The notes: a model not told the origin generated them from the letters alone. A stretch of 64,000 nucleotides of DNA from Chitinophaga pinensis (GCA_945878115.1 CAMDVD010000005.1:1-64000), one strand, 5' to 3'. Positions 1 to 64,000 are shown, numbered from the stretch's first letter. Numbers and translations are program-made.

Positions 1-563
1 CATGCGTTGGTGTATCCAATGGCTCCAATTTTCAATGTCTTGTTCTTCGTCTCGTTCGTTGCCGCTGAAATAAACTCGGTAGCAGTCGCTTGCACATTTG
101 TGGTCTTGTTGTCCTGAACACAACTGAAAGTTGTGTTCCTTTCCAACGCTTCGGGTTAAGAATTGTCCCCTTGGACACATCAACCAAAAGTCGTGAAGCG
201 TAAAAACAATTGATATTTTCTGCTTGTTGAGTTCGTCAACCAAACCTGTCGAAAGGTGGTTGAGATGTCCAATATGTGCAATGTCAGGCTTGATGTCCGA
301 AATGAGTTTTGCAAAATTGTCATCAAGTTGTTTGTGTCTGTAACCGTCTTTGCCTTGCGGATTATTTACAAAGTAGAAATTAAGATTGTCGTTTGCTTTT
401 TCGTGTCTAACTTCAAAGTCAGGTGAATAGGGGTTTTCCTCCCGTGTGAAAACAGAAACTCGGTGATGTTTGGAAAGTTCGTTGCAAATGGATTGGCTGT
501 AAACTTCCGAACCTGCATTATAGTTTGGCGGATAACCGTGTATGATTTTTAAAATATGCATAG
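1..563 (-). CDS. glycosyltransferase, N-terminal part (truncated by window edge)
   Basis: Reverse-strand reading from ATG at 563: MHILKIIHGYPPNYNAGSEVYSQSICNELSKHHRVSVFTRE...; GT4-like N-terminus, open to window edge. Confidence 0.8.
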
Positions 564-635
564 TCCGAATGAGTTTTAGTCTATAGTTTTTGGGTTAATG
601 TTTGTCGTTGCACTGTCGGTCGTTAGAATGAGGCA

Positions 636-761
636 TAACGTTTTGCGGCTATAAGAAGTTGGCGATTTCGAAGCACAAAACTGTCAACCTGCACGAAAGT
701 TTGATTGAAAAATCGAACTTCATTTAACCACTGAACCGCCAATTTCTTATAGGTGCTGTTA
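636..761. repeat. attC-like imperfect hairpin (TAACG...GTTA)
   Basis: GCGGCTATAAGAAGTTGGCG (645-664) pairs with CGCCAATTTCTTATAGGTGC (737-756), bounded by TAAC (636) and GTTA (758). Confidence 0.6.
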
Positions 762-797
762 CCTGCTGGCCTTCTTTCTGTCTGAGTTTTCACGTTG

Positions 798-1313
798 TTA
801 TTGTCTATTTAAAATATTTACACACTCATTATAATCTTCAATTGCCTCTGCATCATTTGGGTTAAGGTCTATTGCATTTTTAAAGTCCGAAATTGCACCT
901 GAATAATCTTTAATAAGCATTTTGAATCTACCTCTCTCATAGTGCAAGTCAGAATTATTTGGTTCAAATTTTATTGCGTTGCTAAAGACTGTCGTTGCAT
1001 TTTTATAATCGCCTAAGTGGTAAAAAACACTTCCCAAAGATTTAAGCACGCCTGTGTTTTGTGGCTCTGCAAGTAAAACACTCACAAGGTCAGCCATTGC
1101 ACCATGATAATCACCTAACATGGCTTTTATTGAACCTCTGTTTTGCCTTGCTGAATAGAAATTTTGGTCGTACTCAAGCACTCTGCTAAATAACTCTATA
1201 GCTTGTTCAAATTCTTGTTGATTTATTTTTTCTAACGCCTGTGAATAAAACGCATTTATCAAGTCGTTAAAATTTTCGCTTAAATCATCTGATTTATTTA
1301 TTTCAATATTCAT
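798..1313 (-). CDS. tetratricopeptide repeat protein
   Basis: 171 aa with several TPR motifs (A..LFSRVLEYDQNFYSARQNRG, NAIKFEPNNSDLHYERGR). Confidence 0.85.
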   Translation of the reverse strand: MNIEINKSDDLSENFNDLINAFYSQALEKINQQEFEQAIELFSRVLEYDQNFYSARQNRGSIKAMLGDYHGAMADLVSVLLAEPQNTGVLKSLGSVFYHLGDYKNATTVFSNAIKFEPNNSDLHYERGRFKMLIKDYSGAISDFKNAIDLNPNDAEAIEDYNECVNILNRQ

Positions 1314-1338
1314 GAGTTCCGATAATAAAAATTTACAA

Positions 1339-1974
1339 CTAATAAATTACTCTAAAAGTTAAGTTAAGTCGTTCACCGATTTGCTTTTTCGTTTTCGGAA
1401 CTTGATGTTGCCAATTATGTTGAAGTGCTCCTAACATTACAAGCAAACTGCCATGTCTTAATTCTATTTCTAGTTTTTCTTTAGTCTGCAAATGTCTGAT
1501 TTGAAAGTTTCGTGTCGCACCAAAATTTACTGAACCGATTACAGGATTTTTGCCAAGTTCTTTTTCTGCGTCTTGATGCCAAGAAATCCAATCATCACCT
1601 GTTCTGTATCGGTTAAGCAGAACACTATTAAAATCAACTTTTCCAAGTGCATCAATCATTTCTTTAATTTCTAAAAGTTCGGGAGACCAAACTTTTGCAG
1701 GCAAAGTTGTGCCCGAAAATGTATAAGGTTTGTCTCCGTTACCATACCACGCTGTAAGACGTGGAAAGTTAATTTCCTTACCATACATATTCATTTTGTC
1801 CTGTCGCCACTCAATGCTGTTGATTAAAATATTTAGATAGCGGTCGCTATCTGCTTTAGAAAAATAATCAGGATAGTAAATAAATTCCCCTCCGTCAATT
1901 ACATTAAGTCCTGTCTTAACGCTGTTGTTTGTTGTCTGGGCAAGTGGATTGCCAAATAAATCTAGTTGTTCCAT
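1339..1974 (-). CDS. AlkB-like 2OG-Fe(II) dioxygenase
   Basis: 211 aa; N-term MEQLDLFG, NRYRTGDDWISWHQDAEKELG (HxD), GATRNFQIRH, HNWQHQVPKT. Confidence 0.85.
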   Translation of the reverse strand: MEQLDLFGNPLAQTTNNSVKTGLNVIDGGEFIYYPDYFSKADSDRYLNILINSIEWRQDKMNMYGKEINFPRLTAWYGNGDKPYTFSGTTLPAKVWSPELLEIKEMIDALGKVDFNSVLLNRYRTGDDWISWHQDAEKELGKNPVIGSVNFGATRNFQIRHLQTKEKLEIELRHGSLLVMLGALQHNWQHQVPKTKKQIGERLNLTFRVIY

Positions 1975-1986
1975 TTTATTTATTTT

Positions 1987-2886
1987 TTAAAAGGGTAAAT
2001 CATCGTCAATATTGTTTGTTATTACTGGTGTTTGTATTGCCGATCCAAAGTTACATTTAAATATTCTTTGGCAGATCGTAATTCTGTAATCGTCTTGCCA
2101 TTGCTTTGTTTGAACATTGTATGCTTTTCTAAAAATTTGTTGCGATGTGCTTGGAATATCTGCGTGTACAAAGGAACGCTTAAAATTAAAAATTCTATCT
2201 TCTGCTGTTGAGTTGTATGGACTAACGCAGACAAAATAGTTTATTCCTTTTTGTGTGTTCTTAATTTTTCTTGCTAATAAACTAAAATCAAAAGTCGTAA
2301 CATCAAGTATGTTTGAGAACAAATGAACTTTAATATTTGAATTCCTTGTTGTCAATTCTGTCTCTGAAACATCGTCAAGCAATTTGTTGATGCGTTTTAT
2401 TTCTGTGCCTTGCTGTTTGTGATTTATAAAATGATTTAGGTGAAGTATACCTCGTTTTAGAGAAAGAAGTGATGGCTCAATTAGAATAATGTTTTCAACT
2501 GCAAAACTTTTTCTGCTACGAATCATATAATCGTAAAATACTGTTGTCGCAAGTGCTTGTCCGCAACCGTAATCAATGATTTCAATGTTTGAGTTAGCAG
2601 GAATTTGAGGAAATAAAGCATCAAATGAAGTTTGGAGTTTATGATAATGATGACCGCCAAAACAAGCGATGTAGTTTAACAATGTTTGGGGGTCATCAAT
2701 TATAACCACTCCGCTACCTAGTGAGTCAAAAATTTGGCCGTAACGAAGATGTGTCGTTTGGTTGACATTGTTTTCGTAGATGCTCCAAAAATTGAGATTT
2801 GTTTGCAAAAGTACTGAAATAGAATTTGCATAGGTCGTCGCTGTTTCTTGCAGTGCTGTTCGTCTTGCTTTATTTTCTGGTGTCAT
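1987..2886 (-). CDS. hypothetical protein, SAM-methyltransferase-like
   Basis: 299 aa; IEIIDYGCGQALATTVFYDYM resembles SAM motif I; 12 nt from the alkB-like ORF. Confidence 0.55.
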   Translation of the reverse strand: MTPENKARRTALQETATTYANSISVLLQTNLNFWSIYENNVNQTTHLRYGQIFDSLGSGVVIIDDPQTLLNYIACFGGHHYHKLQTSFDALFPQIPANSNIEIIDYGCGQALATTVFYDYMIRSRKSFAVENIILIEPSLLSLKRGILHLNHFINHKQQGTEIKRINKLLDDVSETELTTRNSNIKVHLFSNILDVTTFDFSLLARKIKNTQKGINYFVCVSPYNSTAEDRIFNFKRSFVHADIPSTSQQIFRKAYNVQTKQWQDDYRITICQRIFKCNFGSAIQTPVITNNIDDDLPF

Positions 2887-2948
2887 AGTTTTTCTTGTTC
2901 GTTTTTTTACAGTATGTTTAAAGGTAGCACTGTTCTAAGGGTTGCAGG

Positions 2949-3033
2949 TAACTTACTTATACCCGATACAAACCTTCGGTTTGGTAACTCACAGTGAAGT
3001 GGATTGCCGAAGGTTGGGTCTTCGTAAGTCGTT
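2949..3033. repeat. second attC-like imperfect hairpin
   Basis: AACTTAC...ACCC...AACCTTCGG pairs with CCGAAGGTT.GGGT...GTAAGTCGTT; shares GTTACCTGC/GCAGGTAAC with the 636-761 hairpin. Confidence 0.5.
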
Positions 3034-3138
3034 TTCAAAAGTAATGAATTTAAATGGAGTTATTCAATTAGTTGAATATTTATTTAAATGTCATATAAAA
3101 CATCCTTTCATTTCTGTTTACTCTGATGATGTATGTGA

Positions 3139-3173
3139 GGAAGGATTCGCTCAAAGCGAAGCCTTCCTTTTTT
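3139..3173 (+). terminator. strong hairpin followed by T6 (also related to the 65-bp direct repeat)
   Basis: GGAAGGATTCGCT-CAA-AGCGAAGCCTTCC then TTTTTT; 13-bp stem with one mismatch. Confidence 0.55.
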
Positions 3174-3202
3174 ATAAAGGATCATTTCACTTTTTAATAT
3201 CC

Positions 3203-3267
3203 ATCTAACCCACTGCAGCAAATGCGGAATTCTTTTCTCTAAGCGAAGACTTCCTTGTTTATGAAGT
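3203..3267. repeat. 65-bp direct repeat, copy 1 (flanks higBA cassette)
   Basis: ATCTAACCCACTGCAGCAAATGCGGAATTCTTTTCT...; about 61/65 identical to 4012-4076. Confidence 0.9.
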
Positions 3268-3285
3268 ATCCATTCACTTCCATAC

Positions 3286-3588
3286 TTATAGTTGCAATGT
3301 TAATTTCAAATGTCCACCAAGTCCTTCTTGGATTATTTTCATTAATGTTGAAAGTCTAATATCCGAAGAATTATTTTCAATTCTTGAAATATAGGATTTA
3401 TTTGTTCCACATTTTTCAGCAAGTTGTTCTTGTGTCATCCCTCGTTTTGTTCTTGCTTCTTCAAGTAGAATGCCGAGTCTAAATGCTTCAAACTGTTGCT
3501 CCCATTGTTCTCGTTTAATTGCACCTTTTTTGCCATATTTCTTGTCTAGAATTTGGTCTAATGTCGTAATGTTCTTATTTGTTTTCAT
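3286..3588 (-). CDS. XRE-family antitoxin (HigA-like)
   Basis: 100 aa; EARTKRGMTQEQLAEKCGTNKSYISRIENNSSDIRLSTLMKI HTH; overlaps upstream toxin ORF. Confidence 0.88.
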   Translation of the reverse strand: MKTNKNITTLDQILDKKYGKKGAIKREQWEQQFEAFRLGILLEEARTKRGMTQEQLAEKCGTNKSYISRIENNSSDIRLSTLMKIIQEGLGGHLKLTLQL

Positions 3589-3916
3589 TTTTATATTCCT
3601 CCATTATTTTTAATGCTTTATCTAATTCTTGTTTCGGTGTCTTTTGTGTTTTCTTTTGAAAAGCGTTTCCAAGAATCACTATATTTCCTTTATCGAAAAA
3701 AGAGAAAATTCTATAAATATTATTTCCAACTTCAACCCTAATTTCATAAAGTCCTTTTGCCCCTTCTATATGCTTAAAATATTTTTCCGGAACTTGCTGA
3801 GTTACTTCAATCAACCTTAATGTCCATTCAATTTTTGCTTGAATAATATCTGATTGGTTCTCGTAAAAATCAAGAAAATATCTTTTATAGGCAATTACTT
3901 TTCTATTGGATAACAC
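3575..3916 (-). CDS. HigB/RelE-type toxin (phage Gp49-like)
   Basis: 113 aa; YLDFYENQSDIIQAKIEWTLRLIE...GLYEIRVEVGNNIYRIFSFFDKGNIVILGNAFQKKTQKTPKQELDKA. Confidence 0.9.
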   Translation of the reverse strand: MLSNRKVIAYKRYFLDFYENQSDIIQAKIEWTLRLIEVTQQVPEKYFKHIEGAKGLYEIRVEVGNNIYRIFSFFDKGNIVILGNAFQKKTQKTPKQELDKALKIMEEYKNENK

Positions 3917-4011
3917 GCTGCGAAGTTAACTTATCAGACAACTTAATTCAAATTTATTTCTCACTTTGTTTAAATTCTTTTTATCCATTCGGTCGCTAAA
4001 GCATTGGTTAT

Positions 4012-4076
4012 ATCTAATCCACTGCAGCAAATGCGGAATTCTTTTCTCAAAGCGAAGCCTTCCTTGTTTATAAAGT
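4012..4076. repeat. 65-bp direct repeat, copy 2 (overlaps integrase stop codon)
   Basis: ATCTAATCCACTGCAGCAAATGCGGAATTCTTTTCT...; offset 809 bp from copy 1. Confidence 0.9.
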
Positions 4077-5105
4077 GTCGAACGGTGAAATTATATTTTG
4101 AATACTTTTCGTGCTTACATGTGTATATATTTCGGTGGTTTTGCTACTCTTATGTCCAAGTAGTTCTTGTATGTATCTCAAGTCGGTGCCAGATTCTAGT
4201 AAATGCGTAGCATAACTATGTCGCAGCCAATGTAATGTCACTGGCTTGGTAATTCCCGATTTGTATAAGGCTTGTTTCAATACCAGTTGCAAACTTCTTT
4301 CGTCGTAAGCGAAGCCAGCTTGTTGACCTTCAAACAAAAAAACTTTCGGCTTATACTGCTTGTAATAAATTCTTAGTTGTTCTAAAATCTTCAAGCTCAA
4401 AGGCACTATTCTATCTTTTTTTCCTTTGGCTTGCTTAATCAAAATGATACCTCGTTTGCTATCAATATGTACGGGTTTCAATGCCAATAATTCGCTGCAT
4501 CTTAATCCACAACTATAAATTAAAGAAAGCATCATTTTGTGTTTGATATTGTAATGTGCATCCAATATCATTTTTACTTCTTCCTTACTGAGTACATTGG
4601 GTAATAGCTTTTCGCGCTTCGGTCTGTGCAGTAAATCCGGATTCATTTTTTGATGCTGTATACTACTAAAAAATAATTTGATGGCATTCACAATTTGATT
4701 TTGATAGGAATTCGATAATTTATTTTTCAGAATAAAATCATTGTTATATAAAATGAGATCATTGGTTTCGAAATCTTTTATTTCTTTCGTATTGAAAAAA
4801 ACAAGAAAGGATTTTAGTGCATCCAAATAGGTTTTAATGGTGTTTGGGCTATACCGTCTCGACTGCAACCAAAGACAGAATTCTTGCATCTTTTTCTTGT
4901 GTTCTGGATTTTGGATGGGCTCTTGTGTAATGCCAAATTGCTGACGATATTCGGGCGTGTCGGGCACATGCCATACGGTTCGCGAATTACTCCACAGCGC
5001 GCCAGGTAATTTTTTAATTCTTTCAATCGCTTCTTTATTTTTCTCAAAGTAAATCGCAATGCGTTGTTGGTTGCGATGCTTCATGAGTTTGGCTTGCCAT
5101 TTCAT
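4068..5105 (-). CDS. tyrosine recombinase/integrase (XerC/D-like)
   Basis: 345 aa; SAM-like N domain, GLRCSELLALK, HWLRHSYATHLLESGTDLRYIQELLGHKSSKTTEIYTHVS catalytic boxes. Confidence 0.95.
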   Translation of the reverse strand: MKWQAKLMKHRNQQRIAIYFEKNKEAIERIKKLPGALWSNSRTVWHVPDTPEYRQQFGITQEPIQNPEHKKKMQEFCLWLQSRRYSPNTIKTYLDALKSFLVFFNTKEIKDFETNDLILYNNDFILKNKLSNSYQNQIVNAIKLFFSSIQHQKMNPDLLHRPKREKLLPNVLSKEEVKMILDAHYNIKHKMMLSLIYSCGLRCSELLALKPVHIDSKRGIILIKQAKGKKDRIVPLSLKILEQLRIYYKQYKPKVFLFEGQQAGFAYDERSLQLVLKQALYKSGITKPVTLHWLRHSYATHLLESGTDLRYIQELLGHKSSKTTEIYTHVSTKSIQNIISPFDTL

Positions 5106-5272
5106 TTTCTGCTAACGGTTTTATGTGATGAATGAAACACGAATATAAATTTTTTACTGTTGCTCAGCTCTTTTTTATCAAAACATTTTCAGGGTCCCCG
5201 TGCAGAAGGATAAATGCAAAGAGAAGCTCCTCGGGGGCGAAAATCGGAGTGAGATAGAGGGCATTATGCAAA

Positions 5273-5397
5273 CTGTTTGAATCACGGATGAAGAAGATGG
5301 CACGGATAGCACGGATGTGGAAGCGATTTGATGTAGGGAACTAAAATTACATTGATCTGTGCCATCTTCCCCATCCTCCAAATCCGTGATTCAGACA
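5273..5397. repeat. inverted-repeat (MITE-like) element
   Basis: TGTTTGAATCACGGAT...AAGATGGCACGGAT / GATCTGTGCCATCTT...ATCCGTGATTCAGACA. Confidence 0.7.
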
Positions 5398-5431
5398 ATC
5401 TTATCTATTTCCGTGATTCAGACCATTAATC

Positions 5432-6730
5432 TCAATCCATTTTCCTTGTTACGAGCAAGCCTTTTTTATCGTTGTAAAAAGTAGTGCCGAAAATATAATA
5501 TTCACCACCATCTTGCAAGCCTAATTTCTTTTTTAATTCGGCAACCGAACTCGGGAAATTTCGAATACTCAAGTTTGCTTTCCCATCCGGAATTGTTTTT
5601 TGGACTTCTTTTTTGTTCGCGTCTATTTGCGCAAGTACTTCAAAACGTCGCCCCGGAAAATTGCTAACCAATTCATTGCTTGTGTACAAGTGAGTATGTG
5701 TATGTAGTTTTTGTAACCCAAAATCCAATGCGATTTTTTTATAAGCTCCAGCTTTGATAATAGCAGCATTTGGTTCGTATAAAAATTGTTGACATGCTGC
5801 GATTTGTGGCATTGTATTTTTTTCTTCGGAGTTGTAAAAAGCATACGCTTGTGTTGCATTTTTAATCAAGTGTACAGCATGTATTTGCGGCTCTTGGATA
5901 AAATCTTTTTCTATTTCAATTAATAATTCTTTGCATTCATTGTTGACTGCTACCACATAAATATTCTTCACATGCTGCAGCTCTTGACATGCCAAGGTAA
6001 TGTCTAGCAATGGGGATGTTTTTATTAAGATGGTTTTGCATTTTTCGAGTAAAATAGATTGAAGTGAAACAATATCTGGTTCGCAATCTTTCAGTTTAAA
6101 AATTTTGTCACCTGCTTGATTTCTTCGTGCCGGATCGATGTAAATTAAATCGATGGGTTCTTGCCATTTTGGTAAAATGTCTTCTGCATTTTCACCAAGA
6201 ATAAATTGCACATTGTTTTGATGCAATAAGGCAAAGTTATGCGCAACAATTTTACCCAATTCTACATTTCTTTCTATCAATATACCTCGTTCGAAACGCT
6301 GACTGAAATAATAACTATCTACGCCAAAACCAGTTGATAAATCCATAAAGGTTTTTCCGCTAAACAAGGACGCTTTATATTTTGCCGTAATTTCTGAAGA
6401 GCATTGTTCTAGGCTAATTCCAGCAGGGAAAACAATTTGCGTGTTGGCAACCAAGCTAGGTAATTTTTCAGAAGCCTTTTGCAAACATTGTACTTGATGA
6501 ACGAGCTTTTTTTTGTGCGCCAATTCTTCTGCTTTGCTTTGCAATAAAAGGCTTTCAGGATTTGCATTTTTATTATCAATAAAAAATTGCAAGTCTACTT
6601 CTGACCAAATCAGCGATTCATCAATAGTGGGGGAAGTAAAAATGTGCATGAAAATTAAAAGTGCAAAATACATAAGACCACTTTCATAAATACTTTTTTT
6701 ATTAACCTCATCCTTTAATTCCTTCTCCAA
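5432..6730 (-). CDS. class I SAM-dependent methyltransferase with THUMP-like C-terminal domain (PG_1098 type)
   Basis: 432 aa; TFMDLSTGFGVDSYYFSQRF, PIDLIYIDPARR, C-term NFPSSVAELKKKLGLQDGGEYYIFGTT. Confidence 0.85.
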   Translation of the reverse strand: MEKELKDEVNKKSIYESGLMYFALLIFMHIFTSPTIDESLIWSEVDLQFFIDNKNANPESLLLQSKAEELAHKKKLVHQVQCLQKASEKLPSLVANTQIVFPAGISLEQCSSEITAKYKASLFSGKTFMDLSTGFGVDSYYFSQRFERGILIERNVELGKIVAHNFALLHQNNVQFILGENAEDILPKWQEPIDLIYIDPARRNQAGDKIFKLKDCEPDIVSLQSILLEKCKTILIKTSPLLDITLACQELQHVKNIYVVAVNNECKELLIEIEKDFIQEPQIHAVHLIKNATQAYAFYNSEEKNTMPQIAACQQFLYEPNAAIIKAGAYKKIALDFGLQKLHTHTHLYTSNELVSNFPGRRFEVLAQIDANKKEVQKTIPDGKANLSIRNFPSSVAELKKKLGLQDGGEYYIFGTTFYNDKKGLLVTRKMD

Positions 6731-6818
6731 CTGGAGAAGGAATGATTATTTATGAAAGAGGTCTATTATTTGATTGCAAAAATCTTAGGTATTACTTTCG
6801 TGGTGAAATAAAGTACAA

Positions 6819-7400
6819 ATCAAAAATTTATATATCATAGCAGGATGTAATGGCGCCGGTAAAACTACGGCGAGCAATACTATTTTACCTGAGCTTTTTG
6901 ATTGTCGTGAATTTGTAAACGCCGATAATATTGCACGTGGCATTTCGCCGTTTAATGTTGAAAAAGTGGCTTTTGAAGCAGGTCGTATTATGCTTTCGCG
7001 AATTGATGAACTTATAAAAGACCAAGTGGATTTCGCTATTGAAACAACCTTGTCGACACGGAGTTATGTTTCCATGGTTTTAGATGCGCAAAGGAAAGGA
7101 TATTGCGTAACGCTTTTGTATGTTTGGTTGGAATCTGCTGCGGTGGCTGTAGAACGAGTAGCTGAAAGGGTTGCAGAAGGTGGGCACAATATTCCGTCTG
7201 ATATTATACATCGAAGATATCAAAGAGGCTTACATAATTTATTACACCTTTATATTCCAATTGTTGATTTTTGGGTTGTTGTGAATAATACACATAATAA
7301 ATTAGAACGGATTTCGACTGGCAATAAAAAACTTGTTCATGAAATATACCTCCCCTATATTTGGACTCAAATTCAATCCGTAGCTAATGGGCAACTTTGA
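6819..7400 (+). CDS. zeta-toxin-family P-loop kinase, no canonical start codon
   Basis: In-frame upstream extension of the listed 6966 ORF: (ATC)KNLYIIAGCNGAGKTTASNTILPELFDCREFVNADNIARGISPFNVEKVAFEAGRIML...; stop TGA at about 6804, no ATG/GTG/TTG before the Walker A motif. Confidence 0.75.
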   Translation: MKNLYIIAGCNGAGKTTASNTILPELFDCREFVNADNIARGISPFNVEKVAFEAGRIMLSRIDELIKDQVDFAIETTLSTRSYVSMVLDAQRKGYCVTLLYVWLESAAVAVERVAERVAEGGHNIPSDIIHRRYQRGLHNLLHLYIPIVDFWVVVNNTHNKLERISTGNKKLVHEIYLPYIWTQIQSVANGQL

Positions 7401-7575
7401 TAAAGAGAATCGGGAGTTAGAAAATAAAATAGTACTGGGTTTTAAAATGGCTTACGAAAAATTAGTGCGTGAGGCAGCTTTGCATAATCGAAGTTTGGTT
7501 TTTGGTGACAATGGAAAAATTGTACGCATCCCAGCAGTAGAGCTTCTTAAGGAGATTGAGAGTAAAAAAAAGTAA
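7387..7575 (+). CDS. small protein, putative antitoxin of the zeta toxin
   Basis: 62 aa; overlaps toxin 3' end by 14 nt; ALHNRSLVFGDNGKIVRIPAVELLKEIESKKK. Confidence 0.65.
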   Translation: MGNFDKENRELENKIVLGFKMAYEKLVREAALHNRSLVFGDNGKIVRIPAVELLKEIESKKK

Positions 7576-8174
7576 TGAAATGGAATTTGTTGGTGATAAC
7601 ACCAACAACGGCGGAAAATATCCCCATTTTCCTTTGAAATAATTGTATCACCAATAGGTGCATCATTAAAATATCCAAATTGATAAGTAGTATTTGTTGA
7701 GTCAAACTCTAGTTTGTAAATTCTTTGATCTTTTATATCTAATTCGCAATTCTCAATATATCCATTCTTGAAATACTCGAGAGAAATATCCGTACTATCA
7801 TTTATTTGAAAGCTACGGTAATAGATGTCCCAAGATCGTATCGAGCAATCACTATGTCGACTAGATGTTAAAACAGGTTTATTATTTAGATAATTCGTTT
7901 CCGTTGCGCTATAAAATGAACTATCTTCCTTCATTCTCCTATAAAATATATCACTAGAAAGTGTTAATTGATTTCGAATGTAAATATTTTCTAAGCAGAA
8001 TTTATTAGGTCTAAAAAATCTTTTAATAACAAGTGGTGTGTCCATATTTTGGTAAGAAATAATTAATTCTAAAGTGTCATGATAGCTACGTGTGCTAACT
8101 TGTAGCGGAGGATTATCAACGTTTTTGAAACTCGCAAACGAAAGCAATAAAAGGAATAGGCAAAGTAGTTTCAT
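7452..8174 (-). CDS. secreted/lipoprotein-like hypothetical, likely chimeric or truncated C-terminus
   Basis: Signal peptide MKLLCLFLLLLSFASFK; last ~40 codons are antisense to the putative antitoxin ORF. Confidence 0.55.
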   Translation of the reverse strand: MKLLCLFLLLLSFASFKNVDNPPLQVSTRSYHDTLELIISYQNMDTPLVIKRFFRPNKFCLENIYIRNQLTLSSDIFYRRMKEDSSFYSATETNYLNNKPVLTSSRHSDCSIRSWDIYYRSFQINDSTDISLEYFKNGYIENCELDIKDQRIYKLEFDSTNTTYQFGYFNDAPIGDTIISKENGDIFRRCWCYHQQIPFHYFFLLSISLRSSTAGMRTIFPLSPKTKLRLCKAASRTNFS

Positions 8175-8398
8175 AATTTGTATGTAATGATAACATGAAA
8201 ATGGTACGAATCAAAACGTCATTCCTGATATTTTCTTAGAGAGGTATCAGAATAAACTGAAATCTTTTATGATTAATTTTCTGTGTCTTCCGTGTTTTCT
8301 GTGAGACAAATGAGCAAAAGCAAAAATCTTTGTTAAATTCCATCTCGTCTTTAAAACGCTGTACATTATTCTACTTATTAATGTAAATTGCACCCTTT

Positions 8399-9778
8399 AT
8401 GAAAATACGCATCACCCTTGCAATCCTTGTAATAACCATCTGTAGCCAGTTTCAGAGCAATGCGCAAGACAATAATACTTCCTTAGACAAAATCGCAGCT
8501 ATTGTGGGCGATAAAATAATTCTCAAATCGGATATAGAAGCTTCCTTTGAAGATTATAAAAGAGAAACACCAAACATAGATGATTCTGTAAAGTGTCAAA
8601 TTATGGAGAGCTTGTTGGCGCAAAAGATTTTAGTAGAACAAGCCGATAGAGATAGTGTAATTGTGGGCGATGAAGAAGTGGAAGGTGCATTAGACAATAG
8701 AATACGATACTTTTTACAACAATATGGTTCTGAAGAAAAATTGCAAGAAATTGCTGGCAAATCTTCTTATCAATTGAAAGACGATTACCGCCCAATTTTT
8801 AAAGACCAATTGACGGCACAAAGAATGCAACAACAAATTATGTCGACCGTAAAAATTACGCCACAAGAAGTGAAAGCATTTTATGATAAAATTCCTGTGG
8901 ATAGTTTGCCATATTATCCTTCTATGGTGGAAGTTGGACAAATTGTTTTTCGCCCAAATATTAATAAAGAAGTGGAAGACTATGCTAGAAATACTTTAGA
9001 AGATATTCGCAAAGATATCATCGGCGGTAGAGTGAGCTTTGAAGAAATGGCGGGTAGAAAAAGTGATGATCCAGGTAGCAAAGACAATGGCGGTGATCTG
9101 GGCATTATGGGGCGTGATGAATTGGTACCAGAATTTGCGGCTGCCGCATTCAAATTGCAGAATGGGGAAATATCACCAGTAGTGAAAACTAAATTTGGAT
9201 TTCATATTGTGCAAATGGTGAATCGCCAAGGGGAAAAAGCAAAACTCAGACATATCTTGATTAAACCATTGATCACGAGTGATATGGTAAAAGAAACTTT
9301 GGTAAAAGCAGACAGTGTAAGAGCGGATTTGGTTTCTGGTAAAATGGTCTTTTCTTCTGCTGTTGGAAAGTACACACAAGATGATGTAACGAAAGTAACC
9401 GGAGGTATGTTTACCAATGCGCAAACGAGTTCGTCTTTGATACAAATTGAAGAATTAGAGCCAGCAGTTGCATTGCTCATCAACGAACTTAAAATAGGAA
9501 CTTTTTCGCAACCATTGGAATTTGTGGATGCAAAAACTGGCGATAAATTGGTTCGTATTATTTATTTAAAAAATAGAACAGAACCGCATAAAGCGAATTT
9601 GAAAGAAGACTATAATCGTATTCAAGAAGTCGCATTTGCAGAGAAACAAACTAAAACATTGAGCAAATGGATTGAAGAAAAAATTGGAAGCTTTTATATT
9701 ATGATAGACAGCGAATATAAGAATTGTAACAATATCTCTAAATGGGTTACAGCCAATACTTCAGCTCACAAACATTAA
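8399..9778 (+). CDS. peptidylprolyl isomerase, SurA/PpiC-type
   Basis: 459 aa; signal peptide; GDLGIMGRDELVPEFAAAAFKLQNGEISPVVKTKFGFHIVQMVNR rotamase motif; second degenerate rotamase domain. Confidence 0.92.
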   Translation: MKIRITLAILVITICSQFQSNAQDNNTSLDKIAAIVGDKIILKSDIEASFEDYKRETPNIDDSVKCQIMESLLAQKILVEQADRDSVIVGDEEVEGALDNRIRYFLQQYGSEEKLQEIAGKSSYQLKDDYRPIFKDQLTAQRMQQQIMSTVKITPQEVKAFYDKIPVDSLPYYPSMVEVGQIVFRPNINKEVEDYARNTLEDIRKDIIGGRVSFEEMAGRKSDDPGSKDNGGDLGIMGRDELVPEFAAAAFKLQNGEISPVVKTKFGFHIVQMVNRQGEKAKLRHILIKPLITSDMVKETLVKADSVRADLVSGKMVFSSAVGKYTQDDVTKVTGGMFTNAQTSSSLIQIEELEPAVALLINELKIGTFSQPLEFVDAKTGDKLVRIIYLKNRTEPHKANLKEDYNRIQEVAFAEKQTKTLSKWIEEKIGSFYIMIDSEYKNCNNISKWVTANTSAHKH

Positions 9779-9803
9779 TTCACCAACTTATTATATTTAA
9801 ACT

Positions 9804-10760
9804 ATGTATACATCGGATGTAGAAGCAGCGAAAGCCTTGCAACAAAAATTTTCTTCACTTAAATCAGCTATCGGACAAGTGATTGTTGGGCAGCATGAAG
9901 TTATTGAATCTACTATTATTTCTATTTTATGTAATGGTCACTGCTTATTGGTTGGTGTGCCAGGACTTGCAAAAACACTTTTGGTAAATACCATTGCACA
10001 AGTTTTAGATTTAGGTTTTAAGCGTATCCAATTTACTCCCGATTTGATGCCGAGTGATATTACGGGTTCTGAAATTTTGGACGAGCATCGTAATTTTAAA
10101 TTCATCAAAGGGCCATTGTTTTCTAATATTATTTTGGCGGATGAAATCAATCGTACGCCACCAAAAACGCAGGCTGCTTTATTAGAAGCCATGCAAGAGC
10201 GTCATGTAACCATTGGCGGACAATTACATAAATTGCCTTCCCCATTCTTTGTATTGGCAACCCAAAATCCGATTGAGCAAGAAGGAACTTATCCTTTGCC
10301 AGAAGCGCAGCTGGATCGTTTTATGTTTAATATTTGGCTTGATTATCCTACGTTTCAAGAAGAATTAGATGTTGTGAAAAACACCACATCTGATAAAAAA
10401 GTAAATTTACCGAAAGTAATGACTGGTGAAGAAATACTATATTTTCAACAGTTAGTTCGTCGTGTGCCAGTACCTGATAATGTGTTGGAATACGCGGTGA
10501 AACTAGTTCACAGAACACGCCCGAATGAACAAGGATCGGATATTGCACGCAATTATATTTCATGGGGTGCTGGTCCAAGGGCTTCACAAAATTTAATTCT
10601 TGGTGCAAAATGTAATGCCTTATTACGTGGAAAATTTAGTCCAGATATTGAAGATGTAAAAGCAGTAGCTCTGTCTATTTTACGCCATCGTCTGGTTCGT
10701 AATTATAAAGCAGAAGCAGAAGGATTGAAGATAGAAGAATTGATAAGTCGATTGTTGTAA
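9804..10760 (+). CDS. MoxR-family AAA+ ATPase
   Basis: 318 aa; GVPGLAKTLLVNTIAQVL, ILADEINRTPPKTQAALLEAMQE, FVLATQNPIEQEGTYPLPEAQLDRFM. Confidence 0.95.
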   Translation: MYTSDVEAAKALQQKFSSLKSAIGQVIVGQHEVIESTIISILCNGHCLLVGVPGLAKTLLVNTIAQVLDLGFKRIQFTPDLMPSDITGSEILDEHRNFKFIKGPLFSNIILADEINRTPPKTQAALLEAMQERHVTIGGQLHKLPSPFFVLATQNPIEQEGTYPLPEAQLDRFMFNIWLDYPTFQEELDVVKNTTSDKKVNLPKVMTGEEILYFQQLVRRVPVPDNVLEYAVKLVHRTRPNEQGSDIARNYISWGAGPRASQNLILGAKCNALLRGKFSPDIEDVKAVALSILRHRLVRNYKAEAEGLKIEELISRLL

Positions 10761-10798
10761 TGGAATAAAAATATCGCTTTCCTTTTATTTTAATGAGC

Positions 10799-10838
10799 CA
10801 AACCTATAATGTTTTAAAACCTTATAGGTTTTTTTATA
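10799..10838 (+). terminator. intrinsic terminator after moxR-like gene
   Basis: AAACCTATAA-tgttttaaaacc-TTATAGGTTTTTTT. Confidence 0.75.
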
Positions 10839-10930
10839 ACGCAGATACTGGCGCGAGTATGAGGCGTGGCTTTCGTGCGATGGCTTCTCGTGCTTCATTA
10901 TAGGATATCAAATTTTAGTAAAATGAAATT

Positions 10931-11376
10931 TGACACGGGTTGCACACCCACGCCACCCAAAGTCAGAATCATAGTAATCATTTAATCAAAAAAATCATAG
11001 TTCAGACAATTATCAAGTACCAATACTACATGCGACACGGGGTGCAAACCCGCGCCATCCAAAGTCAGAATCATAGTAATCATTTAATCAAAAAAATCAT
11101 AGTTCAGACAATTATCAAGTACCAATACTACATGTGACACGGGTTGGAAACCCGCGCCATCCAAAGTCAGAATCATAGAAATCATTTAATCAAAAAAATC
11201 ATAGTTCAGACAATTATCAAGTACCAATACTACATGGGTCAAGGGTTGCAAACCCGCGCCATCCAAAGTCAGAATCATAGAAATCATTTAATCAAAAAAA
11301 TCATAGTTCAGACAATTATCAAGTACCAATACTACATGTGACACGGGTTCCAAACCCGCGCCAGCCGAGGCCAGCC
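10931..11376. repeat. 102-bp tandem repeat array, 4 full units plus partial fifth
   Basis: AGTCAGAATCATAG at 10961, 11063, 11165, 11267 (exact 102-bp spacing); each unit carries an ACACGGGTTGCAAACCCGCGCC palindrome. Confidence 0.97.
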
Positions 11377-11471
11377 GAGAGCTTTAGATATGAATAATGG
11401 CAACCGTGATTGTAATTTAGACTACTAAATTATAAGCAATTGACAATTCGGCATTTGCCATTAATCATCAT

Positions 11472-12959
11472 TTATTCAACAACATTACTCGCAATACTTT
11501 CATTCTGCAGTCGATCTAACGCAGTGATTACATACTTATACTTTTTGTTTCGTGAAGCATAATCGATATAAGAATTGTCTCTTATAATAGTGATCAGATG
11601 AGAAGCTGAAATAGTTGCTTGTTCTCCTTTTTCAAAACGGTAAACAGCAAATTGAAGTGTTTCTTGTTTGGGATTACTAACCGTCCAATTCAATTGTTTA
11701 AATCCATTGGTTGTGATAATGCTTTCTGCTTTTGGAGAAGCGGGTGGAATAGAATCTATCCAAGGCATAGAAGGTAACAGAGACGGCGTTTTATACCAAT
11801 TGTTTTTCATGTCCTCATTCAAACCATAGCAATTTTTTTTGAAGGAGTTGGCGCTATAAAATGCGCTTCCATTGATGCCAGGTGTAGATCTTGTAAGGGC
11901 AACTTGTTCATTCATTTCATTCAAGCTACGCCAACAGGCTTTTGTTGAAGTGCCTATTTGGTATAAGGCATGGCCAACATACATGTTTTTGCCATAAGCA
12001 TGACGACTCCACCAATTAATGAGTTCATCATAATCGGCAGCATGATGTCCTTGTTCCCAATACAATTGCGGTAAGGCATAATCTATCCAACCTTTACGAA
12101 GCCATAAAAGGATATCTGCAAAAAGGTCATCGTAATTAGTTTGTCCGCCATTGGTTACGCTGCCTTCAGGGTCTTTGGAATAATTTCGCCAAACCCCAAA
12201 TGGACTGATGCCAAATTTTACATAAGGCTTTTCTTTTTTAATTTTCTTACTAAGGGATTCAATTAATGTATTCACATTGTTCCTTCGCCAGTCGTCTTTA
12301 TTTGGGAAGTTTGTTCCATACTTGGCATAAGATTTAAAGTCTGGAAATTCTTGTTTGGCAATTCGATAAGGGTAAAAATAATCATCGAAATGAATGGCAT
12401 CCACATCATAACGTTTCACAACATCTAAAACAATATTCGTAAAATACTCTCGCACTTCTGGCAGACCTGGATCAAAATATTTTTTGCCGCCATAGTTTAA
12501 AAACCAATTGGGATGCGTATTCGTACAATGTGTTGCTGTATTCAAATTTTTGTTCGCATCTACTAGAGCCCTATATGGATTGAACCACGCATGAAACTCA
12601 ATGCAACGTTTATGACATTCATTTATCATAAATTCTAATGGATCGTAATAGGGTGTAGGAGGTACGCCTTGTTTGCCACTTAAATATTTACTCCAATTTT
12701 CAAAAGGTGAATCATACAATGCGTCTGCACAAGGACGAATTTGCACTATGGCCGCATTCAATCCATTTTCTTTCATTTGATCAATGAGTGCAATAAATTC
12801 TTGTTGTTGCATAGTGGCATCCAGTCCTTGTTTGCTGGGCCAATCTATATTTCCGATAGTGGCTATCCATGCGCCACGAAATTCACGTTTGGGTGTAGTG
12901 GTTTGTCCATAAACAAGCTGCACTATAAGAAATAAAATAATCGAGAAAAAATACTTCAT
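11472..12959 (-). CDS. glycoside hydrolase family 10-like (GHL10/DUF187, YddW-like)
   Basis: 495 aa; REFRGAWIATIGNIDWPSKQGL, NGLNAAIVQIRPCADALYDSPFENWSKYLSGKQG, VDAIHFDDYFYPY. Confidence 0.92.
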   Translation of the reverse strand: MKYFFSIILFLIVQLVYGQTTTPKREFRGAWIATIGNIDWPSKQGLDATMQQQEFIALIDQMKENGLNAAIVQIRPCADALYDSPFENWSKYLSGKQGVPPTPYYDPLEFMINECHKRCIEFHAWFNPYRALVDANKNLNTATHCTNTHPNWFLNYGGKKYFDPGLPEVREYFTNIVLDVVKRYDVDAIHFDDYFYPYRIAKQEFPDFKSYAKYGTNFPNKDDWRRNNVNTLIESLSKKIKKEKPYVKFGISPFGVWRNYSKDPEGSVTNGGQTNYDDLFADILLWLRKGWIDYALPQLYWEQGHHAADYDELINWWSRHAYGKNMYVGHALYQIGTSTKACWRSLNEMNEQVALTRSTPGINGSAFYSANSFKKNCYGLNEDMKNNWYKTPSLLPSMPWIDSIPPASPKAESIITTNGFKQLNWTVSNPKQETLQFAVYRFEKGEQATISASHLITIIRDNSYIDYASRNKKYKYVITALDRLQNESIASNVVE

Positions 12960-13018
12960 GCGTGTAAAGATATTTCTACAATCGCAATAAATTCATGTAG
13001 AGCCATTATTTTTACCAC

Positions 13019-14131
13019 ATGCGAATAATTTTTATCTTCTTCTTTTGTATTCCCTTTGCATTATTTGGGCAAACAACAAAACAAGCTAAATCTATTGCAT
13101 ACAATATGCAATATTTTGGCGGGAAGGTATTCATTCATACGCCTAAAATCCATTTGCCTGCACCGCAGTATACACAAGCGTTTGAATGGTCGTATACCAA
13201 ACAAACCACTGGCACGCATCCATGGCAACAACGATTTGGTTTTCCTGAAACTGGCTTGAATCTATGTTATGTACATTATGGCGATGCACGTTATGGCAAT
13301 GCGATTGGTTTTTATCCTTCTATACAATTTCGGATTTTGAGTCATCAACAAATAGATTGGTTTTGGAAGATTGGCGGTGGTATTGGATATGCTACAAAGC
13401 ATTGGGAGCGCACACCAGCTATAGATTCCTTCAATAATATTATTGGTAGTTCGGTCAATAATTTTACGATGATGCAAACCGGCTTACGTTATTCATTTGC
13501 ACCAAAATGGCGAATACAAATTGGTGCGGCATTTGATCACTTGTCGAATGCTGCGGCTCGACAGCCTAATTTTGGCATCAATACTTTTAGTGGATTTGTT
13601 GGCTTGCATTATTATCCAAATTTTATTGTGCATGTTTTTCAAAAGCAAGAGCAAATGAAGTCGAAAAATCCTTGGAATATTGGGGCTAAAATGTCAATGG
13701 CATTTGCAGAAGATAAAACGGTAGACGGTCCAATTTATCCCTATGAGAGTGGCTCTCTTTTTATTAGTAAAATGTGGCGACATAAATTTAGATGTCTATT
13801 AGGTGCTGATATCACGTATAGTGAAAAGCTGTATGCCTTCATCAAGAATAATTATTTATATCTTGGCGAAGAGAAGAAGCATTCGTATCGTTACACTGTA
13901 TTTGCTGGGCATGAATTTGTTTTTGGGAAAATAGGACTGCCTTTACAATTGGGATATTACTTAAATCATCCAGTGGGTGGTGGTGATAAAATCTACCAGA
14001 AGTTGGGAATCAATTATCATTTTTATACAGCAAGGAAAGGAGTGGTAAAGGACATGTTTTTATTCACCCAATTAAAAACACATTTTGCACGAGCAGAGTA
14101 TGCTGAGATAGGATTGGGTTTTCTATTTTAA
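13019..14131 (+). CDS. acyloxyacyl hydrolase-like outer-membrane protein (PagL-related)
   Basis: 370 aa; signal peptide; GGGIGYATKHWERTP, AFDHLSNAAARQPNFGINTF. Confidence 0.7.
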   Translation: MRIIFIFFFCIPFALFGQTTKQAKSIAYNMQYFGGKVFIHTPKIHLPAPQYTQAFEWSYTKQTTGTHPWQQRFGFPETGLNLCYVHYGDARYGNAIGFYPSIQFRILSHQQIDWFWKIGGGIGYATKHWERTPAIDSFNNIIGSSVNNFTMMQTGLRYSFAPKWRIQIGAAFDHLSNAAARQPNFGINTFSGFVGLHYYPNFIVHVFQKQEQMKSKNPWNIGAKMSMAFAEDKTVDGPIYPYESGSLFISKMWRHKFRCLLGADITYSEKLYAFIKNNYLYLGEEKKHSYRYTVFAGHEFVFGKIGLPLQLGYYLNHPVGGGDKIYQKLGINYHFYTARKGVVKDMFLFTQLKTHFARAEYAEIGLGFLF

Positions 14132-14243
14132 AAATGGGTTTGGTTGGCGAGACAGCAGCTGCTAAAGAAATGCGACAAGGGTTGCAAACCCGCGCCAACC
14201 GAGTTGGGATTGGGTTTTCTATTTTAAAAATGGGTTTGGTTGG
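14113..14243. repeat. duplicated 3' end of upstream gene (35-bp exact direct repeat, 96-bp period) with palindromic repeat
   Basis: ATTGGGTTTTCTATTTTAAAAATGGGTTTGGTTGG at 14113 and 14209; GGGTTGCAAACCCGCG at 14179 and GGGGTGCAAACCCGCG at 14266. Confidence 0.9.
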
Positions 14244-14421
14244 TTGGAAATGCTACATCAGAAACGGGGTGCAAACCCGCGACAGCCAAAATTTGTAGAG
14301 GATATTATTATTAGTAAGCATAGTATGCCGAATTGGGATTTCTATTTTAAAATTTAATTTTTTTTTAATACAGAAATAAGTCAGGTTCAATCGTTTGCTT
14401 TAGTTTTGCCCAAAAATTAAA

Positions 14422-15450
14422 ATGAAAAAAATATTCTTTCTTTTGTTGGTGGCGATTAGCTTGAACACCAGCGCTCAGGTCATGTATCCTTATTCTTTTT
14501 CTAGTGCCACGCAAGTGTATCAAAATTTGGTTAGTCCTACCGATATTGCTGCTGGCTTTTCTTGGGACGATTCTGTGTTTACCGTACCATTGGGTTTCAA
14601 CTTTAAATGGTCCACACAAGGCAATACCATTAATTCTATACAAGTAAATGCGAATGGGATATTATACGCACCATTGGATACCGTACAAATCTTTGGTGAG
14701 AATTTATTTACACGAGCTATGATGCCTTATAGCGCTGATTTGTGTGATAAAACTTTCAATACCACACAGACAGGTATTTCTGCTATTTCCTATTTAACTA
14801 GTGGAACAGCAGGCAGCAAAATTTGTAAAATAGAATATAGAAACATGGGATTTTATTTTGATTCTGCAGCTGTGGATTCTACCAATTTCCAAATATGGTT
14901 GTATGAAGGAAGTAATAAAATTGAGTATCATTATGGACCTTGGGCTATTCAAGATTTTACTTTCAATTTTGAAGGATCGGGAGGGCCAACGATTAATTTG
15001 GCGCATCATCTAACTTATGATTTAGTGAATTTAGATGTGTTTTTAGATACCTGTACGTATGTAACTGGAGATAATGTTACCTTTTCATCTATCTATTCTA
15101 CAACGCCAATTTCTTATACAAGCGGTTCAATATTTTTTGACGGTGTTCCAGACAATGGGCAGGTCTTTATCTTCACGCCATATAGTGGTGTAGGTATTCC
15201 TGCAATAGATAAGCATTTCCCGTCAGTACATATTTTTTCGAATGCTGCAGAAAATGAAATTGCCGTACAAGCCAATGAATCACTAACAGGTTGCATAATT
15301 AGAGATGTCTCTGGAAAAATCATGTATTCTTCAACGGATAAAAATAATCGTTATACAATTCCTACTACTGCTTATGCCAATGGTTTGTACTTCGTAACAG
15401 TTTTTGCAGGAGAATTGCAGAAGACTGTGAAAGTGATGAAGAATAATTAA
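14422..15450 (+). CDS. secreted protein with T9SS type A sorting tail
   Basis: 342 aa; signal peptide; C-term IIRDVSGKIMYSS...YANGLYFVTVFAGELQKTVKVMKNN. Confidence 0.8.
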   Translation: MKKIFFLLLVAISLNTSAQVMYPYSFSSATQVYQNLVSPTDIAAGFSWDDSVFTVPLGFNFKWSTQGNTINSIQVNANGILYAPLDTVQIFGENLFTRAMMPYSADLCDKTFNTTQTGISAISYLTSGTAGSKICKIEYRNMGFYFDSAAVDSTNFQIWLYEGSNKIEYHYGPWAIQDFTFNFEGSGGPTINLAHHLTYDLVNLDVFLDTCTYVTGDNVTFSSIYSTTPISYTSGSIFFDGVPDNGQVFIFTPYSGVGIPAIDKHFPSVHIFSNAAENEIAVQANESLTGCIIRDVSGKIMYSSTDKNNRYTIPTTAYANGLYFVTVFAGELQKTVKVMKNN

Positions 15451-15659
15451 TTGTAAAGTAAAATACGAATTGGAGGAATTTGGTTTCGGTTGGTGGGACA
15501 CCAACCGATTGAGAAATTGTTTATTGTAAATGTTCGTCGGTAAATCCTAGAATTGATTTAAGACTTTTGATGAAAAGAGGAATTTTTCATTTCCTCTTTT
15601 TTTGTTTATAAACGGATGTGCTACTTTCGTCGTGAACGGAATAAACTTTTAGGCGTGCA

Positions 15660-15791
15660 TTGCGGCAACGATAGTAGTGGAAATCCTTTTTGCTGGCTCT
15701 GCAGCAAAAAGATTGGAACGGATAGTCTAGATTTCGCTGCTTTGAGCGGAAATAGATCCTGAAATTTATCGTCAGGACGTGTGTGCCGCCC
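15660..15791 (+). repeat. dispersed structured repeat, copy 1
   Basis: TTGCGGCAACGATAGTAGTGGAAATCCTTTTTGCTG-gctctg-CAGCAAAAAGATTGGAACGGA...GTGTGTGCCGCCC; matches reverse complement of 57034-57120. Confidence 0.85.
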
Positions 15792-15848
15792 AAATATTTT
15801 TCATAAAAATTTTAGTATCCCCATTTAATTATTCTATATTTCGCTTCT

Positions 15849-18527
15849 ATGTCTACTGAAAAATATACTGCACTTAAACAACATTACGCCACGCTGAAAG
15901 ATGAAAAGGACAAGATAAATTGTTTGATAGAGATTGTATTAGAGATTCGAGATTATGATATTGAAGAAGCGTTTCGTTTGGCGAATGAAATTATTGAGCG
16001 CGCCAAATTAATTGACTATGCTGAAGGCATCGGAAGAGGGCTGAATCATAAAGGTGCCTGTTATTGGATAAAAGGGGAGTATGATCTTGGATTGGAAATT
16101 TTAAAAGAAGCATTGGTCATTGCGAAGGGAATCAAGAATGATTCGCTGAAAGCGCGTATTTATAATAATTACGGCAATATTTATCGTGAGCTTGGCGACT
16201 TGTCCAATGCATCTAAATATTATCAATGGGCATTGGAAATCAATGAAGAATTGGGTGATGAATTATCGCAATCTGTGGTGATGATTAATATTTCTAATTT
16301 GCATTTTGATTTATATGATTATGATAATGCTTTAGAATATGCGAAACGTTGTCTGGAAATTTTTAAAAAATACAAGGACAATAAACGTTTAATAAGCGTC
16401 TATCACACACTGGGAAATATCTATTTTAAAAAGGATGATTATGATAATGCTTTAGTCAATTTTAAATTGAGTTTGGCATTGACAGAAGCGAATACTGTAG
16501 GGCATATGTTGGCAAATAGTGGTATGGGGAAAGTGTACTACAAGAAAGGGAAATTCGAGAAGGCTAGAGTTTACTTGTTGGCGGCTTTAGGGCAATCAGA
16601 ATCCTTATCGAATATTGAAGGAATTATTATCTCTGAATTTTATTTGGGTAAAGTAAATTTTGATGAGAATAATTTTAATATCGCATTAGAACATTTGGAT
16701 AAAGCATTTGCGGTGGCAAATGAATACTCACGCAAGCATGATATCATGAGCATTCATGAAATGTATGCAAGTATTTATGAACGCTTAGCGGATATACCAG
16801 CAGCGTATGAACATCTGAAGGATTTCGAAAATTTGAAAGAGGAGATATTTCAGCAGAATACAATGAACAAACTGCGCAATTTGCAGATTAGACATGAGAT
16901 TGAATTTGCGGTGAAAGAAAAAGAAGTGGCTGAACAATCGGCAAAACTCAAGCAACAGTTTATTGCCAATATGAGTCATGAAATCAGAACACCTATGAAT
17001 GCTATAGTAGGCATGACTAGGCTGTTACAAGAAAAATCGCCAAGAGAAGATCAATTAAAATATTTGCGAGCGATTACGCAAAGTGCAGATAATTTGTTGG
17101 TCATTATCAATGATATTTTAGATTTTTCTAAAATTGAAGCAGGTAAAATTTCGATAGAAAATATTCCATTCTCCTTGCGACATTTATTAAAAAATGTAGT
17201 GACTTTATTGCGATTTAAAGCAGAAGAAAAAGGGATTGAAATTAGATATGAAATAAGCGAGTTGTTGCCAGAGATTGTGATTGGAGATCCAACAAGGCTA
17301 AGTCAAATATTGATGAACTTAGCAGGCAATGCGGTTAAGTTTACGGAAAGAGGTTCGGTTAAAATTCAATGTAATTTGCATGGACATGGATCAGAAGACT
17401 TTCAAATTTCTTTTGATATCATAGATACTGGTATTGGTATTTCAGAAGAATATGTGCATACGATTTTTGAAAGCTTTACACAAGCTGGTTCGGACGTTGC
17501 TCGGAAGTATGGTGGTACAGGCTTGGGACTTACTATATCTAGACAATTGGTTGAATTGATGCATGGAACTATTTCGGTGCAAAGCAAAATTGGGGAAGGA
17601 ACTACCTTTTCTTTTTTATTGCCTTTTGAAGCGGCCGACAATTCTGCTTTGGTGATGAAGGATGAATTTACGCTTTCTGATTTGGATGTTGAAATTTTAA
17701 ACAAGACCAATTTATTGCTAGTGGATGATAATGAATTCAATGCCATTTTAGCGGTAGATACTCTGCATTCTATTGCGTCCGATATGCAAATAGATGAAGC
17801 TATATCTGGATTAGATGCCATAGAAAAAATTAGGGAAAAGGATTATGATATTGTGTTGATGGATATTCAAATGCCCTTGATGAATGGTGTGGAAGCCACG
17901 CGGATTATTAGAAGAGATTTAGATGCGCCGAAAAAAAATAGTGTTATTATTGCCATGACCGCCAATGTGATGCGGAATGATATTCAACATTATTTGGAAA
18001 ATGGCATGAATGATCATGTACCAAAACCTTTTCGAAAAGAGGAACTCATGGATACCATTTTGAAGCATTTGGATAAGGCGAAAATTGTAAAAAGAATTGG
18101 CAAAAAAAGCGAGCAAACCGTTGTAGAAAATAATCAAGTAGTAGAAATGAAAGAGCAAGAAGTAAGCAAGCCAACTAGTGCCGAAACGATTACAAATTTG
18201 CGTTTCTTGATGTCCTTTGCTGGAGATAATGTAGAGAAACAAAAAAAGTATGTCGGCATATTTTTGGTCAATGCACCGAAGCTGTTGGCGCAATTGCAAA
18301 CTGGCATACACAACAAAGATTTTGAGTCGATTAAAATAGCTGCTCACTCCTTGAAAACACAATTAAATTATATGGGTGTGCAAGAAGAATTGTCGCATGT
18401 GTTTGAATTGGAGCAGATGGCTTCTCATGCGCATAAACATGCAGAGATTGAGATGTTGATTTTGAATCTTACCCAAGTTTGTGAAAAGGCATTTGGAGAA
18501 TTGAGTGTGTTTGTTAGGCCGGAGTGA
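15849..18527 (+). CDS. TPR-containing hybrid sensor histidine kinase/response regulator with Hpt domain
   Basis: 892 aa; TPRs; FIANMSHEIRTPMNAIVGM (HisKA), GGTGLGLTISRQLVELMHGTI (HATPase), DIVLMDIQMPLMNGVEATR (REC), AAHSLKTQLNYMG (Hpt). Confidence 0.96.
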   Translation: MSTEKYTALKQHYATLKDEKDKINCLIEIVLEIRDYDIEEAFRLANEIIERAKLIDYAEGIGRGLNHKGACYWIKGEYDLGLEILKEALVIAKGIKNDSLKARIYNNYGNIYRELGDLSNASKYYQWALEINEELGDELSQSVVMINISNLHFDLYDYDNALEYAKRCLEIFKKYKDNKRLISVYHTLGNIYFKKDDYDNALVNFKLSLALTEANTVGHMLANSGMGKVYYKKGKFEKARVYLLAALGQSESLSNIEGIIISEFYLGKVNFDENNFNIALEHLDKAFAVANEYSRKHDIMSIHEMYASIYERLADIPAAYEHLKDFENLKEEIFQQNTMNKLRNLQIRHEIEFAVKEKEVAEQSAKLKQQFIANMSHEIRTPMNAIVGMTRLLQEKSPREDQLKYLRAITQSADNLLVIINDILDFSKIEAGKISIENIPFSLRHLLKNVVTLLRFKAEEKGIEIRYEISELLPEIVIGDPTRLSQILMNLAGNAVKFTERGSVKIQCNLHGHGSEDFQISFDIIDTGIGISEEYVHTIFESFTQAGSDVARKYGGTGLGLTISRQLVELMHGTISVQSKIGEGTTFSFLLPFEAADNSALVMKDEFTLSDLDVEILNKTNLLLVDDNEFNAILAVDTLHSIASDMQIDEAISGLDAIEKIREKDYDIVLMDIQMPLMNGVEATRIIRRDLDAPKKNSVIIAMTANVMRNDIQHYLENGMNDHVPKPFRKEELMDTILKHLDKAKIVKRIGKKSEQTVVENNQVVEMKEQEVSKPTSAETITNLRFLMSFAGDNVEKQKKYVGIFLVNAPKLLAQLQTGIHNKDFESIKIAAHSLKTQLNYMGVQEELSHVFELEQMASHAHKHAEIEMLILNLTQVCEKAFGELSVFVRPE

Positions 18528-18665
18528 TATGCATATAAATTAGTTTCTTACCCTATAATTTAACTTTTTTATTATAGATTTTGTCATGACATCTGAGATT
18601 GTAAGTTGTGATGGAGAATGCGCTAGGTAAAAGATTATTATAATCATCATTACTAAATGCACTTA

Positions 18666-19376
18666 TTAATAATCATTATTAAAAAAGCGTGGGATAATAA
18701 AAATGCCACCTCCATAAAAAGAAAAATCATTTTTTTGCAAAGCGGGTTTATAGAAAATATGGAAAGTAAAACTGCCTTTGTGCTCAATGCCCAAAGAAGG
18801 AAGAGCTAAGCCACAATGAAAAAGAATACCTGTAGAACGCCCATTAATTTTATCCGTAATCTTTCCATTGCTTTGTAAAAGGATAAGATCTTTTGAATCC
18901 TTCGTCAAATTGGAAGGATTGCCTTTGTCATTAAAATTTATTCCATTCGTATTTGTAAATCCAAGGCCTATACCAATGAAGTAACCTAAACGTGATTCAT
19001 TGTTATCATCTTCTCTTAATCGGCCGCCATTAATATCTAAAGCGAGATGGACATCATACATAAAGGATAATTTGTTGTCGCCAAGTACAGTTACTTCTGG
19101 ATTAAAACCTAGGGTTAAAGGCACGCCTATAGAAAGGCTATATTTTGTTGAGTTTAAAAAAGCATATTTGGGATAAGCCAATATGCCAACTCCGAGAACA
19201 GAAACAACGAAGGTGTTGAAATTTGTATCCAGTATTCCATTCTTCATAAAAGGTTTCATAGTGTTCACCTCCTTTTCTGTGCAAGAAATAACATTGCCAC
19301 CAAAGTCAAAATTAAATTGAGCATAACACGAATGCGTCAAAAGTGAAATGGTTATCAAAACTAAATATTTTCGCAT
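18666..19376 (-). CDS. hypothetical secreted/outer-membrane beta-barrel-like protein
   Basis: 236 aa; signal peptide, alternating beta pattern. Confidence 0.55.
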   Translation of the reverse strand: MRKYLVLITISLLTHSCYAQFNFDFGGNVISCTEKEVNTMKPFMKNGILDTNFNTFVVSVLGVGILAYPKYAFLNSTKYSLSIGVPLTLGFNPEVTVLGDNKLSFMYDVHLALDINGGRLREDDNNESRLGYFIGIGLGFTNTNGINFNDKGNPSNLTKDSKDLILLQSNGKITDKINGRSTGILFHCGLALPSLGIEHKGSFTFHIFYKPALQKNDFSFYGGGIFIIPRFFNNDY

Positions 19377-19653
19377 GAGTTTTTACGACAAACATAATGC
19401 ATATGATTGGAGGAAGTGAATTATACCATGCAGGTGGAAAGGAATAATCCTGAGAACTATGTTTGCTATCAAGAATTGAACCTACTCAGATGGAAACATA
19501 AATTTTTGGGGAATGATTATGCGATCAAAAGTTTGAATGAGTTTTAGCATGTGTTTAAACTATGCATACAGGATATGCTAAACCAAACTAGAAGTATAAA
19601 TCGATGAATGTTGAATGCAACAGAAATAAATTATACAAACAGAAAAAACGAAT

Positions 19654-20430
19654 TTATTTCCCAATAAACACCGCTTTCCTTTTTTCTAAAAAAGCATTTA
19701 CACCTTCTTTGTAATCTGCTGTTTCGCTTGCTTCAACTTGTAGCTTGCCTTCTAGTTGCAGTTGTTCTTCCAAAGAATTTTGCAGGGATGCATGTAATAA
19801 TTTTTTAGTGAGCGCTAATCCGCGTGTTGGCATGGAGGCTAAGTTTAATGCAAGTTTCCAACTCTCTTCTATAAAATTATCTGCTGGATAGGAAGTATAA
19901 ATCATGCCCATTTGTACTGCTTCTTCGGCGCTTATTTTATCGCCTAACATCATGAGTGCACTTGCTTTTTGCCATCCAATGAGTCGAGGTAAATAGAAAG
20001 TGCCGCCACTATCTGGAACCAATCCTATTTTGCTAAAGGCTTGGATGAAAGTTGCATTGGAAGCAGCAACTACAATGTCGCAGCACAAAGCAATATTGGC
20101 ACCAGCACCAGCAGCAACGCCATTCACAGCACATACAACAGGTTTTTCTATTGCTCTAATGATGCTGATGATAGGATTATAATGTTCTGCTACTATTTGC
20201 GCCAATTCGATGCCATTGTCTTCAATAGCTTCTGCTAAATCTTGTCCAGCACAAAAGGCTTTTCCTATACTAGTAATATAAATACAACGAATATTTTCAT
20301 CAGACGAAGCATCTGTTAAAGCGGCTTGAAAGTCCAATGCCATTTCACGACAAAAGCTATTGAATTTGTCGGGGCGGTTTAAAGTTATTTTGGCAATCGC
20401 ATTTATTTTTTCAACAAGTATAAAAGACAT
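19654..20430 (-). CDS. enoyl-CoA hydratase/isomerase (PaaG-like)
   Basis: 258 aa; ITLNRPDKFNSFCREM, GKAFCAGQDLAE, PVVCAVNGVAAGAGANIALCCDIV. Confidence 0.92.
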   Translation of the reverse strand: MSFILVEKINAIAKITLNRPDKFNSFCREMALDFQAALTDASSDENIRCIYITSIGKAFCAGQDLAEAIEDNGIELAQIVAEHYNPIISIIRAIEKPVVCAVNGVAAGAGANIALCCDIVVAASNATFIQAFSKIGLVPDSGGTFYLPRLIGWQKASALMMLGDKISAEEAVQMGMIYTSYPADNFIEESWKLALNLASMPTRGLALTKKLLHASLQNSLEEQLQLEGKLQVEASETADYKEGVNAFLEKRKAVFIGK

Positions 20431-20503
20431 AGTATTTTTTTAGGGCTTAAAGATAATTTTATTTTGAATGTAAAGAACATACATATGAAGTTGTTGCTGT
20501 AAT

Positions 20504-20690
20504 TGTCTGAATCAGGATTTTCAAGATTTTAGAATTTTTAGGATTCGTTTTTTTTTAAAATCTTGTTCATCCTTTCATTCTGTAAAACCTGCTTCAGACA
20601 TTCGCTAATATTTCTGAATCAGGATTGAGATTTTGTTTTTTTATATTCTTCAAGTTCTCATTCTAGAAATTGTAAAACAGACATTCGCGA
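20504..20690. repeat. TGTCTGAATCAGGATT-type inverted repeat remnants
   Basis: TGTCTGAATCAGGATTTTCAAGATTTTAGAATTTTTAGGATT...TGCTTCAGACA and a second TCTGAATCAGGATT...CAGACATTCG copy. Confidence 0.6.
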
Positions 20691-20736
20691 ATTCTTCAAC
20701 TTGATATGGAGTCTATTCTTTTAGAATGCTTATCTA

Positions 20737-22521
20737 TTGCCGCTTTTAAATGGTGGTTGCGAGTCTCTGAAATTTTTATTTTCACCTCTTTTTATTACTA
20801 CAATATTAATTAATTGTTATTTTGCGGTTCAAAAAATATATTATATGTACAAAAATATTACAAAATTTATTCTTGCATCCTTGGTGCTGTTGTCTTTTCA
20901 AACCAATGCACAATTATATAATGGCTATGTTTTAACCAGTATAATGAATACTTCTACTGCCACATTAATGGATACAAATAAGAATACATTTCACTCATGG
21001 ACTGTAGATGCGCAAACTGGATATTCGTCATACCTTATGCCAGGTGGTACTTTGGTAAGAGCGGCAAAAGCTACAGGTGTTTCCTTTACAGGTGGTCCTA
21101 TTTGTGGGAAAATTCAAAAACACGATTATAGCGGAACAAAGATTTGGGATTATAATTATTCAACAACGAATTATTGCACCCATCATGATATTTGTCCTAT
21201 GGCAAATGGTAATGTATTGGTCATTGCTTATGAACGTAAAACAGCAGCTGAAGTTGCCGCGGTTGGTTGCACATTTACTGGTGAAATGTGGCCTGATAAA
21301 ATTGTAGAAATTCAACCTACTGGTGCAACCACTGGTACGGTAGTTTGGGAATGGCATGCTTGGGATCATTTGATGCAAAATACGGATGCTGCAAAACCAC
21401 ATTATGTAACAAATATGGTAGATAGTCCACAATATTTGAATATTAATTATAAAGCCACAAAAGATTGGATGCACATGAATGGTGTAGATTATAATCCCAT
21501 CTTAGATCAAATCGCGTTTAGTTCTCATAATTTGAATGAATGGTATATTATAGACCATAGCACAACCACTGCTGAAGCGGCTAGTAATACAGGCGGCAAC
21601 TCTGGTAAAGGTGGTCAAATACTATTCCGTTGGGGCAATCCAGCAGCGTATGGTGCAACAGGCACTGCTATTTTGAATGTAACCCATGATGCACATTGGA
21701 TTCCAGAAACAGCACCAAATGCTGGGCGTTTAGTGGGTTTTAATAATAAAGGGGTTTCTGCATCTCAATCATCCGTTGATCAAATCATCACACCAATCAA
21801 TGGGTATACGTATACTAAAGCAGTTGGTGCTGCCTTTGATCCTGTAACCTATACTAGCCGACATGCTTGCTCAGGTTATTCAAGTAATATGGGAAATTCA
21901 TATCAATTGCCAAATGGAAATCAATTGGTTTGTGTCGCAACACAAAGCAAAGTGTATGAAATTAATAGTGCTGGAACTACAGTGTGGACCAATACTTTTA
22001 CAGGCTCTGTACCGCAAGCTTTTAAATATGATAGTTGTTATATCTTCAATGCACCTCCTGCAATTCCTGTTATAACTGTTGGTTCAGCTTCCCTGATTTC
22101 TACAAGCGCTTCCACTTATCAATGGTACCAAAATGGGGTATTGATTACTGGTGCAACGAATATGACCTACACTCCAAGTTCTTCAGGTGTGTTCGTGGTT
22201 CGTATTACAGGTCCTACTGGTTGTGTTTACGAATATTCTAAAGGTGTGCAATATGTATTCCCAGATGCTGTAAGTGATATTGCACTTTCTGCTAAAATAA
22301 TCGTATACCCTAATCCTACAACTGGCATATTACATATTGAAGACAATAATTTATTAGGCAAATCTATTGATGTAAGTGTGTATGATATGCTTGGACATTT
22401 AGTATTAAAATCAGTGGATTCTAAAACAATGGATTTAAGTGGATTGTCAAACGGTACTTATTCTGTCATGATTTATTCTGAAAAAGGCGCAGTATCTAAG
22501 AAAATAGAATTGAACAAATAA
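20737..22521 (+). CDS. aryl-sulfate sulfotransferase-like (ASST) secreted protein with T9SS tail; real start probably near 20845
   Basis: MYKNITKFILASLVLLSFQTNAQ signal peptide; YNGYVLTSIMNTSTATLMDTNKNTFHSW, THHDICPMANGNVLVIAYE; C-term T9SS tail. Confidence 0.8.
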   Translation: MPLLNGGCESLKFLFSPLFITTILINCYFAVQKIYYMYKNITKFILASLVLLSFQTNAQLYNGYVLTSIMNTSTATLMDTNKNTFHSWTVDAQTGYSSYLMPGGTLVRAAKATGVSFTGGPICGKIQKHDYSGTKIWDYNYSTTNYCTHHDICPMANGNVLVIAYERKTAAEVAAVGCTFTGEMWPDKIVEIQPTGATTGTVVWEWHAWDHLMQNTDAAKPHYVTNMVDSPQYLNINYKATKDWMHMNGVDYNPILDQIAFSSHNLNEWYIIDHSTTTAEAASNTGGNSGKGGQILFRWGNPAAYGATGTAILNVTHDAHWIPETAPNAGRLVGFNNKGVSASQSSVDQIITPINGYTYTKAVGAAFDPVTYTSRHACSGYSSNMGNSYQLPNGNQLVCVATQSKVYEINSAGTTVWTNTFTGSVPQAFKYDSCYIFNAPPAIPVITVGSASLISTSASTYQWYQNGVLITGATNMTYTPSSSGVFVVRITGPTGCVYEYSKGVQYVFPDAVSDIALSAKIIVYPNPTTGILHIEDNNLLGKSIDVSVYDMLGHLVLKSVDSKTMDLSGLSNGTYSVMIYSEKGAVSKKIELNK

Positions 22522-22613
22522 TTAGAAAATATAAAAGGAGAGGATGCTATTCGTCTCCTTTTTTAAATACAGTCTCGGATCTTTCCTATTGACTAAAATA
22601 AAATTAAATACAT

Positions 22614-23609
22614 ATGAAAAAATTGATTTGCTTTGCCTTGATTGTTTTTACAGTCCAATTTTCATTTGCAAAAAAAGTAAAATTTGCAGTGGATATGTCG
22701 GATACTATTGTAAGCCCGAACGGTGTTCATTTGAGTTGTGATTTTCAAGCCTATTTAGGGCAAGGTCAGGACTTTACTTGTGATAGTTTGGCGCTTACAA
22801 AAGAAATAGTCGACACCAATATTTGGAGTGTGGTTGTTGATATTCCAGCTTTCGTAAAGTATGAATTTAATTATGTCAATGGCAATCAATGTTATGAAAC
22901 AGAAGCTGTACCTTATGAATCACAAGCATGGTATAATAATAGTGATCATCGTTGGATTTATATTGATTCTTTAGCGGATGATACTACCTTTTTAGCACCT
23001 GTTTTATTTACTAAAAATGCACCTGCTGGATTGACGCTTATTCGTTTTCGAATTAATATGCAACAAGAAACGGTATCGACAACTGGGGTACATGTTGCTG
23101 GTGATTTTCAAGGTTGGGATCCTGCTATCAATCGACTATATAGCTTTGGCAATGATGTGTATGAATGGATTGCTTATCAAAATATAAATACCTATAATTA
23201 TAAATTTTACAACGGAAATAGCAGTGGTACTGTAGAAGTCGTTCCGAGTGCTTGTGCAATAAGTGGAAATCGAAATTTAGTTTTAGCACAAGATACGGTA
23301 TTGCCTGTTTTGTGTTTTTCTACTTGTAATATCTGCTTTCCAACTGGTCTAGATAATCTATATGCAGCAAGTACAAATACCATTTATCCGAATCCAATGT
23401 CAGAAACGGCTATTCTTTCTTTGCAAGATCATAGTAGTGCACACAACATTTTTATCTTCGATATGTCTGGACGAAAAATTTGTACTGTCCTAGATTTTAA
23501 GGGCACTCAATTCACATTGAGTAAAAACAATTTTGCAAAAGGAATTTATGTTGTGCAAGTAGAGAACAAAGAATCGGTTCGTACTTCGCACAAGCTTATT
23601 GTTGAATAA
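22614..23609 (+). CDS. secreted protein with starch/glycogen-binding-like beta domains and T9SS tail
   Basis: GVHVAGDFQGWDPAINRLYSF..VYEWIAYQNINTYNYKFYNG; C-term NPMSETAILSLQ...GRKICTV. Confidence 0.65.
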   Translation: MKKLICFALIVFTVQFSFAKKVKFAVDMSDTIVSPNGVHLSCDFQAYLGQGQDFTCDSLALTKEIVDTNIWSVVVDIPAFVKYEFNYVNGNQCYETEAVPYESQAWYNNSDHRWIYIDSLADDTTFLAPVLFTKNAPAGLTLIRFRINMQQETVSTTGVHVAGDFQGWDPAINRLYSFGNDVYEWIAYQNINTYNYKFYNGNSSGTVEVVPSACAISGNRNLVLAQDTVLPVLCFSTCNICFPTGLDNLYAASTNTIYPNPMSETAILSLQDHSSAHNIFIFDMSGRKICTVLDFKGTQFTLSKNNFAKGIYVVQVENKESVRTSHKLIVE

Positions 23610-23629
23610 TAATGTAAACCCAATAGTAT

Positions 23630-25891
23630 ATGAAAAAAATAATTGTCAAGCTTGGATTGACCTTCTTCTTTATTTGTTCTATGCAAACTATACAAGCACA
23701 AGCCCCCTTGTATGAAATCAACACACTGCAAAAGATAGAGGTGTATTTTTCAAATCCGAATTGGGATTACAAATTAGATTCATTGAAAAATTTAGATGCT
23801 GGTTCCTTAATGGCAGACTGGGTTAAAATAAATGGAATACAATACGACTCTGTAGGTGTGAAGTATAAAGGCAATAGTTCTTATGACTCTACTAAAATAA
23901 AAAATCCACTGCATATCACTTTGGATAAATATAAAAATCAGAATTATCAAGGGTATAAAGATATCAAGTTGAGCAATGGATATTCCGATCCATCCATGAT
24001 TAGAGAAGTATTGGGTTATTCTATTTTAGGTAATTATATGGATTGTCCGAAATCCAATTTTGCTCAACTGTATATCAATGGAAATTATATTGGCGTATAT
24101 TCCAATGATGAGAGTATTGATAAAAAGTTTTGTGCCGATAAATTTTATTCTTCTGCGAATACATTTATTAAAGGCAATCCAATTGTTACGCCAAGTGCTA
24201 CTACGAAGTGTAATCTAAAATATAAAACGGCTGATTCTAGTGTTTATCAAAACTTCTACGAAATAAAATCGAATACTGGTTGGAATGATTTAGTTAAGCT
24301 ATGTGATACCGTCACGAATGTGCCTGCTAGTGTAGAATCTACTATGGATATAGATCGTGCAATTTGGATGCTTGCTTTTAATAATGTTATGGTAAATTTA
24401 GATAGTTATAATGGCGCTTTTTGTCAAAATTATTATTTGTATAAAGACAATAACAATAGATACAATCCAACGGTTTGGGATTTGAACATGTGCTTTGGTG
24501 GATTTCCTTTCGCTGGTTCTGGTTCTACTTCTTTAGGAACTTTAACCAATATTACAACCATGGCTCAACTTGCAATAGACAATCATGCTACAGATAATAA
24601 TTGGCCTTTGATAAATGATATTCAATCAAACCCAATGTATAAACGAATGTATATGGCACATATTCGTACGATGGTCAATGAACAAATAACGAATGCAAAT
24701 TATGTAAATGTCGCAACGCAATTATTGTCTAATATAGACACAGCAGTTCTTTCAGACAATAATAAATTTTTTACGTATGCTCAGTTTCAAACCTCCATGA
24801 ATGCCAATGTTGGTAATATACCTGGTATAGAAAATTTGATGAGTGCACGCTTAAGTTATGTACAAGGAGATGCGGAATTTGTGAAAGTGGCTCCCGTAAT
24901 TTCTGCAACCTCAACTACTACATCTCCTGCATACAATAGTACTATCGTTATTAATGCACAAGTGAGCAATAGCAACAGCGTTACAGTAGGTTACAGATTT
25001 GATAAGACAAAAACATTTCAAAAATTAGTTTTATTTGATGATGGTAATCATAATGATGGAGCAGCTGGTGATAATAATTATGGAGCATCCTTGGTGATGG
25101 CTGGTGCGCAATTGCAATATTATTTTTATGCAGAAAATGCAGATGCTGGCGTCTTTAGTCCGGCTCGTGCAGAGCATGAATTTTATAGTTTGCATGCAAC
25201 TTCTTCCGAACCAACAGCAAATCAAATTGTCATTAATGAAATATTGGCTAATAATGTTTCAGATGCAAAAGATGAATACGATGATTATGAGGATTGGGTT
25301 GAACTGTATAACAATACATCTAGCTTAATTAATTTAAGTAACCTCACTCTTTCTAATACACAAAACAATTTATTCAAATGGCATTTTCCGCCGAATACAA
25401 CAATCCCTCCGAATGGATATTTTACCATTTGGACAGATGACGATTCTTTACAACAAATCTTTCATACCAACTTTAACTTGAGTAAAGACTCTGGCATTAT
25501 TTTATTATCTAATGCGAGTGGTACAATATTGGACAGTATTACATTTGGCGCACAAGTTGCAGATAGCAGTTTCGGAAGATTACCAAATGGAACTGGCAGT
25601 TTTGTAAGAATGCACACAACTTACGGTTATGAGAATAATAATTTCCCAATTGGAATTGCACCAAGCCCTGTGAAAAGTGAATTTAATTTATATCCAAACC
25701 CCGCCACCAATCAAGTTGTTATTGAGTTTGATGGTTCGCAAAAAGTTGTCATTACAGATTTATTTGGAAGACTAAAAATAGTAGAACAAGCACAGAATAT
25801 TTTGCATGTAAATGTTGAAAATTGGATGCCTGGCATTTATCTAGTGAAGTGTGGGAATGCTGTCAAGAAATTAATGGTAAAAGGGGAGTAG
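23630..25891 (+). CDS. CotH kinase family protein with lamin-tail-like domain and T9SS tail
   Basis: 753 aa; VGVKYKGNSSYDSTKIKNPLHITLDKY, WDLNMCFGGF; IVINEILANNVSDAKDEYDDYEDWVELYNNTSS; C-term T9SS. Confidence 0.88.
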   Translation: MKKIIVKLGLTFFFICSMQTIQAQAPLYEINTLQKIEVYFSNPNWDYKLDSLKNLDAGSLMADWVKINGIQYDSVGVKYKGNSSYDSTKIKNPLHITLDKYKNQNYQGYKDIKLSNGYSDPSMIREVLGYSILGNYMDCPKSNFAQLYINGNYIGVYSNDESIDKKFCADKFYSSANTFIKGNPIVTPSATTKCNLKYKTADSSVYQNFYEIKSNTGWNDLVKLCDTVTNVPASVESTMDIDRAIWMLAFNNVMVNLDSYNGAFCQNYYLYKDNNNRYNPTVWDLNMCFGGFPFAGSGSTSLGTLTNITTMAQLAIDNHATDNNWPLINDIQSNPMYKRMYMAHIRTMVNEQITNANYVNVATQLLSNIDTAVLSDNNKFFTYAQFQTSMNANVGNIPGIENLMSARLSYVQGDAEFVKVAPVISATSTTTSPAYNSTIVINAQVSNSNSVTVGYRFDKTKTFQKLVLFDDGNHNDGAAGDNNYGASLVMAGAQLQYYFYAENADAGVFSPARAEHEFYSLHATSSEPTANQIVINEILANNVSDAKDEYDDYEDWVELYNNTSSLINLSNLTLSNTQNNLFKWHFPPNTTIPPNGYFTIWTDDDSLQQIFHTNFNLSKDSGIILLSNASGTILDSITFGAQVADSSFGRLPNGTGSFVRMHTTYGYENNNFPIGIAPSPVKSEFNLYPNPATNQVVIEFDGSQKVVITDLFGRLKIVEQAQNILHVNVENWMPGIYLVKCGNAVKKLMVKGE

Positions 25892-26121
25892 AATCATTAC
25901 ATAAGTTATTTGAATTTTACCTACAGAATGAGATTGAAGAATAAATAAGCTATCAAATTGGTCACAATAAATTATTTTATTGGCAAATGGCCTTGTATAG
26001 TTTGGCGTTAAAAAAAATGGAGTGATCGGCGGACAAATCGTCCCTGTCTGAGCAACCGACGCAGGAGGATTGTGAGTTTGGACGATGTGCGTCGAGCATG
26101 AACATTTTTTAGCAAAACTAT

Positions 26122-26172
26122 CCACAGCCTTGATTTTTTGGTTCTTTTGTATCAAGACAAAAGAACAAAAGT
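26122..26172 (+). terminator. hairpin in conserved-looking intergenic repeat
   Basis: GTTCTTTTGT-atcaag-ACAAAAGAAC, 10-bp perfect stem. Confidence 0.5.
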
Positions 26173-26253
26173 TTATTCGTAGCGATAATGTAGTTAGTAT
26201 ATGAATAGAAGTATAAAATTTTATTTCCTTTCTCGATTATATTTGCGAAAGCA

Positions 26254-27570
26254 ATGCAAACCATCGACGATACTTACCAACAAACCCTTGCGTATCTATA
26301 TGATAAACTGCCTATGTTTACACGCATAGGTGCAGCGGCGTATAAAGCAGATTTAAGTAACACTATTTTACTTTGTGAGAAATTAGGCAACCCGCATTTG
26401 CAATTGAAATGTATTCATATTGCAGGCACAAATGGGAAAGGAAGCACTAGTCATATGCTAGCTTCAGTGATGCAAACCAGTGGATATAAAACTGGATTGT
26501 ATACAAGTCCACATATATCTGATTTTCGAGAGAGAATTCGTATCAATGGGGAAATGATTAGCAAAGAATGGTTGATCGATTTTGTCGAAAAAATGAAACC
26601 AAGCATTGAAGAAATTCAACCTTCATTCTTTGAAATTACGGTTGCCATGGCGTTTGCTTATTTCGCAGAACAAAAAGTGGATATCGCCGTTATTGAAACT
26701 GGGCTTGGTGGATTGTTAGATAGCACAAATATTATTACACCAGAAATTTCAGTCATTACGAATATTAGTTTGGATCATACCAATTTATTGGGTTCAACAT
26801 TGGCCGAAATTGCTACACAAAAGGCAGGTATCATCAAGCACAATATACCAGTTGTAGTTGGTGAGAAGCAAACAGAAACAGAATCTATTTTTTTTACAAA
26901 AGCCATTCTGCAGCAAAGTCAAATCTACTACGCAGATAATCTCTATGAAGTGATTCAACGCAAACAAGAAGGTGGTTTATTGCACTTGAAATTGGTACAT
27001 AAAACGGCGATGCGTATCCTGAATGTGCAATTGGATTTATTAGGTGAATACCAAACCAAGAATATAAAAACAGTATTGACTGTTGTCGATTTACTGCGTA
27101 CAAAATCATGGCATATTAAAGAGCAAGATGTATATCAGGCCTTAAGAACTACTAAAAAACGAACTGGGATACGAGGGCGTTTTGATGTCATCGAACAAGA
27201 GCCAAAAATTGTGTTAGATGTAGCACATAATGAAGCGGGACTTCGAGAGGTTTTTGCGCAAGTATTGCAAATGAAGTTTGCCAAGTTGCACATTATTTGT
27301 GGCTTTGTCAGAGATAAAGAAATAGGGAAGGTGCTGCCTTTGTTTCCAAAAGAGGCAAATTATTATTTTACACAAGCCAATATTCCTAGAGCCTTACCTT
27401 GTAAAGAGTTATTGGAATTGGGAATTGAGCATCAGTTGAAAGGACAAGCATTTCCAGTCATTCAGGATGCTATCCAAAGTGCGATGAATCAAGCGGAGAA
27501 AACAGATTTGATTTTAATCACTGGTAGTTTTTTTATCTTGGATGATGCCTATTCATTTTTAATAAAATAG
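26254..27570 (+). CDS. folC: bifunctional folylpolyglutamate synthase/dihydrofolate synthase
   Basis: 438 aa; IHIAGTNGKGSTSHMLASVMQTSGYKTGLYTSPHISDFRERIRING; AVIETGLGGLLDSTNI. Confidence 0.95.
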   Translation: MQTIDDTYQQTLAYLYDKLPMFTRIGAAAYKADLSNTILLCEKLGNPHLQLKCIHIAGTNGKGSTSHMLASVMQTSGYKTGLYTSPHISDFRERIRINGEMISKEWLIDFVEKMKPSIEEIQPSFFEITVAMAFAYFAEQKVDIAVIETGLGGLLDSTNIITPEISVITNISLDHTNLLGSTLAEIATQKAGIIKHNIPVVVGEKQTETESIFFTKAILQQSQIYYADNLYEVIQRKQEGGLLHLKLVHKTAMRILNVQLDLLGEYQTKNIKTVLTVVDLLRTKSWHIKEQDVYQALRTTKKRTGIRGRFDVIEQEPKIVLDVAHNEAGLREVFAQVLQMKFAKLHIICGFVRDKEIGKVLPLFPKEANYYFTQANIPRALPCKELLELGIEHQLKGQAFPVIQDAIQSAMNQAEKTDLILITGSFFILDDAYSFLIK

Positions 27571-27632
27571 AATGAAGGCTTTCTAAATTGAATGAAGTAA
27601 ACTACTTTTAGCACATCTAATTCATTCAGTGC

Positions 27633-29654
27633 ATGTCAAAAATAAAAAAAAATAATCCTGTAAAAACGACAGAAAAAGTTGTAACAGCGGAATCGATACA
27701 TCCTGTGGAAGAAAAGACTTGGTTAGAGAAGCTGACATCTGGGTATCTACCATATTTAATTATTGCTTTGCTTAGTATTGTCCTTTACGCCAATACATTT
27801 AAACACCAATTTGCTTTAGATGATGATATTGTTATTTGTAAAAATGAATATGTGTTGCGTGGTATACAAGGCTTGCCAGATTTATTTAAAAAAGATTTGT
27901 TCGATAGTTTTTATAAACAAATGAATACAACTGCACAGCTTTCAGGTGGACGTTATAGACCATTGTCTGTGGCTAGTTTCGCCTTAGAACAAGAATGGAT
28001 AGGCACTAGAGAGGATGCGAAGTTTGAGCCGAATTGTTGGGATGTAAATAAGAATGGCAAACAAGACATAGAAGAAGATGTCAATGGCGATGGACAGTAT
28101 AATGATAAGGATTATAGGTCTCAAGGTTTTACATTACGGCACATAGATAATGTGTTTTTTTATGCATTGGCCTGTTGCATGTTATTCTTATTTTTAAGTA
28201 CTGTAGTCTTCAAGGAAAAACCACTCTTGGCGCTTTTAATTACGTTATTATTTTTAGCACATCCAATTCATACAGAAGTGGTTGCGAATGTAAAAAGTAG
28301 AGATGAAATATTTTCATTTCTGTTTATGATAGCAGCTTTATTTTTTGCCCATCAATATGATAGCAAAGGGAAAATAAAATTCATTGTACTTTCATGTCTT
28401 GCCTTTTTCTGTGCATTGTTGTCGAAAGAGTATGGTGCTACTTTGCTGGTTTTGATTCCGCTTTCCTTGTATTTGTTTGGAGAAAATGGTTTGAAACTCC
28501 GTAAACATGTTATATTGTTTATTGGTATGCTTGTTCTCTTCGGTTTTTATTATAAAATTAGGATAGATGCAATAGGCAACATGGATTCAGCCTCTAATTT
28601 GCAACTCGGTGAACTCATGAATAATCCGTATTTGTTGGCAACGCATACTCAAGAAATTGCTACTAAAATATTTATGTTTTTGAATTATATCTGGAAGTTG
28701 ATATTTCCAATGACATTATGTTCCGACTATGGGTATAATAGTATTCCGTATAAAAATTTATTCGACTTAAGTGTTTGGATGAGTGTTATAGCAATATTCG
28801 GAATGATCATTGGCGGGGTAGTAGGGTTGGTGAAAAAAAATTGGGTTGCATTTGCGCTTGCATTTTATTTGTTGAATATATTATTGGTTACCAATTTGAT
28901 TTTCAATGTAGGTGCTACGATGGGGGAACGTTTAGCCTTTCATTCTTCTTTAGGTTTCTGTATGTTGCTTGGTTATGCTTTGTATTGGATAGGGCAAAAA
29001 GTGAATGTAACTGCTGCTTCCAAAATGGCGTTTTTTATCACGCTACCTATTTTATTTTTATATTCTGTCAAAACCATTGCAAGAAATAATGCTTGGAAGA
29101 ATGATATTTCATTGGCTTTGACTGATGTGGAAATAAACCCTGAAAGTATTTCTTTAAATGGGAATGCTTGTTCACGATACATTGATTTGTCGGAATGGCC
29201 AATCAATAAACCAAAGGAAAAAGAGTATTTTTTGAAAGCGGTAGGATACGGTAAAAAGTCCATTGCGCTACATCCGAGTTTTGTGAATGGTTATTTAAAT
29301 TTGGGTATTGCATATGCCAAATTAGAGCAATATGATAGTGCCAAAAAATGTTGGGATATTGCTTTCAAAATATATCCTCATCATCCGAGTAAAACCACTT
29401 ATTATAATTTGCTAGCAGATGTGTATTATCAAAAAGGATTCAAATTAGGTGGCGAAAAAAAATGGGCTGAGGGATTGGTTTTTCTTCAAACTGCGATAGA
29501 AATAAATCCTACGAATGCTAGATATTGGTATGATTTGGGCGGCTTTGCATATAATGCACAAAACTTTGCGAAGGCAAAAGAAGCATGGACAAAAGCGTAT
29601 CAATTAAATCCCAAGGATACGAATATAATTAAGGTGCAGCATGTGTTTCCGTGA
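27633..29654 (+). CDS. multi-pass membrane protein with C-terminal TPRs (TMTC/glycosyltransferase-like)
   Basis: 673 aa; YANTFKHQFALDDDIVICKNEYVLRGIQGL, HPIHTEVVANVKSRDEI; C-term TPRs. Confidence 0.8.
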   Translation: MSKIKKNNPVKTTEKVVTAESIHPVEEKTWLEKLTSGYLPYLIIALLSIVLYANTFKHQFALDDDIVICKNEYVLRGIQGLPDLFKKDLFDSFYKQMNTTAQLSGGRYRPLSVASFALEQEWIGTREDAKFEPNCWDVNKNGKQDIEEDVNGDGQYNDKDYRSQGFTLRHIDNVFFYALACCMLFLFLSTVVFKEKPLLALLITLLFLAHPIHTEVVANVKSRDEIFSFLFMIAALFFAHQYDSKGKIKFIVLSCLAFFCALLSKEYGATLLVLIPLSLYLFGENGLKLRKHVILFIGMLVLFGFYYKIRIDAIGNMDSASNLQLGELMNNPYLLATHTQEIATKIFMFLNYIWKLIFPMTLCSDYGYNSIPYKNLFDLSVWMSVIAIFGMIIGGVVGLVKKNWVAFALAFYLLNILLVTNLIFNVGATMGERLAFHSSLGFCMLLGYALYWIGQKVNVTAASKMAFFITLPILFLYSVKTIARNNAWKNDISLALTDVEINPESISLNGNACSRYIDLSEWPINKPKEKEYFLKAVGYGKKSIALHPSFVNGYLNLGIAYAKLEQYDSAKKCWDIAFKIYPHHPSKTTYYNLLADVYYQKGFKLGGEKKWAEGLVFLQTAIEINPTNARYWYDLGGFAYNAQNFAKAKEAWTKAYQLNPKDTNIIKVQHVFP

Positions 29655-29722
29655 TGGATTCTTTATGACAATAAGAGGTAGATATGGTGAGTGTACTTAA
29701 TTGTATAAAGACAAAATAAGTA

Positions 29723-30436
29723 ATGAAAATAGTGACTTGGAATTGTAATGGTGCATTAAGGAATAAGTTTGAACATCTTTCAGAACTTGAGGCAGACATT
29801 TATATAGTCCAAGAATGTGAAAACCCAGTATTGGCGAAACATCAGCAATATGTTTCTTGGGCAGAAAACCATTTATGGAAGGGGGATAATAAAAATAAAG
29901 GCATTGGAATTTTTGCAAAAAATAGAACAACAATAGAATTGATTAATTGGAGTGCAACTTACAAAAATCATGATGTAAAGCACTTCTTGCCATGCTTGGT
30001 AAATAACGATTTTCAGTTGCTTAACATTTGGACGAGTCAAAACAAATCGCCAAACTTCGCTTACATTGGTCAGTTGTGGAAATACTTAGAAATAAATAAA
30101 TCAAATTTTAAGAAAATTATTCTAGCTGGCGATTTTAATAGCAATTCGATTTGGGATGAATGGGATAGGTGGTGGAATCATTCTGATGTTGTAAACGATT
30201 TATCAAAAATGAACATCAACAGTTTGTATCATAGTCATGTTAATGAGGTACAAGGAAAAGAATCAAATCCAACTTTTTTTCTGCAAAGAAATAAAGCTAA
30301 ACCATATCACATTGATTATATTTTTGCTGCCAAGGAGATTGAAAATAATTTGAAGAATTTCGAAATTGGAGACATGGAAAAATGGTTGAGATATAGCGAC
30401 CATCTTCCTGTAATTTGTGAACTTAATAATTTTTAG
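29723..30436 (+). CDS. endonuclease/exonuclease/phosphatase family protein
   Basis: 237 aa; MKIVTWNCNGALRNKF, ILAGDFNSNSIWD, WLRYSDHLPVICEL. Confidence 0.9.
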   Translation: MKIVTWNCNGALRNKFEHLSELEADIYIVQECENPVLAKHQQYVSWAENHLWKGDNKNKGIGIFAKNRTTIELINWSATYKNHDVKHFLPCLVNNDFQLLNIWTSQNKSPNFAYIGQLWKYLEINKSNFKKIILAGDFNSNSIWDEWDRWWNHSDVVNDLSKMNINSLYHSHVNEVQGKESNPTFFLQRNKAKPYHIDYIFAAKEIENNLKNFEIGDMEKWLRYSDHLPVICELNNF

Positions 30437-30575
30437 AGAATGAAATTTGGAAAGACAATTTTCCTATCTGTTGGTGGCATAGACCAAAAATATATTACAG
30501 TTTTGGGGATACGAACCAATAGGACAAACATTTGAAAAATAAAGTCTTACTTTTACGGAGATAAAAAAATAGTAT

Positions 30576-30806
30576 ATGCTGTATGGATATATAAATATTG
30601 ACCCGGAAATAATGAGTGGAACGCCGGTGTTTAATGGAACAAGAGTTCCCATTCAAAACTTATTTGATTACATTGAAGGTGGTGATGACCTTTTGGAATT
30701 TTTGGATGATTTTCCATCTGTAACAAAAGAGGCAGCGATAGCCGTACTTGAAATGGCCAAAAATAGCATTACAAAAGAAAAGATACTTCATGAGAATTTT
30801 GCTTGA
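30576..30806 (+). CDS. DUF433-family antitoxin
   Basis: 76 aa; INIDPEIMSGTPVFNGTRVPIQNLFDYIEGGDDLLEFLDDFPSVTKEAAIAVLEMA. Confidence 0.92.
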   Translation: MLYGYINIDPEIMSGTPVFNGTRVPIQNLFDYIEGGDDLLEFLDDFPSVTKEAAIAVLEMAKNSITKEKILHENFA

Positions 30807-31113
30807 TGAAAGTTTGCCAAAAAAGCTTAAAAAGGAATTTGGTCCAGAGCATGAAGTACTATCGGTAAGAGATATGAAATGGTTAGGAGAAAAAAATGGA
30901 ATTCTACTAAAGCATATGATTGAAAATCGCTTTGAACTATTCGTAACCGTGGATAGGAATCTCCAATATCAACAAAATCTTGAAAGATTGCCTTTGACAA
31001 TAATTGTTCTTTGTGCAATCAATAATAGACTTGAAACACTTTCTGCTTTGATTCCTAAAATATTTGAACGAATTAATTTGAATGTAATAGACAATGTTAT
31101 TGAGATTAGTTAA
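30790..31113 (+). CDS. DUF5615 PIN-like toxin
   Basis: MRILLDESLPKKLKKEFGPEHEVLSVRDMKWLGEKNG...FVTVDRNLQYQQNL; true start at 30790 overlaps the antitoxin. Confidence 0.92.
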   Translation: MRILLDESLPKKLKKEFGPEHEVLSVRDMKWLGEKNGILLKHMIENRFELFVTVDRNLQYQQNLERLPLTIIVLCAINNRLETLSALIPKIFERINLNVIDNVIEIS

Positions 31114-31283
31114 TCAGCCAACTGTTCACTTGTGTTTAAAGGAAATATTGGTTTTAGTTTAGGCGCTAAAGGTCAATACTGATGCTGTTTGTTTTGACTA
31201 TCGTTTGGTGTCCCACCAACCGAAATTTTTGAAAGTTGGTTGGTGGGACACCAACCAATAGTACAATGTTCAAATCATGTCAA

Positions 31284-32465
31284 TTACACAACAACTTCTT
31301 GCCTTCTTCCATCCACCCACAACTCCACCTGCACTTTCAACCAAATGAATAATACGCCAAGCGTCTTTATTTTATAAGGCTCAAAGAAATTGTTTTTCCA
31401 GTCCTTAGGCATCACATCTGTTGGCGAAAGAATCGTAAAGATGAACATAAAAAGAAGTAGAAAAATATCTAGCTTGTTCGGTTTTTGTTTCATGGCAAAC
31501 CAAATTGCACAGCCCGTTACAGCAATGATATACGTTGCCGATTCTGCCATTTGGTTGAAGATAACCAAGAACATCAGTAAGGAGGCCATAAATAGAAATT
31601 GAAAATCTTTCTCTTGATTTTTTTTGTATTGAATCAATGGTAAAAGTGTAATGCTTAAGCCAAGCAATTGTATCAAAGTGAAATTGGGTTCTATACCAAA
31701 CCAAGTTTGCATCAGCCCCATTACAGATAATTGAATATTTGTTTGATAAGCCGTAATACTATCCAACCAAGATTGGTGCATGGTACAAAACGAATGCCAT
31801 GGAATGACAACTAAAGGAATGAATGCAAGCACTAAAAAACAAACACTTGAATAGGCAATAAATTTTATTTTTTGTTGTGGAAATAAAAAAAAGATGCCCG
31901 CAGCGAATGCATATATTTTGATAAAACCAGCAAAGACAATGGCTGTAGCTGCACCAAATAATTTACGTTGATGAAGCAATACCATTCCCCAAACAATTAA
32001 ACCGGCAATTAGTGAATTACTTTGTGAATTAATCATGGCAGTTATACACTCCATCACCACAATGGCTATGCTAATATAAAATGCCTTGTCTCTATCTTTA
32101 AAAAGTTGTCGCAGGCCAGTAAATAATACAAGGATATTGAGATAATTCCACAGCATTAATCCAAGCCAATTCGGAAGATAAGCAAGTATGCCGAAGCACA
32201 ATGCAAATGCTGGCGAGTAACGATAATAGTCTACAAACTGCAGCGGATAAGCTTGGTAAATATCTTTATCGTGCAATAAATTGAAAAATGATTCTTTATA
32301 AATCATGTAGTTGTTGATAGTACTGCCACCAACACCAATACCAGAATGATTGAAGCGAAGTAAAGTAATGATGATGACCAATACTATACAGGCAGCATGA
32401 AATATTTTATCGATGGTTTCTTTACGCATTAGATTGTAAAAAGTGGTGTATGGTAGAAAATTCAC
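31284..32465 (-). CDS. glycosyltransferase family 87 (DUF2029)-like membrane protein
   Basis: 393 aa; YPLQFVDYYRYSPAFALCFGILAYLPNWLGLMLWNYLNI. Confidence 0.8.
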   Translation of the reverse strand: MNFLPYTTFYNLMRKETIDKIFHAACIVLVIIITLLRFNHSGIGVGGSTINNYMIYKESFFNLLHDKDIYQAYPLQFVDYYRYSPAFALCFGILAYLPNWLGLMLWNYLNILVLFTGLRQLFKDRDKAFYISIAIVVMECITAMINSQSNSLIAGLIVWGMVLLHQRKLFGAATAIVFAGFIKIYAFAAGIFFLFPQQKIKFIAYSSVCFLVLAFIPLVVIPWHSFCTMHQSWLDSITAYQTNIQLSVMGLMQTWFGIEPNFTLIQLLGLSITLLPLIQYKKNQEKDFQFLFMASLLMFLVIFNQMAESATYIIAVTGCAIWFAMKQKPNKLDIFLLLFMFIFTILSPTDVMPKDWKNNFFEPYKIKTLGVLFIWLKVQVELWVDGRRQEVVV

Positions 32466-33261
32466 CTTTTGTTTTAAGCCAAGTACAGTATGCCATAAAT
32501 CGTTCTTGTAATGCGGTATGATCGATTCGCTTCACGTAAAATGGTAAATCATAATGACGCAAATCACAAAACTCCCAAGGATGGAAATACAATACAAGAT
32601 AGCCATCGTGCTCTAATACATTGCTGGTCCATTTTTTAATCAAGCTCATTGGGAGGTTTTTAAACAATAACCAGAAAAGGGGTATTCTCAATCTTGGTGT
32701 AACACTTGCTGGTATGATGGTTAAATTGTTTTTTTGATGTATGGTTCTTGGTTGCGATAGATGATTGTATCGACCAGGTAAATAAGTTGGATTAGAAGTG
32801 GCATCATATTCAAATCCATTCTCTGAAAGGACAAGGTGATTGATAGGTGCCATGCGCGGTGAACGGTAACCATATACTTTGTCCTGCGTGATGGATTCTA
32901 ATATTTGTTTCGATTGTAAAATTAAACTCTCATCTGCATCGCCATGCGCATAACCATGTGAAGCGATTTCATTTTTTTTACTCAATTGTTGTATGAGTGA
33001 TACGTTATTTTCTGCAAATAAGCCTGTTGTAAATAAGGTAGTTGGAATATCTAATGACAATAGCATTTGCTGCACAATATGTAATCCTTCTGTGCCTATT
33101 TTTAATTGTTCCGTCATGGAAAGTTGCGCTCCATATTCATTTGGAATATCAAATTCTTCAACATCAAAAGTGAGTAATATTTGTTTCATTAGTCTAGTCG
33201 AGAATCCATGCTTTTCATTGTCAAATAAGGGTAAAAATAATCCGAAAGATGAGGAAGTCAA
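32422..33261 (-). CDS. polysaccharide deacetylase; start probably at 33189
   Basis: MKQILLTFDVEEFDIPNEYG; IASHGYAHGDADESL; YGYRSPRMAPINH; LYFHPWEF. Confidence 0.85.
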   Translation of the reverse strand: MTSSSFGLFLPLFDNEKHGFSTRLMKQILLTFDVEEFDIPNEYGAQLSMTEQLKIGTEGLHIVQQMLLSLDIPTTLFTTGLFAENNVSLIQQLSKKNEIASHGYAHGDADESLILQSKQILESITQDKVYGYRSPRMAPINHLVLSENGFEYDATSNPTYLPGRYNHLSQPRTIHQKNNLTIIPASVTPRLRIPLFWLLFKNLPMSLIKKWTSNVLEHDGYLVLYFHPWEFCDLRHYDLPFYVKRIDHTALQERFMAYCTWLKTKGEFSTIHHFLQSNA

Positions 33262-33384
33262 TTATATTTTAGGGAATAATAAAACGGAATAAAATATTTT
33301 TTCTTCTAGGTAAGAAAAATCTGTTCATAAACAATCCATAGTTTTTACAATCTTCCGCACACTTTTACAGAGGAAAGGTTATTT

Positions 33385-34098
33385 TTGTTTTTAGAATTCG
33401 AACTAATGACAGAAAACAATATCGTACTTCAATTGCGTAATGCACAGATATATCAAGGGGGACAGCTCATACTGAGTAATGTAAATTTATCCGTTCAAAA
33501 AGGGGAGTTTGTATATTTAATTGGGAAAACAGGGACGGGTAAATCAAGTTTGCTTAAAACTTTATACGGCAATATCCCATTACTGCAAGGTGAAGGTGAA
33601 GTGTGTGGTTTCAATTTACGTGATTTGACATGGAAAAATGTGCCATTTCTTCGTCGAAATTTGGGTATTGTATTCCAAGATTTTCAATTGTTGACAGATA
33701 GAAATGTACATGACAATTTGATGTTTGTGTTGCAAGCAACTGGTTGGGTAGATAAGAATTTAATCAACGAAAAAATAAATAGTGTATTGGGTAAAGTTGG
33801 CTTGAAAGGAAAGGGTGGAAAAATGACGTATGAAATGAGTGGAGGTGAACAACAAAGAGTTGATATTGCTCGTGCATTATTGAATAATCCGAAGTTGATT
33901 TTGGCCGATGAACCAACCGGAAATTTAGATCCAGATACTTCCGATGAAATTATGTTGTTGTTGCATTCTATTTGCGCCGATTACGGAACAGCTATTATTA
34001 TGGCAACTCATGATTATAGCATTATTCAAAAATTCCGTTCACGAATTATTCGCACCGAACATGGTAAAGTATTTGATAATGCTAGTGTAACTTACTAA
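33385..34098 (+). CDS. ftsE: cell-division ABC transporter ATP-binding protein FtsE
   Basis: 237 aa; [74 protein letters not shown]. Confidence 0.9.
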
Positions 34099-35197
34099 TT
34101 ATTTTCTGCGCATTTAATGCATTGGAAAAAGCTTGTAATAACTGTTTTCGTTTTTCTTTGTCTGCTTCTGTAAATGGTATTTTCATATACATAGCAATTT
34201 GTTTTTTAAAATCATTCGCGTCATTTGCAAGTAACACTGCATCTTCTAAATCTGAACCAGTAAGCATTTCGGCGTTAGCAATACAATGCCTTCCAGCAAA
34301 AAGGGCATGCAATAATTTCAATTTTAATCCGGTAGTTTGAAAGCTGGGCAATACATGAATGTGTGCATTGACTATCCATTCATTCAATTCGGAATCGCTT
34401 GGATTAGCAATAATTTGGATATTTTTAGATTGCAAGCGCATCAAATTTTTACTTGGATTCTTACCAGCAATCACCAAAGAAAAATCCGTATTCGCAAAAA
34501 CGTCTTGTATTAAAAATTGAGCTGCTTTTTCATTTTCAGCAATTTGTAAATTACCATGATACAAGCAATAATTTCCCTGACCTATTGCAGAAATAACTTC
34601 TGAAAAAGGGTGAAATGCAGCAGTGTACATTACAGGTAGTTTTGGATAGAGATTTTGAAAAAAAGTGGTATCGTGTTTTGCAATGGGAAATAAGCATTGT
34701 GCATGTTGTAAGGACTTTTCATAGACTGCCAATCGGTTGGATTCCCAAGCATAATAAATTTTTTTGAAAAGCTGTTTTGTGTTATTCGACAACTGTGAAT
34801 AATAGGCAGACTCCACATTGTGTGTACGAATCAATTTATGGCGTTTGTCTAATTTGGGGTCATTCAAAAAGTAAGTCGTATGTATGCCTTCAAATAAAAT
34901 CGGCGCATCATCCATGCATAAATTTTTCAATAATTCTGGATGACATCTCGAAGAAACAATATAGGGTAAGGAAGCATGCAAGCCTCTCCAGCCAGTGGTT
35001 CTAGGGTAATAGAAAATTTTACTACAGTATTTTTTCAATGCTGTGTTGGGTTGTCTTTCGCCATATTGAAAACAATGTATAGTAATGTCCATACCCGCTT
35101 GGTGTAAAGCTTGTAAACGATAAAATGCATCTATCACGCCACCGTAATCTGCAGGAAAAGGAATGTCCCAAAAGACGATATGTAATTTATTCTCCAA
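34082..35197 (-). CDS. glycosyltransferase
   Basis: 371 aa; GVIDAFYRLQALHQAGMDITIHCFQYG; HVLPSFQTTGLKLKLLHALFAGRHCIAN. Confidence 0.8.
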   Translation of the reverse strand: MENKLHIVFWDIPFPADYGGVIDAFYRLQALHQAGMDITIHCFQYGERQPNTALKKYCSKIFYYPRTTGWRGLHASLPYIVSSRCHPELLKNLCMDDAPILFEGIHTTYFLNDPKLDKRHKLIRTHNVESAYYSQLSNNTKQLFKKIYYAWESNRLAVYEKSLQHAQCLFPIAKHDTTFFQNLYPKLPVMYTAAFHPFSEVISAIGQGNYCLYHGNLQIAENEKAAQFLIQDVFANTDFSLVIAGKNPSKNLMRLQSKNIQIIANPSDSELNEWIVNAHIHVLPSFQTTGLKLKLLHALFAGRHCIANAEMLTGSDLEDAVLLANDANDFKKQIAMYMKIPFTEADKEKRKQLLQAFSNALNAQKIISKLH

Positions 35198-36284
35198 GCA
35201 ATTTTCTATATACGTGAATTAATTTTTTTTCTTCTTCTTGCCAACAATATACTTCTCGTGCGGCTAAACAATTTTGACGCATGGTGTCATGTAAACTTTT
35301 ATTTTGTAGTAAAGTATGGATGGCATTCACTAGCGTGGATTCATGGACATCTTCTACTAAAGTTGCGATTTGAAATTGCTTATTCACCTGTACATATTCA
35401 GGATAGGCAACACAAATTTGCGGTACACAAAAATGCATATAATCAAAGAAACGATTAGCCATAGAGAGGTAATTGCTTTTTCCTTGATTGGTAAACAAGG
35501 TAATGCCAATATAGGCATTGCGCGTAAAAGCCTTGAGTGCATTGGGTTCGATATATCCTTTGCAAATTATTTTATCCTGTAGTTGATGCTGAATAATTAA
35601 TGCTTTAGCCTGTTCGAAAAAATTTCCTTCTCCACAAATAATCAGTTTGCAATCAATGTGGTGCATAGCTGGTATAAGTGTTTCAAAGCTTCGCCCTTCA
35701 TTCACTGCGCCTTGATATAAAATATATTTTTCTTTGCTAGGTTCAATAGTTAGTTTTTCTAAAATAGTTGCATTCCGCACCACTTCATATTGCACACCAT
35801 ATTTTGTATAAAATTCTTTGGCATAAAAATCGCCAATGGTATATCCGATAGGAAATTGTGGTACCGCATATTTTTCTATCCACGACCAGATTTTAAAAAT
35901 CATTGGCCTCGATACAATTTCTTCCATTTCACAGAATAGTTCATGTGCATCATATACACGTTTCTTGTTACGGATTTTAGAAGCAAATAAATTCGGTAAA
36001 ATGGTATCTAAATCAATGGCGCAATACACATCTGTTTGTATAAAAAGCAGATAGAAAAACAAGCGAATATTGTATTCTATGTAAAATGGTTTTCCCTTTT
36101 CGAATAAACAAAATAGTCTTTTTTGTCTGAAGGATTTTTCTCTTAATGGGAGTGATTTATTTCTTTTTCTCCCAACTAATAATACCTCATAACCTGCGAC
36201 AGACAAGGAGTTGCAGATACGCATCATCCGTTGGTCGAAGTTTAAATCATTTGTGACGGTACACACAATTTTCTTTACTGCCAT
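35187..36284 (-). CDS. glycosyltransferase family 4-like
   Basis: 365 aa; DQRMMRICNSLSVAGYEVLLVGR; YILYQGAVNEGRSFETLIPAM. Confidence 0.85.
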   Translation of the reverse strand: MAVKKIVCTVTNDLNFDQRMMRICNSLSVAGYEVLLVGRKRNKSLPLREKSFRQKRLFCLFEKGKPFYIEYNIRLFFYLLFIQTDVYCAIDLDTILPNLFASKIRNKKRVYDAHELFCEMEEIVSRPMIFKIWSWIEKYAVPQFPIGYTIGDFYAKEFYTKYGVQYEVVRNATILEKLTIEPSKEKYILYQGAVNEGRSFETLIPAMHHIDCKLIICGEGNFFEQAKALIIQHQLQDKIICKGYIEPNALKAFTRNAYIGITLFTNQGKSNYLSMANRFFDYMHFCVPQICVAYPEYVQVNKQFQIATLVEDVHESTLVNAIHTLLQNKSLHDTMRQNCLAAREVYCWQEEEKKLIHVYRKLLGE

Positions 36285-37060
36285 GTGGTACTAAAATATA
36301 TTTTTTGATCTCCTATCCAAGTGTATGGTGGTTCGAAACCAGGCATATAGGTCGCTCTAATATGTCTATCCATTTTATCTGCGTCCCAATGTAAGTCTAT
36401 GTTTTTAATCGTTTGTATTTCTTTTCTATAATGCATCGAAGTTCCTCGAGTTGCAAGGTATGTTTCTTGCGGAATCGCTACATAATTTCTTTTCACTATT
36501 TGTGCCAAACTGGATTTGAATAATTGCAAAGACGCTGCATAAGTGAGTAGATACAATTGATTTACCCAGCATTTGTTAGGTATCGGAAATCTTGCTTCAA
36601 ACAATATGTCGCCGTGATCTATGCGTTCATCCATTTGATGAATGGTGCACCCAAATTCTTTTGCATCGTCCAAAATAGCAAATGAAAATTGATTACAGCC
36701 TCTGTATTCTGGCAATGGTGCCATGTGTAAATTGAATGCCAAAATATTTGCTTGCTCAATATTTTCTTTTTTTAAAATTTCATGATATTGAACCGAACAA
36801 ATAAAATCAGCTTTTGGCATGTCAGCCAATGTTTCAAAAATAGGAATATGATTTGCAACGGCCAATTCTTTTATGCTCAAGGATTTGTCAAATGTCGGAT
36901 TGTCATTGCTAAGTATGCCAAGAATGTCTAATTGTAGGTCATTGCTTTGTTCTATTAAAAATTGAAGACAAGCGTAGCCTATTGGTTTAGAACCTAAAAA
37001 GAGTATAGACTGTTTTTTCATCGGGTAAAAATAATCAACTATTTTAGTTATTTTCGACAC
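36275..37060 (-). CDS. formyltransferase family protein (Fmt-like)
   Basis: 261 aa; FNLHMAPLPEYRGCNQFSFAILDDAKEFGCTIHQMDERIDHGDILFEARFPI. Confidence 0.9.
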   Translation of the reverse strand: MSKITKIVDYFYPMKKQSILFLGSKPIGYACLQFLIEQSNDLQLDILGILSNDNPTFDKSLSIKELAVANHIPIFETLADMPKADFICSVQYHEILKKENIEQANILAFNLHMAPLPEYRGCNQFSFAILDDAKEFGCTIHQMDERIDHGDILFEARFPIPNKCWVNQLYLLTYAASLQLFKSSLAQIVKRNYVAIPQETYLATRGTSMHYRKEIQTIKNIDLHWDADKMDRHIRATYMPGFEPPYTWIGDQKIYFSTTWQ

Positions 37061-37061
37061 C

Positions 37062-38252
37062 TTGAAAATACTTATCCTAACTGCTAGAATTCCTTATCCA
37101 CTTAGAGATGGTGGTTCTATTGCTATGAACCAAACTATAGAAGGCTATCTGGAACAAGGTTGCGATGTGAGCTTATTGGCTATGAATACGTCTAGGCACT
37201 GGGTTGAAGAAACGTCCTTGCCGGAAATGTATAGTCAATTAAAACATTTTAAGACGGTATATGTGAAGACGGATATCAATCCATTACTTGCATTTATTAA
37301 TTTATTTTCAGACAAGTCCTATAATCTATCCAGATTTGTCAACAAACAATTTGAACAAGCTTTATTTGAGTTGTTGCAACAGGAAGAATTTGATATCATT
37401 CAATTTGAAAGTATTTATGTCTCCTCTTACTTAGCGGTTGCCAGAAAGTATTCAGAAGCTAAATGTTATTGCCGAGTTCATAATATTGAACATTTTATTT
37501 GGCAAGGACTTGCTGATCACGAGAAGTCATTTTTAAAAAGAAAGTATTTACTTTTATTAACCACGAGATTGAAAGCTTATGAATTGGATATACTCACGAA
37601 ATTTGATTTGTTACTTCCTATTTCTAAAACAGAGGAGCACTTTTTAATCAGCAATAAAATTAATAATTGTTATTACTTGCCATTTGGTGTTGCTGAATCT
37701 AGTCCACTTCCTGCAGTTAGTTTTGAGGCGAATTCGTGTTACCATATTGGTAGTATGGATTGGGCGCCAAATATGGAAGGTATACTTTGGTTTTTGGAAA
37801 ATGTTTGGAGTAAAATGGAATTGGAATCTTCGGATATCAAATTTTATTTGGCAGGGAAAAATATGCCACAAACTCTTTTTGCAAAAGGGAATGCGCGATT
37901 AATTATACTCGGTGAAATTGAAGATATTGTTGCGTTTAGTACGGAAAAAAATATTATGATAGTTCCCTTGCTTTCAGGCGCTGGTATACGAATCAAAATT
38001 ATAGAGGCCATGGCATTGGGTAAAACAATTGTCACTACAACTGTTGGTATTGCTGGCATTGATGCCGTTCATGGCGAACATATTTTGATTGCTGACACAG
38101 CAGAAGAATTTATACAGCAAATACATTTTTGTTTTGAGCAACCTGAAAAAGCGAAAGGGATTGGAAAAAATGCCCAGCAATTTGTGCGAAGATATTTTTT
38201 AAAACAAAAAATATATAGTGACCTGATTCAACATTTTATAGCATTGAAATAA
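37062..38252 (+). CDS. glycosyltransferase
   Basis: 396 aa; ILTARIPYPLRDGGSIAM; HIGSMDWAPNMEGILWFLENV; PLLSGAGIRIKIIEAMALGKTIVTT. Confidence 0.9.
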   Translation: MKILILTARIPYPLRDGGSIAMNQTIEGYLEQGCDVSLLAMNTSRHWVEETSLPEMYSQLKHFKTVYVKTDINPLLAFINLFSDKSYNLSRFVNKQFEQALFELLQQEEFDIIQFESIYVSSYLAVARKYSEAKCYCRVHNIEHFIWQGLADHEKSFLKRKYLLLLTTRLKAYELDILTKFDLLLPISKTEEHFLISNKINNCYYLPFGVAESSPLPAVSFEANSCYHIGSMDWAPNMEGILWFLENVWSKMELESSDIKFYLAGKNMPQTLFAKGNARLIILGEIEDIVAFSTEKNIMIVPLLSGAGIRIKIIEAMALGKTIVTTTVGIAGIDAVHGEHILIADTAEEFIQQIHFCFEQPEKAKGIGKNAQQFVRRYFLKQKIYSDLIQHFIALK

Positions 38253-38256
38253 TCCT

Positions 38257-39417
38257 GTGGTACGAAAAAAAATAGCTATCCTTTTATCTCGGTTTCCTTT
38301 TCCATTAGACAAGGGAGATAAATTGCGTGCTTACCATCAAATCGAATTTATAGCTCAACATCATGATGTGTATTTGTATACTTTGACAGAGGAAAATATC
38401 GCAGCAGAATGGGTGAATGAACTAAAGCCATTTTGTCGAGAGGTGAAAATTTATAGATTGAATAAGTTGCAAATATTTATACAATCTTTTGTAGCAATTT
38501 GTAAAGGCTATCCATTGCAAGTAGGTTATTTTTTTTCACCTACTATACAAAGAACAATGCAGCAAGATATTTTGGAAGTGAACCCAGATACCATCTATTG
38601 TCAACTTTCTCGAATGGCATTGTATGCGAATGGTTTACCTTATCGGAAAGTTATTGATTTTCAAGATGCATTTTCTATGAATTATGCTAGGATTCAAAAA
38701 CAAGAGAGTGGGATTAAAAAAGTATTTTATGCTTGGGAAAGTAAGCGCATGCAATCCTTTGAAAAGTTGATGCTGCAAAGGTTTGAGGCTTGTACTATTA
38801 TTTCTGCGTTTGACAAAGCAAATATTAGTATCCAGCCGAATAAGTTAGAAGTAGTTGCCAATGGGGTAGATAATAATTACTTCAAACCTAAGCAATCGGA
38901 TAAGAAATATGATATTTTATTTTTAGGGAATTTGTCTTATTTGCCTAACAAAAATGCGGTTCAATATTTGGTTGAAAAAATAATGCCTCTTCTAACCCAA
39001 AGAAAAGCGAACATAAAAGTGAATATCGCAGGTGGTAGTACTTTATCGGAAAATAGCAGAATGAATACACCACAAATAAATTATAGTGGATGGGTAAAGG
39101 ATAGCAGAGTTGCTTACGCTGAAACTGTTCTTTTTGTTGCTCCTCTTTTTACTGGAGCAGGATTGCAAAATAAATTATTGGAAGCGATGAGTATGGGAAT
39201 TCCGTGCATTGCTACTTCTATTGCCAACGCATCTTTGCATGCCAAGCCAAATGAAGAAATCATGATCGCGGATGATGCAGAGGCCTTTGTTGATTATATT
39301 ATTTATTTGTTGGAGAATGAAGAAAAACGCCGACAATTACAAGTCAATGCTACTAAATTTATACAAGACAATTATACTTGGGAAAGTGTCAATCAAAGAT
39401 TGTTGGCATGTTTGTGA
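38257..39417 (+). CDS. glycosyltransferase
   Basis: 386 aa; LLSRFPFPLDKGDKLRAYHQIEFIA; VAPLFTGAGLQNKLLEAMSMGIPCIAT. Confidence 0.9.
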   Translation: MVRKKIAILLSRFPFPLDKGDKLRAYHQIEFIAQHHDVYLYTLTEENIAAEWVNELKPFCREVKIYRLNKLQIFIQSFVAICKGYPLQVGYFFSPTIQRTMQQDILEVNPDTIYCQLSRMALYANGLPYRKVIDFQDAFSMNYARIQKQESGIKKVFYAWESKRMQSFEKLMLQRFEACTIISAFDKANISIQPNKLEVVANGVDNNYFKPKQSDKKYDILFLGNLSYLPNKNAVQYLVEKIMPLLTQRKANIKVNIAGGSTLSENSRMNTPQINYSGWVKDSRVAYAETVLFVAPLFTGAGLQNKLLEAMSMGIPCIATSIANASLHAKPNEEIMIADDAEAFVDYIIYLLENEEKRRQLQVNATKFIQDNYTWESVNQRLLACL

Positions 39418-39499
39418 ATGGGGTAAGGCGTAAGGTGCAAGGGTTGGTCTCATCTCGCAACTCACTTCTCACATCTCACTACTCACTACTCAATACTGT

Positions 39500-39973
39500 C
39501 TACTTAGTCAAATGCTTGTGTTGAGTGAAGTATAATATTGGAAAGACTAAAGCCAATACCAACCCAACCAAATTTTTCCAATCATGGAAATACCCAGATC
39601 CAAGTATAATGACACTACTTAATAATGGAAGTAATTCACCAATGACGTAGAGGATAAAGCCCATTTTATTTAATTTTCGCATCAGCATAGCACCTACAAA
39701 ACAAAGTATGATACCTACAAATGCAATCAACATAATTGTTGTAGTATTTGCACAAATCAATTTTAATTGATCCAATTCTTCTTCTTTCATTTTACCCGTT
39801 TCTTCTATGGTATCTATGAATTTACAACCTAGTGGTAGCATGAAAGTAGAAATCGCACCTAGTCCACATCCGATGAAAGTCAGGATAGTCAAGATATTGA
39901 GCATAGTAGGTAACTGTTTGCTTGGATAATCTGACACATTACTTGTGTCTTGCATTTCTTGAATGTCTGACAT
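39500..39973 (-). CDS. hypothetical membrane protein
   Basis: 157 aa with ~4 hydrophobic segments. Confidence 0.6.
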   Translation of the reverse strand: MSDIQEMQDTSNVSDYPSKQLPTMLNILTILTFIGCGLGAISTFMLPLGCKFIDTIEETGKMKEEELDQLKLICANTTTIMLIAFVGIILCFVGAMLMRKLNKMGFILYVIGELLPLLSSVIILGSGYFHDWKNLVGLVLALVFPILYFTQHKHLTK

Positions 39974-40204
39974 TGTTTTTAATTTTATGCTGAAGAAAAA
40001 AATTTGAGATTATAAATATAGATAAAATAATGGAACGCAAAATTATTTGCAAACAAATTTTCAGCTCTACATATTGGATATGCAATTCGAGTAATAACAG
40101 TCACAAATATTTTGATGGAAAATAGACCATGGCATATTATCAAAGCATTAATTTTTTTTGCCAAAAATCAACACTTACTTTCGCACTCTTATCTGTAAGC
40201 CTAC

Positions 40205-40927
40205 ATGTTGTATCCTTTTGTCAGTCTTGTCATTCCTTGTTATAATGAGGCCGAACGTGTTCCTTTATTATTCTCAGGCTTGCAAGAATTTAAACAAGCC
40301 TGGTTAGGGGAAATGGAAGTGATTTTAGTAGATGATGGAAGTACCGATGCAACAGCCAATGGTATACAAACACATCCTATTTTCATCGCTCTGCAAAGTG
40401 AACATAAAATACATTTGATTCAACAAAAAAATCAAGGAAAAGGTGCAGGATTAAAGGCAGGTGTACAATTAGCAAAGGGCGATTTTGTATTGACATTGGA
40501 TGCTGATATGGCAACGCGACCAATTGAATTGTTGAACTGGTTGCAATGGAAGGAGACATTTAGTATGCGAGAAATATTGATAGGTTCACGCGAATTGAAA
40601 ACTTCAGATGTGAAAGATTTAGACCATCGAAAATGGATTGGTAACGTTTTTAATTTAATCATTCAAAAGCTTACCCATTTGGCCATTCAAGATACACAAT
40701 GTGGATTTAAATTGTATCCCATGGCTATAGCAAAACCTCTTTTCGAAAATCTACAAACAACAGGATGGGCGCATGATGTAGAACTATTGGTAAAAGCAAA
40801 AAGAATGGGATGTCAAATTGTGGAAATGCCAATTACCTGGAAAGCAATACCAGGAAGTAAAATAAATATTTGGAAAGATAGTATTATCATGTTTTTTGAA
40901 GTGCTCAGAATATCCAGAATGAAATAA
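40205..40927 (+). CDS. glycosyltransferase family 2 (dolichyl-phosphate glucosyltransferase-like)
   Basis: 240 aa; SLVIPCYNEAERVPLL, VILVDDGSTDAT, LTLDADMATRP, DTQCGFKLY. Confidence 0.9.
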   Translation: MLYPFVSLVIPCYNEAERVPLLFSGLQEFKQAWLGEMEVILVDDGSTDATANGIQTHPIFIALQSEHKIHLIQQKNQGKGAGLKAGVQLAKGDFVLTLDADMATRPIELLNWLQWKETFSMREILIGSRELKTSDVKDLDHRKWIGNVFNLIIQKLTHLAIQDTQCGFKLYPMAIAKPLFENLQTTGWAHDVELLVKAKRMGCQIVEMPITWKAIPGSKINIWKDSIIMFFEVLRISRMK

Positions 40928-40943
40928 TATTTGCTTCTCCAGT

Positions 40944-42173
40944 TTGTTCATCTTACTTTTATCTCAAACCAATTCGAATACTTTGATAGAAAAAAAAATA
41001 CAATCCGAAAATGAAGTCCGTGCGATATTAGCTGGATGGTTACCACAAGGCAAAACAGAAGCCCATATAACAGAGTACTTAGATGAACTTTCCTTTCTGG
41101 CAGAAACAGCTGGAGCAATAGAAGTCAAGCGATTTTATCAAAAGCTGGACCATCCTGATAGTAGAACTTTCTTAGGTAAAGGAAAATTAGAAGAGATTAG
41201 AAAATATATCAGTAGTAACGCCATCGATTTAGTTATTTTTGATGATGAATTATCGGGCTCACAATTGCTCAATATCGAAGATGTATTGAAATGTAAAATC
41301 ATAGATCGAAGCGATTTGATTTTAGATATTTTTGCTTCAAGAGCCAAGACAGCGCAGGCTAAGGTGCAAGTTGAATTGGCACAATACCAATATATTTTAC
41401 CTCGTTTGAAAGGGATGTGGAAACATCTGGAAAGACAAGGTGGAGGTATTGGATCAAGAGGTCCAGGTGAAACGGAAATTGAAACAGATAGACGTATCGT
41501 TAAGGATAAAATTTCTTTATTGAGAAAGCGACTTCTAGAGATTGATAAACAATCGCAAACCCAACGGAAAGAACGTGGCGAATTTATTCGTGTTTCCCTA
41601 GTTGGTTATACGAATGTTGGCAAATCGACACTCATGCAAATCATTAGTAAATCTGAAGCATTTGCGGAAAATAAACTCTTCGCAACAGTAGATACAACAA
41701 CCAGAAAAGTAGTATTTGAGCGTACGCCATTTCTATTGAGTGATACAGTAGGCTTCATTCGTAAGTTGCCGCATCATTTGGTGGAGAGTTTCAAAAGTAC
41801 ATTAGACGAAGTACGTGAAGCGGATATCTTATTACATGTTGTTGATATATCGCATCCGCAATATGAAGACCAAATCGCTGTGGTGAAAAATACTTTACAT
41901 GAATTAAAGGCAGATGATAAGCCAACTTTATTGGTATTTAATAAAATGGATTTATACGAAAAAAATACGTTTGATGAATGGTTGGATGATGAAGTAAAAC
42001 AAGATTTGATGGGCCAATTGAAAAAACATTGGAACAATGAAACCCAACATAATACAGTATTTGTATCCGCAACAGAAAAACAAAACATAGAAGGATTACG
42101 CACATCAATACTGGATAAAGTGCGTGAAATGTATGGCATACGCTATCCATATAAAACTAGTTTTTATGAATAA
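40944..42173 (+). CDS. hflX: GTPase HflX (start uncertain, TTG codons only)
   Basis: 409 aa; GKGKLEEI, GRPGETEIETDRR-like GPGETEIETDRRIV, VSLVGYTNVGKSTLM, FLLSDTVGFIRKLPHHLVESFKSTLDE. Confidence 0.93.
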   Translation: MFILLLSQTNSNTLIEKKIQSENEVRAILAGWLPQGKTEAHITEYLDELSFLAETAGAIEVKRFYQKLDHPDSRTFLGKGKLEEIRKYISSNAIDLVIFDDELSGSQLLNIEDVLKCKIIDRSDLILDIFASRAKTAQAKVQVELAQYQYILPRLKGMWKHLERQGGGIGSRGPGETEIETDRRIVKDKISLLRKRLLEIDKQSQTQRKERGEFIRVSLVGYTNVGKSTLMQIISKSEAFAENKLFATVDTTTRKVVFERTPFLLSDTVGFIRKLPHHLVESFKSTLDEVREADILLHVVDISHPQYEDQIAVVKNTLHELKADDKPTLLVFNKMDLYEKNTFDEWLDDEVKQDLMGQLKKHWNNETQHNTVFVSATEKQNIEGLRTSILDKVREMYGIRYPYKTSFYE

Positions 42174-42262
42174 TCCACTAACAATTTTAGAGAAGTAATT
42201 ATTTTTTAGAAAAATAGTTGGTAGATTTCATTTTTTGGCTATTTTTGCGCTCCAATTGACAC

Positions 42263-42336
42263 TCTTCCTTAGCTCAGTTGGTTAGAGCATCTGACTGTTA
42301 ATCAGAGGGTCTCTGGTTCAAGTCCAGAAGGGAGAG
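42263..42336 (+). tRNA. tRNA-Asn(GTT)
   Basis: Cloverleaf: acceptor TCTTCCT/AGGGAGA, D-stem GCTC/GAGC, anticodon arm TCTGACTGTTAATCAGA, T-arm TCTGGTTCAAGTCCAGA; CCA not encoded. Confidence 0.95.
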
Positions 42337-42337
42337 C
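42290..42337 (+). repeat. att site (left), 3' part of tRNA-Asn
   Basis: 48-bp perfect direct repeat with 48454-48501. Confidence 0.93.
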
Positions 42338-42342
42338 AGACT

Positions 42343-42379
42343 AGCAAAGGGTTTCAAGCAATTGAGACCCTTTTTTTTA
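42343..42379 (+). terminator. terminator downstream of tRNA-Asn supplied by the element
   Basis: AAAGGGTTTCAA-gca-ATTGAGACCCTTTTTTTT. Confidence 0.7.
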
Positions 42380-42524
42380 TTCCATTTGCATAAAATTTGC
42401 ATAAAAAGTAGGTGTATTTTATTCGTAGTAATCATTTGAGAAGTATCCTTTTCCAACTATGAAATAGTTTACCTAATATGATATTTCTTAAAATAATTTT
42501 ATATCTTACTTCAAAATTTAAACT

Positions 42525-43034
42525 ATGAAACAATTATTAATGTTTATTCTTGTGGCTATTCCATTTTTTTGCAACTGTCAAAATTTAAAAGCACTTGACA
42601 CGAAGAACGGGTTTAGAGATATGCAATTTGGAGATAGTGACAGTAAGTTTAACGATTTAGTTGTTGATGCATACTCTTCTGACAGCTTAAGTATATTTTG
42701 TCGAAGAACAGGTGACAAACTAACAATTGGGGCATCGGAAGTATCCATTATTTATGTGTTTTACAAAAGCCAACTTAAAAATGTGGTAATTAAAACAAAG
42801 GGGTTGAAAAACAGCAGAGCTTTGTTAGATGCGCTCCAAGAAATGTATGGTAAAGGTCGACAACCCAATGAATATATTGAAGAATATTATTGGTGGGGTA
42901 AAAAAGTTACACTTGATTATGATGAAAACTCTATTTCAGGTGATGCAAAAGTCTTTATTACATCTAAAGAAATTAGCGGAAAACAAGATTTAGACAGTAA
43001 AGAAAAAGCGAAAGAAGCCAAGAATGATTTTTGA
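42525..43034 (+). CDS. secreted hypothetical protein (element cargo)
   Basis: 169 aa; signal peptide MKQLLMFILVAIPFFCNC; only plus-strand ORF in the element. Confidence 0.65.
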   Translation: MKQLLMFILVAIPFFCNCQNLKALDTKNGFRDMQFGDSDSKFNDLVVDAYSSDSLSIFCRRTGDKLTIGASEVSIIYVFYKSQLKNVVIKTKGLKNSRALLDALQEMYGKGRQPNEYIEEYYWWGKKVTLDYDENSISGDAKVFITSKEISGKQDLDSKEKAKEAKNDF

Positions 43035-43055
43035 TTATTTTAGGCTTCAAATTGT

Positions 43056-43718
43056 TTAATTAACTCGCTTTTTTTTAATCGTTGGGGTTGAAATTAGTCG
43101 TTCAATTTTTTGCAAGGTGGCAATAGGCAAACTTTGAATTTCATCAGGTGTAATTTTCATGTTGTTTATCTGTATGTAATTGTTTTGCTCAAATGCTAGG
43201 GGTTTTGGGCTTGCTTGGTCCTTGAAATACTCTAAATACACTTTACAGGCTTTAATGTCTCCTTGAATGCCTAAATTATACACAGTAGTCAACATTAGAT
43301 GGACCATGAATTTGTATTTTTCAGTTTCATGTTTATGCAAATCATGTTCTTTAAATTCTCTTAGATGCTTGTAAATGGTTTCTTCGCTTAGTCCGCTATC
43401 TTCAGAAATTTCTGTTGTTGTTGGCATCCTATTAGATTTTTGCATTAATTTACTCATGGATGCAATTACTTTCAAATGATTATTTTGCCATGTATGATTT
43501 CGCATTTGAATGTAAAAATCGTTGTCCTTTGGAATATTCATACTGTCTAAATATTCAAAAAATACTTTTATGGATTCGTCAATGTTGTATTGATTTTTAT
43601 TGGAATACGCTTCACTTATTGCATCATAAAGTTCCTTAATCCTATTGTTGATTTCCTCAACTTTTTTCAAGTTTTTGGGGTTTAATGTCTTTATTAAATT
43701 CCGTTGTGAAATTACCAT
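43056..43718 (-). CDS. HTH protein, possibly terminase-small-subunit-like
   Basis: 220 aa; TTTEISEDSGLSEETIYKHLREF HTH; C-term GDIKACKVYLEYF...NNYIQINNMKITPDEIQSLPIATLQKIERLI. Confidence 0.5.
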   Translation of the reverse strand: MVISQRNLIKTLNPKNLKKVEEINNRIKELYDAISEAYSNKNQYNIDESIKVFFEYLDSMNIPKDNDFYIQMRNHTWQNNHLKVIASMSKLMQKSNRMPTTTEISEDSGLSEETIYKHLREFKEHDLHKHETEKYKFMVHLMLTTVYNLGIQGDIKACKVYLEYFKDQASPKPLAFEQNNYIQINNMKITPDEIQSLPIATLQKIERLISTPTIKKKRVN

Positions 43719-43729
43719 TGTTATTTATT

Positions 43730-44152
43730 TTAATTATTGAAATTGATATTATACCAAATTATAAATTCATCAAATGAAGTTGCTATAAAATAATAACCAC
43801 CTGCTTTTATTATTTGTTGTTGATATTTTTTTTGTTCTTCGCTTTGGCGGTCCTTACCAATTTTGATTTCTATTTTTACACTTTTGCCTTGGATGGTTGC
43901 GCTTACATCAGCTGTACCCTTTTGCATACTGCTTTTGATATACCTGCCATTTACCCAGCGTGAAATATTATTGATTCGTTCGGCATGATGGTTTTTAAAT
44001 TTTAAAAAGTCAATAATACATTTGGTTAAACCGTTTGCCTTCATGTCTGAATGTGTATATTTTGGAATACTAATTATAGGAAATGAAGGATATTTTTCAT
44101 GTGTATACGCTTCGTGCAAACTGTTCATTAATTTTCTATTTTCTCTATGCAT
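43730..44152 (-). CDS. VRR-NUC-like nuclease
   Basis: 140 aa; YIKSSMQKGTADVSATIQGKSVKIEIKIGKDRQSEEQKKYQQQIIKAGGYYFIATSFDEF. Confidence 0.7.
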   Translation of the reverse strand: MHRENRKLMNSLHEAYTHEKYPSFPIISIPKYTHSDMKANGLTKCIIDFLKFKNHHAERINNISRWVNGRYIKSSMQKGTADVSATIQGKSVKIEIKIGKDRQSEEQKKYQQQIIKAGGYYFIATSFDEFIIWYNINFNN

Positions 44153-44321
44153 TTTTTTTTAATTGAATTGATTATGTTGATGAAAATATTTTTTCGCTTT
44201 CTATATCATCTTTTTTAAATTTCTTTTTTAAGTATCTTGTTTAATACCTTATTACAGTATCTTATTTAAGGTGCTGTTATCTTGCTGTTGTGGATGCGGT
44301 TATGTTATAAGCAGGTTGTTG

Positions 44322-45029
44322 TTAAGTTGCTGTGGTTGGTGCTGTTAAATTCAAATCATTTTTTGCCTTTATTAATGCATCCCTTTTAAGATTTTTTAGC
44401 TTATTATTCTTAGTGCTTTTTTTGCCATTTAAACAAACTTTTGCAAGTACTTCGTGTGATACTGTAAAAGATAAATAGAACCCTCTACAATGGTCTGCAA
44501 ATAGCTTTAAACCCCAATTCATTTGCAATTCTAATAGGACCTTGTCGATATGATATCGTTGCAAGTATTTATTTTGAATAGGGTTTAAAAAACCAGGCAC
44601 TTCCTTTATTGTACTATAGCCAAACATACGCGCATGAATAAATGCTTTGTTTGTCTTGCAATAGGGCTTTGTTCCTAATATTGAGCGGACCGCGCAAAAG
44701 GTGCAAAAGGTGGCAATTTGAAATTCATCTTTTGAATTCTTGTAATAATCAAAAATAATGTCCTTATGTATTCCAGTAGTTGGCGTATTCGATGAAATAC
44801 TATTTGCGATCAGCTTGAAATTCTCAATACTTTTCCTTGCATTTCCTAATGTTATGCCTATTTTCTCGAAGGCTACATAATTTAATATTTCAGTATTGAT
44901 TTGGCTGTGTTCCCTTTGCGCCCTTCGATAAATTGAATAATCAAAAATATTATTCATACAATCTTTATGGTCTATGAATGCGTTTTTAATCAAAGCAATT
45001 GGAAAGTTTAAATACTTTTCTTTATCCAT
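44322..45029 (-). CDS. hypothetical protein of integrative element
   Basis: 235-aa ORF; overlaps the next gene by 8 nt. Confidence 0.55.
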   Translation of the reverse strand: MDKEKYLNFPIALIKNAFIDHKDCMNNIFDYSIYRRAQREHSQINTEILNYVAFEKIGITLGNARKSIENFKLIANSISSNTPTTGIHKDIIFDYYKNSKDEFQIATFCTFCAVRSILGTKPYCKTNKAFIHARMFGYSTIKEVPGFLNPIQNKYLQRYHIDKVLLELQMNWGLKLFADHCRGFYLSFTVSHEVLAKVCLNGKKSTKNNKLKNLKRDALIKAKNDLNLTAPTTAT

Positions 45030-45336
45030 TTGCGAACAATTCTAATTGGTTATTTTTTGTTGCAAATTGTTCATTGGTTGTGTAGATATTAGCAATGTGT
45101 TTAGTAATACTGCAATACTTTTTACCGACTATGAATAATTTATTGCTCTGTCTCAACATTCTACAATACCAACAAATATTTTCTCTCATTATTCCTGTTG
45201 CATTGTCGCATTCCTTCATAGTTTTAGGACCTTCATAAAGTGATTGAAATACTTTTTGTAATTGGTCCAAATGTTGATTACTTTCGCCTTGATTTTCATT
45301 GGGGGTGTGAATGTTACTACGCATTTGTACCTCCAA
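45022..45336 (-). CDS. winged-helix-like phage/element protein
   Basis: 104 aa; GPKTMKECDNATGIMRENICWYCRMLRQSNKLFIVGKKYCSITKHIANIYTTN. Confidence 0.55.
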   Translation of the reverse strand: MEVQMRSNIHTPNENQGESNQHLDQLQKVFQSLYEGPKTMKECDNATGIMRENICWYCRMLRQSNKLFIVGKKYCSITKHIANIYTTNEQFATKNNQLELFANG

Positions 45337-45676
45337 TTTTCTTTTTAGAAACTAGAAAGCTGTCAGCTGTTGAAGTTGTTTCTTCTTGTAGTTCCGCTTT
45401 GGTTTTGCGCCTGTGGCTTTGTAGCCAAATGTCAATTTCATCTTTACTAAAGATTAATTTTTTGCCCTGCTTCATGTTGGGAATTTTCCCAGTATGAACG
45501 AGAGAGTAAATAGTAGCCTTCACTGGATGGTGTGGCAGGTATTCGCAAAGTTGGTTAATGTCTAACCATTCATTTGCTTTGACTTGTTTTGAGTTATTCA
45601 AAACAAATTCTTTAATCAATCGCACATCTTCTTTGAGTGCGCTAAGTGCCTCTGGCATTTCATTAAATGTAATCAT
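45317..45676 (-). CDS. helix-turn-helix (excisionase/AlpA-like) DNA-binding protein
   Basis: 119 aa; WLDINQLCEYLPHHPVKATIYSLVHTGKIPNMKQGKKLIFSKDEIDIWL. Confidence 0.85.
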   Translation of the reverse strand: MITFNEMPEALSALKEDVRLIKEFVLNNSKQVKANEWLDINQLCEYLPHHPVKATIYSLVHTGKIPNMKQGKKLIFSKDEIDIWLQSHRRKTKAELQEETTSTADSFLVSKKKIGGTNA

Positions 45677-45767
45677 TACTATAATTTTTTGTAATGTTAC
45701 AAGTATGATTATAGGCTAGAATGATATTCCTATTTTTCCTCCAATTCTACACGAAATCTACTCTTTT

Positions 45768-46982
45768 CTACTTGTTATTTTTATTTTTTCTTTGTTTTTT
45801 AAATTCTGCTTTTCGCCAATTCTTGCATACATATTCAGCACTTGTAAACCCTTCAAAATAATCACTTAATAACGATGCGTATTCTTTTGCACTTCCTCTT
45901 ATAGAACCGCTTTCTACATAGAACATTGCAAATACAAGCATTATTTCTTCCTTCTGAATATCATTGAAATTATATTTTACCGTTGGAGGCTTCATGCGTT
46001 GAAATGCAGAGTATAGGAATTTTTCTATAATATTTTTGTTGGCATATCTTTTAAGACCATTCATAAAATGTTCTTTAACTTCATTGGGTTCCCTACGATT
46101 AAAAATGTTCTCCGTTAATGGAATATTTGGAGAATCCATAATTGCGTTATCCGCATTTTCAACTTTAAAAGCAAATAGCTTTAACTTTTCAGCATTATAA
46201 TTTGTTTCAATTCTTTCATAAAATTCGTTAATAGTTTCATAGTAGTATGATTTCTCAAAGTATAAGTTGCTTTGCCTTAAAGTTGAACGATAAGTTACCA
46301 TGATATTGCGAAATAAGTTTAGCATTCCTAAGCAATCCTCAAGATTTTTGTTTGCAATTAGAAATTCAAAAAAACGTTCAAAATCAGTTAGCATCTTTTC
46401 TATGTTATATCTTGCTATTTTGATTTCGATTATAAGATTTACATTTCTTTTTAAATGTTCTGTATCTATAAGGAAATTGTTATTTGTTATTGTGACAAAC
46501 ACATCAATAAGTAATGAATACCAGTCCGTTTTGTATTTTTCCTCAAAGTATTTAAACCTTTCGCGAATATATTCCTTCATGGAATTATTAATAGAGTCCT
46601 TTTTAAGTTCAGTGTAACCACTTCCTTTTGAACGCCATGTATTAAAAAATTCATCTTTTGGCAATTCTGTAATTTCTCTAAAATGGTATAAAAAAACTAA
46701 CCATTGTTCAAGTAGTAATATTTTAAATTCCAAATCCTTTGGTGTTCCAAAATCATCAGGTAATGAAATTGCTGTATCATAAAAATCATCTATAGCTTTT
46801 TCTAAACTTACAATAAATTTTTTGCTTTTCTTAATATGCCACTCAGTGAAATTAAAATCATTTATAGTGGGAAATTCAGATTTAAACTCCCCATACTTTG
46901 AGTTAAAAAAAACGTCAAATTCTTTGCTAGTTGTAGGTATAAAATACTCATTGACTTGCTTAAGTATATTTTTCATTTTCAC
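45768..46982 (-). CDS. hypothetical protein abutting the integrase
   Basis: 404-aa ORF, GTG/ATG start directly after integrase stop. Confidence 0.6.
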   Translation of the reverse strand: MKMKNILKQVNEYFIPTTSKEFDVFFNSKYGEFKSEFPTINDFNFTEWHIKKSKKFIVSLEKAIDDFYDTAISLPDDFGTPKDLEFKILLLEQWLVFLYHFREITELPKDEFFNTWRSKGSGYTELKKDSINNSMKEYIRERFKYFEEKYKTDWYSLLIDVFVTITNNNFLIDTEHLKRNVNLIIEIKIARYNIEKMLTDFERFFEFLIANKNLEDCLGMLNLFRNIMVTYRSTLRQSNLYFEKSYYYETINEFYERIETNYNAEKLKLFAFKVENADNAIMDSPNIPLTENIFNRREPNEVKEHFMNGLKRYANKNIIEKFLYSAFQRMKPPTVKYNFNDIQKEEIMLVFAMFYVESGSIRGSAKEYASLLSDYFEGFTSAEYVCKNWRKAEFKKQRKNKNNK

Positions 46983-48287
46983 TTATTGTTGTGTAAAGTT
47001 CATCATACTTTTTGAAATTTCCTTTTTCATAGCATCTGGGAAACCACTAAAATAATTATCTGTTGTTGATAGGCTAGAATGTCCTAATGCTTTACTTACA
47101 AATACCATGCTTGCGCCATGGTCTGTTATTGCATTGGTGGCAAAGGAATGACGGGCGTAATACGTGCCAATATTGCCAGTAATGCCAACACTGTTAGCCA
47201 ATGCCTTTAAATGTTGGTTTATGAAACGCACAAAATTATGTTTCGCCCTAAAATTTTGGTCGGGGGTGTTGTCATCATTCAACACATCAAAAATTAATTG
47301 CTTTGGACTTTTATTTTTATTGCCATATTTCTCAATAATACTTTGTACGTATTCGCTTATAAACACTTCAATTTGCCTTGGTTTGTTTTTGGCTGTATTC
47401 TTAGTCTTCTCACGAATAAAATAGAAATATTCGCCCTTAATATCCCTATAACGAAGGTTTACAATGTCAGCAACATTCATGCCATTACAATTGTAACTCA
47501 TAAAGAAAAAATCTTTCGCTTTTTGCTGTTCGGGGTTGCTAGGGGTGGCAAAAAATAATGTATTCAATTCTTCTTTGGTAAGTGCTTTTTTAGTATTGCT
47601 TCCATTAGGTATAAAATATTTGTTTTTATCCTTGCTATTTTGTGAGAAGGGATAGTTAGAAATGTCGATAATTCCGTTTGTAATCGCATAATTAAACATT
47701 ACGCGCATCGCGCGCAAATAAATGCCTATAGTTGTTTTGCTTATGTCGCTATCAAGTAAATACTTTTCAAATTGCTTTAAATATTTAGGTGTGACAGCTG
47801 TAATTGTAAGTTCATTTTTGCCTACATATTCAGCCAATTTCTTTTTGCTACAATTATAACTGCTTGCAGTTCCCAGACGTCCTTCGCTTATTAAATCATT
47901 TATAGCAGTATCATAAATATTAAAAATATTGGTCTCAATGGTATCTGCTTTACGTTGGTAAAATTTCTTTTCAAACTCTTCAAATGAAAAAGGCTTGATT
48001 TTTTCGGCTACACTCTTCGCCCTATTCAAATATTCCTTGATTAGGTTTCTATCTGGGTCGTCTTTCTTTCGTGGTTTCTTGCTTTCCCAAATACTTGTAA
48101 ATTCTTCTTTAGTGTAATCTATGGCTTCGATTGTTTCAGTTTCTTTACTAAGTTTTCCAATTGAGTAGTATTTATTCCTTTGAAGGACCTTGCTATACAC
48201 TTGAATTTTTACTGGGTATTTCCCACTTATTTTTTCACGTCTAAAATCTAGGACCACACTTGCTAGGATTTCAATTTTTTCAGCCAT
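46983..48287 (-). CDS. site-specific tyrosine recombinase/integrase (Bacteroidota element type)
   Basis: 434 aa; FFFMSYNCNGMNVADIVNLRYRDI, YYARHSFATNAITDHGASMVFVSKALGHSSLSTTDNYFSGFPD. Confidence 0.95.
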   Translation of the reverse strand: MAEKIEILASVVLDFRREKISGKYPVKIQVYSKVLQRNKYYSIGKLSKETETIEAIDYTKEEFTSIWESKKPRKKDDPDRNLIKEYLNRAKSVAEKIKPFSFEEFEKKFYQRKADTIETNIFNIYDTAINDLISEGRLGTASSYNCSKKKLAEYVGKNELTITAVTPKYLKQFEKYLLDSDISKTTIGIYLRAMRVMFNYAITNGIIDISNYPFSQNSKDKNKYFIPNGSNTKKALTKEELNTLFFATPSNPEQQKAKDFFFMSYNCNGMNVADIVNLRYRDIKGEYFYFIREKTKNTAKNKPRQIEVFISEYVQSIIEKYGNKNKSPKQLIFDVLNDDNTPDQNFRAKHNFVRFINQHLKALANSVGITGNIGTYYARHSFATNAITDHGASMVFVSKALGHSSLSTTDNYFSGFPDAMKKEISKSMMNFTQQ

Positions 48288-48453
48288 TACTTTTACATTT
48301 TATGCAAATCTAATCATTTGCATAAAATTTGCATAATAATATTGCTTATTGTTACAAAAAATACAAATAATATGAATGTAGTAAAATCAATGCTTATAGC
48401 TATATTTGCTAATCATAACAAAGAAAAGAGGCAATGTTAATATAGCTTTATTT

Positions 48454-48501
48454 CTGACTGTTAATCAGAGGGTCTCTGGTTCAAGTCCAGAAGGGAGAGC
48501 C
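48454..48501 (+). repeat. att site (right), displaced tRNA-Asn 3' fragment
   Basis: TCTGACTGTTAATCAGAGGGTCTCTGGTTCAAGTCCAGAAGGGAGAGC, identical to 42290-42337; no 5' half of tRNA. Confidence 0.95.
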
Positions 48502-48507
48502 AGAATG

Positions 48508-48542
48508 GGAAGGAGGTCAAATTTGACCTCCTTTTCTTTTTT
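48508..48542 (+). terminator. displaced original tRNA-Asn terminator
   Basis: GGAAGGAGGTCAAATTTGACCTCCTTTTCTTTTTT, perfect AAGGAGGTCAAATTTGACCTCCTT palindrome. Confidence 0.7.
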
Positions 48543-48605
48543 AGAACCTTGAAGAACCATGCTAATATTGAGTAAAACTCCAATTGGTTTAGTTAAAACA
48601 GGGGG

Positions 48606-48907
48606 TTGCTGCTTCTCCTTCTTTACAATGTAGTAATTTTAGACGAAAATGGAAAACAAACTCCAAATACAGGACTTCTAATAAACTTACTTTCAAGTTT
48701 AAGTGAATTCTCTTACCATCAAAACCGAGAAAAGATTTTAAATGGTACTGACTTAGCCAAGAAACAAGGGAAATATTCAGGAAGACACTCAAATTCAACT
48801 GAAACACACGAAAAGTATTTGGCAAAAACAAAAAAAAATGATTGAGATGATTAGACAAGGAAATAGTGTTAGAAGTTTTCTAATTGGTGTAATGTCAAAT
48901 TTTTAAT
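48606..48907 (+). pseudogene. serine recombinase (resolvase/invertase) remnant, frameshifted
   Basis: SLSEFSYHQNREKILNGTDLAKKQGKYSGRHSNSTETHEKYLAKTKK then, in another frame, MIEMIRQGNSVRSFLIGV; shift at an A-homopolymer near 48832. Confidence 0.65.
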
Positions 48908-48966
48908 AATAAACCTAAATTCGGGTTCTAAGACTTTAGTAAATAAGTGTCAATTTTTGTATTGAA

Positions 48967-49737
48967 TTAGAAACGTTTACATAGTGTGTATCGTCGCGAT
49001 TGATTATCGTATAATTCACTTGGTATACCCCTTCCATCCTTAATTAAATTATACTTGTATTCATTTCCTTGGAATATAATTTTTATTAAATCAGGTTCAT
49101 ATCCACCTGAACTATATTTTGTCCATTCTCCACTTACTCTACTTACTATTTTTCCAGCAGAATTATACCTTATCATTACTGATGTTCCTCCATCAAATAA
49201 AGTAACTGCAATTGAGCCGTAACAAAAGGTGTAGTTATTATTTCGTGAATTGTTTTGATTCGAAACATTATCGTTATCTTCAGCAAATACATATCGTTTT
49301 TGTTGTACAACATTCCGTTTTTCGTGAGCAATATCCGTATTGTTCTCAGCCTTTTTTTCTGTGGTTAGTTCTTTATTCGCTTGAACTAATTCTCTATTAC
49401 AACCATACCAAATTCGCCCCTCTTTTTTACCATAAATTTCATAGTGAACCCAAGGGGCTATTTTTGCTTTTTTTACATCTTGGTTTACTTCTAAATATTT
49501 ATTTCTAGCATACTCACAGTTCTCAGGAAGGTTCTGTTTAATACAACTGTACCAAATTCTTCCCTCTTTTTTACCGTAAATTTCATAATGAACCCAAGGG
49601 TCCATCTTTGCGGTTTTTACATCTTGATTTACTTCTAAATATTTATTTCTAGCATACTCACAGTTCTCAGGAGGGTTCTGTCCAAAGGAAATGGTAAAAT
49701 TTATTAAAAATACCATTGTTAAAATTATGTATTTCAT
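48967..49737 (-). CDS. secreted protein with two near-identical ~43-aa repeats
   Basis: PENCEYARNKYLEVNQDVKTAKMDPWVHYEIYGKKEGRIWYSC repeated as PENCEYARNKYLEVNQDVKKAKIAPWVHYEIYGKKEGRIWYGC. Confidence 0.8.
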   Translation of the reverse strand: MKYIILTMVFLINFTISFGQNPPENCEYARNKYLEVNQDVKTAKMDPWVHYEIYGKKEGRIWYSCIKQNLPENCEYARNKYLEVNQDVKKAKIAPWVHYEIYGKKEGRIWYGCNRELVQANKELTTEKKAENNTDIAHEKRNVVQQKRYVFAEDNDNVSNQNNSRNNNYTFCYGSIAVTLFDGGTSVMIRYNSAGKIVSRVSGEWTKYSSGGYEPDLIKIIFQGNEYKYNLIKDGRGIPSELYDNQSRRYTLCKRF

Positions 49738-50082
49738 ATTTTAATTTTTATTTGTTTTTCCGGCAAAATACCGATGTATTATATTATTGCCAATTATATC
49801 TTTATAAATGAGTTACCTTTCAACTTGAGAATAACTCTTACCAATTTTTTCACTTAACCAAGTTTGCTTGATTCCTTTTTCTTCCATTACCTCTTTTATG
49901 CGGTTCATTGATTTGTATTAAAATGTAAATGTAACAAATCACGTATAAAAAAGTGGTTTATCCAACGAAAATCATATTGTATTTCAATATATATCAGATT
50001 GTAGTTATTGTTTCTTCAATTCTAAAGGAATTAGAATGACTAAATTTATAGAGGATACCGTAATCAATTAATGAAAAATAGT

Positions 50083-50107
50083 TGCATCTTTCGTCAATAA
50101 GGGGAGC
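50083..50107 (+). repeat. 25-bp perfect direct repeat, copy 1
   Basis: TGCATCTTTCGTCAATAAGGGGAGC, followed by hairpin GGGTTATACTTGTATAGTGTAACCCTTTTT. Confidence 0.9.
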
Positions 50108-50154
50108 ATATAAAAGTAAAAGGGTTATACTTGTATAGTGTAACCCTTTTTAGT

Positions 50155-50934
50155 TTAAAGCCTTTTAAGAATTGAAAAGGGTATTATTCTTAATAAGAGG
50201 GCAATTAACCTCCACCTCTTTGTGATATAAACCACCTTCTTTTTTTGTTTGATGGCTTCAAATATTTGTTCTGCAGCCTTTTGAACAGGAGCTACCCAAA
50301 AGAGACCTTCACTTTTTGCCATTGCGGTATCAACAAATCCTGGACGAGCATCTGTAATCGTGATACTTGAACCATATTTCTTTGCATTTATTCTCAACCC
50401 CTCCAGATAATTTATTTGATATGCCTTTGTAGCATTATATGATGGGGCAATTCCGTTTCCCCTAATTCCTGCAATAGAACTAATGTTAACGAGATGACCA
50501 TATCCTTGTACTTTAAAATAACGTAAAGCCCAGTCAGCAATACACGTAAATCCTTGAATGTTAGTTTTGATTACACTATGCTCAACATCAAAATTTAAGT
50601 TTTTATTCTCATCGCCGATTCCAGCTGAAATAATAAATAAATCCAAGCCACCCATCAGATGAACCAATTCATTACAGGTTGACTCTAAAGTTGATAAATC
50701 CTGAACATCCATTTTTTTAAAGACAATTTTACTGGTCTCTTGTGTCTTTATGGATTGAAATAATTCCTCACGCCTTCCGGTTACACCCACTGCATAACCT
50801 TTTAGTAAAATTATCTCGGCCAATGATTTTCCAATCCCACTTGTTGCCCCTATAATAATAGCTTTTTTCATTTGTACAAAAGTAGATAAACAAAGTATGA
50901 ATGGCAACTTTCTGCAATTTTGCATGAAGTTCAA
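50155..50934 (-). CDS. SDR family oxidoreductase; start probably at 50869
   Basis: MKKAIIIGATSGIGKSLAEIILLKGYAVGVTGRR; NISSIAGIRGNGIAPSYNATKAYQ. Confidence 0.92.
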   Translation of the reverse strand: MNFMQNCRKLPFILCLSTFVQMKKAIIIGATSGIGKSLAEIILLKGYAVGVTGRREELFQSIKTQETSKIVFKKMDVQDLSTLESTCNELVHLMGGLDLFIISAGIGDENKNLNFDVEHSVIKTNIQGFTCIADWALRYFKVQGYGHLVNISSIAGIRGNGIAPSYNATKAYQINYLEGLRINAKKYGSSITITDARPGFVDTAMAKSEGLFWVAPVQKAAEQIFEAIKQKKKVVYITKRWRLIALLLRIIPFSILKRL

Positions 50935-50980
50935 CCCTTTAATTTCCTGATTGTAACATACTCAATCATCGAATTATAGC

Positions 50981-51005
50981 TGCATCTTTCGTCAATAAGG
51001 GGAGC
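50981..51005 (+). repeat. 25-bp perfect direct repeat, copy 2
   Basis: TGCATCTTTCGTCAATAAGGGGAGC, followed by hairpin ACAAGCCATCAGAAATGATGGCTTGTTCTTTT. Confidence 0.9.
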
Positions 51006-51116
51006 GAAGAAGACAAGCCATCAGAAATGATGGCTTGTTCTTTTATATTCAATGAATTAGGGCGGTTGCCTCTTTTCTTTTTTCTTTGATTAACTTTATT
51101 GCCTATTTTTTAATTT

Positions 51117-51932
51117 GTGATAAAGACTTTCGCTCCATCTTCTCCGATTCTGAAAAAGTATATTGAATGCTTTTACCTTTATGAAGGCAAATCGACCTCG
51201 AAATTTAGTTATATAGCTTTTCCTCATTTTAATACAGGGCTTTCATTTTTCAAGGGAGCTTCAATTATAAGGGAACAATGGCGTATTGGAATTTCGGAAA
51301 GCAGAGATGCAGCTGTACACATTGAAATACTAGGCAAATACACGAGCCCGCTAAAAATAGATTACAAGGGAAAAGTTCAGGAAATTTCTATTGTATTTAA
51401 ACCATTAGGTCTGAATCGTTTTGTTAGAGATAGTTATCAATCTATTGCACCTCATTTTTCTCAACAATTTACAAATAATGTTTGGGGCGATTTTGGGGAA
51501 AATCTGTTTTCTGGAGATGATGACTTAAGTAATTTGGAATCATTTTTACTTTCTCAATATACTGAAATTCAAGATTTGGCTCGAATTGAAGAGTCACTGA
51601 AAAATTTAGAAAACAGTAATGATGAAACTTCCATCGCTACTCTTGCTATCCTGCTTGGATATAATCAAAAAACCTTCCAAAGACATTTTAAAAAATATAT
51701 GGGTTGTACGCCGATTGAATATCGTAGAATATGCAGATTTAGACACGCCTTGACTAATAAGTTGAATAACGCCCAATTAAAAAATTTAACCGAATTAACC
51801 TATGAAGGTGGGTATTTCGACCAATCTTATTTTATCAAAGAATTCCATAAACTTACCAATCATAATCCTACAGATTTTTTTAAGGCAGCAAGTAAAGTAG
51901 ATGGCGATAAGATAGTTTGGGTAATAAAGTAG
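51117..51932 (+). CDS. AraC-family transcriptional regulator
   Basis: 271 aa; TSIATLAILLGYNQKTFQRHFKKYMGCTPIEYRRICRFRHAL...YFDQSYFIKEFHKLTNHNPTDFFK. Confidence 0.93.
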   Translation: MIKTFAPSSPILKKYIECFYLYEGKSTSKFSYIAFPHFNTGLSFFKGASIIREQWRIGISESRDAAVHIEILGKYTSPLKIDYKGKVQEISIVFKPLGLNRFVRDSYQSIAPHFSQQFTNNVWGDFGENLFSGDDDLSNLESFLLSQYTEIQDLARIEESLKNLENSNDETSIATLAILLGYNQKTFQRHFKKYMGCTPIEYRRICRFRHALTNKLNNAQLKNLTELTYEGGYFDQSYFIKEFHKLTNHNPTDFFKAASKVDGDKIVWVIK

Positions 51933-51998
51933 TGTCCAAAAAGTACAATTTTGAGTAGTTGGGGCTTTCTAATTTTGGGCTAAATAAAATAATTCAAA

Positions 51999-52241
51999 AT
52001 GAAAACTCCCATTAACAAATTTCTTTATGTTGGATTTCTAATCTTAGGAATTTACCAAGCCATGTTTACCAAAGATTATATCCAAGCGGCATCTTCTCTT
52101 GGAATCGGAATGGCATTTGATCCTTTTAATCCAGAGCAAAAATGGAATGATAGGCCTACTTGGCAGAAGGCGGTTTTAATCATTCACCTTGCTTTCGTCG
52201 CAGCAATGTTCGGATTGGGAATTGGTTTGAATGACAAATAA
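51999..52241 (+). CDS. small membrane protein
   Basis: 80 aa, two hydrophobic segments. Confidence 0.6.
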   Translation: MKTPINKFLYVGFLILGIYQAMFTKDYIQAASSLGIGMAFDPFNPEQKWNDRPTWQKAVLIIHLAFVAAMFGLGIGLNDK

Positions 52242-52345
52242 ACTTGCTTTTATTGATATGCAGTTTAACCTATTAATTTTCTGGATGTTACAATCAATCA
52301 AAGCATTTTAGTGTGAACTTTCGTTCAAAAGGTGAACAAAATGGA

Positions 52346-52376
52346 AAGCTCCAAATTTCAAAGGGGCTTTTTTAGT
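52346..52376 (+). terminator. intrinsic terminator
   Basis: AAAGCTCC-aaatttcaaa-GGGGCTTTTTTAG. Confidence 0.65.
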
Positions 52377-52554
52377 TTTATCTAAAACCTGTTAAATGCC
52401 TTCCGGGCTTGAAGCATTTGCGCTTTTGTAAGAAAAGTGGAAGGGTTACTGGAAATAGGATAATTTACTGGATAAATATTTCGTTGCAGAATAGGCACTA
52501 CATTATTCTCAAAATGGGTTCGAGAATAGAGCATTCTGTTGAGCAGAATTAACA

Positions 52555-52588
52555 AGGGGTTCAACGATTAAAAGTTGGACCCCTTTTT
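52555..52588 (+). terminator. intrinsic terminator
   Basis: GGGGTTCAAC-gattaaaa-GTTGGACCCCTTTTTT, 10-bp stem. Confidence 0.75.
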
Positions 52589-52856
52589 TGCCAATTGGAA
52601 GAGGGATTCTCTATTCTGTAAATTGTAAATACTTGATCCGCATTTTTAGTATTATCCGTTAAATCCTTTTATCGGACTACATCTTGGTTCCGACATTAGT
52701 GCGATTGCACCTTGGTCTTAACACTTTCAAGTACACCTTCTTCACTATTTGTTATCAAATTATTACTAATTATCTAAACTAAATTCTAAAAAAAGTTCGT
52801 TCTTTGCGGGAATCTTTGCAAAACCAAATTTCATTCATCATCAAATTATTAATTAA

Positions 52857-53519
52857 TTGTTAGCTTTAGGTAAACAAATACAAACTATCATAAGGGAGTG
52901 GCGTTCTAGTTTTAGAGAGCCTTCTTTTGCTTGGAAGATTCTATTGATGCCCGGTTTGTTTTTTGTATATTCCGCTATTACCCAAAAACTTGGCAATTTC
53001 GTAGAAATGCGCAAGGGCGTGGTTCTTGATGATAAATTGTTGTACTGGTTTCCAAGTTATGATTTCTCTTTTTATATTTTTATTCTATTGTATTCTTCTC
53101 TGACACTGGTTGTCCTAACGCATTTAGATAAACCAAAAATCATTTTACGAATTATAGAAATGCACTTTTTGGTTGCTGTTGTTCGTCAACTTTGTATATT
53201 GCTCATTGCACTCGATCCACCTTCCGGAATTATTGTTTTACGTGATGTATTTTTAGAAAATACCGTTTACCCACGCAATTCCCCATTGACTAAAGATTTG
53301 TTTTTTAGTGGTCATGTTGCGAGTATATTCCTTTATTTTTTATGTGCCGAGAAAAAATTTGTCAAGAGATTTTTGATTTCTGCAACTTTCTTGATGAGTT
53401 TTATGATACTGAGTATGCGTGTTCATTATACCTATGATGTATATGGCGCTATATTTTTTACTTACCTTATTTACAAAGTCCCAAGTTGGATACGCAGTAG
53501 AGAAATGGTGATGCGCTAA
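52857..53519 (+). CDS. PAP2-like (sphingomyelin synthase/IPC synthase-type) membrane phosphatase
   Basis: 220 aa; TKDLFFSGHVASIFLYFLC, MRVHYTYDVYGAIFFTYLIY. Confidence 0.8.
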   Translation: MLALGKQIQTIIREWRSSFREPSFAWKILLMPGLFFVYSAITQKLGNFVEMRKGVVLDDKLLYWFPSYDFSFYIFILLYSSLTLVVLTHLDKPKIILRIIEMHFLVAVVRQLCILLIALDPPSGIIVLRDVFLENTVYPRNSPLTKDLFFSGHVASIFLYFLCAEKKFVKRFLISATFLMSFMILSMRVHYTYDVYGAIFFTYLIYKVPSWIRSREMVMR

Positions 53520-53589
53520 GTGTATACCAAATTTGTAGATTGTTTCTTTTTGAACAAAGATTTCCCTGTAATTTATTATTTTCGATGCC

Positions 53590-54042
53590 ATGAGAGCGAT
53601 TATTCAACGTGTGAAACATGCTAGTGTAAGTATTGATGGCAAACTAACAGCAACAATTGAACAAGGCTTATTGGTATTATTAGGCATTGAAGCAGAAGAT
53701 TCCGCAGAAGATATTGCATGGTTAAGTGCGAAAATTGTACAAATGCGCATTTTCAATGACCAACAACATTTGATGAATTTATCACTACTCGATGTACAAG
53801 GAAGTATTTTGGTGGTAAGTCAATTCACCTTACACGCTTCAACCAAAAAAGGAAATCGTCCTTCCTTTATTCTTGCAGCCAAACCAAATATCGCTATTCC
53901 TTTATATGAAGCCATGATTGTACAATTGGAAAAGGATTCGGGTAGAAAAATTCAGACAGGCAGCTTTGGTGCAGATATGCAAGTTTCATTAGTAAATGAC
54001 GGTCCCGTGACTATCTTTATTGACTCAAAACAAAAACAATAA
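53590..54042 (+). CDS. dtd: D-aminoacyl-tRNA deacylase
   Basis: 150 aa; MRAIIQRVKHASVSIDGK; GNRPSF; VSLVNDGPVTIFIDS. Confidence 0.96.
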   Translation: MRAIIQRVKHASVSIDGKLTATIEQGLLVLLGIEAEDSAEDIAWLSAKIVQMRIFNDQQHLMNLSLLDVQGSILVVSQFTLHASTKKGNRPSFILAAKPNIAIPLYEAMIVQLEKDSGRKIQTGSFGADMQVSLVNDGPVTIFIDSKQKQ

Positions 54043-54045
54043 AAT

Positions 54046-54372
54046 ATGCAACTGCAAGAATTGCAACAAGAAGTAGACGTTTGGATAAAAACCTATGGTG
54101 TACGCTATTTCAACCACTTGACGAATTTAGGCATATTGATGGAAGAGGTTGGCGAACTATCTCGCATCATGGTACGCACCTATGGGGAACAAAGTTCTAA
54201 ACCACAAGAGAATACAAAAAATATTGCCGATGAAATGGCTGATATACTTTGGGTTTTAACTGCTTTGGCAAATCAATGCGATGTAAACCTAGAAGAAGCC
54301 ATGAAAAAAAATTTAGAAAAGAAAACGAATCGTGATAAAGCAAGACATCAGGAAAACCCAAAATTGATATAA
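54046..54372 (+). CDS. MazG-like nucleotide pyrophosphohydrolase
   Basis: 108 aa; NLGILMEEVGELSRIMVRTYGEQ...IADEMADILWVLTALANQCDVNLEEAMKKNLEKK. Confidence 0.92.
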   Translation: MQLQELQQEVDVWIKTYGVRYFNHLTNLGILMEEVGELSRIMVRTYGEQSSKPQENTKNIADEMADILWVLTALANQCDVNLEEAMKKNLEKKTNRDKARHQENPKLI

Positions 54373-54540
54373 AACGATAGCGTATTTTTTAATAAAAAAT
54401 AAATGCCAATGCTCGCATAGATTATTCTTAAATTTCTTGAAAATATTTTATTTAAAAATTAGTTTTGCCTACCCATGAAAAAAAAGAAAGTCTCTAAACA
54501 TTATCCTTCATCGAACACGAAAATTTCCATTGGATAAGAT

Positions 54541-55977
54541 ATGCTTTTTAACTCTATTGAATTCGCCATTTTCTTACCCATTATTTTTGCACTGTATTGG
54601 TTTGTGGATCCTAAAAGTGTAAGGGTTCAAAATATATTATTATTAGTTGCGAGTTATTATTTTTATGCTTGTTGGGATTGGCGCTTTTTATTTCTATTGG
54701 TGTTTTCTACTTTACTAGATTATTACACAGGAATAAAAATGCATGAAGCAAGTACTGTCAAATTAAAAAAAATATGGCTCTGGATTAGTATCGGAATTAA
54801 TTTGGGCTTCCTTGGCGTTTTTAAATATTACAACTTTTTTGCTACTTCTTTTGAAAGTGCCTTGTCTGAAATAGGCTTGCATGTTAATCTGTGGACTATC
54901 CAAGTCATATTACCAGTTGGGATTTCATTCTATACTTTCCATGGATTATCCTATGTGATTGATATTTATAAAAATAAAATCAAACCAGAAAGGAACTTTA
55001 TCGATTATACTTTATTCGTAAGTTTTTTTCCATTGCTTGTTGCTGGACCTATTGAAAGGGCAACCCATCTTTTACCCCAAATTCAAAGAGAAAGAACTTT
55101 CGATTATACAAAGGCGATTGATGGCTTGCGTCAAATATTATGGGGACTTTTTAAAAAAATAGTAATTGCAGATCAGTGTGCAATTTATGCCAATCAAATT
55201 TTTGCAAACTCAGCAGATTATTCTGGTAGTGCGCTTTTACTTGGCGCTTTATTTTTTACATTTCAAATCTATGGCGACTTCTCAGGCTATTCTGACATTG
55301 CTATTGGTACGGCGAAATTGTTTGGTATTGATCTTTTAAGAAATTTTGCATTCCCTTATTTCTCCAGAGATATAGCAGAGTTTTGGCGCAGATGGCATAT
55401 TTCATTATCTAGTTGGTTTAGGGATTATTTATACATTCCCCTAGGAGGTAGTAAGGGCGGTACTTGGACCAAAGTAAGAAATACATTTATCATATTTATC
55501 ATCAGTGGCTTTTGGCATGGTGCCAATTGGACTTTTCTTGTTTGGGGCTTTTTAAACGCATTGTATATCATGCCTTCCATTGTATTAAAATCCAATAGAA
55601 ATCATTTGGATATCATTGCACAAGGAAAATATTTACCTAGCTTTCGTGAGTTCGGAGGTATGCTCATTACATTTTTGCTCACTGTATTAGCTTGGATATT
55701 TTTTAGATCTGAGGATTTGACACAAGCTATCCAGTATATTTCTACTATAGCATCACCTTCCTTATTCACAATACCAACGTTTAGGCCATTTGTTCTTTTT
55801 TTATTCTTGCTTTTCTTTTTCGGTATAGAATGGATAGGCAGGGAACAACAATTTGCATTGGCAAAAATAGGCGAGCGTTGGCCTTCTTGGTTAAGATGGA
55901 TCATGTACTATGCTTTTATCATTGCTATATTTGCCTTCGTGGGTAAAGAGCAACAATTTATTTATTTTCAATTTTAA
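54541..55977 (+). CDS. MBOAT family O-acyltransferase (AlgI/DltB-like)
   Basis: 478 aa; FGIDLLRNFAFPYFSRDIAEFWRRWHISLSSWFRDYLYIPLGGSKGG; SGFWHGANWTFLVWG. Confidence 0.95.
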   Translation: MLFNSIEFAIFLPIIFALYWFVDPKSVRVQNILLLVASYYFYACWDWRFLFLLVFSTLLDYYTGIKMHEASTVKLKKIWLWISIGINLGFLGVFKYYNFFATSFESALSEIGLHVNLWTIQVILPVGISFYTFHGLSYVIDIYKNKIKPERNFIDYTLFVSFFPLLVAGPIERATHLLPQIQRERTFDYTKAIDGLRQILWGLFKKIVIADQCAIYANQIFANSADYSGSALLLGALFFTFQIYGDFSGYSDIAIGTAKLFGIDLLRNFAFPYFSRDIAEFWRRWHISLSSWFRDYLYIPLGGSKGGTWTKVRNTFIIFIISGFWHGANWTFLVWGFLNALYIMPSIVLKSNRNHLDIIAQGKYLPSFREFGGMLITFLLTVLAWIFFRSEDLTQAIQYISTIASPSLFTIPTFRPFVLFLFLLFFFGIEWIGREQQFALAKIGERWPSWLRWIMYYAFIIAIFAFVGKEQQFIYFQF

Positions 55978-55980
55978 AGA

Positions 55981-56991
55981 ATGCGAAAATTTATTCGAAG
56001 AGTATTTCATTTTTTCTTAGTTGCTGGTATAGCTATGTCCTTATTGTTGATTAGTTATATTTGTTTTGATCCTTTTGTGGTATTGAAAAAAATATACTAT
56101 CATTCAATTCCAATCGGCAATCCTAATCGCGATTATTTATCAACTGAATTATTTTTAAAAAATTATAAGACATACCGGTTCAACTCCTTTATTTTTGGGA
56201 GTTCTAGAACATTGGCATATCGAATTGACTCATGGGAAAAGTACTTGTCAAAAGAAGCTAAACCTTTCAAATTTGACGCTTATGGGGAGACTATTTATGG
56301 CATCTATACGAAGATGAAATTTTTAGATAAGTTAAATGTAAAGATGGATAATGCCTTACTTATTTTTTGTAGAAATATCACATTTCAACGTCCGCATAAT
56401 TCGGATAATCATTTAACCATCAAACATCCAGCAACTTCTGGTGAAAGCGAGTGGATGTTTCATTGGGCGTTTTTTAAAGCCTATTTGAATCCGAATTATT
56501 TCTTTGAATTTTTATGGCATAAAATCACTGGCAAACAAAAAGTGATAGACGCCGAAATGTTGCATTTAAATAAAATGACCTTTGATTCTGTTCGCAATGA
56601 AATGGATTTGAAAGCCAAAGAGAATTCCATTAATTTGGGGATGAATGTTTATTATATGGAAAAGAAAAATCTGTTTTATAAACGCAAAGGAGAATTGCTA
56701 GATCCGAAGTCAAAAATTAGAAAGACACAATTGTTTATGTTGAAGGAGATAAAAAGATTGCTTGAAAAACACAATACCAACTATAGAATTGTCATCAGCC
56801 CTTTGTACGAACAAATGAAATTTAGTGTAGAAGACAGGCGAATTTTAAAGCAATTATTTGGCGATCATATCCATGATTTCTCTGGTAAAAATTATTTTAC
56901 CGATGATGTGACGCATTATTACGAAGCCAGCCATTATCGACCTATGGTAGGTGATAGTATTTTATCTATTATTTATGCAGATAAAAAATAA
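55981..56991 (+). CDS. hypothetical membrane-anchored protein, probable partner of the MBOAT acyltransferase
   Basis: 336 aa; N-term TM; FIFGSSRTLAY; 3 nt after MBOAT stop. Confidence 0.7.
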   Translation: MRKFIRRVFHFFLVAGIAMSLLLISYICFDPFVVLKKIYYHSIPIGNPNRDYLSTELFLKNYKTYRFNSFIFGSSRTLAYRIDSWEKYLSKEAKPFKFDAYGETIYGIYTKMKFLDKLNVKMDNALLIFCRNITFQRPHNSDNHLTIKHPATSGESEWMFHWAFFKAYLNPNYFFEFLWHKITGKQKVIDAEMLHLNKMTFDSVRNEMDLKAKENSINLGMNVYYMEKKNLFYKRKGELLDPKSKIRKTQLFMLKEIKRLLEKHNTNYRIVISPLYEQMKFSVEDRRILKQLFGDHIHDFSGKNYFTDDVTHYYEASHYRPMVGDSILSIIYADKK

Positions 56992-57033
56992 AGCTATTTA
57001 AAAAGCTGGCGAAACTAAATTTAATGCTACAGT

Positions 57034-57120
57034 AGGGCGGCACACACGCTTTTCGTTCCAATCTTTTTGCTTGCTACGCCGCAAAAAGGATTTCCACTGC
57101 AATCGTTGCCGCAATACAAC
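57034..57120 (-). repeat. dispersed structured repeat, copy 2 (opposite orientation)
   Basis: Reverse complement TTGCGGCAACGATTGCAGTGGAAATCCTTTTTGC-ggcgtagcaa-GCAAAAAGATTGGAACGAAAAGCGTGTGTGCCGCCC. Confidence 0.85.
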
Positions 57121-57259
57121 TGCATCTAAGATTCTCCATTTTTAGAATATGTTTAGTTTGATCTAAAAGCTTAGTTATCTTAGTCCATTGCCTAATTATT
57201 GAAAATTTATCCCCTTGGTATTACTTGTTTTTTAGTAGGTTTGCAGCTTTCAAAAAGCC

Positions 57260-58279
57260 ATGCAAAAAAGGCATACTCTAATTTTATTTTATTTTATATT
57301 TTGTTCCTGCGGATATTTCTCATCCTCTACAAGTAGCCATGGCAGCAGTAATGTAGATAAATTTCCAGAACTTGCCTCTGTAAATAGTCAAATTGAGAAA
57401 TCACCTAAAAATGCTTCCTTACTGTATCAAAGAGGAATGATTTTGTCCAAGTTGAAACAAGATTCATTAGCGATTCTGGATTTTCAGAATGCCATTAAAA
57501 TAGATAGCAATAAGGCAGATTATTATAGCGCCATTGGCAATATCCTATTTGAACATAAAGACATCGCAGGAAGTGCTGTGTGGTTGGCAAAGGCAGTTGC
57601 ACTCAATCCTTCAGATGAGATGGCGCATTTAAAAATGGCGAAATTATTTCTATACACTGGCGAATACCCAAAAGCATTTACTGAAATTAATACGGTATTG
57701 CGAGGTAATGTATATAATCCTGAAGCCTATTTTTTAAAAGGGATGTGCTATAAAAATATGAAGGATTCCAATAAGGCAATTTCCAGTTTTCAAACCGCTG
57801 TGCAAACAGATCCTAAGTATGCGGATGCTTATATGCAATTGGCCTTAATTTACCAAGCCAAGAAGGATCCAGTGTCGTTGCGATATTTTGAAAATGCATA
57901 TCAAGCCGATACAAGCAATTTAGAATCTTTGTATGGAGCAGCCATGTATTGGCAAGACCAAGAAAAGTTTGCGGAAGCAAAAAAAGTATTTACAAGAATT
58001 GTGTATATCGATCGACAATACCCAAAAGCATTTTTTAATATGGGCTGGATGCTATTGCAAGAAGACAGTACAGAAAAGGCCATTCGCCAATTTGATATTG
58101 CTATACAAGTAAAACCAGATTACGCTGAAGCATATTATAATCGTGGACTGTGTTACGAAATCAGAAATGAGAAGACACAAGCCATTGCTGATTATAAACA
58201 AGCGTTAATTTTTTCACCTGACTTTGCTTTGTGTAAGACTGCTTTGCAGCGAGTCCAAATGCAAAATCCCAAACTTTAA
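57260..58279 (+). CDS. TPR lipoprotein
   Basis: 339 aa; lipobox FIFCSCG; seven or more TPRs. Confidence 0.9.
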   Translation: MQKRHTLILFYFIFCSCGYFSSSTSSHGSSNVDKFPELASVNSQIEKSPKNASLLYQRGMILSKLKQDSLAILDFQNAIKIDSNKADYYSAIGNILFEHKDIAGSAVWLAKAVALNPSDEMAHLKMAKLFLYTGEYPKAFTEINTVLRGNVYNPEAYFLKGMCYKNMKDSNKAISSFQTAVQTDPKYADAYMQLALIYQAKKDPVSLRYFENAYQADTSNLESLYGAAMYWQDQEKFAEAKKVFTRIVYIDRQYPKAFFNMGWMLLQEDSTEKAIRQFDIAIQVKPDYAEAYYNRGLCYEIRNEKTQAIADYKQALIFSPDFALCKTALQRVQMQNPKL

Positions 58280-58390
58280 AATTCCAAATTCCAAAGGTCA
58301 AGTACGAAATCCCAAATATTAAAATTTCAAATTGCTCAATACTAACTACTCAATACAAACTACTAATTACTCACTACTAACTACTCAAAA

Positions 58391-59038
58391 ATGGCACTCA
58401 TAGCTCCTTCCATTCTTTCTGCTAATTTTTTAAAATTAAGCGACGACATCCACATGATTAATGAATCACAAGCAGATTGGTTTCATCTGGATGTGATGGA
58501 TGGCCGTTTTGTACCGAATATTAGTTTCGGTTTTCCTGTTATTGCAGCGATTAAAAAAGAAGCACGCAAGACACTAGATGTGCATTTAATGATAGAAGAG
58601 CCAGGTAAATATGCTGAAGAATTTAAAAATGCTGGTGCGGATATATTAAGTGTGCACATTGAAGCTTGTTCTCATTTGCATCGAAATTTGCAACAAATAA
58701 AAAGTCTGGGTATGCAAGCAGGAGTTGCTATTAATCCGCATACACCAGTTCAAAACATGTTTGACGTATTGCACGACATTGATGTGGTTTGTATGATGAG
58801 TGTAAATCCTGGTTTTGGCGGACAAAAATTCATTGCACATACCATTGAGAAAATAAAAACCTTGAAAGCAGAAATAGTGCGTAGAGGTTTGTCTACATTA
58901 ATCGAAATTGATGGTGGTGTAACATTAGAGAATGCCTCATCTATTATTGCAGCAGGTGCAGATGTTTTGGTAGCAGGTAATACCGTATTCTCTACTTCTG
59001 ACCCAAGCGATACAATTGCGAAATTGAAAGGGATGTAA
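58391..59038 (+). CDS. rpe: ribulose-phosphate 3-epimerase
   Basis: 215 aa; IAPSILSANFLKLSDDI, WFHLDVMDGRFVPNISFG, MSVNPGFGGQKFI, EIDGGV. Confidence 0.97.
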   Translation: MALIAPSILSANFLKLSDDIHMINESQADWFHLDVMDGRFVPNISFGFPVIAAIKKEARKTLDVHLMIEEPGKYAEEFKNAGADILSVHIEACSHLHRNLQQIKSLGMQAGVAINPHTPVQNMFDVLHDIDVVCMMSVNPGFGGQKFIAHTIEKIKTLKAEIVRRGLSTLIEIDGGVTLENASSIIAAGADVLVAGNTVFSTSDPSDTIAKLKGM

Positions 59039-59179
59039 ATCTGCCAGCCGATGGATGCTGAGCGCAGCCGAAGTATGGATACTGAGCGCAGTCGATGTAA
59101 CCTGTTATAAATACAAATGACACGGGTTGCAAACCCGCGCCAGCCAATATCTGTAGAATATGCATCAATATTTACTTGC

Positions 59180-59491
59180 CTATGTAATGACAAGTTTTTG
59201 ATTCAGTAGTTCTATATTGAAATTCACCTTAGCGTTTAATGCTCTAAAGACTTTTAGTATCGTATCGAAGCGAGCGTCAGTCAATGAGTTCTCAATTTTT
59301 GAAATCTGTGCTTTCTTAACACCTATCATTTGGCCAAGTTGTTCTTGGGTTAAGTTGCGTTCTTTTCTGATTTCTTTAATAGTTTGTCCTAACAAATCAA
59401 GTCGCAATTCATTTTCAAAAGCATCTCGTTTTGGAGTCCCTTTCTTTCCAATGTGCTTGTCCGTCATTTCTTCTAATGTGTATGTCTTCAT
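59180..59491 (-). CDS. XRE-family antitoxin
   Basis: 103 aa; LLGQTIKEIRKERNLTQEQLGQMIGVKKAQISKIENSLTDARFDTILKVF. Confidence 0.92.
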   Translation of the reverse strand: MKTYTLEEMTDKHIGKKGTPKRDAFENELRLDLLGQTIKEIRKERNLTQEQLGQMIGVKKAQISKIENSLTDARFDTILKVFRALNAKVNFNIELLNQKLVIT

Positions 59492-59835
59492 TTTAATTTC
59501 TTTTTATCGTTAAAATAATGGGTTCTTATTTTTTCTGTTTTCTCTATTTCTTTGCTTGGCGTTTTTTCCGTCTTCTTAATTATGCCATGTGTTGAAACCA
59601 CTACTGTGTTTGTATTATCTTCCTTGTCCCAAAAGGAAAAAAGTCGGTAATGTGATTTATTAAATAAAGTTCTAAATTCCCAAATTTCATCTTGGAGTTT
59701 TTTGAATAATTCGTTGTCATTCTTTTGTGCTGCTTTCCAAAGATTGTAATAGATTTTTTCTCATGGCTTGTCCTCTAATTTGTCTAAAAATTCTTTAGCT
59801 TCTTCTAAAAATATCACCTTAAATCTTTGACTCAT
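59488..59835 (-). pseudogene. HigB/RelE-type toxin interrupted by an in-frame TGA at 59761-59763
   Basis: MSQRFKVIFLEEAKEFLDKLEDKP*EKIYYNLWKAAQKNDNELFKKLQDEIWEFRTLFNKSHYRLFSFWDKEDNTNTVVVSTHGIIKKTEKTPSKEIEKTEKIRTHYF; TGA stop overlaps antitoxin ATG. Confidence 0.88.
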
Positions 59836-60002
59836 AATATAATGTTAGTGGTTTTCGTCAAAAGTAATAGTTTCCTGTTTAAGAAACTAAATTTGTTACT
59901 AAAAATTGTATTGATTATTCAAGATTTCATACATTGAAATTATTTTTCATTTCTCAAAGGCAATGTGCGATTCTTATTTTCTATTAGAATTTGAAATAGG
60001 AA

Positions 60003-60125
60003 TGACAGAATCATACTAATCATTTCATCAAAAAAAACCTGTACTGAGCGCAGCCGAAGTATCATAGTTCAGACAATATGTGTGAAGAGGACACGGGTTG
60101 CAAACCCGCGCCAGCCAAGGCCAGC
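60003..60125. repeat. composite dispersed repeat with nested short insertion
   Basis: GACAGAATCATACTAATCATTTCATCAAAAAAA[acctgtactgagcgcagccgaagt]ATCATAGTTCAGACAA...GACACGGGTTGCAAACCCGCGCCAGCC; compare 10931-11376. Confidence 0.85.
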
Positions 60126-60261
60126 CAACATGTTTAGAACATACAAGCACATGTATCGCAAATCTATATTACTTTATTTCTGGAACTAGACCTATTTTAT
60201 AGGAGTTGGTTTCAGTAAAGTGATTTATGTAATAGAGTTTTGTTATGAATTACCATTCCCC

Positions 60262-63096
60262 CTAATTCACTCTATTCCCATCCGCATCCAATTCCACAAC
60301 ATTATAACCCATCTTTTTCAAACCTGGCATTATTTTGTCTTTGTCGCCAGCAAGTACAATATTCATTTTGTTGATATCTATCCATTTTTTAGCCAGAGCA
60401 TTTATTTCAGCTTCTGTCATGTCTTTTAATATTTTGTTTTGTTCGTCAACGAAATTTGCTTTCAAATTATGTTGTAAAATATTACCTAAGAATTCTGCTT
60501 TCTGAAATCCAGTTTCGTATTTACGCGCATCACTTTGTCCAATAGCACTCTTTAAAAATACTAATTCATCTTTGGCAATACCTGTCGCATTATACTTTTT
60601 TGCTTCCTTTACTACTTCCATCAAAGCACTATCTGTTACTGGTGATTTAATGCCCGAAGAGAATCCAAATGAACCTGTGTAATCATTGCCACTGAATCCA
60701 GAACGTGCGCCATAAGTCCAGCCTTTGTCTTCACGCAAATTCAAATTGACACGACTATTAAACGCACCGCCAAATGTATAATTCATTAATCCCACTCGAT
60801 AATATTCGCCTGTTGCATCGTATTTTAAATCGGTTACATAACCAATTCTAAATTCAGTTTGAGCCGCTTTTGGAATATTGACAATGTAAATGGTGTTCGC
60901 ATCTGCACCGCTTTTAGCTGCTGCTAATTTCGGCAATGCCACTGCTTGATTTGGTAATTTTTTCAAGCGATTCATGATCTCTTTTGTATCAGCATCTGTG
61001 ATATCGCCAACCACAACGATGCGCATATCTTGACGACTCATACAATTTTTAGAATAATTTTCGATGTCTGCTAATTGTATCGCTTTTACCGTTGCTTCTG
61101 TTCCATTACTTGGAATGCCCAATAAACAATCGGAGCCATAATTAATTTTTGCATTCGCAATATTTGCAACATTCACAGCACGAGTTCGCGCATTTTTAAT
61201 TCCTTCTATCGTTTGGTTTTTGATTCTATCGAATACATCTTCTTTAAAACGAGGTTCTAATAATCTCTCTTCCAAAATATCCAATGTGGCTTGGAGATTC
61301 TTTTTTAAACAACGAACGGTAACCATTGTTTGATCTAAATCTGTTCCAAAAGAAATACTACTACCTAATTTGTCCAACATAACACCGATCTCTTCTGAGC
61401 TGTGTATCTTTGTATCTTCATCCATCATTTTTGCAAATAGGGTAGCAACGCCAGCTTTTGATAAATCATTTTGTTCTACTAATCTTCCGCCTTGTAAGCC
61501 AATAGAAATAACCACTGTAGGTATTTCATCGTTTACAGTAGAAATCATTTTCATGCCATCTTTTTCTAATTTTTTGAAAGAAGGTACTTTTATACTTGGG
61601 TTAGGCCCTGCAGCTGGTTGTTTACTTCTGTCGAAATGATCTGATGCTTTGGTATACTTCAAATTGTCATATCCGTAATCTGGTGCAGTGTATCCATTTT
61701 TATAAACAGTATAATTATCGGCTGCGGCTTTCAATGAATCAGTGCCTTTAGTCAATACACTCAATATCACCATTGGTTTATCTTTCAAATATTTATTATA
61801 GGCATCTACAACATCATTCTTGGTAAGGCGGTTTAATCGGTCCAATTGATTTTTTATATCATTCGGACTTCCTGTATACGTTTGTGAAGCAGCCAATTGA
61901 GAAACCTTGCCACTTACGCTTTCTAAGCCGTAAACTAGTCTGGCTTCTTGCGACAATTTGAATTTAATAATATCATCATCTGTTACTCTTCTTTCGATAA
62001 AATCTTTAATTGCTGCTCTAACTTCTTTTTCCATTTTGTCTAAAGAAGTGCCAGCTTTAGGCATAATGCTAAATTGAAATGTGCCTGCTAATTCATCGGT
62101 TGAATGAAATGCATTTGCACTTAAAGCCTTTTGTGTTTTCACTAATTTTTGATATAAAATAGAAGAGTTATCTCCGCCAATAATTTCAGCCAAACAATCT
62201 AATGCCGTTTCATCTTTATCGAATTGTGGAACAGTAGGCAAGGCGCAAACCAACATCGGTAATTTGGCGTAACCATCTACCATGCTTGCATATCTATCTT
62301 CTTGAAAAGTAACCAATGGCAATACTGTTTTTTCAACATTCGGGCACTTAGGAATAGAGCCAAAATATTTTTCTACCAACTGTACAACCTCTTGTACTTT
62401 TACATCTCCACCTACAGTCACCACTGCATTATTTGGTCCATACCAACGTAGAAAAAAATGTTTCAAATCTTCCACATTCACTCTGTCTAAATCTTCCACA
62501 TAGCCAATGGTTAGCCAAGAATAAGGATGACCATAAGGGTACAAATTTTTGGACAATGTCTCTTGAACCAAGCCATAGGGGCGGTTGTCATAATTTTGAC
62601 CTCGTTCGTTTTTTACAGTAGCACGTTGCACCTCAAACTTTTTTTGCGTTACGGCATCCATCAAAAATCCCATGCGATCAGATTCAAGCCAAAGCATTTT
62701 TTCTAATTGATTGCTTGGCACAGTTTCAAAATAATTCGTTCTGTCTTTATTGGTACTGCCATTCAAGGTGCCACCAGATTCTGTAATGATTTTAAAATGT
62801 TGTTCATCTGCAACATGGTCGCTACCTTGAAACATCATGTGTTCAAAAAAATGTGCGAAACCAGATTTCCCAATTTCTTCACGTGCCGAACCTACATGGT
62901 AAGTAACATCTACATGCACTATTGGATCGCTATGGTCTTCATGCACAATTAATGTAAGTCCATTAGGCAATACATATTTTTCATAAGGGATAACAATTTC
63001 GTTGCCTGATTTGGTTACCTTCTCTATTAATTTGGTTTGTGCGTATACACTGATATGGACAGCTAGAGCCAATATGCCGCATGTGATTTTTTTCAT
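60262..63096 (-). CDS. M16 family metallopeptidase (two-domain, pitrilysin-like)
   Basis: 944 aa; HVGSAREEIGKSGFAHFFEHMMFQGSDHV (HxxEH). Confidence 0.96.
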   Translation of the reverse strand: MKKITCGILALAVHISVYAQTKLIEKVTKSGNEIVIPYEKYVLPNGLTLIVHEDHSDPIVHVDVTYHVGSAREEIGKSGFAHFFEHMMFQGSDHVADEQHFKIITESGGTLNGSTNKDRTNYFETVPSNQLEKMLWLESDRMGFLMDAVTQKKFEVQRATVKNERGQNYDNRPYGLVQETLSKNLYPYGHPYSWLTIGYVEDLDRVNVEDLKHFFLRWYGPNNAVVTVGGDVKVQEVVQLVEKYFGSIPKCPNVEKTVLPLVTFQEDRYASMVDGYAKLPMLVCALPTVPQFDKDETALDCLAEIIGGDNSSILYQKLVKTQKALSANAFHSTDELAGTFQFSIMPKAGTSLDKMEKEVRAAIKDFIERRVTDDDIIKFKLSQEARLVYGLESVSGKVSQLAASQTYTGSPNDIKNQLDRLNRLTKNDVVDAYNKYLKDKPMVILSVLTKGTDSLKAAADNYTVYKNGYTAPDYGYDNLKYTKASDHFDRSKQPAAGPNPSIKVPSFKKLEKDGMKMISTVNDEIPTVVISIGLQGGRLVEQNDLSKAGVATLFAKMMDEDTKIHSSEEIGVMLDKLGSSISFGTDLDQTMVTVRCLKKNLQATLDILEERLLEPRFKEDVFDRIKNQTIEGIKNARTRAVNVANIANAKINYGSDCLLGIPSNGTEATVKAIQLADIENYSKNCMSRQDMRIVVVGDITDADTKEIMNRLKKLPNQAVALPKLAAAKSGADANTIYIVNIPKAAQTEFRIGYVTDLKYDATGEYYRVGLMNYTFGGAFNSRVNLNLREDKGWTYGARSGFSGNDYTGSFGFSSGIKSPVTDSALMEVVKEAKKYNATGIAKDELVFLKSAIGQSDARKYETGFQKAEFLGNILQHNLKANFVDEQNKILKDMTEAEINALAKKWIDINKMNIVLAGDKDKIMPGLKKMGYNVVELDADGNRVN

Positions 63097-63361
63097 CTTT
63101 TGTTTTTTGTGGCACTAAAGTAATATACTAATTCGATATTCGGAAAGAACTACAAACCATGTATAGTTAGTGCAGAGACAACTAGAGTGATACATTTTTA
63201 AAATAGGTAAGAAAAAAGGCTAACCCAAAAATGTAAGGAGGGCATTTTATAATAAGCAAACTTATTATGTATTTAAAAACTTAAAAGGTTTAGTATGGTA
63301 GTAACTCGCCGAGTAATAGCTTTAGTTTTATTTTATACAGAAGAAGATTAGTAGAGAGACT

Positions 63362-64000
63362 TTATCTTTTCGATTCTACAAATAATTTTTTATTCGGTGT
63401 GTCGCGCATAATGAATTGAAGTTTGCCGCCTTGCATGATGACGTTATGTTGTAAAAAAGGGCGAGTAAGTGCTTTGCCATTTAAAAAGATTTGATCGATA
63501 TATACATTTTTTTCGTCCTGATTTTTCACTTCAATGTGAAAAGACTTTTCATTCTCTAGCTGTATAGAAGCGGATGTTACTAAAGGGCTTCCAATCGCAT
63601 ATTCATCAGACCCTGGCGCAACGGGATAAAAACCCAATGCACTAAAAATGTACCAAGCACTCATTTGTCCGCAGTCGTCATTGCCACCCAATCCGTCTGC
63701 GCTTGGATGATACATTTTGTTTAAAGTCAATCTTACTTTCTCTTGTGTTTTCCAAGGTTCATTTGTCCAATTGAATAGATAAATTATATGATGAGATGGT
63801 TCATTGCCATGTACATAATTTCCGATGATACAATCTCTAGTGATGTCTTCTGTTTCTGCAAAATATTTATCTGGCAAATCATAAGTGAACAAAGAATCGA
63901 GATGTTTTGCAAAACGTTTTTTGCCACCCATCATGTTAATCAAATCGTCAGGATTGTGTGGTACATACAAACTATAATTCCAAGCATTGCCTTCAATAAA
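63362..64000 (-). CDS. glycoside hydrolase family 92 (alpha-mannosidase), C-terminal part, truncated by window edge
   Basis: GLGGNDDCGQMSAWYIFSALGFYPVAPGSDEYAIGSPLV; NYVHGNEPSHHIIYLFNW; reading frame continues to 64000. Confidence 0.95.
   Translation of the reverse strand, partial: FIEGNAWNYSLYVPHNPDDLINMMGGKKRFAKHLDSLFTYDLPDKYFAETEDITRDCIIGNYVHGNEPSHHIIYLFNWTNEPWKTQEKVRLTLNKMYHPSADGLGGNDDCGQMSAWYIFSALGFYPVAPGSDEYAIGSPLVTSASIQLENEKSFHIEVKNQDEKNVYIDQIFLNGKALTRPFLQHNVIMQGGKLQFIMRDTPNKKLFVESKR

Follow-up and report, generated by a model that had tools for sequence, protein, structure and literature searches.

A 6.2-kb island in tRNA-Asn of Chitinophaga pinensis carries a small-terminase-like gene and appears to be built to steal virus particles

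Phage satellites have been described for Proteobacteria, Firmicutes, Vibrionaceae, cyanobacteria and Actinobacteria. Bacteroidota carry IMEs such as NBU1, which is small, integrated in a tRNA gene and equipped with a tyrosine integrase, and int, xis and replication genes combined with tRNA sites are also typical of the IMEs of this phylum. In a recent review, the passages naming the known satellite families mention none in Bacteroidota (PMC11389934), and our search of the open literature found none either. The PICMIs of Vibrionaceae are minimalist satellites that adjoin fis and seem to need only a DNA signal for packaging (PMC10803314, PMC11389934). Here, we describe an island from C. pinensis that probably belongs to a so far undescribed family of Bacteroidota phage satellites, with packaging by a helper as its putative mode of transfer; judging by the open literature that was searched, this is apparently the first satellite family in Bacteroidota.

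The island in tRNA-Asn

The window is a stretch of 64,000 nucleotides (GCA_945878115.1 CAMDVD010000005.1:1-64000), in which the island spans 6163 bp (~6.2 kb) between two identical 48-bp repeats. A sequence-only reading of the window had proposed att repeats in tRNA-Asn, and both the exact repeat and its spacing were confirmed. The 48-mer has two copies in the 3.58-Mb assembly, both at the island ends, and its reversed control has none, which excludes a chance origin of the repeat. The features are as follows, with related loci given by L numbers.

42263-42337, plus strand: intact tRNA-Asn (gtt), the target site and sole tRNA in the window (ARAGORN)
42290-42337, plus strand: left att repeat, the 3' end of tRNA-Asn (48-bp exact repeat)
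42384-42406, no strand: tandem 11-bp repeat ATTTGCATAAA inside the left end, putative integrase arm site (TRF, period 11)
42525-43034, plus strand, opposite to the other genes: 169-aa signal-peptide/lipoprotein-like accessory ORF, homologue at the same place in L025 (cluster c32)
43056-43718, minus strand: c0, terminase-small-subunit-like protein with a wHTH, a GDxxAxKxYLE helix and a QNNYIQIN tail (PHROG, hhalign, fold match)
43730-44152, minus strand: VRR-NUC-like nuclease, nuc140 (phrog_824, 1e-8; phrog_5702 Holliday junction resolvase, 7.1e-7)
44208-44269, no strand: 13-bp iteron array, candidate replication origin (TRF, period 13, 4.8 copies)
44322-45029, minus strand: orf235, putative replication initiator (Rep-slot position; relatives in L020, L022, L057, L123 and L124, with iterons)
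45022-45336, minus strand: wHTH-like protein, 104 aa (cluster c3, 11 loci; HTH_Crp_2, 0.021 for the L075 relative)
45317-45676, minus strand: excisionase-like HTH_17 protein, xis (Pfam HTH_17, 2.5e-10; phrog_66 excisionase, 6.9e-6)
45768-46982, minus strand: X protein, 404 aa, in a variable slot (C-terminal part akin to the X protein of L045; blastp 31%, 108 aa, 4e-9)
46983-48287, minus strand: tyrosine integrase (Pfam Phage_int_SAM_5, 2.5e-18; Phage_integrase, 5.8e-13)
48316-48336, no strand: tandem 11-bp repeat ATTTGCATAAA inside the right end, putative integrase arm site (TRF)
48453-48500, plus strand: right att repeat (48-bp exact repeat)

Seven minus-strand genes, with the integrase rightmost and c0 leftmost, and the plus-strand 169-aa ORF make up the gene content between the att copies. 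The integrase and the excisionase-like HTH protein expected from the earlier reading both scored above the Pfam cut-offs, the latter being further supported by its PHROG match. A winged-helix-like ORF had also been proposed; such an ORF exists, and homology and position place it best at 45022-45336. The ORF at 44322-45029 encodes a different protein, in which no domain was recognised. The 11-bp tandem repeats inside the island ends look like integrase arm sites, and the same pattern was seen inside both element ends in several relatives. A search of the genus for an empty site, made with the right flank of the island, showed none, as this flank is not conserved.

Among the genes of the island, none was recognised as encoding a capsid protein, a portal, TerL or a relaxase, which bears out what had been claimed for capsid, portal and relaxase, and a PADLOC search for defence genes returned only weak HTH-type matches. 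Profile searches assigned no family to the 169-aa ORF or to the X protein, and among 200 related genomes the 404-aa X protein was present only in this one. We considered that X could be an RteC-like regulator and rejected this, given that hhalign against four RteC proteins gave probabilities of at most 8.6% (1.0% for the window protein).

A family of small-terminase-like proteins

The ORF we call c0 had been likened, by its tail, to phage terminase small subunits, and this resemblance holds at the level of the family. The window protein alone matches the TerS family phrog_24579 weakly (0.0041), while the c0 of L020, its nearest relative at 60% identity, does so at 1.4e-6, and 31 of 46 family members reach 0.01 or better (best, 8.9e-7). 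Viral contig L077 encodes a TerS-like protein that matches phrog_24579 at 1.6e-9 and aligns to the c0 profile with an hhalign probability of 94% (E 8.7e-8), the alignment covering the HTH and the GDxxAAKLYLE helix. In BFVD, the AlphaFold model of c0 (pLDDT 83) has one significant match, to the small subunit of a DNA-packaging protein (E 6.6e-5), but the TM-score is low (0.37/0.45), and nothing in the PDB was significant by sequence or by fold. Gene context gives stronger support for c0 as a TerS. The L120 element has the same backbone as the island but a Terminase_2 gene (2.4e-14) in the c0 slot, and in L027 a Terminase_4 gene (1.6e-23; TerS phrog_83, 8.5e-37) adjoins c0.

Partial similarity of c0 to DnaD/replication-initiation PHROGs was also observed. 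A tblastn search of 50,697 phage records returned no match to c0, the search of plasmids returned one irrelevant archaeal match only, and 5 of 200 related genomes carry the gene. Solo c0 genes occur outside any element, mainly in Mucilaginibacter chromosomes, with conserved repeat blocks of their own. These solo copies look derived, given that they nest, as two clades, among the element-borne genes in the c0 tree. Because solo c0 is kept without an element and L027 holds both c0 and a second TerS, c0 might act other than in packaging.

Relatives, replication cassettes and phage links

A c0 profile search identified 54 loci in GTDB genomes and 4 more from IMG/VR; by title, all 54 are Bacteroidota except L047, a MAG labelled only "bacterium." Fourteen integrated elements, the window's included, have both ends resolved; they measure 4.9-10.3 kb, all belong to Bacteroidota and occupy at least six kinds of site (tRNA-Asn, -Gln, -Ala, -Val or -Arg or the 3' end of mnmE). 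Ends were set by direct repeats. L023 was counted though its host gene was not identified, and the 13-bp repeats of L025 and L057 were accepted because they lie on tRNA 3' ends. Neighbour clustering gave a common gene order, int - variable X - xis (HTH_17) - (wHTH) - replication cassette - c0. Relaxase and Mob families were absent from 53 other (accessory) proteins of about 24 related elements, a point on which the sequence-only reading had made its proposal depend.

The replication cassette of the island comprises the nuclease, the iterons and orf235. Pfam placed the nuclease below its cut-off for VRR_NUC (E 0.17), yet the PHROG matches and the invariance of the catalytic G-T-A-D / E-x-K / Q positions among relatives sustain the VRR-NUC-like assignment made earlier. 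Profile searches found no known domain in orf235, which is present in 5 of 200 related genomes, and its predicted fold (pLDDT 65) had no match in the PDB. Directly 3' of orf235, 13-bp iterons occur in the window, in L020, L022, L057, L123 and L124 and in the lone chromosomal copy L018; tested against first-order shuffles, period 13 gave P <=0.003 in each locus. The window array has P = 0.054 over all periods, and what makes it convincing is chiefly the recurrence of this period in the other orf235 loci. From its position and the iterons, we infer that orf235 is an initiator and that the two form a Rep-iteron replicon. The cassettes of relatives vary and include an AAA_25 helicase with a DUF6371 primase, DUF3987 with BT4734/PriCT_2, a rolling-circle Phage_CRI protein, a D5-type helicase, and orf235 with or without the nuclease.

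The element of a sister species at the same site (L013) allowed a direct comparison. The DNA of the nuclease, iterons and orf235 is mostly 89-99% identical (75-82% at the far end of orf235), whereas c0 is only 65-83% identical, and for X and the lipoprotein-like gene the two elements have unrelated versions. The X proteins of the elements have N- or C-terminal parts common to different combinations of members, and this sharing, together with the L013 comparison, points to cassette exchange. The c0 protein may adapt to helpers.

The cassette is also found in a tailed phage. The contig L123 (IMGVR_UViG_3300001735_000062) encodes an SPP1-type portal (6.8e-45), Terminase_2 (2.1e-29), TerL and a tape measure (PhageMin_Tail, 1e-26), and just upstream of the portal, TerS and TerL genes it carries xis, nuclease, orf235 and 13-bp iterons in that order; its nuclease and that of the island are 46% identical. 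One member of the family carries virion genes: L075, a 9.5-kb circle (123-bp end repeat) known from one metagenomic contig, encodes a Phage_capsid protein (4e-14), c0, int, xis, the wHTH protein and a 722-aa protein that matches the tape measure of Cellulophaga phi46:1, and no portal or TerL was recognised in it. The only IMG/VR relative of this capsid protein was L075 itself, 299 genomes of the order gave one weak partial match, and phages gave distant matches only, to Salinibacter and others.

Several relatives exist as free circles. In L074 (6683 bp), the gene order is permuted, the 229-aa X ORF continues uninterrupted from one contig end to the other, and between c0 and int, the expected position of attP, there is a single mnmE-type att core. 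L118 and L119 share the backbone and carry end repeats of 127 and 114 bp, respectively, and L036 has an attP-type junction at its start and an attR at its end. These three contigs and the L036 junction point to excision in relatives. Circles were seen for relatives only, and by analogy the window element would excise as well.

It seems fairly likely that these elements are a phylum-wide, undescribed group of Bacteroidota satellites with exchangeable cassettes, several unrelated replication modules, at least three TerS types and one int-X-xis backbone, of which some members carry capsid or tape-measure genes and whose terS later became a solo chromosomal gene with repeat blocks.

Competing explanations and known systems

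The sequence-only reading had left two branches, a minimal Bacteroidota satellite or a new type of IME. The TerS family evidence (including the TerS genes of L120 and L027), the lack of relaxase in relatives and the cassette common to a tailed phage support the satellite branch and not the IME branch. As a satellite, the island would be excised as a circle by Int and the HTH protein upon phage infection or induction signals, after which orf235 would bind the iterons to start replication and the nuclease would process replication intermediates. The c0 protein could then form a hybrid terminase with the TerL of the helper and direct element DNA into helper capsids, and in the next cell Int would reinsert the island at tRNA-Asn. 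X and the 169-aa ORF would be accessory, possibly serving helper interaction or as cargo. A search of the host genome revealed no clear TerL, and no helper phage was identified. As a sign of a resident helper prophage, it yielded only a 336-aa frame that matches phrog_2 weakly and is probably not a TerL, given its RuvB-like size.

We considered that the island could instead be an IME without its own relaxase that excises and replicates, conjugates through an oriT and the relaxase of a co-resident ICE, and uses c0 as a DNA-binding regulator or origin-binding protein. Such an element would share the gene types and tRNA sites of Bacteroidota IMEs; an RteC-family gene, typical of Bacteroidota conjugative elements, is present elsewhere in the host genome, the DUF6371 primases of relatives are found on Bacteroides plasmids also, and the DnaD-like similarity of c0 would fit. 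This explanation is unlikely and ranks below the satellite reading, given the accessory proteins free of relaxase and Mob families, the bona fide TerS genes on the same backbone, the replication cassette common to L123 and the capsid and tape-measure genes of L075.

A decayed prophage, reduced to the early genes of a temperate phage by loss of the late ones and no longer mobile, would account for the phage-like nuclease and orf235 and for the missing virion genes; we regard it as very unlikely, given that every gene is intact, the att repeats are perfect, 14 elements at different sites have the same reduced architecture, and free circles are found among relatives. Most improbable is an integrative plasmid-like replicon whose c0 mainly interferes with phages as a decoy small terminase, packaging being secondary or absent. 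The persistence of solo c0 in Mucilaginibacter chromosomes with its own repeat blocks fits a trans-acting DNA-binding role, but the nested position of these copies makes them look derived.

Bacteroidota figure prominently in gut, soil and freshwater communities, and a satellite family in this phylum, if true, would account for many small islands, so far unexplained, that lie in tRNA genes and mnmE. It would also supply candidate satellites of very small size (4.9-6.2 kb) and a setting in which TerS swapping on a fixed backbone can be studied. Tests are practical, given that the carriers include cultured Pontibacter and Mucilaginibacter strains, among them Pontibacter burrus BT327, which holds the L054 element.

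How does the island compare with described systems? In the review cited above, a satellite is a discrete non-phage mobile element with its own integration machinery (PMC11389934), and the island has att repeats, an integrase, a recurrent architecture and no virion genes. A satellite in this sense also encodes a protein or signal that favours its packaging by a phage, a role for which c0 is the candidate here, and its DNA travels in the particles of a helper on which it depends, as is predicted for the island. Like PICIs (SaPI-like), it has an end integrase, an excisionase-like protein, replication genes (with the initiator assigned from position and iterons) and a terS homologue, has no full virion set, and belongs to a family integrated in tRNA genes or gene ends. 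Unlike PICIs, it measures only 6.2 kb, has other replication and TerS families and resides in a Bacteroidota host; no capsid-size gene and no divergent region with an Stl-like repressor or AlpA was recognised in it, all genes except the 169-aa ORF lying on one strand. It resembles PICMIs in being very small, with integrase, regulator and replication genes and no capsid remodelling genes (PMC10803314), but members of its family have a gene for a TerS-like protein and integrate at tRNA or mnmE ends, and the island itself sits in tRNA-Asn rather than beside fis. A cfPICI has its own HK97-type capsid and packaging set; L075 is similar in having its own HK97-type capsid protein beside c0, whereas genes for capsid, portal and TerL are absent from the window element. 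Charybdis elements, which live in archaeal hosts and lack a terminase (PMC12324425), are unrelated. NBU1 and other Bacteroidota IMEs are alike in small size, tRNA integration and tyrosine integrase and unlike in that no relaxase was found in the island or its relatives. The phage contig L123 has the same series from xis to iterons but goes on with portal, TerS, TerL and tape measure genes, which are absent from the island. We file the island as neither PICI nor PICMI, because its control region is not that of a PICI and its site is not that of a PICMI; in its predicted mode of action, it would work like either.

Surroundings of the island and att junctions

Just beyond the right end of the island, the window carries an ORF (48606-48845) that, judged by eye, is similar to serine resolvases in their C-terminal portion and is apparently a remnant. 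The presence of an RteC-family gene in the host genome suggests that a separate conjugative or mobilizable element resides there. In the related locus L036, the contig has an attP-type junction at its start and attR at its end, and it represents either a circle plus an integrated copy or tandem copies, within one assembly.

G000:C29:34271-34600 (L114): RteC-family gene
L036:1-119: attP-type junction
L036:8049-8167: attR

Solo c0 and orf235 genes

The TerS-like c0 also occurs as solo chromosomal genes, without int or rep, in hosts that are mostly Mucilaginibacter, with several copies to a genome. On one side of most of these genes lies a conserved non-coding block that contains tandem GGTTTACAC-like repeats and TTGATTATCAATAA. 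The putative replication initiator orf235 likewise has a lone chromosomal copy, with no element surrounding it and its iterons.

L024, L026, L028, L029, L032-L035, L039, L044, L046, L048, L052, L053, L055, L059, L063-L065, L068, L069, L071: solo c0 loci
L018:9652-10602: lone orf235 gene with its own 13-bp iteron array

Circular relatives

Two circular relatives, L118 and L119, have other small proteins in the c0 slot, and that of L119 looks TerS-like by eye. The 9.5-kb circular IMG/VR contig L075 encodes a major capsid protein, c0 and a tape measure, with no recognisable portal or TerL gene in the contig, and is possibly a capsid-carrying satellite of Bacteroidota.

L118:3952-4545: c0-slot protein
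L119:6816-7164: c0-slot protein
L075:1-9623: capsid-carrying circle
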